A stretch of DNA of 38,395 nucleotides. Origin: a virus. How positions within the stretch are numbered: the stretch's first letter is position 1; each line of letters begins with the position of its first letter. The stretch spans positions 1 to 38,395 of the IMG/VR virus record IMGVR_UViG_3300050821_002537, one strand, 5' to 3'. Shown piece after piece: positions 1 through 38,395 of the stretch. The position numbers were made by a program, and so were the translations under genes. The notes below the pieces were generated by a model, which saw only the letters and a program-made list of their open reading frames with translations, ran no database searches and was not told the DNA's origin.

Positions 1-1121
1 TTTGCGACCTTTTGCAAAAGCGCTCCATCTACCTGTAGTTCATATGCCTCATATGATCCACCGAAGGCGAATAATCCGATGACATGAGCCGTATATTTCG
101 GAGTTACGCTACCAAGCACGTTAATACTTAAAAAGTTGGACGCTGATTCCACTTCATAACTATTGCCCGAGCTTGCCCCACTGCAAATAGGATTCGTAAA
201 GTTGGGGCTGAGAATAGCTGCCACCCAAGAGTTCGCATCGGCGTCGATGTCGGAGTTTGGGGTGCTCTGGTTATATGTGATAGCGCAACTTCCACCGCCC
301 GGAATATCGGTATGAATAAAACAACTGTCACAATGATTACTGTCGGTGTTGAGTTCGCTGTCCCATCCGTTTTGAACGTTCCCCGTTGTGATGAAACGAA
401 CAAACCAGTTATCGCTAACCACGGAACCAGAGTTAACCGCACCCGCACCGGCAATCTGAATGGCGTAATTACAATATTGGCCAGTGGCATTTAAACACTG
501 AATACTAAAGTCAATGAAGTGATTTGCAATAGTATTGCAGCCCGGACCACACGAACCGTTACTAACACCAAGAATCATCGCTGGCGTACTCGTTCCACCC
601 GTGCCACCATTCGGACCGGTTAGTGTGTCCCCGATAAACCAATTGAACGAGGAGCTAATCAGGCTCATGGAGCAGTTATCTGGCTGGAAAAAGGTTATTC
701 CGTAGGCGACAAAATTTTGTAGGCCGGTAAAGGTAATGCAACTCGCATAATTGAGGGTTACTTGGGTGGTAGTAACATTAGGTGAAATCCCAAACGAGCC
801 AACGACTCCTAGGTTTGCTGGAGCACAGAGGGATACTAGGCTAACGTTAGAAAGTCCAGTAGTCGGACCCGTGCCGCTGTAGCCGCATGGAAAGTATACC
901 GTGCCGCCAGTTGACGGTAGTGCGTTTACGGCGGCTTGGGTGGAAGCGAACTGATTGGCAAATACCGCCCCATTGATTGCGGCCACGTTGTTAAACGTTT
1001 CTACGCCGGTCCACGTACAAGATTGATCTAGTGCGCAGAATACGTGAACCGTTTGCGATTGGAGACTGGTGGCCGTTAACAATAAAATTATCGGACAACA
1101 CATCCAGAGTAATTTCTTCAA
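1..1121 (-). CDS. Secreted beta-helix (pectate-lyase-like) protein, 3' end beyond window
   Basis: The frame is open from 1121 to the left edge, so the C-terminus is missing. I start it at TTG 1121-1119, because AAGGAG lies 8 nt upstream and the TTG overlaps the preceding stop (TTGA). The product opens with a Sec signal peptide (MKKLLWMCCPIILLLTATSL), then about residues 58-78 read QAAVNALPSTGGTVYFPCG, the start of the pectate-lyase-3 / tailspike beta-helix fold. The rest is rich in Asn, Gly, Ser and Thr with several Cys, as in a parallel beta-helix. Such folds bind or cleave surface polysaccharide. The signal peptide is odd for a virion part and is shared with the beta-helix proteins at 30.7-35.7 kb. 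Family assignment is fairly safe; enzymatic activity is unproven. Confidence 0.75.
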   Translation of the reverse strand, partial: MKKLLWMCCPIILLLTATSLQSQTVHVFCALDQSCTWTGVETFNNVAAINGAVFANQFASTQAAVNALPSTGGTVYFPCGYSGTGPTTGLSNVSLVSLCAPANLGVVGSFGISPNVTTTQVTLNYASCITFTGLQNFVAYGITFFQPDNCSMSLISSSFNWFIGDTLTGPNGGTGGTSTPAMILGVSNGSCGPGCNTIANHFIDFSIQCLNATGQYCNYAIQIAGAGAVNSGSVVSDNWFVRFITTGNVQNGWDSELNTDSNHCDSCFIHTDIPGGGSCAITYNQSTPNSDIDADANSWVAAILSPNFTNPICSGASSGNSYEVESASNFLSINVLGSVTPKYTAHVIGLFAFGGSYEAYELQVDGALLQKVA

Positions 1122-1306
1122 GCGGCTTGCTCCTTAATCTCAATTGCGCGGGCGTGCATAATGGCTTTGCCGATGGCGTGAATTTTGGTAGTGAGTTTTT
1201 CTTCCCAGAATAAGTTCATCTTGCGGCCAAACGCCTCGCGATGTAGGCGCGTTCTCCATTGGCGCAAGAGGAAGTAAGCATTCGTAGTCGGGCGAAGGTC
1301 TTTCAC
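1118..1306 (-). CDS. Small helical protein, unknown function
   Basis: A 62-residue frame starts at GTG 1306 and ends in the TGA that overlaps the TTG start of the next gene. The protein is basic and predicted helical (…HAIGKAIMHARAIEIKEQAA). It lies 12 nt after the HNH gene stop and in the same frame, so it could be an independent gene or a remnant of a gene split by HNH insertion. No recognizable domain. Translational coupling with the downstream secreted beta-helix gene is the best argument that it is expressed. Confidence 0.5.
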   Translation of the reverse strand: MKDLRPTTNAYFLLRQWRTRLHREAFGRKMNLFWEEKLTTKIHAIGKAIMHARAIEIKEQAA

Positions 1307-1318
1307 TCGAATACGATT

Positions 1319-1924
1319 TTAGGGGAGTTGGAGGATGGTGTTCTTGGACTTGGAGTGTTCTAGAACCTTGCGGCAGTGTTCAACGAAAAAAGAAGCAGAA
1401 CGATTGGTTTTCATTTGGTTATCTACCGCGCAACACGGCACGCAATTCCCATCCGCGTATCCTAGGTTGTTATCAACCCTGTCAATACCATTGGATATAT
1501 ATGGCAGATTATCGGCGTTAATCCTTTTGTGTCTCGAATAATGCAAGTTGGATGGCGGCTCTCCGCAGTAATGGCACGGACTAGACGTAATTTCTATAAA
1601 TACTTCCAAGGATAGCGAGAAATCTAAACATCTCTTCTTTGCACTGCTCTTGTACATGGTATACATATCCATAATTGCAACCATGTTTCCTTGATGTTTG
1701 GGTCTGCCACAACCGCAACTCTTAACGCGGCCTTGTTTTAGATGGGTTGGAGTGCAAGTTTTACTTGCTCCGCAATCGCACAAACATAGCCACGTGGTTT
1801 CATACCAAACGTCACCACTGGCACGACGAGAAGATTTGCCTTTGCACGTAACTTTCCGTGGTTCTCCTAGGCCAACAACGGTCAGTTTATCGAAACGCTT
1901 ACCAATCGGCGGAATTATCGGCAT
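1319..1924 (-). CDS. HNH homing endonuclease
   Basis: This 201-residue protein has a Cys-rich zinc region at about 47-72 (WLCLCDCG … SCGC), a CHYC pair at 117-120 and an HNH-type core at 145-165 (NGIDRVDNNLGY, then CVPCC). The same layout occurs in the HNH protein at 18429-19238, so the two are related. Free-standing HNH enzymes of this kind nick DNA to spread themselves into sites lacking the gene. The ATG overlaps the preceding stop as TAATG, so it rides on the upstream gene's translation. It interrupts an otherwise compact run of small genes. Confidence 0.85.
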   Translation of the reverse strand: MPIIPPIGKRFDKLTVVGLGEPRKVTCKGKSSRRASGDVWYETTWLCLCDCGASKTCTPTHLKQGRVKSCGCGRPKHQGNMVAIMDMYTMYKSSAKKRCLDFSLSLEVFIEITSSPCHYCGEPPSNLHYSRHKRINADNLPYISNGIDRVDNNLGYADGNCVPCCAVDNQMKTNRSASFFVEHCRKVLEHSKSKNTILQLP

Positions 1925-2442
1925 TAATCGACGTATACCACGGAATTACCGCGCTGGGTTGGTATGCGCAGTTTTTCTTTGTATTGCTGCCAAATTTCTT
2001 CAGTCAAACACTCTTCGCGGCGAGGACTGAATAATGCGGGGCAGTGCTGGCAGATTCCGCGAGTTACCCCATCCGACTGCCTAGCCCACGCGATTGCTGA
2101 GCTTTGATCCTCGCGTTGATGTGAGCAATTTTCGGCACGAAGGATTTGACCTTCCCAATAGGCTTTCTGGGCTTGCAATTTGGCTTCGTGTGCTCTGGCC
2201 TGTTGCTTTTCGTGGAACTCGCTAACCGGAGGCTTGCGAGCTACCTCAATAGCTTGGGCCAGTTTTTCCGCAAACATGACTTGGCTTTCATTCATTCGGG
2301 CGTTGAATGCGGCTAATAGTTGGGCAAATTCGCTAACCGGAACAGAGATAGACTGCTTGGATTCGGTTAACTGTTCCGGTTCTGGTGGAAGTTCTTCGGT
2401 CCCTACGGGAGATTCAAATGGGTTAACTTTACTACGCGGCAA
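1924..2442 (-). CDS. Coiled-coil protein with C-terminal Cys/His motif, unknown
   Basis: About 172 residues. The N-terminal third is Pro/Glu-rich, the middle (KLAQAIEVARK … HEAKLQAQKAYWEG) is a likely coiled coil, and the C-terminal part carries C-S-H and a CQHC pair that could bind zinc. The start is uncertain: TTG 2442 sits 10 nt after AGGAG, whereas the in-frame GTG at 2451 is only 1 nt from it. It ends in TAATG overlap with the HNH gene. No family recognised; its position after the glycan cassette does not reveal a role. Confidence 0.6.
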   Translation of the reverse strand: MPRSKVNPFESPVGTEELPPEPEQLTESKQSISVPVSEFAQLLAAFNARMNESQVMFAEKLAQAIEVARKPPVSEFHEKQQARAHEAKLQAQKAYWEGQILRAENCSHQREDQSSAIAWARQSDGVTRGICQHCPALFSPRREECLTEEIWQQYKEKLRIPTQRGNSVVYVD

Positions 2443-2488
2443 AAGTATCACGCTCCTAAGTTCTAAATGCTAAAGAAGTTGTTGGATA

Positions 2489-3088
2489 TTACGCAAAGTA
2501 TTCGTTTATCTTGCTAGCTATTTCATCCCAAGTTTTGCCTTCCCAAGATTTCACTAATTCGGCAGTAACCTGTTTTTGTGGAATGTGTTCTTTTTTGCAA
2601 GCGCAAAACTTAAAATTGTAAGCTATTGAACTTCCCGCTAGGCGGGCCGGGTCGGCCACTGATGGCTCCCAATCGCGGATAATAAAATTGAGATTATCGT
2701 TTTGGCTCCAATGCAATATTCCGCAATCATGCCCATGTTCCGCAACGGCCAATCTTGCTGCGTTGGTATATGCTCCAATAGCTTGATGCGCGATATTGAT
2801 AATCTTAGCCTCTAATTCTCCCACGGAGAATCCACCCAGAGTATCGGGCAGCGTTTTCCAGTTATAGAAGCTTGTAACCCTTGATATAACAGCGCCACTA
2901 TTGAGCGCGACAATACCAGCATTACGATTCCATTCTGGAACCGTAAAAAATTTAACGCGATCTAGTCGGTAATCGTTGATTTGTGATTCGATGCCAGTTT
3001 TTACGGTTTCAAAGAAAACCTTTTCGGCGGCTATATGAATTGCTGGTGGACTATTGTGATGTGGAGTTGACGATGGGGTGTATGCCAT
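2489..3088 (-). CDS. Unknown protein sharing a capsid-tail-like motif
   Basis: A 199-residue protein starting 1 nt after the preceding stop. The first 134 residues match nothing I recognise. Residues 138-161 (RDWEPSVADPARLAGSSIAY plus NFKF) align without gaps to residues 282-305 of the spliced major capsid protein, with 18 of 24 identical, while the codons differ mostly in third positions. That pattern means old, selected homology and not a recent copy. The C-terminal 38 residues (Cys pair, then a helical tail) are unrelated to the capsid. It could bind the capsid or share a fold element; no function can be assigned. Confidence 0.7.
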   Translation of the reverse strand: MAYTPSSTPHHNSPPAIHIAAEKVFFETVKTGIESQINDYRLDRVKFFTVPEWNRNAGIVALNSGAVISRVTSFYNWKTLPDTLGGFSVGELEAKIINIAHQAIGAYTNAARLAVAEHGHDCGILHWSQNDNLNFIIRDWEPSVADPARLAGSSIAYNFKFCACKKEHIPQKQVTAELVKSWEGKTWDEIASKINEYFA

Positions 3089-3089
3089 T

Positions 3090-3911
3090 TTATTTTACCA
3101 ATGCCATTTTTTCTTCGATTTCGGCTTGTGCAACCCCAGATTCTGCAACCGCAAGCAAACTGCCGGAATAGGAGTAAATCCCCCAGTGCTTTAGCGTAAC
3201 CCACGGTGCCATCCAAACCTTACCGCCTAATGATTTCCACATACGGGTGAACCAATAATCCTCAGACAGATAATTCTTTGTTGCAGGGTCAATCTCAGCG
3301 CGGTAGAAGTCGTAAATTTCTGGACCATAGAAACTGGGTTCGTCCGACATTGGAATGTAAGACTGCACCTTGCCAGAATCAATCATTTTTTCGTATACAG
3401 AGCGATTGATTAACATGAAGCCGGTTCCGGCGTCAGTAACTTCGTTGAGCGTGTCTAGGCTGATCTGAGCTACTTTTTCTTTCTCGGTTTTGCCGACTAT
3501 GTTAATGACGAAATCCCCACAAACTTTATCGAGCCGGTCTACTGGAATGTTGTGGTCAATAGTTACAGCTTTCTTAACTCGCGACCAGTTGATTTGTTTC
3601 TTGGGATAAGGCGCGGCAATAAATTCCTCATTCAGTGTCAACATCTTTAGGATGTCCGCCGCCTGAAACTCTATGTCGCTATCAATCAACATTTGGTGAG
3701 TAAATGTAGACGACAGGAATAGGTCTGCTTGCCGATTACGCGCCCGAGTAACCAAGCTATCGTGCATAAAGTTAATCGAAAGCGGTACTTCGTAAGCGCG
3801 ACACAAGCTGGCCAAACTTAACAGGCCATTCACGTAGGGCGATAAGCATGTCAGATTATAGACTGGCGTGGTCAGGAATAAGCTTTTTCCGGCTAGTTCG
3901 TCAACTCTCAC
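3090..3911 (-). CDS. Glycosyltransferase-like protein (GT-A fold)
   Basis: About 273 residues from GTG 3911, whose first bases overlap the previous stop (GTGA). The N-terminus reads SLFLTTPVYN, and an acidic DSDI motif near residue 80 follows a RNRQADLFL helix, as in phage and bacterial GT-A transferases where DxD binds the metal and nucleotide sugar. It sits beside SAM-dependent methyltransferases and a sugar epimerase, so it probably helps build or modify a glycan. The target (virion, host envelope or DNA) cannot be told from sequence. An upstream TTG at 3929 is the alternative start. Confidence 0.7.
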   Translation of the reverse strand: MRVDELAGKSLFLTTPVYNLTCLSPYVNGLLSLASLCRAYEVPLSINFMHDSLVTRARNRQADLFLSSTFTHQMLIDSDIEFQAADILKMLTLNEEFIAAPYPKKQINWSRVKKAVTIDHNIPVDRLDKVCGDFVINIVGKTEKEKVAQISLDTLNEVTDAGTGFMLINRSVYEKMIDSGKVQSYIPMSDEPSFYGPEIYDFYRAEIDPATKNYLSEDYWFTRMWKSLGGKVWMAPWVTLKHWGIYSYSGSLLAVAESGVAQAEIEEKMALVK

Positions 3912-4519
3912 GGTATCTCTTTCCACCAAATTCTGGAATGTTCAGCTACGTTAAATGTACCTAGAATTTCAGTACACGCCTGCACTACTCCCGGCGATCC
4001 CATATCGTAGTCGTGGCCACAAAGTAAACCGTTAGGTTCCAAGACCGAAAGCGCCGTTTTAATATCGCGCATCACGTTTTCATATCTGTGCGACCCGTCG
4101 ATAAAGACCATATCGTATTTGGGTGGTTGCGGCGCATTGGCGAAGTCTAGCGAGCCATGGTCGGCTTTCCATGGCAGAACCCTACCAGAAGCGATATGTT
4201 GGCTTAAATTGGCCGCAAACGTGTCACAGATGGCGCTCCGCTCTTTCCATGAGATAACAATATCTTCTGGCCCCTTGAAGCTATCGCAGGCGATTACAAA
4301 GCCGGTAGTATGGTCGGCCATGGCCATCGTTGTGCGACCATAGTAGCTACCTAGTTCTAAGATTTTTGTGTGGGTACACGCGGAGTGAGCTAGGAAAGCT
4401 AAGTCGTCCCAGCCGCTCAATCCCTTTACGTTTAGGGCGTTATCTAATCCGCAATCTTTAAAGCGTGGAATATTGTTTAGGCAGGCATCCAACGCTTGTT
4501 GATCTTTATCTACAGGCAA
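3908..4519 (-). CDS. SAM-dependent methyltransferase (Methyltransf_24-like)
   Basis: 203 residues. The SAM-binding motif I is ILELGSYYGRTT at about 53-64, the acidic residue binding the ribose follows in VIACDSF, and a late motif reads YDMVFIDGSHRYENV, typical of class I methyltransferases that act on sugars or of the cephalosporin-hydroxylase-like group. The start is TTG 4519, overlapping the preceding gene by 10 nt; the 3' end overlaps the glycosyltransferase by GTGA. It likely methylates a glycan made by the neighbouring enzymes. A similar domain forms the C-terminal half of the fusion protein at 8874-10223. Confidence 0.8.
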   Translation of the reverse strand: MPVDKDQQALDACLNNIPRFKDCGLDNALNVKGLSGWDDLAFLAHSACTHTKILELGSYYGRTTMAMADHTTGFVIACDSFKGPEDIVISWKERSAICDTFAANLSQHIASGRVLPWKADHGSLDFANAPQPPKYDMVFIDGSHRYENVMRDIKTALSVLEPNGLLCGHDYDMGSPGVVQACTEILGTFNVAEHSRIWWKEIP

Positions 4520-4833
4520 ACATCAACCTGAATTCTGACGGTTTTACCTTTGATTTCGTGCCAAAGTATCGGAGCTTCATAGCTTGGTTTTGAATCATTT
4601 TCGTAAGTGTAGCATCTAATGCTGTATTTACCAACCACTAGGTTCTCTGGCTTTTTACCAGAACCGCCGAGAAAGCCGTTGAGCGTAATCCAGACTTCAC
4701 CAGCACCGTTAATTTGGGTACGCTTGACTGTAGCTTGGGAACCGTTAGGACGGGATACTTCTACGTTGTAATCGTCGGGATTATCCCCTAGATCAAGGGG
4801 AACGAGTTCTACGTTATTCCACCAAACCTTCAA
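4510..4833 (-). CDS. Small beta-rich protein, unknown
   Basis: 107 residues from TTG 4833 (MKVWWNNVELVPLDLGDNP…), alternating hydrophobic strands and turns with a GGSGKKPENL loop. No signal peptide or catalytic motif. It lies between two small structural-looking proteins and the methyltransferase, so a minor virion role is possible. No family recognised. The TTG start is supported by similar MK-initiating TTG starts elsewhere in this window, not by a clear ribosome site. Confidence 0.6.
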   Translation of the reverse strand: MKVWWNNVELVPLDLGDNPDDYNVEVSRPNGSQATVKRTQINGAGEVWITLNGFLGGSGKKPENLVVGKYSIRCYTYENDSKPSYEAPILWHEIKGKTVRIQVDVCL

Positions 4834-4886
4834 TCAGTTAATCCGCTTCTCTCTTAATCGGCATAAACTATTGATAACAAAGGGCT

Positions 4887-5246
4887 TCAATATTGAACGA
4901 CCACCAAGTCTACCGTCTGTTGGAGATTAAGATTGGCGTTGGTTGAATTGATTAGCGGCACCTGTACTCGCGGATGGTTGCCAGAAGCGTAAGAACCGCT
5001 AGCTGGAGCCAATAATTGTACCGCGCCAAAAGAAAGTCCAGTATTCATGTTGGCGTTGGCTAAGTTTGCGGGAAGGGTCGCCTCTACCTGGCCGTTGCCC
5101 TGGAATTGAAACGGCACAGTCAGGGTAATAGTGGTTTGGCCGCCATTTCCCGTGACATTGCCAGCGGCTATAGCATTAGGCGAGTAGACGCGAGAGTGTT
5201 CCGAGCTAGTAGTGCGGGTCCAATTGCTTTTCTGAAATGATGCCAT
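4887..5246 (-). CDS. Putative virion surface (decoration-like) protein
   Basis: 119 residues, Asn/Thr/Gly-rich and almost Cys-free, predicted all-beta. ATG 5246 has AAGGAG 9 nt upstream, one of the strongest ribosome sites in the window, which suggests high expression. It resembles the 5753-6139 product in size, composition and ending in a hydrophobic strand. The two are separated only by an HNH-AP2 endonuclease, so they may be neighbours in a decoration or neck module. Function is inferred from composition and context only. Confidence 0.6.
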   Translation of the reverse strand: MASFQKSNWTRTTSSEHSRVYSPNAIAAGNVTGNGGQTTITLTVPFQFQGNGQVEATLPANLANANMNTGLSFGAVQLLAPASGSYASGNHPRVQVPLINSTNANLNLQQTVDLVVVQY

Positions 5247-5250
5247 AATC

Positions 5251-5727
5251 CTAAACTCCTTCTGGAAAATTCAATGTTGCGAATTCCCCATGGTACTGCT
5301 TGGCTGCTGCGTCATATGCTTTGGCGGCTTCTATTTTGTTCTTAAAGTAGCCAAGGCTTTTTTGTTTGCCGTCTACCTTGATTCTAGCCGCCCAGTACGA
5401 ACAACCGCGAACCACAAACCAAACCACGCCACGATATCCGCTTGTATTGTTTTTCTGTACAAGTTGCTTGCGGCGTTGATTATCGCATCTTGCCACGTAC
5501 CGCAAATTGCTTTTCTGGTAATTCAACCTATTGAAATCTATGTGGTCACATTCGTAACCTTTTGGCGGTTGCCCCAGAATAAATTTGTGCATCAGTGTTC
5601 TATCTTTTGTGCTTACCACATATCCGCCATTAAGGATGCACCACTTGCTATAGGCGGTTAACTTTTCAAAGAACTCGTTGTCTACTATTGCAAACATCTC
5701 AGAGTTTGTTAGGGAAATTAGCTTCAT
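5251..5727 (-). CDS. HNH-AP2 homing endonuclease
   Basis: About 158 residues from ATG 5727 (GTG 5745 is the alternative, with no better ribosome site). The HNH_3-type core reads GYECDHIDFNRLNYQKSNLR at about 75-94, with the DH and the N that bind metal. The C-terminal AP2 domain (SGYRGVVWF … YWAARIKVDGK … LGYFKNKIEAAKAYDAAA) is the DNA-binding module found in many mobile HNH proteins. It has landed between two strongly translated small structural-like genes. A TATAAT element just upstream may give it its own promoter. Confidence 0.9.
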   Translation of the reverse strand: MKLISLTNSEMFAIVDNEFFEKLTAYSKWCILNGGYVVSTKDRTLMHKFILGQPPKGYECDHIDFNRLNYQKSNLRYVARCDNQRRKQLVQKNNTSGYRGVVWFVVRGCSYWAARIKVDGKQKSLGYFKNKIEAAKAYDAAAKQYHGEFATLNFPEGV

Positions 5728-5736
5728 TTGGAAGCT

Positions 5737-5742
5737 ATTATA
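5737..5742 (-). promoter_or_regulatory. Candidate -10 box for the HNH-AP2 gene
   Basis: A perfect TATAAT (read on the minus strand) lies 10 nt before ATG 5727. No good -35 is seen at 16-18 nt. Its use would give an almost leaderless transcript. The free-standing LAGLIDADG gene also has a TATAAT close to its start, which is why I list this weak call. Confidence 0.3.
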
Positions 5743-5752
5743 CACCCTATAC

Positions 5753-6139
5753 TCAGACCCCTTGGTTGAACACGAACAGCAATCGCGAATTGGTGTTGAT
5801 GTTAGCCGTGCTTCCCATACCGTAGAACGTTACGTTAATTCCAGAGCTATTCTGGAATACGCTCGAAATAGCTACGTTCGTGGTGTTCAGGAAGTTGATG
5901 TTGGATTGCTGAATATTGGGTGCTGGCGAGTTGTAATTTGTGTTCGCAAGCAGCGTAACCGCGATTGGTAGCTGATAAGTGTTAGAAGTGAAGAACGAAC
6001 CGCTGCCAGCAACAGGGGCGACAAAGGTTACAGTGGTCGCAGTATTTGCTGTTAACGCAATATTTTGGTTGCAAATTGCCTCGCACCAGAGTCCCACAGA
6101 AGACGATTGAGCAGAACTAAGATTGCCTACGTTTGACAT
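5753..6139 (-). CDS. Putative virion surface (decoration-like) protein
   Basis: 128 residues, rich in Thr, Asn, Ser and Ala, predicted beta-sandwich, with AAGGAG 9 nt before ATG 6139. Like the 4887-5246 product it ends in a hydrophobic strand (RLLFVFNQGV) and appears to be strongly translated. It begins a transcription unit after an 89-nt gap holding only this ribosome site and no convincing promoter. A decoration, neck or minor capsid role is plausible from context only. Confidence 0.6.
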   Translation of the reverse strand: MSNVGNLSSAQSSSVGLWCEAICNQNIALTANTATTVTFVAPVAGSGSFFTSNTYQLPIAVTLLANTNYNSPAPNIQQSNINFLNTTNVAISSVFQNSSGINVTFYGMGSTANINTNSRLLFVFNQGV

Positions 6140-6228
6140 GGAAGATATCTCCTTGGGCTGGCGATTTGCGCGGCCCTGTTAACAGTTAAAATCGTAGAGA
6201 ACTTTGTGGAAGCAATACAATGGCGGGA

Positions 6229-7101
6229 TTATTTTTGGGCAAAAACGGTATCTACTAGATATTTGAAAACGCTTTCTGTGGTTAGGTTTTCTCGCGCATG
6301 CTTCATTACTTTTTCGATAACCCGATTGTAGAAGTCAATCGCGGTATCCTTGCCTTCTGTCGGGCTGTATTCGATTAATCGGCGCACCATATCTACTTCA
6401 CGCTTAGGATAGCGGTGCATAACTAAGTCTGGAGTTCCGTCTATTGCGCGATGGTACGGTATTGCCCACTGGCTCAAAATCTCCACGTGGCGCATACAAT
6501 CGTGTCCCATGCGTCTCATAGTAGGCGCGAAGTAGCTACAAGCATACCCGGCGAGATAATCCTTTTCGTTATCGTAAACCGTAGATTGGTTTATTAGCGG
6601 ATCGTATGCAGACATGAAGCGAGTTTTTTCTGGCATTGACGGCAGAATTTTGTGGGCAGGGATACCGAAGTGAATTGGCCAGAAGCCGTCTATCTGACTG
6701 CACAATTCCCTTTTGAACATGAGCACCTTATCGTGCAACGGAAAGGTATAAGGCGAATCCTCGCCATCCACGGCTGCTATTTTGTTTCTTGGATATACAG
6801 AAGTAATGCCGCCAAAATAGAGTTGATTTCTCTGTATTGACCCGAAAATAACAATGTCGAAAAACTTATTCTTGAGTTTGTTTACAATATCGTCTCGGTC
6901 TACCGCTAGAGTGGGATCAAGTAATTTGCAGTGCGAGAAGCCGCGACCATGAAAGCCTGATACATCGCCATAATCGGTGTATAGATAACTACAACGCGGA
7001 AAGTCTACGAAGTCTCCTCCGAGCGTAAGCCTGCCGCCGTGGCATATTGTGTCGGCCATGAAATCTGGCAAATCGCCGTTAGTTAAAAAAAGTATCTTCA
7101 A
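6229..7101 (-). CDS. Glycosyltransferase-like protein (CgeB-type context)
   Basis: 290 residues from TTG 7101, which overlaps the previous stop as TTGA; the resulting N-terminus MKILFLTNGDLPDF is the classic first strand of a GT-B Rossmann domain, so the longer frame from 7146 is unlikely. Later segments (NKFFDIVIFGSIQRNQ, IAAVDGEDSPYTF, SYFAPTMRRMGHDCMRHVE) resemble phage and bacterial sugar transferases that include a DGED-like nucleotide-sugar region. It belongs to the glycan cassette. Exact donor and acceptor cannot be inferred. Confidence 0.6.
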   Translation of the reverse strand: MKILFLTNGDLPDFMADTICHGGRLTLGGDFVDFPRCSYLYTDYGDVSGFHGRGFSHCKLLDPTLAVDRDDIVNKLKNKFFDIVIFGSIQRNQLYFGGITSVYPRNKIAAVDGEDSPYTFPLHDKVLMFKRELCSQIDGFWPIHFGIPAHKILPSMPEKTRFMSAYDPLINQSTVYDNEKDYLAGYACSYFAPTMRRMGHDCMRHVEILSQWAIPYHRAIDGTPDLVMHRYPKREVDMVRRLIEYSPTEGKDTAIDFYNRVIEKVMKHARENLTTESVFKYLVDTVFAQK

Positions 7102-7307
7102 ATGGGGTTTTTCTCCCAAAATTCTGGCGTCCCAAAACCTTGCCAACTATCATGCTCTGGTGCCTCAACATAACCATCTCGCAATTCGTGTTGTGGCTCT
7201 TTGTTGACCCACATAATGCCGACACCAAACGGACCAAGGCCACCGAGACATACCCGGTTACGCTTGGTATCTTTGAAAATTATTGGGCATGGAGGTTTAT
7301 ATTTCAT
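7098..7307 (-). CDS. Small unknown protein of the glycan cassette
   Basis: 69 residues, starting with ATG overlapping the methyltransferase stop (ATGA) and ending with TTGA overlap to the next gene. It is rich in Gly, Pro and Trp (CLGGLGPFGVGIMWVNKEPQ) and has no recognised domain. The tight overlaps on both sides argue strongly that it is translated with its enzyme neighbours. Confidence 0.65.
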   Translation of the reverse strand: MKYKPPCPIIFKDTKRNRVCLGGLGPFGVGIMWVNKEPQHELRDGYVEAPEHDSWQGFGTPEFWEKNPI

Positions 7308-7852
7308 AATTTTTTAAACACCGCAATCCAGTCCTTCCACTGGTCGCCGCTGATAATTTCTTCGCCTACCTTGAATTCGTATTCGCTAATGTGGCTGTAG
7401 ATCAATTCCACTGGTTGCCCCATACGCTCTGACCACTTTTGTAATGCTAGCCCAGAACCGGGATAAAATCTCCAGCAATCTACGGGGCATGGATGATATG
7501 GGCCGGTACTGGGTGCTTGTAAATAAATCAAACCACTATTTTTGAGTACGCGCACCATTTCCATAAACAGCAACCAAAAGAATTCTACATGCTCCATGGT
7601 GGACGAAGAAACCACGATGTCTGCATATTCGTTGGGTAAATCCACCGAGTACGGGTCGCTAGTCACGATGTCTACATGCTTACCGTGTACGCAGTCTATT
7701 CCAACGTACTTCACGGTTTCGGGAATTATCTGACGGATCGAACCGTTAATGTCTTGCGAACCGAACTCTACTACGGTCGCAGTCTCGGGCGAGATTTCAC
7801 CGGCAAATTTGTCAAAGAAAAACTTCGCGTTTTCATAGGCGGTTCCGTGCAT
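7304..7852 (-). CDS. SAM-dependent methyltransferase (Methyltransf_11-like)
   Basis: 182 residues from ATG 7852, which overlaps the epimerase stop as TAATG. Motif I is degenerate (VVEFGSQDINGS), followed by VGIDCVHGKHVDIV and the hallmark segment ADIVVSSSTMEHVEFF plus LKNSGLIYLQAPS typical of Methyltransf_11. It probably methylates a small molecule or sugar together with the other cassette enzymes. The start at TTG 7876 would add eight residues with no homology value. Confidence 0.75.
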   Translation of the reverse strand: MHGTAYENAKFFFDKFAGEISPETATVVEFGSQDINGSIRQIIPETVKYVGIDCVHGKHVDIVTSDPYSVDLPNEYADIVVSSSTMEHVEFFWLLFMEMVRVLKNSGLIYLQAPSTGPYHPCPVDCWRFYPGSGLALQKWSERMGQPVELIYSHISEYEFKVGEEIISGDQWKDWIAVFKKL

Positions 7853-8877
7853 TATGGTAATGGGCACCCGTGCCAACTAAGCTGCCTCCAAGATGGCGGC
7901 ATATTCCTCTCGACTTCTATGTTGGTAAACGGCTTACCCTTTTGCGGCCCGCGTTCTTTGGCCCATTTCGCCATGCGTGCTAGGCCGTCTTCTAGTGTAA
8001 CTGTTGGCTTATAGCCGAATACGCCCTGACATCTTCTGTGGTCACTTAGCGCGTGCATAACCTCATTGCGTTTGTCTAGGTGGGTTACGGGGAGATTCGT
8101 TCCCATAGCCTGCTGTACCGCTTCCGCAAGTCTATTGACTGAGTAGGGTATATCCGCACCTACGTTAAATGTATTGTTGTACCCAAAGTCGGCAAAGTTA
8201 ACCGAGTTGGCAATAATTGGCGCTACGTCATCTACGTGAGTAAATGCGCGAGTCTGCGTACCATCCCCAAAGATTGTTAGGGGTTCGTGCTTCATGCATT
8301 GATTCATGAATATCCCAACCACGTTGCGGTATGGGTCGGACATGTTTTGTCTCTGGCCGTAGATGTTGTATGGGCGGAAGACGATGTAGTTTAGTCCAAA
8401 CATGCGGTTGGCGGCGTGCAAGTCCAACTCCACTGCGTATTTTGCAATTCCATAACAATCCTCCGGCGTGGGAACGGTAGATTCAAGGAATGGAACTTGG
8501 TTTGTGCCGTAAACGGCGATAGACGAAGTAAACACAAAGCATTTTACCCCGCCATGATTGACTGCCGCGTTTATCAGGTTGATTGAGCCGATCAGGTTGT
8601 TTGTGTAATTGTAACGGCGAATAAAGTGGGACAAGCCCTCAGCCGCGTAAGCCGCGCAATGGTACACGTAGTCGATTTGGTGCGATACGAATATCTCGCC
8701 AAGCACAGACAAATCGTTTATAGAACCGCGCAGCAATGTTGCTTTAGGGTTGACGTTATCCGCAAAGCCGCCAGACAAATCATCTAGTACCAAAACATCG
8801 TGGCCTAGTTCGATCAGGGAATCTACTATGTGGCTTCCGAGAAATCCGGCACCGCCAGTAACAAGTGAGCGAATCAT
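7852..8877 (-). CDS. NAD-dependent nucleotide-sugar epimerase/dehydratase
   Basis: 341 residues of the extended short-chain dehydrogenase family. The NAD-binding motif GGAGFLG is at 8-14, a Ser-rich segment TSSIAVYG near 117, and the catalytic YGIAK (YxxxK) at 142-146. FRPYNIYGQRQ and FTHVDDVA are typical of UDP-glucose/GalNAc 4-epimerases. It would supply an altered nucleotide sugar for the neighbouring transferases. ATG 8877 overlaps the preceding stop (ATGA). Function as a sugar-nucleotide enzyme is very likely; the substrate is not determined. Confidence 0.9.
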   Translation of the reverse strand: MIRSLVTGGAGFLGSHIVDSLIELGHDVLVLDDLSGGFADNVNPKATLLRGSINDLSVLGEIFVSHQIDYVYHCAAYAAEGLSHFIRRYNYTNNLIGSINLINAAVNHGGVKCFVFTSSIAVYGTNQVPFLESTVPTPEDCYGIAKYAVELDLHAANRMFGLNYIVFRPYNIYGQRQNMSDPYRNVVGIFMNQCMKHEPLTIFGDGTQTRAFTHVDDVAPIIANSVNFADFGYNNTFNVGADIPYSVNRLAEAVQQAMGTNLPVTHLDKRNEVMHALSDHRRCQGVFGYKPTVTLEDGLARMAKWAKERGPQKGKPFTNIEVERNMPPSWRQLSWHGCPLP

Positions 8878-10223
8878 TTTTCCACCACTATCACGCCAAA
8901 TCCGAATTCTCCGGGTAATTCAAAATGAGTTAACCCCATAACGAATTTCCTGTACTCCTCGCCAACTTCTCGACTAGGAAAATCGCCGCCGCACGTTTCA
9001 GATGTTTGTTTTGCCTCAATGTCGTGGCACATAATAATTCCTCCATGTTTGACCCAACGATAACAGTTGTTTAGGTCGGCCAAGAAACCAGTCTTGGTGT
9101 GATCCCCATCTATTAACGCCGCATCGAATTCGTTGTCTGGGAATATCGCCTTCTTGCTATCGTTGTGCTCAAAGGTCCAGCGTGGATGTGTCCATAGTTT
9201 GGAACAATCGTTTTGGTCTATCGAGTGGAGATGCCCGCCATTCTCCTCTAACCCCAAAAGCATTGCGCTTGTGCTAGCCCCGTCGCGAACACCTATTTCC
9301 AGCATCCGTCCACGCGAATTCTTGCGTAGCCATGGCAAATATTCTTTCATGTCGCCTTCGCGGCAACCCTTTTCGTAACGCTCAAGGATGGGATTTCTGG
9401 CTGGTAGGTGTTCTAACGCGGCGGCTACGGTAGCAATATAATCTTGTTCTTTTATGGCCTTCAGTGCGGTTTCGCCCATATTCCGCCGCCAACCATCGTT
9501 GTCCAAGAGGTTGTGTACGAAGCGAACGATGTTCTCGTAAGAACAGTAAACAATGGAGTGCTCCAGCCATGGGTAGTCGGACTTATCGGCGCTGAATTCG
9601 CTAAGAATACATTTCGAGTTAGCCATCCAAAAAGATAGCCGTTGAATATTGGTGAGGTTGCGCCCGTCGTGCTGAATGTTAAGGCATATCTTGGATGATG
9701 CTATGGCTTGGTCGCGAGCGCCACCATAACATGAATCAAACACGGCTACTTTTAATCCCGATTTGCGCAATTCTTCTAAGATTGCTTTGCGGCGTGGAGT
9801 TATCCATCCAGAAAAGAAAACGTCCCACACTTCTTCCGTGCGCGGTATTTTTGTCAGATTCGGGGTGTATCCGAATGGAACGTGCTGACAGTCGTAGCCT
9901 AGTCGTTTCCATTCGTTGTAGTTTTGCTTATTGTAATCCCAAACCGTTTTGCCTTTGGCGAGGCGCATTATATTTTCCCATGATGCATGTGCCGCGCCTT
10001 GCTCTAAATTGTAGATGATTACATTGTCCGGCAATGTTTGTTCTTTGGAAAGCAATTCCGCGCCGAATAAGATGTTCATTCCGTCTGGCGAAAAAGTGTT
10101 CTCGCAGATAACCACTTGGTTACCAAGCGAGGAAAGCGCCCAAGACAACGAATCAATGATTTCGTTAAATCCGTCGCTATGCAAAAAACTTGGAGGCTTA
10201 ATCCTTGTAATGTGGAATTTCAT
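8874..10223 (-). CDS. Glycosyltransferase-methyltransferase fusion protein
   Basis: About 449 residues from ATG 10223 (MKFHITRIKPPSFLHSDGFN); TTG 10250 is the other in-frame start. The first ~280 residues look like a CgeB/GT-B transferase (VFFSGWITPRRKAILEELRK, CLNIQHDGRNLTNIQRL, then the C-terminal domain). The last ~150 form a class I methyltransferase: GRMLEIGVRDGASTSAML (motif I) and FDAALIDGDHTKTGF. One polypeptide could thus add a sugar and methylate a product. The methyltransferase half resembles the separate protein at 3908-4519. Strong evidence for both domains, none for the substrate. Confidence 0.8.
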   Translation of the reverse strand: MKFHITRIKPPSFLHSDGFNEIIDSLSWALSSLGNQVVICENTFSPDGMNILFGAELLSKEQTLPDNVIIYNLEQGAAHASWENIMRLAKGKTVWDYNKQNYNEWKRLGYDCQHVPFGYTPNLTKIPRTEEVWDVFFSGWITPRRKAILEELRKSGLKVAVFDSCYGGARDQAIASSKICLNIQHDGRNLTNIQRLSFWMANSKCILSEFSADKSDYPWLEHSIVYCSYENIVRFVHNLLDNDGWRRNMGETALKAIKEQDYIATVAAALEHLPARNPILERYEKGCREGDMKEYLPWLRKNSRGRMLEIGVRDGASTSAMLLGLEENGGHLHSIDQNDCSKLWTHPRWTFEHNDSKKAIFPDNEFDAALIDGDHTKTGFLADLNNCYRWVKHGGIIMCHDIEAKQTSETCGGDFPSREVGEEYRKFVMGLTHFELPGEFGFGVIVVEK

Positions 10224-10230
10224 GGAAGGA

Positions 10231-10863
10231 TTATATCCTGAAACCAGCAACGTTTAAATGCCAATGTTTGGCTCTGGTATCAGAAAAATGAACATCCCCA
10301 AAAACCTGTAAGACTTGTTGCCAAGTTATTGCGCTGAATTTTAACAATCTAACCAAGCAAGTTCGCCAGCCATAGTCAACTCGCACCGGCAGATCGGCGG
10401 CGTCTGTGTGGATGATGCTAAATTCACTAATCCATCCTTTTTTAAAACTGGCGTTGGTATATTCCCTCTTCCCATTGCGGACCAAATAGAACGCTGCGCA
10501 ACCATTGACCGCCTTGCTATCCTCAACAATTAAATCTGGATTTAGCTTTTGGACGCGCCGCACAAACTCAGAAGAATGCAGCAATTTTCCCATCTGGCGT
10601 TCTTTGTTTTTGAAGTCAGATTGATCTTCGTAGCGCTGATCGTTGATTTGTTTGTCGGTCTGCTCCCACATTTGCAAAAGATGCTCACGGTCGCCAGCGG
10701 GTAGTAGATTCTCACGGTGCAGCGGCTCCACATACGGAGCCTTCATCCAAGTGTAGCAATCAGGCTGGAACCTTTCTTCTGGCTTAGGTAGGGGGGTGTA
10801 TGTATCCGCTAGTTTAATTCCAGAACTACGTTTAACGTACTTATTCGCCAATATGGGATTCAT
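10231..10863 (-). CDS. Conserved-looking unknown protein
   Basis: 210 residues starting at ATG 10863, with a 23-nt overlap to the histidine phosphatase end. The N-terminal half is charged and helical (DREHLLQMWEQTDKQINDQR), the rest mixed (SKAVNGCAAFYLVRNGKREY, SIIHTDAADLPVRVDYGWRT). No domain recognised. It separates the phosphatase from the glycan cassette. Confidence 0.7.
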   Translation of the reverse strand: MNPILANKYVKRSSGIKLADTYTPLPKPEERFQPDCYTWMKAPYVEPLHRENLLPAGDREHLLQMWEQTDKQINDQRYEDQSDFKNKERQMGKLLHSSEFVRRVQKLNPDLIVEDSKAVNGCAAFYLVRNGKREYTNASFKKGWISEFSIIHTDAADLPVRVDYGWRTCLVRLLKFSAITWQQVLQVFGDVHFSDTRAKHWHLNVAGFRI

Positions 10864-11545
10864 CCAATACTTTAGGTTTAAAACCGTCGCGGGTTAACTG
10901 GATTTCTACGATGCCACCGGGGCCAACGGGAATGGAGTGGTAGCTTTGGTCGATCTTCTCGCCAAGGTATTCAAAAATGACTTGGATAAAGCTTCCATGG
11001 GTAACCATAACCCACGGCAAACCAGACATGGAACGCGATAGATATTTGTTAAACGATTCTTCGCATTCCGCGCTAAACTCCGCGTAAGACTCGCCGCCTA
11101 CCGGAAGTTTTTCTGGATGATTTTTAAGGTCTAAAATCTGTTCGTCTACTTCATCTATTGGTTCGCCTTCTATTTCGGCTCCAAGGTGCCAAGATCGTAG
11201 GTACGGGTCCATCTGTAATTCTTTGTCTTTTTCTAACGCAATCGGTAGGGCCGTTTCCTTGGTCCGCGACATATCATCCGTAACTACTCCGCCAATTTCA
11301 ATGTCACTGAAAAACTTGGCTACCTTTTTAGCGTCCTCTTTGCCTTGCTCGTCTAGCGATTGGTTGGATAATCCGCGTACCAACTTTTGCTTGTCTTGTT
11401 TAATCTCGCAGTGGCGCACAATATACATAACCGTCCGACCAAGTTTGGACAGAACCGAACTAGGCGAATAGGAATTCAGTACATCACTAGACGTAGACGG
11501 CGAATCCCATTCTGGCATTAGTAAACTGGCAGGGGAATAACTCAC
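10841..11545 (-). CDS. Histidine-phosphatase-superfamily protein
   Basis: 234 residues. After a 38-residue low-complexity leader, MYIVRHCEIKQ at 40-50 is the phosphatase RHG-type motif, but the usual Gly is Cys (RHC). The family's later residues are visible: SRTKETA near 100, GGESYAEF, and WVMVTHGSF with the second catalytic His. Members remove or transfer phosphate from small molecules, sugars or proteins. It may act on sugar phosphates made by the neighbouring cassette; that link is inference. GTG 11545 is the start, but translation could begin nearer the domain. Confidence 0.8.
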   Translation of the reverse strand: MSYSPASLLMPEWDSPSTSSDVLNSYSPSSVLSKLGRTVMYIVRHCEIKQDKQKLVRGLSNQSLDEQGKEDAKKVAKFFSDIEIGGVVTDDMSRTKETALPIALEKDKELQMDPYLRSWHLGAEIEGEPIDEVDEQILDLKNHPEKLPVGGESYAEFSAECEESFNKYLSRSMSGLPWVMVTHGSFIQVIFEYLGEKIDQSYHSIPVGPGGIVEIQLTRDGFKPKVLDESHIGE

Positions 11546-11563
11546 TGAAATAGATTACCAAAC

Positions 11564-11665
11564 TTAGTAGAAATCGGAACAACTAAGGAAAAAGTGGCAG
11601 ACTGGGCAAATCATTTTACAGCGCGATTGCTCAAGTGCGGAACCGCATTGCGGACAATTATTTAT
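11564..11665 (-). CDS. Possible 33-residue double zinc-ribbon microprotein (non-standard start)
   Basis: A frame of 33 codons holds CPQCG, then CKMICPVC, then a further Cys, which is a tight zinc-ribbon pattern unlikely by chance. No ATG, GTG or TTG precedes the first CxxC; GGGAG lies 7 nt before an ATA at 11665-11663, and an internal ATG exists but cuts off the first pair. It overlaps the end of the 11662-12069 gene. Could be a rare ATA-start gene, a frameshifted extension of that gene, or an eroded gene. Confidence 0.4.
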
Positions 11666-12069
11666 GCCGATTCTCCCGATTGCGCCAATGAATCCAATAC
11701 GCTATTCGCTTCTTGTAATTCTTTGGCAGCCTCAGCTTTAAATTTCTGAGCTTTCTGTTCGGCCAGTTCTGCCATGGTATTAAGGATTGTTTCCATGTGC
11801 CGATTAAGCGCCCCAACAAGAAATTCTTGCGCATGCACGCCGCCAACCGAGGTCATCGAGCTACACGAAGAACTGCCGTAATAACCGGTATAACAAGACA
11901 GGCCAACCTTAACCGCGAATACCGAGAAATCGGAACCAAGACTAAATTTTAGATCATGCTTATCGCAGCGCGAATCCTTGATTGCTTCGCGATAATTAGG
12001 AACAATGCCGCGCAGGCGCTTGGCGGTATCGAGCAAAGCCTTAATCTCTTCAAACTTTTCCATTTTCAT
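11662..12069 (-). CDS. Unknown protein, helical with Gly/Ser-rich centre
   Basis: 135 residues with helical ends ([18 protein letters not shown] and [19 protein letters not shown], a likely coiled coil) and a central [14 protein letters not shown] segment. AGGAG lies 13 nt upstream of ATG 12069. No family recognised. It sits between the mobile LAGLIDADG gene and the histidine phosphatase. Confidence 0.65.
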
Positions 12070-12123
12070 GTTTAATTTTCCACTCCTCTAGATATTGGAT
12101 GGAACTCTCTAGCGTTTGGATGT

Positions 12124-12699
12124 TTAGCCTCGTAATATTTTTGTTTCTTCGGTAACTATGCCGGTTAAGTCTATGTAATTTCCCTTGGTGTCTAATTTAA
12201 ATTTGCGGCGCGGTAGTGGTTTTGTTTCCTTGATAAATCCAACCCTATATTGCGGTCCTTTGTCGTTTAACTTTCTTGATTCTTGGTACATCTGCTCACG
12301 AAGTTCTGGGTTTCTGGTTCTTACCGGCAGCGCCAGATATTTAAGCGCAAGATCAACCAACTCCTGTTTGCCTTCAATGAACGGCTTAATGCCAAGAAGA
12401 AAGCCGCGCTGTTTTTCCTTGCCGGTAATAAACCACTTACCAGAGCGTTTCCAAGCTTCGCCCTTGGTTTCAAAAATCTTGCGGCTATCCCCAGAAGTGT
12501 TTCCCTCTGGAACGTTTTTGGCGAAGAATTCCAAAATTCTTGGATGTGTGTTTGTTACGTTGAGATTGAGGGCATATTGAGTGTAGGCCCGCTTGTCGCC
12601 ATCGTGGAAAGCATCACAACGGGCAATACCAATATGCCCTTCGCCGTCCATGTAAGCGCCCAATCTTGCCCATGTAATTTCGCTAATATTTTCAAACAT
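12124..12699 (-). CDS. Free-standing LAGLIDADG homing endonuclease
   Basis: 191 residues. The single LAGLIDADG motif is LGAYMDGEGHIGIA at about 13-26, with the catalytic acidic residue in DGEGH; a second conserved helix-strand (RGFLLGIKPFIEGKQELVD) lies near 98. Single-motif members act as homodimers that cut long asymmetric DNA sites. It follows directly after the terminator of the intron-bearing capsid gene, exactly where an endonuclease targeting that gene would be selected. The intron-encoded relative at 14118-14630 shares the motif family but is clearly divergent. Confidence 0.9.
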   Translation of the reverse strand: MFENISEITWARLGAYMDGEGHIGIARCDAFHDGDKRAYTQYALNLNVTNTHPRILEFFAKNVPEGNTSGDSRKIFETKGEAWKRSGKWFITGKEKQRGFLLGIKPFIEGKQELVDLALKYLALPVRTRNPELREQMYQESRKLNDKGPQYRVGFIKETKPLPRRKFKLDTKGNYIDLTGIVTEETKILRG

Positions 12700-12725
12700 G
12701 TCCCAATTCTACAGTATCTCTCCCA

Positions 12726-12731
12726 ATTATA
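12726..12731 (-). promoter_or_regulatory. Candidate -10 box for the LAGLIDADG gene
   Basis: A perfect TATAAT (minus strand) lies 26 nt before ATG 12699 and just after the capsid terminator. The -35 is weak at 17-nt spacing. A transcript from here would separate expression of the endonuclease from the capsid operon. Confidence 0.4.
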
Positions 12732-12740
12732 CAAGCGCAA

Positions 12741-12768
12741 AAGAAAACACCCCAGATTTCTCTGGGGT
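12741..12768 (-). terminator. Rho-independent terminator of the capsid gene
   Basis: Read on the minus strand: ACCCCAGA, GAAA loop, TCTGGGGT, then G and TTTTCTTTT. An 8-bp perfect stem with a GNRA-type loop and a U tract. It follows the spliced capsid stop codon (12789) by about 20 nt, which supports that stop as the true gene end. Confidence 0.85.
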
Positions 12769-12788
12769 GGGTAAGTTGTTGAAAACAA

Positions 12789-14856
12789 TCAGGATATACT
12801 CGCTTCCGCTTTAATACCTTTGTTATCAAAGACTTACAAGTCTTTGAGCTAGTTCGTTTCCGTCTAGCTCTGCGTATCGCTACGCAGTGCGGACTGACTC
12901 TTTACCCGGCGAGGGGTAATGCCCATACAGTCTCTACGCCTTCCATGTTTCCATGGCTTGGTTCGGCATTGTCTCCAATTGGAGAGTTCCACCGACTTTG
13001 AGCATTTTTCATCTTCAGGTCGCCCTGAAGCGGGCCTATTTGATTAAGCCTAAAACGGGGGTGCAAGGCTGCTGATTGAGGGACCCTCATGGCCGCATAC
13101 TTAAAGTTATAGGCACATGAAGCCCCTACAACTCTAGCAGGATCGGCAACAGACGGTTCCCAGTTTCTTCGCTTTGTTACGCGATTGCTCGCGGTTAGGT
13201 CGTTTCCGCCTAACTCTACATGTCGCCATGCAGGCCGGACTATATCTTCTCCGTTGTCTAGAGTCTCGCGTGTAGTCTCTACGGACTCGCCGCTTTCGCG
13301 GATTGCCTCGGTATTGTCCACTTGGGATGTCCACCGATATAGCGAGATTTTATAATCGCAAGTCATGCTGCTTTCACGATTAGCTGATAGTTACGTTGCT
13401 CTGGGATTTCTGTAGCTCCAAGAGAAACGCTAAATACAGCGTCTTGTCCGACAACATAGGTTCCGTAGCCGGTTTTGGTGCCGGATGGGAAGGCTGCGAA
13501 AGTTGATGCAGTGGTAGTCTCAATGAAACGAGCACCCGCAACATCAATTACTCGATAGCCCTGTACGCCGCGCATCAATTCCTCGCTGCCTTCTTTGTGG
13601 TATTTCAAAATGTCAATAACGCCACCGGCGGTATTATCATTTAGTAAATCAAAGGCGGCAAAGGGGTGAATGATCCCGGCGAACAACCCATCCGTCTGCG
13701 GTCTAACGTCTGCGCCACGAAGGCTCATAACGGCCTGACGTGTCAACGAAGCGCTAAGGAATTCGTTGTCGGTACAGGAAATTACGATGGTGGAATCGGC
13801 GGTAGCCTCAGCTTCAAACTCGGTACGGGCTAGGGTGTTTGCTGTTAGAGCAGCACGGTAGCCCATCTCGGCAGCGGTATTTTCGACGATAGGATCAATT
13901 GCGGTTTCAACGAGAATGTCAGAGAACGAAGCGAAGTCAAAATATTGGTTGACAGCGACGTTTCTGATAGAAGTCGTTGGGTTGATACCAGTTCCAACGG
14001 TACCTTCGGTACCGGGAGTGGTATTAGCCGCAAATAGATCGTAACCGTACAACTGAATAACGCGACCGTTACGGTCTGGAAGCTTACGACGGCTGGTTAC
14101 GGCCACGAACGGGAGATTCAGTTAATCCCAACGGTTTCCCGATGGGCTGGACTATATCTTCCAAGACTTCTAATCTCGGCCAAGCTCTTAGTCTCTGAGG
14201 ACTCGCCAAATCGTTCCTTCTCTGCCACGATAGCTAAATCTTCTTCGGTATATCGCCTCGCCTCGTTACCGCCTTTCGTATATTTCATACGATTGACGAT
14301 AAACCTGCGAAGGATCGCCGCTTCTGCTATCTTGCGACCTATTAGATTCTTTTCTACTAGGTCAAGGAGTTTGAGCATGTCTTCGTGGTGATGAACTACT
14401 ACTTGGAAACATCCATTGGAGTTTTCGCGGATATGGTTTCTTATTCCGTTCTCGTCTTGAATGTTTACCACGTACCAGATTAAAGCTGGATCGCTATTAC
14501 TGAATCCAATCTCTGATCTGAGTTCAAATTTGCCATTTTTTCTTGGATTTCTCCAAAGACTAAAATGGCCCTCACCACTATACAAACCGCCCAACATAAT
14601 TCGGATTGCCTGCTGATTGTCTAATTCCACAGATTTTCCCTTTTTAGGACTGTAGACTCTAAAGATGTTCCAGCATACCGCTTGGTTTATATTAAGGCCA
14701 ATTCCTGTTCGGTTCAAGCCTTAAGATTCTCGACTGCGACCCGCAAAACGTGGGTCAAGAATCAATCTACGACCGGGTCAATTAATCGTAGTAAATGCTA
14801 GCTAAATGCGTTAGTCCTGCTGTAGTCGTTAAAACTGAAGCTGGCTGATACGACAT
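12789..14856 (-). CDS. Major capsid protein (N4-gp56 type), gene split into five exons
   Basis: Spliced exons (minus): 14856-14785, 14743-14717, 14118-13376, 13169-13079, 12806-12789, giving 951 nt, 316 residues. ATG 14856 has AGGTG 6 nt upstream. The joined N-terminus runs …ASIYYD|RVAVENLKA|NLPFVAV…RRKLPDRNG, and aligns gap-free with my memory of the N4-gp56 family pattern (YYD-x-V, then R-x-LP and NG). The core …NVAVNQYFDFASFSDILVET… is typical of that family. The end reads …LIV|RNWEPSVADP…AMRVP|EASIS. It builds the capsid shell. The final exon join (U-A at the splice site) is the least certain; the 41-nt gap between exons 1 and 2 is unexplained by a standard intron. Confidence 0.8.
12807..13078 (-). 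ncRNA. Group I intron 4 of the capsid gene (272 nt, ORF-less)
   Basis: Core elements: GTAGAGACTG and, at 12891-12902, AAGAGTCAGTCC, giving the P7 pairing ACTG/CAGT. The 3' part has three clean hairpins, one with loop GACGGAAACGAA shared with intron 3, then TAACAAAG near the end. The guide at 13023-13032 (CGCTTCAGGG) matches CCCT|GAAGCG, ten of ten. It pairs U with A at the splice site instead of the usual U-G wobble, so the 5' site is less certain than in the other introns; the reading frame is kept. Confidence 0.75.
13170..13375 (-). ncRNA. Group I intron 3 of the capsid gene (206 nt, ORF-less)
   Basis: The R element GTAGAGACTACACG and S element AAGATATAGTCC (13237-13248) give P7 pairing ACTA/TAGT. 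The guide CTTGCGATTA (13353-13362) pairs with TAATCGT|AAG, ten positions with the expected U-G wobble at the 5' site; P1 is 7 bp and P10 is 3 bp. The intron ends …TAACAAAGCG. The join restores LIV|RNWEP, matching FIIRDWEP in the 2489-3088 protein. Small size with no ORF suggests a self-sufficient ribozyme. Confidence 0.9.
13376..14118 (-). CDS. Major capsid protein, main exon (exon 3)
   Basis: 743 nt encoding residues 34-280 and two bases of codon 281. As an isolated frame it appears to begin at GTG 14106 and to read past 13376 to a chance TGA at 13363, but both ends lie at intron borders: AATCTC (first exon bases) follows an intron-final G, and ATCGT ends the exon opposite its guide. An annotation treating 13363-14106 as a whole gene would miss both termini of the capsid protein. 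Confidence 0.85.
14118..14630 (-). CDS. Intron-encoded LAGLIDADG homing endonuclease
   Basis: 170 residues from GTG 14630, which has AAGGG 7 nt upstream; a TTG at 14717 would start inside the exon with no ribosome site. The motif is LGGLYSGEGHFSLWR near residues 13-27. Such proteins cut intronless alleles to spread the intron, and some act as splicing maturases. The C-terminal ~35 residues are encoded by the intron core itself, so this end is constrained by RNA structure. The TGA stop uses the last two intron bases plus the first exon base. Confidence 0.88.
   Translation of the reverse strand: MELDNQQAIRIMLGGLYSGEGHFSLWRNPRKNGKFELRSEIGFSNSDPALIWYVVNIQDENGIRNHIRENSNGCFQVVVHHHEDMLKLLDLVEKNLIGRKIAEAAILRRFIVNRMKYTKGGNEARRYTEEDLAIVAEKERFGESSETKSLAEIRSLGRYSPAHRETVGIN
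14119..14716 (-). ncRNA. Group I intron 2 of the capsid gene (598 nt, carries LAGLIDADG ORF)
   Basis: R element CAGAGACTAAGAGC and S element AAGATATAGTCC (14149-14160) are present, followed by a P9-like hairpin CCCATCGGGAAACCGTTGGG. The guide ATTGGCCTTAA (14692-14702) pairs with TTAAGGCT|AAT: P1 of 8 bp with U-G wobble, P10 of 3 bp. The intron ends in ACTG. The endonuclease reading frame runs through the catalytic core, and its stop codon straddles the 3' splice site. Confidence 0.92.
14744..14784 (-). other. 41-nt intervening element in the capsid gene (guide-only mini-intron)
   Basis: Between exon 1 (ending GAT) and exon 2 (starting CGG) lie 41 nt that begin with in-frame TAA, have stops in all three frames and shift the frame. 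At 14767-14779 it holds GACCCGGTCGTAG, which pairs over all 13 positions with the joined exons CTACGAT|CGGGTC, with a U-G wobble exactly at the 5' splice site (P1 7 bp, P10 6 bp). It ends in G. These are group I splice-guide features, but there is no room for P3-P8. A second GACCC copy can fold with the exon-2 edge. It may be a deletion remnant, a trans-served intron or an assembly loss. Confidence 0.7.
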
Positions 14857-14861
14857 TTAGT

Positions 14862-15035
14862 TCACCTATTGCTGATGAGATGACAAGCTCCTATAGCCGC
14901 GCTATCTTGTGTTGCGGGATCGCCGCTCAAAGTAAGATTGGCCAATGTGCTTGCACTAACACTCCCAACGGGCTATTGCTTCATATACTGGGCAATTTTG
15001 GTTTGGTCGGCCAAAATGCCTAATAAACTAGGCAA
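14862..15035 (-). pseudogene. Small gene with in-frame amber codon (readthrough or broken)
   Basis: From TTG 15035 the frame gives 20 residues (MPSLLGILADQTKIAQYMKQ), a TAG at 14975-14973, then 36 protein-like residues (PVGSVSASTLANLTLSGDP…) ending TGA 5 nt before the capsid ATG. Both parts fit tightly between the scaffold stop and the capsid ribosome site. The CAA codon before TAG is a context seen in some readthrough sites. It could be a suppressed or readthrough head gene, or a decayed one. GCCTA…TAGGC within it could fold, but has no true U tract. Confidence 0.4.
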
Positions 15036-15053
15036 CCTATCCGTGTTCTGGAG

Positions 15054-16220
15054 TTACCGACTGGCAGCAGAACCGCGCTTCAACGAGGACGCAATACGCG
15101 CCCGCATTTCGTGAAGTGGCAGGTTTTGCCATCCAGTGACATCGACCCCTCCCTCGGGTTCAGGCGCAGGAGGCCGCTGACCAGAGCGGTCTGAGAGCAT
15201 GACGGGTGGAGGCGGTGCTGGCGGTGCGGGAGGCACCGGAACTGGTGTAGGAACTGGCGCGACTACAACTGGCGCTGGCGCTGGAGCAGGCGTACTCACA
15301 ATAGGAACGGTTGTACTCGTAACGGGTACAGGTTCCGGCTGTTTGGTAGTGAACTTCGTGCCTTGCTCCGATAAAGTCTCAAAAGCGTATTCCAAGTTAT
15401 TCTTTGTGGTCTGCATTGGTTCATCGTGAATCTTGCCGCAACGCTTGCAATTAAATCCGCCAACGGTTACGGGCCTAGAACATCCAGCCAAGAAAGAATA
15501 AATGGCATTGCCGCTTTGTGGGGTACAGTCAAAATCTTCTAAGTGGTCTGCGATGAATTCGGCTTCGGCTCTTTGGGCAGCTTCTTTTTGGCCAATAAGT
15601 TGTGTTTCATAGACTGTTCTGGCCACTGCGTCTGGCTTCGTGCCCGTAGACGCTTCGTAAACTTGCCGCCACGCTTCGTATGGGTTGGTTTTAAAGAGTT
15701 CGTTGATTTGGGCAACTTCGGTGTCATTTAATGTACGTGGCTGAAAAGCTAGCGCTTCTGGTGCTTTGGAATTGTCTGGCTTAGCTTTAGCCTTTTCTTT
15801 CAGTTGACGGATACGCAAGGTAGCGTTCTTTTGGGCCTCTACTAACTTATCAATAACCCCTTGCTGGCTATCTGCCTTAAAAACTTGTGGTCCAGTCCCA
15901 TCCCCAAGGTCAACCGTAGCCGTAAACTCTTTAGGCGGCTCCGGTGTAGCGTTAGGAGCGGCTACAGGAGCAGGCGCAGGGGTTGGGGCGGGTTCGGGAG
16001 CGGGAACAGGTGGAACGACCGCTGGCGGGGCTGTAATAGGCGCGGGCGCTAGTTCTGGTGGCGCTGGCGGCATGAAGTCGTCCGATAACTGCATAGCGCG
16101 GGAAATTGGCGGTTTACCTTGTTTCGCCTCAACGGATGGCGTGCCGTACAAGGTATCCAAAACTGGATCAGTTTGCAGAATGCTAGGAACTGCTGGGGGT
16201 GCTTCGGAAGTTGTTGGCAT
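15054..16220 (-). CDS. Scaffold-like Pro/Ala-rich capsid assembly protein
   Basis: 388 residues between portal-side genes and the capsid gene, the usual scaffold position. Two long Pro/Ala linkers (about 50-95 and 300-345) flank a central helical region (QGVIDKLVEAQKNATLRIRQ, then a Tyr/Ala-rich segment) and a CKRCGK zinc-like pair near 255. The C-terminus (MRARIASSLKRG) is basic and helical, as in scaffold proteins that contact the shell. No protease motif. The zinc pair and extreme linkers are unusual. Role is inferred mostly from position and composition. Confidence 0.65.
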   Translation of the reverse strand: MPTTSEAPPAVPSILQTDPVLDTLYGTPSVEAKQGKPPISRAMQLSDDFMPPAPPELAPAPITAPPAVVPPVPAPEPAPTPAPAPVAAPNATPEPPKEFTATVDLGDGTGPQVFKADSQQGVIDKLVEAQKNATLRIRQLKEKAKAKPDNSKAPEALAFQPRTLNDTEVAQINELFKTNPYEAWRQVYEASTGTKPDAVARTVYETQLIGQKEAAQRAEAEFIADHLEDFDCTPQSGNAIYSFLAGCSRPVTVGGFNCKRCGKIHDEPMQTTKNNLEYAFETLSEQGTKFTTKQPEPVPVTSTTVPIVSTPAPAPAPVVVAPVPTPVPVPPAPPAPPPPVMLSDRSGQRPPAPEPEGGVDVTGWQNLPLHEMRARIASSLKRGSAASR

Positions 16221-16315
16221 TAATTAGGCCGTGTAAATAATATGGCTAAGGTGGCAGAGACAATGCAACCACTAGGCTTAAATTGTCATCTGATATGATA
16301 GCTGGGAGGATAAAA
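16221..16315. promoter_or_regulatory. Divergent intergenic region with possible promoters
   Basis: This separates the minus-strand scaffold gene from a plus-strand membrane gene. On the minus strand TTGTCT is followed after 15 nt by TATTAT; on the plus strand TATGAT lies 15 nt before the ribosome site GGGAGGA. Both are weak matches. Some promoter must be here, since the two genes diverge. Confidence 0.35.
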
Positions 16316-16861
16316 ATGAAAGCATTGAATGTGGTTTTAGCTTGTGTTCTTTTCGCGGTATCGGCCCTTGCTCAACAACAAAACCAAGACGAAATGGTTA
16401 CGGTAACCGTTCCTAAGTCTAGCCTGTCCGTACAACAGCAAGCCTCAATCCAACAAGAGCACGCCAAGACTTGGATTGGTATCGGAAAAGAATTTGGCGA
16501 TGCAGTTAATTCTGGCTTAGCTGCGGTTACTACTCAGTCCAACAATTTTGCACAAACCCCAGTGGGCAAAATAACCGTTTTCCTGATTGCATGGAAGATA
16601 CTAGGCGACCAAATCACCCACTTTATCGGCGGAACACTTGAAATACTTATATTTCTACCACTGTGGATTTGGTCGTATCGCCGCATTTGCCTACCAAAGA
16701 CATTGTTGGTCAGGGAAACAATTGGACAAGATAAACAGAAAATCAAGGAATGGAAAGTGGTCAACGATGATGACCGCGATACGGAAGGATGGCGGCAAGG
16801 TCATTGGGCAATTGCCGTGGCGATGTTGGTGGTTATTCTAGTGACGGTGTTTTCTTACTAA
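16316..16861 (+). CDS. Plus-strand membrane protein with signal peptide
   Basis: 181 residues from ATG 16316, with GGGAGGA 5 nt upstream; the longer frame from 16283 has no such site. Order: Sec signal (MKALNVVLACVLFAVSALA), Gln-rich periplasmic part, a hydrophobic stretch (VFLIAWKILGD … ILIFLPLWIWSY), a basic cytoplasmic loop and a C-terminal membrane helix (WAIAVAMLVVILVTVFSY). It points against the module and converges on the secreted protein at 16858. A lysis or superinfection role is possible but unsupported by any domain. Confidence 0.75.
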   Translation: MKALNVVLACVLFAVSALAQQQNQDEMVTVTVPKSSLSVQQQASIQQEHAKTWIGIGKEFGDAVNSGLAAVTTQSNNFAQTPVGKITVFLIAWKILGDQITHFIGGTLEILIFLPLWIWSYRRICLPKTLLVRETIGQDKQKIKEWKVVNDDDRDTEGWRQGHWAIAVAMLVVILVTVFSY

Positions 16862-17196
16862 TCCACGCCCGTAAACGCAACCACAACCCAATCGTTCTCG
16901 ACTACGCCCGTTTGCATGTTGAAATGAACGTTCTTTCCGTTTAACGTGGCACTACCGCCAGAGTTTGAGTTAGCCACTGGCGGCTGAAACCAGTAGTCGC
17001 CAGTTTTGGTGTTGGTCATCACAAAAAGGCCAGCATCTACGTCGTAAGTAAGCGCCCATAGTATCCTGCCCTTTTGTTCGCAGTACACCGTAGTGGTCGG
17101 GTACGTTAAATGTACTTGGCCACTCGCGGAGCATGTGCGACCAAAGGAAAATGTTGAGGCGAAAATAACGGCGGCTGCTATTAGCGTTTTAATCAT
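16858..17196 (-). CDS. Small secreted protein
   Basis: 112 residues from ATG 17196, overlapping the previous stop by ATGA; the first residues MIKTLIAAAVIFASTFSFG form a Sec signal peptide, and the longer frame from 17316 encodes only an Arg-rich leader. The mature part is beta-rich (YDVDAGLFVMTNTKTGDYWF). Convergent 4-nt overlap with the membrane gene. No family recognised. Confidence 0.7.
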   Translation of the reverse strand: MIKTLIAAAVIFASTFSFGRTCSASGQVHLTYPTTTVYCEQKGRILWALTYDVDAGLFVMTNTKTGDYWFQPPVANSNSGGSATLNGKNVHFNMQTGVVENDWVVVAFTGVD

Positions 17197-17543
17197 CCAA
17201 TTATCCCCACGTAATCTCCGTCTGTGTCGGCGGGATTTAGCTGCACGTTTTCTAGAATTCTCTGTACCGATTCCGGCTCCAGTGTTTCTACGGCATTCAT
17301 TATTCCTTCGTGCCACGTCTCGGCAAATGAAACGATGCCAGAAAGTCTAATCTGTGCGGCCCATAGCGCATCCTTTTCCATGGGTGTGCTCATAAATTGT
17401 TCTTTAAGCTGGGCTATGCGATGGTTCCGGAGGTCTAGGTAAACGGCCCATCCCGGAGAACGAATCAAGTCTGCTAAATGTCTAGCTTTTTCAAACTCAC
17501 GGATTATCGCTAATTCTGTTTCGCTTAGTTGCGTGTCTGACAT
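17193..17543 (-). CDS. Small helical unknown protein
   Basis: 116 residues, mostly helical and acidic (SETELAIIREFEKARHLADL, HRIAQLKEQFMSTPMEKDAL). It follows the HEATH-motif gene with a 14-nt gap and overlaps the next start. Helical proteins of this size are common between portal and scaffold genes in phages, but no family is recognised here. Confidence 0.7.
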   Translation of the reverse strand: MSDTQLSETELAIIREFEKARHLADLIRSPGWAVYLDLRNHRIAQLKEQFMSTPMEKDALWAAQIRLSGIVSFAETWHEGIMNAVETLEPESVQRILENVQLNPADTDGDYVGIIG

Positions 17544-17557
17544 TGGACTATTTTAAC

Positions 17558-18442
17558 CTATTGGCTATTTGGTTTGTGGCCGGTTTCTAGAGCTAGACGC
17601 AAACCGTTCGGGCCTACGTGTTGAGCGTATTCTGGATGCTTGTGCAAAAGTGCGGCTATAACTTTTCCGTCAGACACGCCGCGATAGGCCGGAAATTTAG
17701 TTCTAAGATTTTCCAGAACTACGTTATGGTCGCCAGATTTAGACATGCTAGGTTTAAGTATATTGCCTTCCCTCCATCCGGTTGGCGTACTTGAATCCAC
17801 TACAGAGAAAGCACCCTTGCGAAACATGGAATTAAGTTTGGCTGGATCATTCGTATTGTCTTTTACAGCATCGCGGCTATAACGACTACGAACAGAATCA
17901 AGAAAGGCCATATCGCCAGCGGGCGGTCTACTGCCAGCATGGCTCTGTACAAACGCCCTAGCGGAGTCTTCGTTGTTCTTGACCATCTCCGCTTGCTGTT
18001 CGGTTCCATATGCAGTGAATGGTTTCGTGCTCCCTTTGTCGTAAGAATATTGTGCTGGTCTGTTGGGGTCTAGCGATTTAGCCGGAACGCCGCTTCCAGT
18101 AAATTTATCATTTGTCAGGTTTTGCCAAACGTGCGTGGCTTCATGTAGTTCGTTTTCAGAAAGTTCTTTTGTGCTGGAATCGGTTGCTAGGAAAACTACG
18201 GTTGGAAGGTGTTTTGACAAGACATATCCGCGAAGATTGGTCCCGGAAGCACCGTTGTCGAAAGCAATTCTTATGTCGGATGGGCTGATGCTATCCCCAA
18301 ATGTTTTCTTGATCGCGTTCGCTTCATTGTCTGTAAGCGGACGAGATTGAAGCGCGATACTCTTTATTGTTTCTGGACCAAGACGAGCAAGCGGAGAACC
18401 TATGTGTGGCGCAGTTGTGTCTATGGAATTATCGTCTGGCAT
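17558..18442 (-). CDS. HExxH-motif protein, putative metallopeptidase
   Basis: 294 residues from ATG 18442 (MPDDNSI…), 3 nt after GGTGA; a start at 18481 is possible. The segment ELHEATHVWQ near residue 98-107 has the zinc-peptidase HExxH signature and the surroundings of DUF4157-type (eCIS core) domains. The C-terminal half is rich in Asn, Lys and Gly. In phages such proteins may be ejected or act on envelope proteins. The third zinc ligand is not obvious, so activity is uncertain. It lies after portal, separated only by an inserted HNH gene. Confidence 0.6.
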   Translation of the reverse strand: MPDDNSIDTTAPHIGSPLARLGPETIKSIALQSRPLTDNEANAIKKTFGDSISPSDIRIAFDNGASGTNLRGYVLSKHLPTVVFLATDSSTKELSENELHEATHVWQNLTNDKFTGSGVPAKSLDPNRPAQYSYDKGSTKPFTAYGTEQQAEMVKNNEDSARAFVQSHAGSRPPAGDMAFLDSVRSRYSRDAVKDNTNDPAKLNSMFRKGAFSVVDSSTPTGWREGNILKPSMSKSGDHNVVLENLRTKFPAYRGVSDGKVIAALLHKHPEYAQHVGPNGLRLALETGHKPNSQ

Positions 18443-19238
18443 TGTCACCGCCAGAATATACAAGGCTAAAGATTGGCTCATCCCAGCCCGCAGCCGTATC
18501 GTTGAATTGCAGTAGATATTTTGGGTTGGAGTGCGCGTTTATTTTGGCAATTTGCAGCAAGAAATCTTCTCGTCTTAAATCAAGCTTCATTCTGTTGCAT
18601 ACTCCACAACACGGAACAACATTATCAGGCGTGTATCCTTTGTCGGAGTCAATTCTATCTATTCCGTTGTACTTGAACTTATGAAAGGCTCCCTTAAAGA
18701 GATTCGACGGCGGGGAATCACAATAATAGCAATTCTTTTCTAGGAGGGAATGAAATAGCTCATCAGACAATTCCCAACACAAGTTTCTGTGTTTGGCTCC
18801 TTTTACGTAGTGGCGTTTGGCGGCTCTGCGACCACCCTCTTTAGGCGGAAGAAAGGTTTTGAATTTGTAACATCCGCAACTTCTAACGTTATCCATCACT
18901 AAATTGTTGCACGATACGGTTGTTTCTTTGCCGCAAACACACATACAAAGCCACCTAGAATGGTGGGTTCTATCTAATCCGGCGTAGGCAATAACGGTCA
19001 AATCTCCGAATGTTTGTCCTGATAGGTTTTTAACGCGAGAAGGAATTTCTGGCAATGGAAACCTCTCCCACCGCTTTAATTTAATACGAAGGTTGTTGCA
19101 CTCCTTGCAAAGTTGTCGCTGTCTATAGGAATAGAAATACTTAATCGGCATCCACAGACCTTCGCCATTATTGTGAGCGGAACACCATTGCATTTCTCCA
19201 CTCGGAGTTTTAAGTATTGGTATCGGGGGAGTTGGCAT
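18429..19238 (-). CDS. HNH homing endonuclease
   Basis: 269 residues, ATG overlapping the portal stop (TAATG). A CKECN pair near 44-48, a Cys cluster at 97-122 (WLCMCVCG … SCGC), CYYC at 170-173 and the HNH-type core NGIDRIDSDKGY at 191-202 followed by PCCGVCN. Clearly homologous to 1319-1924 but longer at the N-terminus. Placement right after the portal stop lets it spread without harming the portal. It overlaps the start of the HEATH gene by 14 nt. Confidence 0.88.
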   Translation of the reverse strand: MPTPPIPILKTPSGEMQWCSAHNNGEGLWMPIKYFYSYRQRQLCKECNNLRIKLKRWERFPLPEIPSRVKNLSGQTFGDLTVIAYAGLDRTHHSRWLCMCVCGKETTVSCNNLVMDNVRSCGCYKFKTFLPPKEGGRRAAKRHYVKGAKHRNLCWELSDELFHSLLEKNCYYCDSPPSNLFKGAFHKFKYNGIDRIDSDKGYTPDNVVPCCGVCNRMKLDLRREDFLLQIAKINAHSNPKYLLQFNDTAAGWDEPIFSLVYSGGDNARR

Positions 19239-21370
19239 TATCCCTGCATTATACCAAGTGGATCGTTGTCTTGGCCTTGGTTTTGTTGCGACTGGCTACC
19301 ACCCTGCGCATTTTGTTGTGCGTCCAGCAGTGTTTTCAATAAGTCGATTTTGTGGTCTGGTGTCATGCTGGTTTCTTCAAGCAGCGAGTGGATGATTTTT
19401 GTGCCCGATTGCGCCAAACCCTTAGCTTCAATCTCTCCAAGGTGGGCTTGGTGCTGCTGGTTAATTGTAGACATCTGTTGCGCGAATTCATTCTTCTGTG
19501 CCAAGCGTTGTTTATCCTCTGCGGTTAAGTCGGTAATGATTTCTTGTTCTCCGGGCCATTCGGAAGCGTCAAATAACTGCTGCGCGAATTTGCCAAAGTT
19601 AACTTTTTTGCCTTGCTCTTGTAAAGATTCCAGAACTGGCGACTGGCTCAAGAATTGCATAAGCGGCAGAGCTATTTGCATCATAGCTGACTTTGCCCGC
19701 ATCTTGGTTCCGGCCTGCATACTAAACTTTACATTCGCGTTCTTAACTTCAATTGCATCCCCTTCGTAGGCTTTCTCTAGTTCTTCATCCAGAACTGCCC
19801 GCATGTCCTCAATCGGTAGCCAGCGAGAATTCATTTCGTGAACTAGTTCTAAGAATGGGACGATAAACAAGCGAGATACGAAATCTACAAAATAAGCCGA
19901 CCTAGCACCTACGCCAGCGGCTAGAGTATTAATTCCTGACGCTGTTCTGCCGATAGACGACGGATGTGACATTGCTCCTTGTGTAACAATTTCATTTGCG
20001 CCAGAACGTCTTTGCGCTCGCGAATCAGATGCTTCAACTTCGGTAAACGCATCTATAATCGCGGGCGGATACTGAATCATTTGCACGCCCTTGTCATCGT
20101 CGGAATCAATGATTCCACCCGGACGTAGGCGCAACTGCTGAGTTGGAGTATTCGCGCCACGCTTGCGCAGGAACGTACCGGATAAACGTAGGGCTAAGTC
20201 ATCTAAGCGGGAATTGATTACGCCTTGCTGTAGCCGCTGCTCGCCAGAAAGTAACTTGGTAATCCCAATTCCGTACCAGCTATCCAGAACATCTATTGGC
20301 GGAACGGAGAAGTAATTAATACACCCAAATTCATTGATATCGTTTTTTAGGCAAAGCTTGCGATTTAGAACCACAATAGAACGAGTCGCGGTGGTGTATT
20401 CCAAAAGTTCTAATGGTTGCAAGTTTGGGTCTTCTGAAGGCGACTGCCAGCGCGGCATTGCCTTGAATTCCATGTTGATATCGAGAGATGACACGCCAGT
20501 ATTAAGAACTGATGTTGTAGAGCGGCCCTCTAGTACAGAACGTTCTGCGGATTCTTTTGGCGGAGTGAACAACGATTGCAGGAATTCGGTAGATGGAATG
20601 TTGTACCCCGGCTGGTTGCGCAACTGTTCCAAATCTTCCAATGTTGGGTACATGCGGTGAATCACAAACTTTGCCTTACGGATATCTGGAATACGCAGGT
20701 CGGGAGAAACCAGAAGGTGCCTAATATGTATCTTTTCCAGACAAGGCGCGTTAACTTCGTATTCTTCTAGTTCCTCAATAACTTTTCGCGACTCTTCCGT
20801 TGGCGTGATAATCGACATGCCCATACCAACGTTGCGTTGTTCGGGCTGGCCAGCATATTTATAAACTCTGCGAAACCTTTTTTCGCGCTTCCATCCGGCC
20901 TTCCAAACACCCATGCCATACTGCAAAGATTCTTTCAGGCCAAGCCGCAACTCTTCCTCGAAATTCATGTCTTTGAGTTGCTTGCTGATTAACTGGGTAA
21001 CCGCACGGGCTGCATCTATTTTCGTTTGTGCTCTAGGCGTGCAGGAAAATGGCGGGTCGTCACCGTAGAGCGCTTGCATGTATTGCGGGAGCAGGGATTC
21101 GATATGCTCAAGTGTTAATGGAATACCTAGTGAGGAGCGCGGTACACTGGACCCCTCCCAAAACGCGGTTGGCATTCTAAAGAGATATAATCTGTCGTCT
21201 CTATCCCACTCTACAGTTAATCCCTTGGAAAGCGTGTACCACTCTGATCTTTGTAGGTCTTTTAGAACAAGGTTTAACGCAACTACATCTTCGGGTAATT
21301 GTGGTGCCAAGGGCATTTGCTCTGGCAATATTTCATGGGCGAGGGAAATTGGACTTTGGAGTAATCCCAA
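19238..21370 (-). CDS. Portal protein
   Basis: 710 residues. It forms the ring through which DNA enters the capsid and to which the tail attaches. N-terminal segments FRMPTAFWEGSS, YMQALYGDDPPF and EELRLGLKESLQYGMGVWKA, the mid region DSWYGIGITKLLSGEQRLQQ and the helical barrel-like part (RSGANEIVTQGAMSHPSSIG … AAGVGARSAYFVDFVSRLF) match phage portal proteins of podovirus type. The Gln-rich tail is flexible. The start is TTG 21370 without a good ribosome site; ATG 21316 is an alternative. Confidence 0.9.
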   Translation of the reverse strand: MGLLQSPISLAHEILPEQMPLAPQLPEDVVALNLVLKDLQRSEWYTLSKGLTVEWDRDDRLYLFRMPTAFWEGSSVPRSSLGIPLTLEHIESLLPQYMQALYGDDPPFSCTPRAQTKIDAARAVTQLISKQLKDMNFEEELRLGLKESLQYGMGVWKAGWKREKRFRRVYKYAGQPEQRNVGMGMSIITPTEESRKVIEELEEYEVNAPCLEKIHIRHLLVSPDLRIPDIRKAKFVIHRMYPTLEDLEQLRNQPGYNIPSTEFLQSLFTPPKESAERSVLEGRSTTSVLNTGVSSLDINMEFKAMPRWQSPSEDPNLQPLELLEYTTATRSIVVLNRKLCLKNDINEFGCINYFSVPPIDVLDSWYGIGITKLLSGEQRLQQGVINSRLDDLALRLSGTFLRKRGANTPTQQLRLRPGGIIDSDDDKGVQMIQYPPAIIDAFTEVEASDSRAQRRSGANEIVTQGAMSHPSSIGRTASGINTLAAGVGARSAYFVDFVSRLFIVPFLELVHEMNSRWLPIEDMRAVLDEELEKAYEGDAIEVKNANVKFSMQAGTKMRAKSAMMQIALPLMQFLSQSPVLESLQEQGKKVNFGKFAQQLFDASEWPGEQEIITDLTAEDKQRLAQKNEFAQQMSTINQQHQAHLGEIEAKGLAQSGTKIIHSLLEETSMTPDHKIDLLKTLLDAQQNAQGGSQSQQNQGQDNDPLGIMQG

Positions 21371-21400
21371 ACTAGTTCACGCTCGTTGTATTTTGGGCAG

Positions 21401-21426
21401 AAAAAAGCCGTGAGTGCTTCACGGCT
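21401..21426 (-). terminator. Rho-independent terminator after the GIY-YIG gene
   Basis: On the minus strand AGCCGTGA, short loop, TCACGGCT and then TTTTTTC. An 8-bp stem and clear U tract, 26-51 nt after the GIY-YIG stop and before the portal start. Portal must then be transcribed from its own nearby promoter or by antitermination. Confidence 0.9.
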
Positions 21427-21451
21427 TAAATTGTAGGGGAGTTGTAATTAA

Positions 21452-22189
21452 CTAAGCGACTTGGGTTCGCTTTTCTGCTGCCTTAACGCGCTTATATTCT
21501 AGGTGACAGTCCTTGCATCTGGTAGCGTAATGCCAGCGGCCCAGTTCTGGGAAGCGTTTGCTTTTAACCCACGATCTAACCATCTGGTCAATTGGTTTTG
21601 TAGCTCCACAAAAGGTACATGTTTTTTCTTCTGGTTGCGGCTTGGGAACATATGGCCCCATCTTGGCCAGTGCTGCATCACTGCCAATCTTGGCCAATGC
21701 CGACCTTTCCTCTGGAGACAGTTTTTCTTGACGCTTTTGGTTAGCCAATGCTGACAGCGCTGATTTATATTCTGGGGTTCTAGCGGCAGCAGCTTCGCGC
21801 ATTCTCTGTTTGGTTTCCTCTGGCTTTGGTTTTCCCTTGGAAATGTTTCTAAGTTTTTCTTTTGTTGCTTCGCTGGTTACTCGCCCGAGTTGTCCGTCGC
21901 CGCCGATGGTTGCGTTGTATCCAAATTCTTTCATGCTGGATTTGTAGATAGCGACATAGTGTTTCTCTAATCTATTAAGGTCTTTCCTGTCTGCTACCCT
22001 TACTAGCGACTTAATCGTAAAGGCGCTCCTGCCGTATTTCTTTATGGCAAGAAAAAGAGGAGCATGTATACCGGCATAGTGTTCAGCCTTCCAGAACTTA
22101 TTCATCAAGTAATGATTGAGGTTTTCCTTTACAGTTTGGCCAACGTAGACCTTGCCGCTTACGGTACAGGTAATGAGATATATGTGCAT
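21452..22189 (-). CDS. GIY-YIG homing endonuclease with NUMOD3 motif
   Basis: 245 residues from ATG 22189. The nuclease domain starts at once: IYLITCTVSGKVYVGQT (GIY-YIG strands), with catalytic Arg/Glu region ADRKDLNRLEKHYVAIYKS. A NUMOD3-type helix follows (TKEKLRNISKGKPKPEETKQ), and the C-terminus has two zinc pairs (CTFCG … CKDCH). A nearby TTATAC may be its -10. It separates the terminase from the portal, together with a plus-strand operon. Confidence 0.92.
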   Translation of the reverse strand: MHIYLITCTVSGKVYVGQTVKENLNHYLMNKFWKAEHYAGIHAPLFLAIKKYGRSAFTIKSLVRVADRKDLNRLEKHYVAIYKSSMKEFGYNATIGGDGQLGRVTSEATKEKLRNISKGKPKPEETKQRMREAAAARTPEYKSALSALANQKRQEKLSPEERSALAKIGSDAALAKMGPYVPKPQPEEKTCTFCGATKPIDQMVRSWVKSKRFPELGRWHYATRCKDCHLEYKRVKAAEKRTQVA

Positions 22190-22204
22190 ATTTAGAAGTA
22201 TAAC

Positions 22205-22321
22205 ATGGTTCCGCCTTATGGGAAGGAAAATCTGATCCGTAATGCTCTCCGTGCAACTTTTGGTAATGGCGGAGCATCCAAATCAGCATGGAAAATCAAT
22301 CAGCAGAAAATCACATCATAG
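22205..22321 (+). CDS. Possible small plus-strand protein overlapping the MucR-like gene
   Basis: 38 residues from ATG 22205 (MVPPYGKENLIRNALRATFG…), running into the MucR-like gene in another frame. A weak AGAAG precedes it. No family recognised. It may just be the leader sequence of the operon. Confidence 0.3.
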   Translation: MVPPYGKENLIRNALRATFGNGGASKSAWKINQQKITS

Positions 22322-22863
22322 TTTGCGGCCAAGTGTTTCCGTGGAAAGCGAAAGCGCCATATGTAATGAGCGGCCATTCCATCCTTGGAGCGCTTGAGTA
22401 CAACCAAGAACAAGAAGTAGTAAAGTGTCACGAATGCGGCGACTGGTTTAAGGAATTGGGGGTTCACGTATTCCGCGCTCATGGGATTAAAGCCGCAACC
22501 TACAAGGCGGAGCGCGGCATTTCTTTTGGTAGTTCACTTTCTGCAATAGGATCACGCAAACTACGCGCTAAAAACCTACGTCGTCGTGGGTTAGTCGGCA
22601 AGCATACTTTCAAGAAGGGCCATCAACCGCACGGCAATGGCAGCTTTTCGCCAGAAGTCAGGAACCTGCACATGACGTGCAAGGCTCAGCTAATGCAGAA
22701 AGCGAGAGATTTAGCTATGCAATTGGGGAGGACTCCAACGGCAGACGAACTACGCGCTGCCGGAATGCACCATGGGGTTATCAGAAAGATGTTCGGGTTA
22801 AGTATTCGCGATTATTTGCTTAGCCTTGGAATCAAGCCAAGGCCAAAAGGTGTACGGAAATGA
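22288..22863 (+). CDS. MucR/Ros-like zinc-finger DNA-binding protein
   Basis: 191 residues. Residues 46-72 (VKCHECGDWFKELGVHVFRA, then HGI and YKAE) match the MucR/Ros zinc finger: CxxC, then two His, followed by the YKAE-GI helix. The middle is basic, and the C-terminus (TPTADELRAAGMHHGVIRKM) resembles the helix-turn-helix repeat attached to some homing enzymes. It likely represses or activates phage or host genes. It heads a plus-strand operon opposite to the rest, with an ATGA overlap to the next gene. Confidence 0.8.
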   Translation: MENQSAENHIIVCGQVFPWKAKAPYVMSGHSILGALEYNQEQEVVKCHECGDWFKELGVHVFRAHGIKAATYKAERGISFGSSLSAIGSRKLRAKNLRRRGLVGKHTFKKGHQPHGNGSFSPEVRNLHMTCKAQLMQKARDLAMQLGRTPTADELRAAGMHHGVIRKMFGLSIRDYLLSLGIKPRPKGVRK

Positions 22864-23015
22864 CCGATATAGACCATTGCCCAAGATGCGGAGAATATCT
22901 GTCAGATGAAATGGGCCATATGTGTCCTAGCGACAAATTTGAGTCAGACAAATTCGCCTCGTTGCAAGAATGTTTAGAAACAATACGCGCCGCACTCGAT
23001 TTCGCACTTCCATAA
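22860..23015 (+). CDS. Zinc-ribbon microprotein
   Basis: 51 residues starting with ATG overlapping the MucR-like stop (ATGA). CPRCGEYLSDEMGHMC is a compact zinc ribbon, followed by an acidic helix. Coupled translation makes it likely real despite its size. Function unknown; likely a partner or regulator in the operon. Confidence 0.65.
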   Translation: MTDIDHCPRCGEYLSDEMGHMCPSDKFESDKFASLQECLETIRAALDFALP

Positions 23016-23049
23016 ACCGACAATTATTAACAACGACAAAGATTTTTCT

Positions 23050-23163
23050 ATGGGCAATAATCCGATTGTAATATGTGACCAATGCGTAGAAAGAATGAGG
23101 AAAGCATTGGGACTAGGTAAAGACGAATCGGTTCCTACGTCGTTCCAGTTGTGGGGCCATTAA
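23050..23163 (+). CDS. Small CxxC protein at end of plus-strand operon
   Basis: 37 residues (MGNNPIVICDQCVERMRKAL…) with one CxxC pair. It ends by converging on the terminase stop with a 4-nt overlap. No family known. The gap of 34 nt to the preceding gene has no promoter that I can see. Confidence 0.5.
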   Translation: MGNNPIVICDQCVERMRKALGLGKDESVPTSFQLWGH

Positions 23164-24884
23164 CCCACCAAGCCAGCGGAAAGCCCGTACTCATCCCCAT
23201 ACATCTGCGCTCCGCCAATCTCAACAGGGCCGTAGTTGTTGACTGTGGTTGTTACGCCCATGCCGTGGTATCTAAGCAGTAAACTGACAGCCCGAGGTAT
23301 GTCGTCGTGTCCATACCCGCCGCCAAATCGCGAGAACTCCGTGTACAGTTCCGCTAAAAATGGCAAATCTTGACAAAAGAATAGTTTTCCCATGGGCGGC
23401 AACGGTTGGTCGTGTTGCTGCAAATTGATAAGCGCCTGCTGCTGCGCTTGTAAACTGTTTTGTATAACTGGTGCTTGTACTTGCGGCTTACCCAACAGCG
23501 TAGCCAAAGACAGAATCTCGTTAACCGTAGCATCCTTTTTGTTGGATACTTTCAGCCAGTCAATCGGAATCATTAACCCCAACTCGCGTTGGCGCATGTT
23601 TAATCCCGGCCCTAACAGTGTAGCCCCTACCGCCTGCTCAATTCCCATACGCTGTATTGGCCACTTTTTCCATGCAGAAATGATGTTGTCTATGATCTGC
23701 GGCGGATTCCAGCGGCCACGGAATAAGTCAATGATGTAGATATTCTTAAGTTCGTCAAACGCCCCGATGGCACCTACCGTGTAATCATTCCTACTAGATT
23801 GCTTGTAAGCTAAGTCCCAGACACCAAAGATAACCGAGTTTAGTGGAACTTTCTGGCGCGGGATAGTTTGCTTCTGTAGTAACTCTATCGGGAAGTAATC
23901 GCGCTCTGTCCCGATAGGGTGGTTCATATATTGTGCATTGAAGTGGGTAGGATTTTCTTCCCATGCGTCTTGCAGGTTAAACTTATCCGCGTTCTTTATT
24001 GCTTCTTCTGGGGTGTCAGAGTTAATGCAGAATTTTTCGGGAAATAGGATTCCATCTTTGTTAAATAGTTTACCGTTTCCATCGGGCATTACGGCTGGAT
24101 AAACGGCGATCTTCCACCCTTTAATGACTTCATGTAATTGCTGGCCAAAGCGCATCTGTTCTGACAGTCCTAGTCGATCCAAAATCTTTCCATAGAGACA
24201 CGCGAAGTTGTAGAACGTGCCGATTATTTGCGTGTATCCTCCGGGATTAAGCAATGGTCTAGTCGCCTGCCAATCGTCCGCAACTCTGTCATTTTGGTCT
24301 ACCCGTTGATTTGGGTTAATGCGGCTGTTGACTTCTGTAATTACGTCGTCGCCAATTCGGATGTCGTAGTGCGTCGAAGCCTTCACGCTATCTAGGGTAG
24401 AAATGCTTAGCGTCGGTTCTCTGCGGATTCTTGTACGCACGTTGCGCGGTAGCCAGAATTCACCCTTGGCTCCAAACTCTCTAACGTTATCGTTTGGGAT
24501 GTAGTCGGGGTAGAGTGCGCGGAAATCTGTGCAGGAAAGAAATATCTGCTTCAATTCTTCCACCATTCTAGTTGCAACATCTTGCGAACCAGAAAGCATG
24601 AGAATGGTTACGTTGGGGAAATTCAACATCCACGAAATGCAATCCACCAGATCAAGGCTAGTTTTAAAATGGCCGCGTGGAGCCATTAACAACCGATTTT
24701 TGATAATGTCTTGCTGTGAAAATGGCTTGTTGAAATTCTTTTGGACGAAGAAATCGCAGAACGGCCTATGGGTACGTTCGGTTAAATCGGGATAAACCGC
24801 ACCTAGGATTTGCGATGCGAGAAAGAAGTTGTCACGCTTGCCGCGTAAGGCTACATCGGAAAGGACAAGACCCACACTACTCAC
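23160..24884 (-). CDS. terL: Terminase large subunit
   Basis: 574 residues. It packages DNA: an ATPase motor plus a nuclease that cuts concatemers. Walker A is MAPRGHFKTS at 67-76, Walker B DIRIGDDV near 173-180, and the nuclease acidic residues are in VWDLAYKQSSRNDYT (about 358) and GHDDIPRA (about 531), as in the RNase H-like fold. GTG 24884 overlaps the upstream gene. No obvious small subunit precedes it; the zinc-finger operon at its 3' end is on the other strand. Confidence 0.95.
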   Translation of the reverse strand: MSSVGLVLSDVALRGKRDNFFLASQILGAVYPDLTERTHRPFCDFFVQKNFNKPFSQQDIIKNRLLMAPRGHFKTSLDLVDCISWMLNFPNVTILMLSGSQDVATRMVEELKQIFLSCTDFRALYPDYIPNDNVREFGAKGEFWLPRNVRTRIRREPTLSISTLDSVKASTHYDIRIGDDVITEVNSRINPNQRVDQNDRVADDWQATRPLLNPGGYTQIIGTFYNFACLYGKILDRLGLSEQMRFGQQLHEVIKGWKIAVYPAVMPDGNGKLFNKDGILFPEKFCINSDTPEEAIKNADKFNLQDAWEENPTHFNAQYMNHPIGTERDYFPIELLQKQTIPRQKVPLNSVIFGVWDLAYKQSSRNDYTVGAIGAFDELKNIYIIDLFRGRWNPPQIIDNIISAWKKWPIQRMGIEQAVGATLLGPGLNMRQRELGLMIPIDWLKVSNKKDATVNEILSLATLLGKPQVQAPVIQNSLQAQQQALINLQQHDQPLPPMGKLFFCQDLPFLAELYTEFSRFGGGYGHDDIPRAVSLLLRYHGMGVTTTVNNYGPVEIGGAQMYGDEYGLSAGLVG

Positions 24885-25044
24885 CTATCGCTTTTTTAGC
24901 TTCGGAGAGGGCTATAACTAGACGTTGGCTTTTCTTGGCTAGTGGCCCCTTCTTGGAGCCAGAATGAAGCTTGCCAGCCTTTCCCTCCCGCATCACCTTG
25001 GCGATTTTAGCCTTAGCTTTGGGGCTAGATAAAAGACTGGCCAT
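24877..25044 (-). CDS. DUF6496-like small basic protein
   Basis: 55 residues, strongly basic (KAKAKIAKVMREGKAGKLHS, then KKGPLAKKSQ and ALSEAKKA). The KVMxEfKxGKLhS…ALSEAkKA pattern is that of the DUF6496 family, common in phages and bacteria and of unknown role, perhaps nucleic-acid binding. It overlaps terL by 8 nt. Too short to be seen in many gene calls but clearly patterned. Confidence 0.8.
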   Translation of the reverse strand: MASLLSSPKAKAKIAKVMREGKAGKLHSGSKKGPLAKKSQRLVIALSEAKKAIGE

Positions 25045-25049
25045 AATCT

Positions 25050-25331
25050 CTAACGATCAGAAACCTTCTGTGTATATTTCTGGGATTCAGGAAACCCGTC
25101 GCGGTAACTCTCTTGCAGAGTTTTTCCCGCCAAGGTAGCCATATCCGATAGTGATTGCTCCTTAGGGCCGCCGCCGTGCGAGTCGAAGTTTTCCAGAGAA
25201 ATAACCGGACCAGAAGGAAATGCCAAATCCTTGGTCTTGTTGATTACTTCCTCTTGAACTCCGCCGCCAGCAGGACCGCCACCGGGGCCAAACAAGTTGT
25301 CTTTATTTCCTTCGTGATACATCGTAGCCAT
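25050..25331 (-). CDS. Small Gly-rich unknown protein
   Basis: 93 residues with a Gly/Pro-rich N-terminal part (LFGPGGGPAGGGVQEEV) and a helical C-terminus. It lies 5 nt upstream of the DUF6496-like gene. No domain recognised; part of a run of small packaging-side genes. Confidence 0.65.
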   Translation of the reverse strand: MATMYHEGNKDNLFGPGGGPAGGGVQEEVINKTKDLAFPSGPVISLENFDSHGGGPKEQSLSDMATLAGKTLQESYRDGFPESQKYTQKVSDR

Positions 25332-25346
25332 AGTATTACTCCTTTG

Positions 25347-25736
25347 TTAAACGATTGGGCCTTTGCCCGCATTCTTAGCTGGATTCTTGCCGACCATCTT
25401 TGGTGCAATCATTTTTGAAGCCGTAGGCGCATTCTCGCGATGCGCGTTTTTGCTGCCTAGTGGATGCACGTAACTGCCGTTTTCCATTCCCATTGGGCTG
25501 GCTGCTGGCACTTTGTAAGACTGATTAAGTGCATGACCACCAAGAAATGCCGCGTCTTGCGGATTATTTACATGGCTGGCAACTTCTTCTATGTTGCCGC
25601 CCTTGGTCATCTTGCGAGCGTAACCGTACTGGGCCTTCACATAAAGATTGTAGGGATTGTTTAGGAAGGGTGTAAAACCATGCAAGCGATTGCTATCGTG
25701 AATCGCTTGCAGCCGTTCATCGTTTGCGATTGACAC
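25347..25736 (-). CDS. Unknown protein, start uncertain
   Basis: 129 residues from GTG 25736 (MSIANDERLQAIHDSNRLHG…), helical then flexible. GAGGA lies only 2-3 nt before the GTG, which is poor spacing. The frame stays open and protein-like for another 130 nt upstream (to about 25867) but has no ATG, GTG or TTG there, so the real gene may begin upstream by a rare start or by an RNA-processing event. No family recognised. Confidence 0.55.
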   Translation of the reverse strand: MSIANDERLQAIHDSNRLHGFTPFLNNPYNLYVKAQYGYARKMTKGGNIEEVASHVNNPQDAAFLGGHALNQSYKVPAASPMGMENGSYVHPLGSKNAHRENAPTASKMIAPKMVGKNPAKNAGKGPIV

Positions 25737-25925
25737 ATCCTCGCGAAAGCCATCTGAGGCTGGAATTCCCGTTTCGCCTGAATCAACCCGATAGCCGGTT
25801 AACGATTCAGTGTCGGCACCCTTTACCCTCAGCCGCCTCGGGTGCGAAATCTCCGTTGATGCCTTCGCTCAGTCCTGCGTGTCTTTCTGTTGGGTGGAAT
25901 GTATCTCTACGTTCCGTAGATACCG
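25737..25925 (-). other. Gene-free stretch rich in inverted repeats
   Basis: 189 nt between two genes. On the minus strand: GTATC…TACG GAA CGTAG…GATAC hairpin right after the upstream stop; GCACCC…GGGTGC; TGAATC…AACC…GGGTT…GATTCA nested; and CCTC…GAGG. No group I core motif is seen. It may be a structured RNA leader for the downstream gene or a decayed intron. Confidence 0.4.
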
Positions 25926-26216
25926 TTAACCAATGAGTTCATTTAATTCTTCCATGAAGCCTTCAAGTCGGCAAAGTTCAGAATTGGCGGAACCTAAATG
26001 TGCTAGTAGCGATGGTTCCGATGTCAACTTATCATTGCATCCATTTGGCGGCGCTGGCTGTACTCCGCGAATGCGATTCAAAACTTTAACTAATCGTTCA
26101 TTGGCGCTGGCAATTCTGCACACAACTTGATTGGCGGTGTTATGTACACCATTGGGAACGGCTTGTGGAGCCGGACAAGATGCTTGCACTGACTGCATTC
26201 CAGCGGTGCCGTACAT
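25926..26216 (-). CDS. Small Cys-containing unknown protein
   Basis: 96 residues, ATG overlapping the previous stop (TAATG). A central helix VVCRIASANERLVKVLNRIR and another C-terminal helix SANSELCRLEGFMEELNELI suggest a helical hairpin. No family recognised. Confidence 0.65.
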   Translation of the reverse strand: MYGTAGMQSVQASCPAPQAVPNGVHNTANQVVCRIASANERLVKVLNRIRGVQPAPPNGCNDKLTSEPSLLAHLGSANSELCRLEGFMEELNELIG

Positions 26217-26680
26217 TACTTTTTCTCCTTGCTATCAGATGCCGGTTTGGCCGCTGGCGTTTCGTGAACTCTTTCCCAAATATAACCAACGCCTAAACGC
26301 CACTTAGTTTGGTCTACGCCTTTGTATATGGCGGTTAGCGAAGCCGAATAGTCGTCTGCTGCCTTAACGTATTCCTTGCCCTCTGGCGAGGCTAGAATCT
26401 TATTCTTGGCTATGTCTAAAGCGGCATCGGCCTTACTTTTGGCGTTAAGCGCGTCCGAGTATTCCTTCCAAATTGGTTGCGCCTGAAGTTTGTTCAAGCT
26501 AGGATCAATCGCGTCACGCTGCGCGTAGAGCACTAGCTTTTGGTCGCGGCTAAGCGGTGCTGGAGTGTCTGATACCGCTTTGTTGGTTGGCAAGGTTAGG
26601 TCGCCAGCGGGAACCGTGGTTGAACCATTTTGGGCCAAGCAAGCTAAAGAAAAAAGCAGAACAAAGATTATATTTTTCAT
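26216..26680 (-). CDS. Small secreted helical protein
   Basis: 154 residues from ATG 26680: a Sec signal peptide (MKNIIFVLLFSLACLAQ) then a helical mature part (KADAALDIAKNKILASPEGK). The longer frame from 26716 only adds a non-signal leader. The Cys is not in a strict lipobox. Role unknown; one of several exported products of this phage. Confidence 0.7.
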   Translation of the reverse strand: MKNIIFVLLFSLACLAQNGSTTVPAGDLTLPTNKAVSDTPAPLSRDQKLVLYAQRDAIDPSLNKLQAQPIWKEYSDALNAKSKADAALDIAKNKILASPEGKEYVKAADDYSASLTAIYKGVDQTKWRLGVGYIWERVHETPAAKPASDSKEKK

Positions 26681-26717
26681 TGCGAGAATCCTAAACTGTG
26701 AGATTGGATTTGTCAAA

Positions 26718-27101
26718 CTAAATTGGGCATTCCTTAGTCGGCCCTACGTGTTGGTCGGCTCCGTAACCGCATTGTCTACATGGTGGACTAGCTACACGTT
26801 TACCGCGTATGTCCGCGTGCTGCTGCTTAAATTGCTGTTCGCTTACACAGATTTTACAGTTGGCTGCTGGCTGTATCTTGTGGTTTTTTTGGTGCCAATT
26901 GATATATTCCCAATTCTGTCTTTCGCTGGCAGTAGCGAATTCATCATTCGCGTCTACTGTAAATTCACGAAATATATTCCCTTTGCTATCGGCCCTTGTG
27001 CCCGAGAAGGAACTTTTCAAGCCCCTGATCGAGCCTGCTTGCCAAGCCTCTAGCTCTGCTTGTGTACACGGTCTAAGATTTTCAGTTTGATCGTCAGACA
27101 T
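26718..27101 (-). CDS. Zinc-motif small protein
   Basis: 127 residues with two CxxC pairs (CKIC, CRQC) and another late Cys, a likely zinc-binding C-terminal domain. Acidic N-terminal half. Preceded by the palindrome described at 27100-27114. No family recognised. Confidence 0.65.
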   Translation of the reverse strand: MSDDQTENLRPCTQAELEAWQAGSIRGLKSSFSGTRADSKGNIFREFTVDANDEFATASERQNWEYINWHQKNHKIQPAANCKICVSEQQFKQQHADIRGKRVASPPCRQCGYGADQHVGPTKECPI

Positions 27102-27114
27102 ACGTTAAACGTAT
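27100..27114. promoter_or_regulatory. 15-nt palindrome overlapping a start codon
   Basis: ATACGTT-A-AACGTAT, with perfect 7-bp arms, overlaps the first bases of the gene starting at 27101 and lies 3 nt after the stop of the small gene upstream. This could be an operator or a translation-blocking hairpin. Only one copy with full symmetry is seen in the window. Confidence 0.3.
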
Positions 27115-27116
27115 TT

Positions 27117-27239
27117 TCATAAGAATAATCGGCGGGGCTGATTCATGGGGCCAAGAAAGAGGGAAACCACGTTTGCCCGTTTACGCATCTCGCGTAACAC
27201 CACTTGCTCACCCGCCGAACGGTCAGTATAAACTACCAA
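27117..27239 (-). CDS. 40-residue basic protein
   Basis: From TTG 27239, overlapping the end of the Ig-domain gene: MVVYTDRSAGEQVVLREMRK, then RANVVSLFLGPMNQPRRLFL. The helix-plus-PMNQPRR pattern is protein-like, and it fills an otherwise empty gap. No family known. Confidence is limited by the TTG start. Confidence 0.5.
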   Translation of the reverse strand: MVVYTDRSAGEQVVLREMRKRANVVSLFLGPMNQPRRLFL

Positions 27240-28501
27240 TCAACCAAAAGTCCACCGCTCGTTCCACCGCCGCCCGTTTGCGATGCACCAGTTTCGTTTC
27301 CGCCACCGCCGCCATCCCACCCGCTTTCTGGTTCCGAGTAGAGTATATTGCTTTTTGCCAACGCTTCCGTAACTGCATTTCCTTGCGACGTGGCGAGTCC
27401 CAATAGCCACGGAATATTCGGCGGCCCGCCCTCGCTAATCATCCCTTCCATGGCGGCTATCTCTTCATCTATGCCGGTAAATCCCGTGTGCCACCAGATC
27501 ACGTCTGCCGTGGAATTACCGAAATCATTCTTACTGGTAGGCGGTGGGAGAGGTGCTGGCACTTCTACTATTTGGTTAATTGTTGGCGATGTGCTTGGGC
27601 CGTAGTTTGTATCGCCAGAATAAACACCAAAAACCGGATGTGTTCCAAGTCCCAAAATTGCGGTTGAATATTGCGCGGTTGCCATCCCTGCGCCAGCGGC
27701 GGATACGGCTACGGTTGTGACGTTAGAACCATCTATGTTGAACGTAACCGTACCGGTGGGCGAACCAACGCCTCCGGGGCCGTTTACTGTAGCCGTAAAT
27801 GTAACCAATTGCCCAAGGATTGACGGGTTGACGCTACTAGTAATCGCAGTAGTAGTGGGGGTTATTACTGGCGCTGATTCATAAAAGAATATGCCTACGG
27901 CTGACAGGGTTTGCTGTGCGATACTTAGTGTGAATGTTGCTTGCTGTGTCCCGTTGCCTAGAAGGTAAGCGTTGCCACCACCATAGCTCCCAATAGGCGT
28001 GAATTTATCTAGCGTCCATCCAGAACTGACACTACAAACGGTTGCATTCGAAAAATTACCCCAACCCGGACCAGAAGCGTAAAAAGATGTTCCGGTTGCA
28101 GGCCCGACCAGAGATGGGCCAACCAAACTGCTAACGCTTCCACTGCTATTCGACGTTCCGTGAACTACGGTAAAAGCAAGATTGTTTCCACTTAACTCAT
28201 AAACACCAGCGAAGAATAACTGGAGATTACCGCCTACACTAGCAAACGTAATAGACGTACACGGCTTGGTGGTTTGCAGTATCCACCAAATTATCTCTAT
28301 AGCTCCCGATGCTATCCCTGAAGGATTTTTAACCAAGACTTCGCCTTGGTCGGTAGTGAAGCTACCCTTCTGGCCGCCTTCTGCGCCAGTAGCTAGTAGC
28401 AACCAGTTACCAGCAGTAGAAGGCACAGAGAGATTAAACGTGCCAGAATTCGGCAAGCTAGCGTTTGTGTATATAGTTTTATTGACTAAGGAGACGGCCA
28501 T
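27233..28501 (-). CDS. Ig-like repeat surface protein (Big_3_5 type)
   Basis: 422 residues. The N-terminal ~200 residues form a lectin-like or beta-sandwich module without signal peptide. Residues about 215-315 (TAITSSVNPSILGQLVTFTA … GSPTGTVTFNIDGS … VFGVYSGDTNYGPS) are a bacterial Ig-like Big_3_5 domain, known in surface adhesins and phage tail or head decoration. The Gly-rich C-terminus ends in LLVDW. It is likely a virion surface protein that binds cells or glycans. ATG 28501 has no good ribosome site. Confidence 0.75.
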   Translation of the reverse strand: MAVSLVNKTIYTNASLPNSGTFNLSVPSTAGNWLLLATGAEGGQKGSFTTDQGEVLVKNPSGIASGAIEIIWWILQTTKPCTSITFASVGGNLQLFFAGVYELSGNNLAFTVVHGTSNSSGSVSSLVGPSLVGPATGTSFYASGPGWGNFSNATVCSVSSGWTLDKFTPIGSYGGGNAYLLGNGTQQATFTLSIAQQTLSAVGIFFYESAPVITPTTTAITSSVNPSILGQLVTFTATVNGPGGVGSPTGTVTFNIDGSNVTTVAVSAAGAGMATAQYSTAILGLGTHPVFGVYSGDTNYGPSTSPTINQIVEVPAPLPPPTSKNDFGNSTADVIWWHTGFTGIDEEIAAMEGMISEGGPPNIPWLLGLATSQGNAVTEALAKSNILYSEPESGWDGGGGGNETGASQTGGGGTSGGLLVDW

Positions 28502-28637
28502 GCTGTGATTTTATGGGAAGTGTATTTGAAAGGATTTAGGCTGCGTCATTTCTGAGCAGGCTTCTCGCAAGGAGATGGCCGTAGCCGACCACCGTACCCG
28601 CCTAGTTTGCTCCTATTTCGGCAGCAGCCCTCGCAGC
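28502..28637 (-). other. Gene-free stretch predicted to fold into a long hairpin RNA
   Basis: TTTAGGCTGCG at one end and CGCAGCCTAAA at the other (plus 28535-28545 and 28633-28643) form an 11-bp perfect closing stem. Inside, GAGC…AGGC pairs with GCCT…GCTC and a further GGC/GCC hairpin sits at the tip. No open frame spans it. It precedes the Ig-domain gene and could be a leader or small RNA. Confidence 0.5.
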
Positions 28638-28853
28638 CTAAACTTGTTCGGCCTGTTTTATATCCCACAACGTTCTTGCGTGGAACTTGGCCGCCGCAAT
28701 GCTCATCGGCGGCTCTGCTTTGCAAACCATTTCTACGGCCTTACTGCGAATAAATTGCTGTCTGCCCGTTCGCTCACGTTTTCTCTTTGGAAGACAGCAA
28801 AACCTGCATGTCGGTTTTGCCGTTAAAAATGTGACGCTTGTATTGGACTCCAT
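28638..28853 (-). CDS. Possible small CxxC basic protein
   Basis: 71 residues: CRFCCLPKRKRERTGRQQF near the start, then a helical basic part. An inverted repeat (GCAAAACC/GGTTTTGC) lies in the first codons, and the ribosome site is weak. Could be a real zinc-finger gene or part of the adjacent structured region. Confidence 0.45.
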   Translation of the reverse strand: MESNTSVTFLTAKPTCRFCCLPKRKRERTGRQQFIRSKAVEMVCKAEPPMSIAAAKFHARTLWDIKQAEQV

Positions 28854-28886
28854 TGCGTAGGCACATTGACATGTAGCGATTATACT

Positions 28887-29165
28887 CTATCCCGAGTATC
28901 CGCTAGTCATTGTTTGCGGACCACCATCCATGGTTGGGTCTGTGCTTCCGGGAGCGGGAGATGATACTGATCCATTACCCATAGTTGCCGAGCGGCCTAC
29001 TGTGTTGCCGCTACCTACGACCGCTTGTTGTGGTCGTGTGGCTGGTCTTTGGGCGGGACCAAAGAAACCAGGATTGCTAGAAAATACGTGAGGATTAGCT
29101 AGCGGCTCTAAACCCTTTGGGTTATCTGCCGATAAATCGCTGAATTGCTTGTATGGTTCGCACAT
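28887..29165 (-). CDS. Small Gly/Ser/Pro-rich unknown protein
   Basis: 92 residues, low-complexity C-terminal half (GSGNTVGRSATMGNGSVSSP). Starts 2 nt after the preceding stop. No family recognised; disorder suggests an assembly or linker role, but this is a guess. Confidence 0.6.
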   Translation of the reverse strand: MCEPYKQFSDLSADNPKGLEPLANPHVFSSNPGFFGPAQRPATRPQQAVVGSGNTVGRSATMGNGSVSSPAPGSTDPTMDGGPQTMTSGYSG

Positions 29166-29167
29166 GA

Positions 29168-29365
29168 TTATGCTCCCTTGATTGGCTTAGTGGTATTCGG
29201 CACGCCGAATTTCAAATCTTCCTCGGTTTTTTCTGATTCGATGTCGTTGTGCAACGCTTCCGCGCCATATTGCCAGTCGCAAGCCCGACGAAGATAGTTA
29301 TCATATTGTGCAGCCGCATTACCCTGCCCACCCGGAGTGCCGCGTTTTTGTATAATATCCATCAC
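29168..29365 (-). CDS. Small unknown protein
   Basis: 65 residues (MMDIIQKRGTPGGQGNAAAQ…); the GTG at 29365 and the ATG at 29362 both overlap the preceding stop. Charged C-terminus with a helical middle. No domain recognised. Confidence 0.6.
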   Translation of the reverse strand: MMDIIQKRGTPGGQGNAAAQYDNYLRRACDWQYGAEALHNDIESEKTEEDLKFGVPNTTKPIKGA

Positions 29366-29682
29366 TTTTCTCCTAGCGAAGCTAAACGTTTTGCAAGTTC
29401 TGGCGTTATAACCGATTCTACCGCTTGCCCAGATTCCGCCTTAGCTTCGTGCTTTTTCTTTCTACGTTCGTTGACGGCTGCAAATCTTTGTTTCTTGCGA
29501 GCCAAATCTAGGTCCAGAAGGTATTTTACACTCATCTTACGTTCAACTTCAGAAGCTTCTACCTTGCCGGTAACAATGTCTTGGGCTAATTTCTCGCCAA
29601 ACGTAATAGCAGAGCCACGTTCGCTGCGTGCGTCATGTGCCTGTTTAATTCCTACTACTTTAGTTTCCGCCAATCTTAACAC
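29362..29682 (-). CDS. Small helical Lys/Glu-rich protein
   Basis: 106 residues from GTG 29682, overlapping the preceding gene by 23 nt. Long charged helices (KKQRFAAVNERRKKKHEAKA) suggest coiled-coil or nucleic-acid contact. No family recognised. Confidence 0.6.
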   Translation of the reverse strand: MLRLAETKVVGIKQAHDARSERGSAITFGEKLAQDIVTGKVEASEVERKMSVKYLLDLDLARKKQRFAAVNERRKKKHEAKAESGQAVESVITPELAKRLASLGEK

Positions 29683-29932
29683 CGTCCTTGACTATATAAT
29701 CAGCCGCTCCCATATAGAATCGCGACGGGTGATCGTAGACAAACAACTTTCTAACCACCGGAACCATGGGGTTGTGCCTAATACTGCCAGACTCGAATTC
29801 TTTTTGTCCTTGCGAGCATCCCGTATCACTACAGGATGCCACGGAATCACCAAATCTATTATCCGCGCAAGCCATGGGTTTATTACATTCTCCGCAGTGT
29901 AATTGGCCATCTATGTAAATGGGATTCTTCAT
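29660..29932 (-). CDS. Zinc-ribbon small protein
   Basis: 90 residues: CGECNKPMAC at 13-22, then C at 34 and 39, a likely zinc ribbon, followed by a basic C-terminal region. ATG 29932 overlaps the preceding stop (ATGA). Possibly a transcription-related or structural factor; not assignable further. Confidence 0.65.
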   Translation of the reverse strand: MKNPIYIDGQLHCGECNKPMACADNRFGDSVASCSDTGCSQGQKEFESGSIRHNPMVPVVRKLFVYDHPSRFYMGAADYIVKDGVKIGGN

Positions 29933-30303
29933 AAATTCTCTGTAGCTATAATTTTAATCCAGTAGTGTACGCCAACGCCAACCCACAGATATTGAGCGGT
30001 TACAAATTGGTCGCCAGTAGAAGGCGATTTTACTTTCCATAGTTGATGGCCGCTACCGCAGGTTGGACATTTTATACTCGTAAAAATTTCACCAGAATAT
30101 AGCTTTGGAGCTTCTATTAAACATTGACCATTTACAGTGTGGTCGCATTTTATATCTAGTGTTATTACGTCGCCCTTATCTGCCCCTATGTTAATAAACA
30201 GCCCATAACCGCCATGGTTTTCGATATATATTTTGTTAGTGATAAGCGTGGATTGGGCTAAGCAAGTAGAAGCCAACAACACGAAGCTAGATAACCATTT
30301 CAA
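29929..30303 (-). CDS. Small secreted protein
   Basis: 124 residues from TTG 30303 (TTGA overlap with the preceding stop): a Sec signal peptide MKWLSSFVLLASTCLAQS, then a beta-rich mature part with CPTCG. Starting at TTG 30309 would add two residues and spoil the MKW start. Role unknown. Confidence 0.65.
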   Translation of the reverse strand: MKWLSSFVLLASTCLAQSTLITNKIYIENHGGYGLFINIGADKGDVITLDIKCDHTVNGQCLIEAPKLYSGEIFTSIKCPTCGSGHQLWKVKSPSTGDQFVTAQYLWVGVGVHYWIKIIATENL

Positions 30304-30677
30304 TGGCAACCAGAACCGAATATCAATCCGGCATTTGTACCAGAACCAGATAAGACTGCGTTAGGGCAAGCGGTAAGCGCTGGTCCCGCTGGTCCTTGTG
30401 CGCCAGTGGCACCGGTTGGTCCTTGTGGACCGGCAACAGCAAGTGCTACATAAGCCCCGCCAGCGAAACTGGTGTACCACTGATAGCTTGTTCCGCTACC
30501 AACCGCGCAGAGATATGCCTGATTCGATGGGCTGGGCGGGCACTGCGCTACCGTTGGGGCGATTGGACCAGAACCGATAGCGCCGAAGGACTGCGCCGAA
30601 ACGGATGACACGCGGGAAATCCAGACCGCGAAGCCAATTAAGATTACAACGAAACCGATTAACGACCGTTGCTTCAT
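30300..30677 (-). CDS. Secreted collagen-like protein
   Basis: 125 residues. Signal peptide (GFVVILIGFAVWISRVSSVS), a Pro-rich part, a short collagen-like Gly-X-Y run (GPQGPTGATGAQGPAGP) and a Gly-rich end. Such triplets form a trimeric stalk in phage fibres. Here the signal peptide suggests export. The ATG follows the beta-helix stop directly. Confidence 0.7.
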   Translation of the reverse strand: MKQRSLIGFVVILIGFAVWISRVSSVSAQSFGAIGSGPIAPTVAQCPPSPSNQAYLCAVGSGTSYQWYTSFAGGAYVALAVAGPQGPTGATGAQGPAGPALTACPNAVLSGSGTNAGLIFGSGCH

Positions 30678-32495
30678 TTAGTGAACTCCTACGTTTGCGC
30701 CTATGCCGATGTTGTTTCCGAAGGCTGCACCGGGGAATACTACGGCTGAATACTGGTACGCTCCAATATCCCAGCACGGCAGACTACCTTGCGAAGTACA
30801 GGTTCCTGTAGCCGGACGAGCAATGGTGACCCGAGTGTTTCCTTTGGTCGTATCGTTGGCTAAGGTCGCCAGATTGCCGGTCGCAAAGCTACTAAGATCG
30901 GCCCCCTGAAGGATGATTGGAGAACCCGTCTGCGGCGATCCGTCTGAGTTCAACTGTATCGGCCACGATGAATAGACGTTCGCGGAAAATGATCCTCCAG
31001 CACTGGGGCTTACCGTGATAGAAGTTGGACTGTTGTAGGCCGTGACTGTGAATTCGTGGTAAGAACTAGTGAACAGGGAAAATGTATTCGTACCAACCAT
31101 CGCAGGCACAAACTGTGGCCCAGAGGACCAAGTGACGGCGGTGTTGTTTATGCTGGCCCTTCCCTCGTAGAGTGCACTGGAATGAGCATCACAGGAACAC
31201 GCAGTCTGGAAGGCGGAGAAAGTTCCTTCCGAGGTTCCCTTCCAGTAGAAGCAATTGTTGCTGGCACCGCACGGTCCCCCGTAGATGTTGTAATCGAGTG
31301 TTGCCGTTGAACCGCCTGAGAATGTCCCGATATTAATTCCCTGTGGACATTGCTGCTCCACATTATTCTCGAAAGTCAGGGCAGCGCCCTGCTGCTGGAT
31401 CGACCAGCCAGCAGTGGTGTTGTCGAAAAAGTTAGGACATAGCAAGGTGTTGTTGAATACTTGGGTCACTCCGCTCAGGCCGGAGAATAGTCCCACCCAT
31501 CCGTTCGGATCAGCACCGTCTGCCTGGGAGGCATCGAATACGTTGTTCCACACGTAGGTATTACTGGCATTCGACATGGACGGCGAACCCTGCTCCATGA
31601 AGATGAACCCGGACGAACAAGCGCCGGACAGTAAACCGTGAAACCAATTGTTGTAAATGTAGACGCCGTTCATGGTCGAACCTGCGACGCCGAAAGTGTG
31701 CAGACCATCGAGATGGTAGGTGCATCCCGAGGTTTCCCAATTCAGATTAGAGCCGAACTGGTTGTCATGCATGATGAAGCACGGAGCGGTGCAGGATATG
31801 GCGGAGCCGGTGGCGTATGCCGCCGCGTGATCCCAGTTCGTAATCACATTGTTAAAGATTTGGACGTTAGTGTCGCCGGAGCCGTAATTCGTATAAACGC
31901 ACCATCCGCAGTCATGGATGACGTTGCCGGAAATTGTATTATTTTGCCCACTGTAGACGATGGCGTTCATTTGCGTTGCAGCCCCGCCGAGCGGGGAACC
32001 AAAGTTCTGAATGGCCACGTAGATGTTGGCAATCGTTAGGTTCTCAACAATGCAACTGGTGCATGGAGCCTCGAACACACCGATGGAAATATGTTGATTC
32101 GCCAACCCGTCGCCGTTAGCCGTGTTCTGAATCGTCCCCGTATTTTGCCCGTTGACAGTGATCCAACTTTGTCCGTGGATGTCCAGGCATCCGTTTGACC
32201 CGTTGCAGTAAGGGGCTTGAAGGATAGCTCCAGTGTCGAACAGTATCGTAATCGGACTGCCCGATGTGCCGCTGGCGTTCACGGTGACAATCGTTGCTCC
32301 CGCCGAGCCGGTGAACGTGCCGCATAGGTAATAGGTATTGCCTGCCGTCCAAGTGACTGAACCCGGAGTGACGGCTGTCTGGCCGTTGCAGGCCGTGCCT
32401 CCGGTAAAGGTGCCAGCCGTGGCTGCGATGTAGACGGTCGCAGCGTGCCCGAGTGAGCATAGCAGCAGAACCGCGATGAGGTAGCGTCTTACCAT
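30678..32495 (-). CDS. Secreted right-handed beta-helix protein
   Basis: 605 residues: signal peptide (MVRRYLIAVLLLCSLGHAA), then repeating strands and Asn/Ser/Gly turns with many Cys (IVENLTIANIYVAIQNFGSP, NTISGNVIHDCGWCVYTN, PCFIMHDNQFGSNLNW). This is the parallel beta-helix fold of right-handed beta-helix / tailspike enzymes that cleave or bind glycans. Overlaps the previous gene by 7 nt. GC-rich compared with flanking genes. Cys richness fits an exported, disulphide-bonded product. Confidence 0.75.
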   Translation of the reverse strand: MVRRYLIAVLLLCSLGHAATVYIAATAGTFTGGTACNGQTAVTPGSVTWTAGNTYYLCGTFTGSAGATIVTVNASGTSGSPITILFDTGAILQAPYCNGSNGCLDIHGQSWITVNGQNTGTIQNTANGDGLANQHISIGVFEAPCTSCIVENLTIANIYVAIQNFGSPLGGAATQMNAIVYSGQNNTISGNVIHDCGWCVYTNYGSGDTNVQIFNNVITNWDHAAAYATGSAISCTAPCFIMHDNQFGSNLNWETSGCTYHLDGLHTFGVAGSTMNGVYIYNNWFHGLLSGACSSGFIFMEQGSPSMSNASNTYVWNNVFDASQADGADPNGWVGLFSGLSGVTQVFNNTLLCPNFFDNTTAGWSIQQQGAALTFENNVEQQCPQGINIGTFSGGSTATLDYNIYGGPCGASNNCFYWKGTSEGTFSAFQTACSCDAHSSALYEGRASINNTAVTWSSGPQFVPAMVGTNTFSLFTSSYHEFTVTAYNSPTSITVSPSAGGSFSANVYSSWPIQLNSDGSPQTGSPIILQGADLSSFATGNLATLANDTTKGNTRVTIARPATGTCTSQGSLPCWDIGAYQYSAVVFPGAAFGNNIGIGANVGVH

Positions 32496-35400
32496 CCGAA
32501 CACCGGAGTCAAAAGTTTTTCCTGCGCGAAGGCTCCCGCAGAACCGTAGCCGGAATTGTTCCGCAACTGTCCCGCGATGTCGTAAGGCAAAACGTTCGTC
32601 CCCGTGGGGAACATATTGATAGCTGGCGAATTGGAGAGCAGATCATAGTCTCCCCCGCCGCTGTTTCCGCTTGTCCCGTCGTAGGCTTTGCGATTCTTAT
32701 AACTGGGAAGATTGATGGTCGTGTTCACGTTGCACGCTGGCGGCTGACCTCCGGTGAGCGTGGTGTCGGAAGTGTAGACGCCTGTGAACTCGGGGCAAAA
32801 GGTTCCCGTTGCTGGCCACCCAGTCGAACCTCCGCTGGCCTCGACAAAGAAATTCGACCGCATACCTGAGTTGTAAAGGCAGGCCCAAGCTCCGACACGT
32901 GCTCCGCTGGCTGTAGGGCCAGCGTATGTATCCTGCTTCGTCGCACGTTGGTCTATGATATTTCCGATGTAGCCGTGAGTCTGCCGGAAGGCGATTTGGT
33001 TCGTGACGTTCTGTCCGGAGTTATAGCACCAGTTCATACGAGAGCCGACCATGTCGTTGTCCCACATCATCACGTTGTTAACCGGGGTCACGTTGTCGGT
33101 GTCGTCTGCGGAATTGATGACTATCGGGTTCGTGATTGAAGTGAAGTCGTTCTCGAAAACATTTTGAACGACTGCAATCCCGATGGGGTTAGAGTTTGAT
33201 TCACCCACGCTCACAGCATTGTTTGATGACTGATTCGCAAAATAAAGGGTGTTGAAGGCAAAAATCGGCATGATCGAAGCAGGGTTGCCCTGCGAGGCGA
33301 AAGCGTCTGCGAATGCGACGTTGGTATTTGACTTTACCGTGTTGCCTACAGTCGTATATATGTTGGATAGCCCGGCACCAGTTACCGTGGTGACATCGTT
33401 GCCTCGAATGAGATAAAACCCCATGTTCGTCGTCGAGAATGCGCGGAGGCCGTTGCCAGCGAGTGTGCTGGGGATTACCGATTCCGTCAGATAAACATCG
33501 GTGACGTTAAAGATTGGAGCCGTCCCACCCGACGAGAGCGAGACGTTATCGAACCATAAGTATGTGCTCGAACTGAAGATGCTGGTCGGCGCGGTTGCCA
33601 CGTTGATCGTGATATTCCGCATCCGAAACGGCGTGCCGCAGTTGGTCGAACCCGAGGTACAGCGTGACCCAAATCCCTGCGTATCCGAACCGTTGTACTG
33701 GTCAATAACGACCGATGATTGCGCCCCGCCGTTAATCGGCGTGAAAGTCAGCCAGCACTTCCCGGTTGTATTCGAGTATGAAGTCGTTGATCCGGTGAAG
33801 TTGTAATACCCTGCTGCACCATAAACCCATCCACAGCCATCGGCGTGCGTCGGAGTTGCGCTGGCCGCATTGTAGGCTTCCACCTTGATCGCCGCGCCAT
33901 TCAACGTGCGGCAAGCTGGCGGCGGGGAACTCTGACTGAAGGATGAAGTCGCCACAGCGCAAGCGGCAGTGTCCACGCCTGCAAACGTCTGCGTCGTTGT
34001 CTGGGTGAATACCGCCCCGCTGGTCCCGCCCGTCAAGGTCAATCCAGTCGTAGTTGACCACGCTCCGCTAACGACCTGCCCTAGGTGAATTGGCCCTGCA
34101 CCATTCGCTCCGGTCACGTCAATCAGGTAAGCGATTGCCCCGGAAGTCTGCTGCGTGACTTTCTCCCCGGCTTGAAATGTTCCTGACGTGTGGGAACCGC
34201 TCATCGTGAAGGAACTGTCCACGTAGGCTGAAGCCGTGTAAGCGTTGGTTGAGTCATAGAGATAGTATTGCGGCGAAGCCAAAGGCGAAGGTTGCGGATA
34301 CACCAGGACCGGCGCGGCAGTCGGAGTAAACACGGCCCCGCTGGTCTGTCCAGTCCACGTATGCGAGGAGTCGGCAGCGGAGGACTGGCTTATGATCGAG
34401 CCGATAATCATGCTGGGCGCGTTGGTCCCCAAGGGCAGGTTATCGAGATAGGCGACTACGTTCGTGGTTCCCTGCTTCACCTGTTCATTTGCCACAAACG
34501 TTCCACTAGTCACCGATCCAGTTACCGTCTGGTCACAGCTATCCATGACTGCCGTCTCGTCCCCAATCCACGGATAGGCCCGGTAGCACAGGGTCAACTG
34601 ATCGTGGTTCGTGAACGTCGAAGTCGAAACATTTCCCACGTACTCAATGATCGGTGCCTGGTCCGTCGTGACCGTCTGGCCTCCGACAGTCACATCAATC
34701 GTCGGAAATCCCTGCGTTGAAGTCGCTACATTGCTATGCGCGTCCTGTCCACTGAAGATTACGCAAGCAATCGGCAGCGAATATTGCGGAAGCTGAGAGA
34801 ATCCCGTCCCGCGCACGTTCACCGAACTGCCGGTAACTAACTGCCATCCAGGGTAAGTCCAGTTGAATATCGTTCTGGCGTTGGCATAAGTCAGCGTGGA
34901 ATTGTTCGTTACCGAGGTTCCCGCCGCGACCGTACCAACCGTGTTGCTTGAGCCGTCTGTATAGAAACTGTTAGCCACTTGGACGGTGACAGTCTCACCG
35001 GCAAAGATTGCCACCATGCCATTGCTGCCGAGCGCCAGCCGGAAGGTCGTCGTCCCGCCATTGCTTACCGCGTCATAGGTGCTGGCGTTCGGATAAGGAT
35101 CGCGTAGCGTATGCGTTGCCCAGAGCGTGCGTGTATAGGTTGTCGTCGAGCCGCACGTGCCTCCATTCGCCGTTCCTTGGAATCCGGTGGAGGTCACAGT
35201 CAGAATCACCGATGGACTGGTGGGCTTGTTGTTGCTCGCCTGACTGAATCCAAAGTTGCCAAACGTCCCGCCTGTGTTGCCGATGGTCGGAACGTCGATC
35301 TCCAAGACCCAGCCGTTGCAGGCTTGCGTCACATAACAGGCTGAGGAAATTACCGTGTAAGACTGAGACGTTGCCGCCGTGCAAGTCGGCGTTGAAGCCA

Positions 35401-35656
35401 CGGTCACAGTCGTAGAATTGGTGAATGCTGAAATCGTGCAAACCTGGCCGTTGAATAGCACGCCCTCTTGAACCATGCCGGACGCGAAGCAATTGCCCGA
35501 TGAAGATGTAAGCGTAGTGCCGCTCAGGGTTGCTGTTCCCGTACATGGGGCCGTCACAGTGCTCACGCCCATGATGCGAAAAGCTGTCGGAGTGTAGACT
35601 GTCGCGTGCGCCATGCTCGCGGCTCCGAGAAGTAGGAACCAGATCAGGCGTTTCAT
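32489..35656 (-). CDS. Large secreted beta-helix-like surface protein
   Basis: 1055 residues from ATG 35656 (ATGA overlap); it opens with a signal peptide MKRLIWFLLLGAASMAHAT, so the longer frame from 35782 is not the start. The body is Thr/Ser/Gly/Asn-rich with Cys and repeated beta turns; the C-terminal third looks like a beta-helix (FNVTDVYLTESVIPSTLAGN, GFYLIRGNDVTTVTGAGLSN). Likely a host-surface or glycan-recognition protein. Its GC content (about 60% in sampled rows) is high for this window. Confidence 0.7.
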   Translation of the reverse strand: MKRLIWFLLLGAASMAHATVYTPTAFRIMGVSTVTAPCTGTATLSGTTLTSSSGNCFASGMVQEGVLFNGQVCTISAFTNSTTVTVASTPTCTAATSQSYTVISSACYVTQACNGWVLEIDVPTIGNTGGTFGNFGFSQASNNKPTSPSVILTVTSTGFQGTANGGTCGSTTTYTRTLWATHTLRDPYPNASTYDAVSNGGTTTFRLALGSNGMVAIFAGETVTVQVANSFYTDGSSNTVGTVAAGTSVTNNSTLTYANARTIFNWTYPGWQLVTGSSVNVRGTGFSQLPQYSLPIACVIFSGQDAHSNVATSTQGFPTIDVTVGGQTVTTDQAPIIEYVGNVSTSTFTNHDQLTLCYRAYPWIGDETAVMDSCDQTVTGSVTSGTFVANEQVKQGTTNVVAYLDNLPLGTNAPSMIIGSIISQSSAADSSHTWTGQTSGAVFTPTAAPVLVYPQPSPLASPQYYLYDSTNAYTASAYVDSSFTMSGSHTSGTFQAGEKVTQQTSGAIAYLIDVTGANGAGPIHLGQVVSGAWSTTTGLTLTGGTSGAVFTQTTTQTFAGVDTAACAVATSSFSQSSPPPACRTLNGAAIKVEAYNAASATPTHADGCGWVYGAAGYYNFTGSTTSYSNTTGKCWLTFTPINGGAQSSVVIDQYNGSDTQGFGSRCTSGSTNCGTPFRMRNITINVATAPTSIFSSSTYLWFDNVSLSSGGTAPIFNVTDVYLTESVIPSTLAGNGLRAFSTTNMGFYLIRGNDVTTVTGAGLSNIYTTVGNTVKSNTNVAFADAFASQGNPASIMPIFAFNTLYFANQSSNNAVSVGESNSNPIGIAVVQNVFENDFTSITNPIVINSADDTDNVTPVNNVMMWDNDMVGSRMNWCYNSGQNVTNQIAFRQTHGYIGNIIDQRATKQDTYAGPTASGARVGAWACLYNSGMRSNFFVEASGGSTGWPATGTFCPEFTGVYTSDTTLTGGQPPACNVNTTINLPSYKNRKAYDGTSGNSGGGDYDLLSNSPAINMFPTGTNVLPYDIAGQLRNNSGYGSAGAFAQEKLLTPVFGW

Positions 35657-38395
35657 TGGAAGTTCTGCCCCGCCGTGCAGTAAGTGTTCGTGCCATCCAG
35701 TTTGCAGGAGTACCAATCCACGGCATTCGCCGCTGCGGTCATCACCGGAGCGATTCCACCGGGCCACTTCACCGAGGTCCAAGTCACCGTATCGCTGCCT
35801 CCCGCCGCCTGCGTGATCTTCAGATAGATCGTCGTGATAAGACTAGTCGGCTGCGCAAAGGCAATGGTCAGGTTACCAGTCAGCGTAATCGACTGATACA
35901 TCCCATTCGCAGGCGTAACCGTAATCGAGCCGGTTGTGGCGTTGCCAGTATTGTAGGTTGCATCGTAGACTTCTCCGCTCTTGTCCACGGCTAACTGGGT
36001 CGTGTTTCCGACTGCCAGATTCAAGAGGTTAGAAAATGCCGCCGATGATGTATTAGTTACGTTCTCGTAGATTCCTTGACCCACAAGGCTGGAGTTGTTC
36101 CATGTACTTTCAAGCTGCAAAAGCGGCGGTCCGGTGGTTCCGGTTACTCCCGCTTGCTGAATTTCTATTGGCGTTGCCGTGGAACCAGAAGCCGTTCCGA
36201 TTTGCACTACGGACTGATTAGCCAATTTATTCGTCAGGGTACCGCCAGTAGCAGCAGACGTTTCTCCGAAGCTCATCGCGTCTTGTGCATCGGTAGTTTG
36301 TGCCCAGTTCCAAAGAATCGGATTGTTCCCATTGGCAATAGTAGTAGTAGTAGTAGCTGCCGCAACTTGATCTAGTCTAACTGTAGAAGAACCCCCAAAT
36401 TGAACATAGGTTAAGGAACTACCAGATGAACCAATACTGGTAACCTGTGATGTCAACAGCCATCCGGTATCGGAGTTTGCCGTTCCTGACTGTACCGGTA
36501 TTATCCCCGTATTATTAACATCCGAAGGTGTATCGTAGTCGAGCGCCCTTGTGAATACAGCCGAAACCCCGGTCGTACCAACTACTGTAGCGGTGTAGAC
36601 TCCGTTCTGAGATGCGGTTGATTGGTTTTTAAATAAAACCCGTTGACCGATTGTGTTAATAGTTATTCCGTCGAGCGTAAACGTTCCAGTAGCAGTGATT
36701 GTAAAGGTGTCTCCAACGCCGCCGCCTACCTGAACATAAGTTCCGGTTAGGTTGGCCGTGGATGCCGCGAGGACGGCTACTGCGGGATTGACACCAGCCA
36801 AAGCGTTAGCAACAGCTAGGTCTGTATAGGCAGTAGTGGCTACCTTTGTAGAATTATTGTTTTGTGATTGGGTAACAGCAACAACGTTTGTTCCCAGTGC
36901 CCCAGTGGTAATTGTTCCAGAAGAACTAACGGCGAACTCAAGCGTTCCCCCAGATAACGTACCGTTAGTATTCGTGGCTCCAAGGTAAGCATCAAGCAAG
37001 TCCCCGGTATTTGTCCCTGATCCATCTTCGGCAATTACTAATGGAACTTGGCTAGTACCAGTTCCGGTTGTAGCCACCAGTAAAGCTCCAGATGTGTTGT
37101 TTGAGTTAGAAGCATTTGTAAAGTAAAACGGGTAATGTAGAGTTCCTGTTTCTACACCACCGAAACCATAGTTATTGCCTGCAGTAGTCTCCGTCCTCTG
37201 TACCTGCGAGGCAGAGCCGGTAACTTGATCCAGCGATGGAGCAGAGCCAGAAGCGGTTAACGTGCTAGCTGAGTTCATGTCAATCAATGGCAGAGTTGTA
37301 CTTATGGTTGCCGTAGAACCGTCGCCTAGGGTAAACGTCCCAGAAACGGCTACAACTACTCCAACCGTGGCACCTTGAGAATTTGTGCAAGAAGAAGTTC
37401 CGCCGCTGTCGGTTACTTGCCCTGCCGTGCTACCAGCGCAAACCGTATCGCCTACCGTCACGGCAGCAGAAGCATTAATTGGTGATTGGCTTGGCGGAGA
37501 AAGAATTATATCCGTGTTCGAGTTGGCTGTTTCTATAATCCCTAGCCAGTTTTGCGGAGAAGCGCCGCAATTCTTTACGGTCATAGCAGTAGTTGAAGAA
37601 ATGCAGGCTAAATCCCACTGAGTAGAGGTTGCGGCTTTAATGTATTGTTTGCCGAAGCCAAGTATTCCCTGTAGTCCCTGCGTTGCTCCCGTACTTGCTC
37701 CGGGTTCGATTAGGACAGAACCAGCGGTAGATGAAGCATTGGTCGCAGCGTTTGAGCCTCCAGTGATTAATACTGGACCACCAGCGGAAGATGCACCGCC
37801 AGCGCCAGTCTCATTAGCTCCACGGAGAGTCAATCCACCAAGAGCAGAGTTAGCGGAGGCGTCTTTTCCGCCAGTGATTGTTAATAGTTGTGTAGTAGTC
37901 GCATCGCTTAGCAAGTTGCTGGATTCTAGCAAGTCGGAAACAACCGTATTGCCATTGGAGTCGAACTTTATCAGGGCATTGGTTGTAGGGCTACCGGTAG
38001 ATAGTTGCAACAAAGCACCATTGCCTTGTTCTCCAGTTACCCCCGAAATGGACAACGTATTGGTACTTAAAATTATTGGAGACGTGAATGTAGCGGTTAA
38101 GTCGCTAATCGCTGGCTGTGTCTGCGTAAGAACACCATTGGTCCCAAGAGAGTTCAACCACTTGTGGGAAGAGTTAGCGAGAGCTACAACCGTAGTACCA
38201 ATAGTTCCAGCGTTGCCAATTTCGTGAACTCTTAAATCTGCTGAGTCGAACCAAATCAACGTACCAGAAGCAGGGGCACTAGGTGCCGCCGAAGAAGGTA
38301 AGGAAATTTCCCCCGTTCCTGGAACGCTGGCAGACCCGGAAGCGAATCCAGCGGCAAATATATTGCCGGTAGCGTTGCATGATCCGCCAGAGCTA
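35653..38395 (-). CDS. Tail-fibre-like protein, 5' end beyond window
   Basis: At least 913 residues; the frame is open to the right edge, so the N-terminus is missing. Visible parts: repeated Thr/Ser/Ala-rich strands (ALLQLSTGSPTTNALIKFDS), a common fibre domain (GQRVLFKNQSTASQNGVYTA) near the middle, and a C-terminal beta-rich end (SITVTPANGMYQSITLTGNL … WYSCKLDGTNTYC) like those of phage fibres and adhesins. It probably forms a trimer that touches the host. GC content falls from mid-50s to about 40% across 36.0-36.4 kb, which suggests a recombination joint inside the gene. Confidence 0.75.
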   Translation of the reverse strand, partial: SSGGSCNATGNIFAAGFASGSASVPGTGEISLPSSAAPSAPASGTLIWFDSADLRVHEIGNAGTIGTTVVALANSSHKWLNSLGTNGVLTQTQPAISDLTATFTSPIILSTNTLSISGVTGEQGNGALLQLSTGSPTTNALIKFDSNGNTVVSDLLESSNLLSDATTTQLLTITGGKDASANSALGGLTLRGANETGAGGASSAGGPVLITGGSNAATNASSTAGSVLIEPGASTGATQGLQGILGFGKQYIKAATSTQWDLACISSTTAMTVKNCGASPQNWLGIIETANSNTDIILSPPSQSPINASAAVTVGDTVCAGSTAGQVTDSGGTSSCTNSQGATVGVVVAVSGTFTLGDGSTATISTTLPLIDMNSASTLTASGSAPSLDQVTGSASQVQRTETTAGNNYGFGGVETGTLHYPFYFTNASNSNNTSGALLVATTGTGTSQVPLVIAEDGSGTNTGDLLDAYLGATNTNGTLSGGTLEFAVSSSGTITTGALGTNVVAVTQSQNNNSTKVATTAYTDLAVANALAGVNPAVAVLAASTANLTGTYVQVGGGVGDTFTITATGTFTLDGITINTIGQRVLFKNQSTASQNGVYTATVVGTTGVSAVFTRALDYDTPSDVNNTGIIPVQSGTANSDTGWLLTSQVTSIGSSGSSLTYVQFGGSSTVRLDQVAAATTTTTIANGNNPILWNWAQTTDAQDAMSFGETSAATGGTLTNKLANQSVVQIGTASGSTATPIEIQQAGVTGTTGPPLLQLESTWNNSSLVGQGIYENVTNTSSAAFSNLLNLAVGNTTQLAVDKSGEVYDATYNTGNATTGSITVTPANGMYQSITLTGNLTIAFAQPTSLITTIYLKITQAAGGSDTVTWTSVKWPGGIAPVMTAAANAVDWYSCKLDGTNTYCTAGQNFQ

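What the first reader, a model, noticed from the sequence alone, without database searches (positions are those of the whole stretch)
14738..14791. A 41-nt guide-only 'mini-intron' that must be removed to make the capsid protein
Exon 1 (…IYYD) and exon 2 (RVAVENLKA) are separated by 41 nt that start with TAA and shift frame. Joined directly, the two give a capsid N-terminus colinear with the N4-gp56 pattern as I recall it. Inside is GACCCGGTCGTAG, complementary at 13 of 13 positions to the joined exons CTACGAT|CGGGTC, with a U-G wobble at the splice point and a terminal G: these are group I splice rules. No ribozyme core can fit in 41 nt. Possibilities: a core acting in trans (perhaps that of the neighbouring introns), a deletion remnant that kills the gene, or loss of an intron core during assembly. 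If real and functional, this would be a new kind of split or trans-assisted intron. Bypassing like T4 gene 60 is less likely, since no matched landing codon exists.
Basis: partly seen in the sequence, partly recalled or inferred. Interest (0 to 1): 0.93.

Follow-up and report, generated by a model that had tools for sequence, protein, structure and literature searches.

The report
Core-less group I intron in capsid gene
A soil-phage capsid gene is interrupted by 41 bases that look like the two ends of a self-splicing intron whose catalytic middle is missing, so either the phage borrows a neighbouring intron's core to remove them, or this copy of the gene is broken or mis-assembled.

Summary
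On the minus strand the major capsid gene is cut after codon 24 by 41 nt (14784-14744) that begin with TAA and shift the frame. Thirty-two related contigs have an uninterrupted Y-D-R/K junction there, so the joined exons are the ancestral gene. The insert holds GACCCGGTCGTAG, the exact reverse complement of the empty site with C at -1; with this gene's T it gives a 7-bp P1 with U.G at the 5' splice site, an adjoining P10 of 6-7 bp, and a terminal G. Thirteen other insertions in this capsid gene, here and in relatives, are all longer group I introns, and a family-specific model finds clear cores only in this gene. I therefore read the insert as a group I intron that lost its core (0.62). Whether it is still spliced, most plausibly by the core of a neighbouring intron in the same transcript, is open (about 0.3). 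A dead deletion allele or assembly loss is about as likely. No full-length version, and no second mini-intron, was found. Bypassing and re-initiation fit poorly. The nearest precedent is the tiny degenerate group I introns (56-81 nt) of fungal rDNA; 41 nt in a phage mRNA would be smaller and new.

The parts
14785..14856 (-). mcp exon 1 (24 codons, ATG preceded by AGGTGA)
   Evidence: 1 aa difference in 33 from the closest relatives for exons 1+2 despite 20-27 nt differences
14744..14784 (-). 41-nt insert: core-less group I-like intron
14785..14791 (-). P1 exon strand CTACGAT (U.G wobble at the splice point)
14767..14773 (-). P1 guide strand GTCGTAG
   Evidence: begins at insert nt 12; the full mcp introns have it at nt 7-18
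14774..14779 (-). P10 guide strand GACCCG
14738..14743 (-). P10 exon strand CGGGTC (start of exon 2)
14744..14744 (-). terminal G of the insert (omega-G position)
14758..14763 (-). GATTCT, can pair with AGAATC in exon 2 (14730-14725): mid-insert/3'-exon helix, resembling 'PM' of fungal mini-introns
   Evidence: weak, fold z-score -0.95
14717..14743 (-). mcp exon 2, 27 nt (RVAVENLKA)
14119..14716 (-). intron 2, complete group I intron of 598 nt with LAGLIDADG ORF in L6; nearest candidate donor of a core
   Evidence: PF14528 E 3.7e-5; RF00028 16.8 bits; core helices P3 CCAAGC/GCTTGG, P8 CCGAGA/TCTTGG, P7 read by eye
13376..14118 (-). mcp exon 3
13170..13375 (-). intron 3, 206-nt group I intron
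13047..13169 (-). mcp exon 4
12817..13046 (-). intron 4, 230-nt group I intron (RF00028 at its gathering score in the short search)
12789..12816 (-). mcp exon 5 (last codons, ...IKAEASIS*)
   Evidence: by comparison with L016

Best explanation
The 41 nt are the two ends of a group I intron that inserted at the D|R junction of the capsid gene and later lost its catalytic core by internal deletion. Left are the P1 stem with its U.G pair, the P10 guide and the terminal G: what marks the two splice sites, but nothing that catalyses. If this copy of the gene works, the likeliest way is group I chemistry with a borrowed core. The P1 stem docks into the core of a neighbouring complete intron of the same pre-mRNA (intron 2 is nearest, 27 nt downstream). 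Guanosine attacks after GAU, the exon 1 end is held by the guide, and it attacks after the terminal G. Shown: the exons, the insert, the base pairing, the complete neighbouring introns, and the restriction of clear group I cores to this gene. Inferred: the core deletion (no full-length parent found). Not shown: any splicing. I give about 0.62 to the group I origin and about 0.3 to origin plus working removal.
For: Junction fixed by 32 uninterrupted contigs. P1 7 bp starting at insert nt 12, U.G at the 5' site, P10 adjoining, terminal G; 3.7e-4 of shuffles do as well. The seven full introns measured at exact boundaries have P1 of 4-8 bp starting at nt 7-18. Thirteen other insertions in this gene, in the window and six relatives, are group I introns with detectable cores or core motifs. 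In ~390 kb of related genomes, clear cores occur only in mcp, so an insertion here is expected to be group I-derived. Exons 1+2 are under strong protein-level constraint: 20-31 nt but only 1-4 aa differences from close relatives. The rest of the gene and phage is intact.
Against: No full-length intron at this site and no sequence related to the insert was found. Its 3' end (ACGTTTTG) lacks the AAC element shortly before the last G seen in most neighbours. P10 is longer and more perfect than in any neighbour (7 against 0-4), which an inverted duplication would also give. No P3-P8 or P7 can form within 41 nt. Folding of the region is not better than shuffles (z -0.95). It is a single case, with no transcript data.
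Confidence: 0.62

Rival explanations
1. Same origin, but no function: the contig records a dead deletion allele, or a library/assembly loss of the core of an intron that is whole in the living phage. (This overlaps with the origin part of the best explanation and competes with its functional part.)
For: All other introns of this gene are whole; no mini-intron was found in any relative; no natural phage precedent for a guide-only intron was found in the papers searched.
Against: A lethal allele should be rare in a population, yet it is the assembled sequence. No stretch of 12 nt or more in this region is repeated in the window, so a repeat collapse is not apparent. The rest of the phage shows no decay.
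Confidence: 0.32
2. Not an intron: a template-switch mutation copied the opposite strand, leaving an inverted copy of the target site (GACCCGGTCGTAG) within other inserted bases.
For: The 13 nt are an exact reverse complement of the empty site with C at -1, which 18 of 24 Asp junction sequences have. GATTCT and a second GACCC also match the reverse complement of exon 2.
Against: 28 of 41 nt stay largely unexplained. It does not predict the intron-like spacing, the terminal G, or the fact that all other insertions in this gene are group I. It would leave the gene dead.
Confidence: 0.13
3. Ribosomes skip the 41 nt (bypassing as in T4 gene 60), or re-initiate at a TTG inside the insert.
For: Length close to the 50-nt gap of gene 60; a stop codon directly follows the last exon 1 codon (GAT TAA); that codon lies in a stem-loop.
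Against: No Asp codon in the resume frame after the in-frame TGA. [quoted passage not shown] Re-initiation has no Shine-Dalgarno sequence and would drop the conserved N-terminus.
Confidence: 0.05

Closest known systems
Tiny 'degenerate' group I introns of fungal SSU rDNA (PaSSU of Phialophora americana, 67 nt; described range 56-81 nt; PMC3160393)
   Same: P1 with G.U at the 5' splice site, P10 guide inside P1, a mid-intron stretch that can pair with the 3' exon, no standard core
   Different: Those keep a P7-like helix, end in U, lie in rRNA and are reported to splice; this one is 41 nt, in a phage protein gene, ends in G, shows no P7, and splicing is untested
Ordinary phage group I introns (here: mcp introns 2-4 and those of relatives; T4 td from memory)
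   Same: P1 geometry, U.G, terminal G, target gene; T4 td from memory starts with the same TAATTGA
   Different: No P3-P9 core, no ORF; P10 unusually long
Trans-spliced (split) group I introns of organelles (e.g. Prasinoderma, PMC3873408, seen only as a search result)
   Same: Catalytic parts not contiguous with the splice sites
   Different: There the core pieces belong to that intron; here the core would have to come from another intron
T4 gene 60 bypassing
   Same: Short non-coding gap, stop right after the take-off codon, stem-loop
   Different: No matched landing codon

Membership tests
Group I intron | P1 with U.G (or equivalent) at the 5' splice site, formed by an internal guide | tested here: met
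   7 bp, insert nt 12-18
Group I intron | P10 between guide and 3' exon (common, not universal) | tested here: met
   6-7 bp
Group I intron | Terminal G | tested here: met
Group I intron | Conserved catalytic core P3-P8 with P7 guanosine site | tested here: not met
   41 nt cannot hold it; no minus-strand Rfam or R1 match over the insert
Group I intron | Splicing demonstrated | not testable with these tools
   no RNA data
Fungal-type tiny degenerate group I intron | P7-like helix with unpaired nucleotide next to a G-C pair | tested here: not met
   none seen by eye or in the MFE fold
Fungal-type tiny degenerate group I intron | Pairing of mid-intron with the 3' exon (PM) | tested here: inconclusive
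   GATTCT/AGAATC is possible but not beyond chance
[quoted passage not shown]
   no Asp codon in the resume frame after TGA (sequence)

The most novel reading that the evidence does not exclude
A natural 'guide-only' intron: a 41-nt element carrying only splice sites and guide, spliced out of the capsid mRNA by the catalytic core of another intron in the same transcript, so one ribozyme serves two introns.
Probability: 0.25. Interest if true: 0.92.

Novelty: new variant of a known kind. Interest (0 to 1): 0.62.

Why it matters
If the insert is spliced, it would be the smallest group I-type intron reported in the papers read here (the smallest described there is 56 nt) and the first natural case known to me of one group I core serving a second intron's splice sites in a phage. 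That would be a simple parallel to the idea that spliceosomal introns arose when self-splicing introns lost their cores and used one in trans. If it is not spliced, it still shows how a group I intron decays inside an essential gene, and it warns against taking intron-dense viral genes at face value.

Tried and rejected
Full-length parent: exact and gapped pattern scans of IMG/VR (ACGATTAATTGACCC; CGATTAATTGA...GGTCRTA; GTCGTAGATTGATTC) gave only unrelated genes. A genome-contig scan gave one remote hit without bearing. The phage collection gave only a distant capsid relative, Tunturi_3, and chance hits to the region. Homologues of the intron 2 endonuclease: none in IMG/VR or phages. Orphan core elsewhere in the window: none clear with R1, filters off. 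Other mini-introns in the window and four relatives: only background-level hits with nothing to fix the junction. Exon skipping from D straight to exon 3 was considered and rejected: it drops nine conserved residues and the guide does not match exon 3. Archaeal-type bulge-helix-bulge introns were considered and not pursued, since the nearest isolate infects a bacterium. A 16-nt match of the insert to a G002 gene was judged probably chance.

Full report
Setting. The window is a 38,395-base IMG/VR virus record, collinear with ~100-kb relatives. The nearest isolate hit is Tunturiibacter phage Tunturi_3, an acidobacterial phage, at 36% identity in its annotated major head protein. The capsid gene runs on the minus strand from 14856 to about 12789 in five exons. 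The joined protein matches the PHROG 'major head protein' family; Pfam gave no hit.

Observation. Exon 1 ends in GAT at 14785, the insert is 14784-14744 (41 nt), and exon 2 is 14743-14717. In close relatives the same residues are continuous. After two scans of the viral collection, 32 contigs have an uninterrupted Y-D-R/K junction, and none has any insertion there. One distant relative (L076) has a LAGLIDADG-bearing intron a few codons downstream. So the insert is a private event, and its borders are fixed by comparison.

Pairing. The guide pairs with 7 nt of exon 1, with U.G at the splice point, and 6-7 nt of exon 2. Only 3.7e-4 of shuffled 41-mers reach 14 pairs with this fixed junction. When the junction is not fixed, such arrangements are common in these genomes, so the case rests on the fixed junction. 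The exon base at the splice point is T here; it is C in 18 and T in 6 of the Asp-codon junction sequences, so the U that group I chemistry prefers is present but not unusual.

Context. The window's capsid gene holds three complete group I introns of 598, 206 and 230 nt, each with P1, U.G and terminal G. Relatives carry others at different positions of the same gene. A covariance model built from nine of these cores and run over 391 kb finds clear cores only inside mcp; its training members match by construction, so the informative part is the absence elsewhere. With filters off it finds no clear orphan core in the window. Thus every other insertion known in this gene is group I, and the insert has their 5' geometry (guide from nt 12; others nt 7-18). 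This is the main argument for group I origin over an inverted duplication.

What is missing. The insert cannot hold P3-P8. Its 3' end does not resemble that of its neighbours, and its P10 is longer. No parent or homologue was found. The loss of the core is therefore inferred.

Does it work? Start codon, ribosome site and exon protein sequence are well kept (1 aa difference in 33 from L006 and L016 against 20-27 nt differences), and the rest of the gene has no other lesion. Either the insert is recent or it is removed. No frame permits readthrough: frame 0 stops at once (TAA) and the resume frame has TGA. Bypassing lacks a matched landing codon, which gene 60 has (PMC5009743). Re-initiation would lose a conserved N-terminus. 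That leaves RNA removal, a dead allele, or assembly loss. For removal, the guide and terminal G are what a foreign core would need; intron 2 lies 27 nt away. That an isolated P1 stem can be used by a group I core in trans is known to me from laboratory work, from memory and not checked here.

Precedent. Fungal rDNA has degenerate group I introns of 56-81 nt. The 67-nt PaSSU intron is reported to splice in vivo and in vitro, with P1, P7, P10 and a helix between mid-intron and 3' exon, and to need longer exons for activity (PMC3160393). Many lichen group I introns cannot self-splice yet are removed in vivo (PMC8527467). So reduced, assisted group I introns exist, but not, in the papers searched, in phages or without any P7.

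Verdict. A real and well-delimited feature, most likely a group I intron reduced to its ends. Function is open and testable by one cDNA or in vitro experiment. The claim of a new trans-assisted intron is allowed, not shown.

Noticed in passing
12789-14856 and L002, L006, L016, L020, L070, L076: The capsid gene of this phage group is a hotspot of group I introns (13 insertions at several positions in seven genomes), while clear cores were found nowhere else in ~390 kb. Rfam's general model misses most at its gathering score.
   Followed up: yes
12124-12699 (minus): Endonuclease-like ORF directly downstream of mcp, with a 77% identical counterpart at the same place in G001; perhaps a free-standing homing endonuclease tied to the mcp introns.
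   Followed up: partly
1319-1924, 5251-5745, 18429-19238, 21452-22189 (minus): Four more HNH or GIY-YIG endonuclease ORFs between structural genes, apparently free-standing, patchily present in relatives.
   Followed up: partly
relative G002, reverse-strand positions 4899-5504: A 202-aa ORF with 44.6% identity over 47 residues to the capsid protein (window 13989-13849), containing a 16-nt exact match to the insert (ATTGACCCGGTCGTAG). Probably chance, but a capsid-like paralogue is odd.
   Followed up: no
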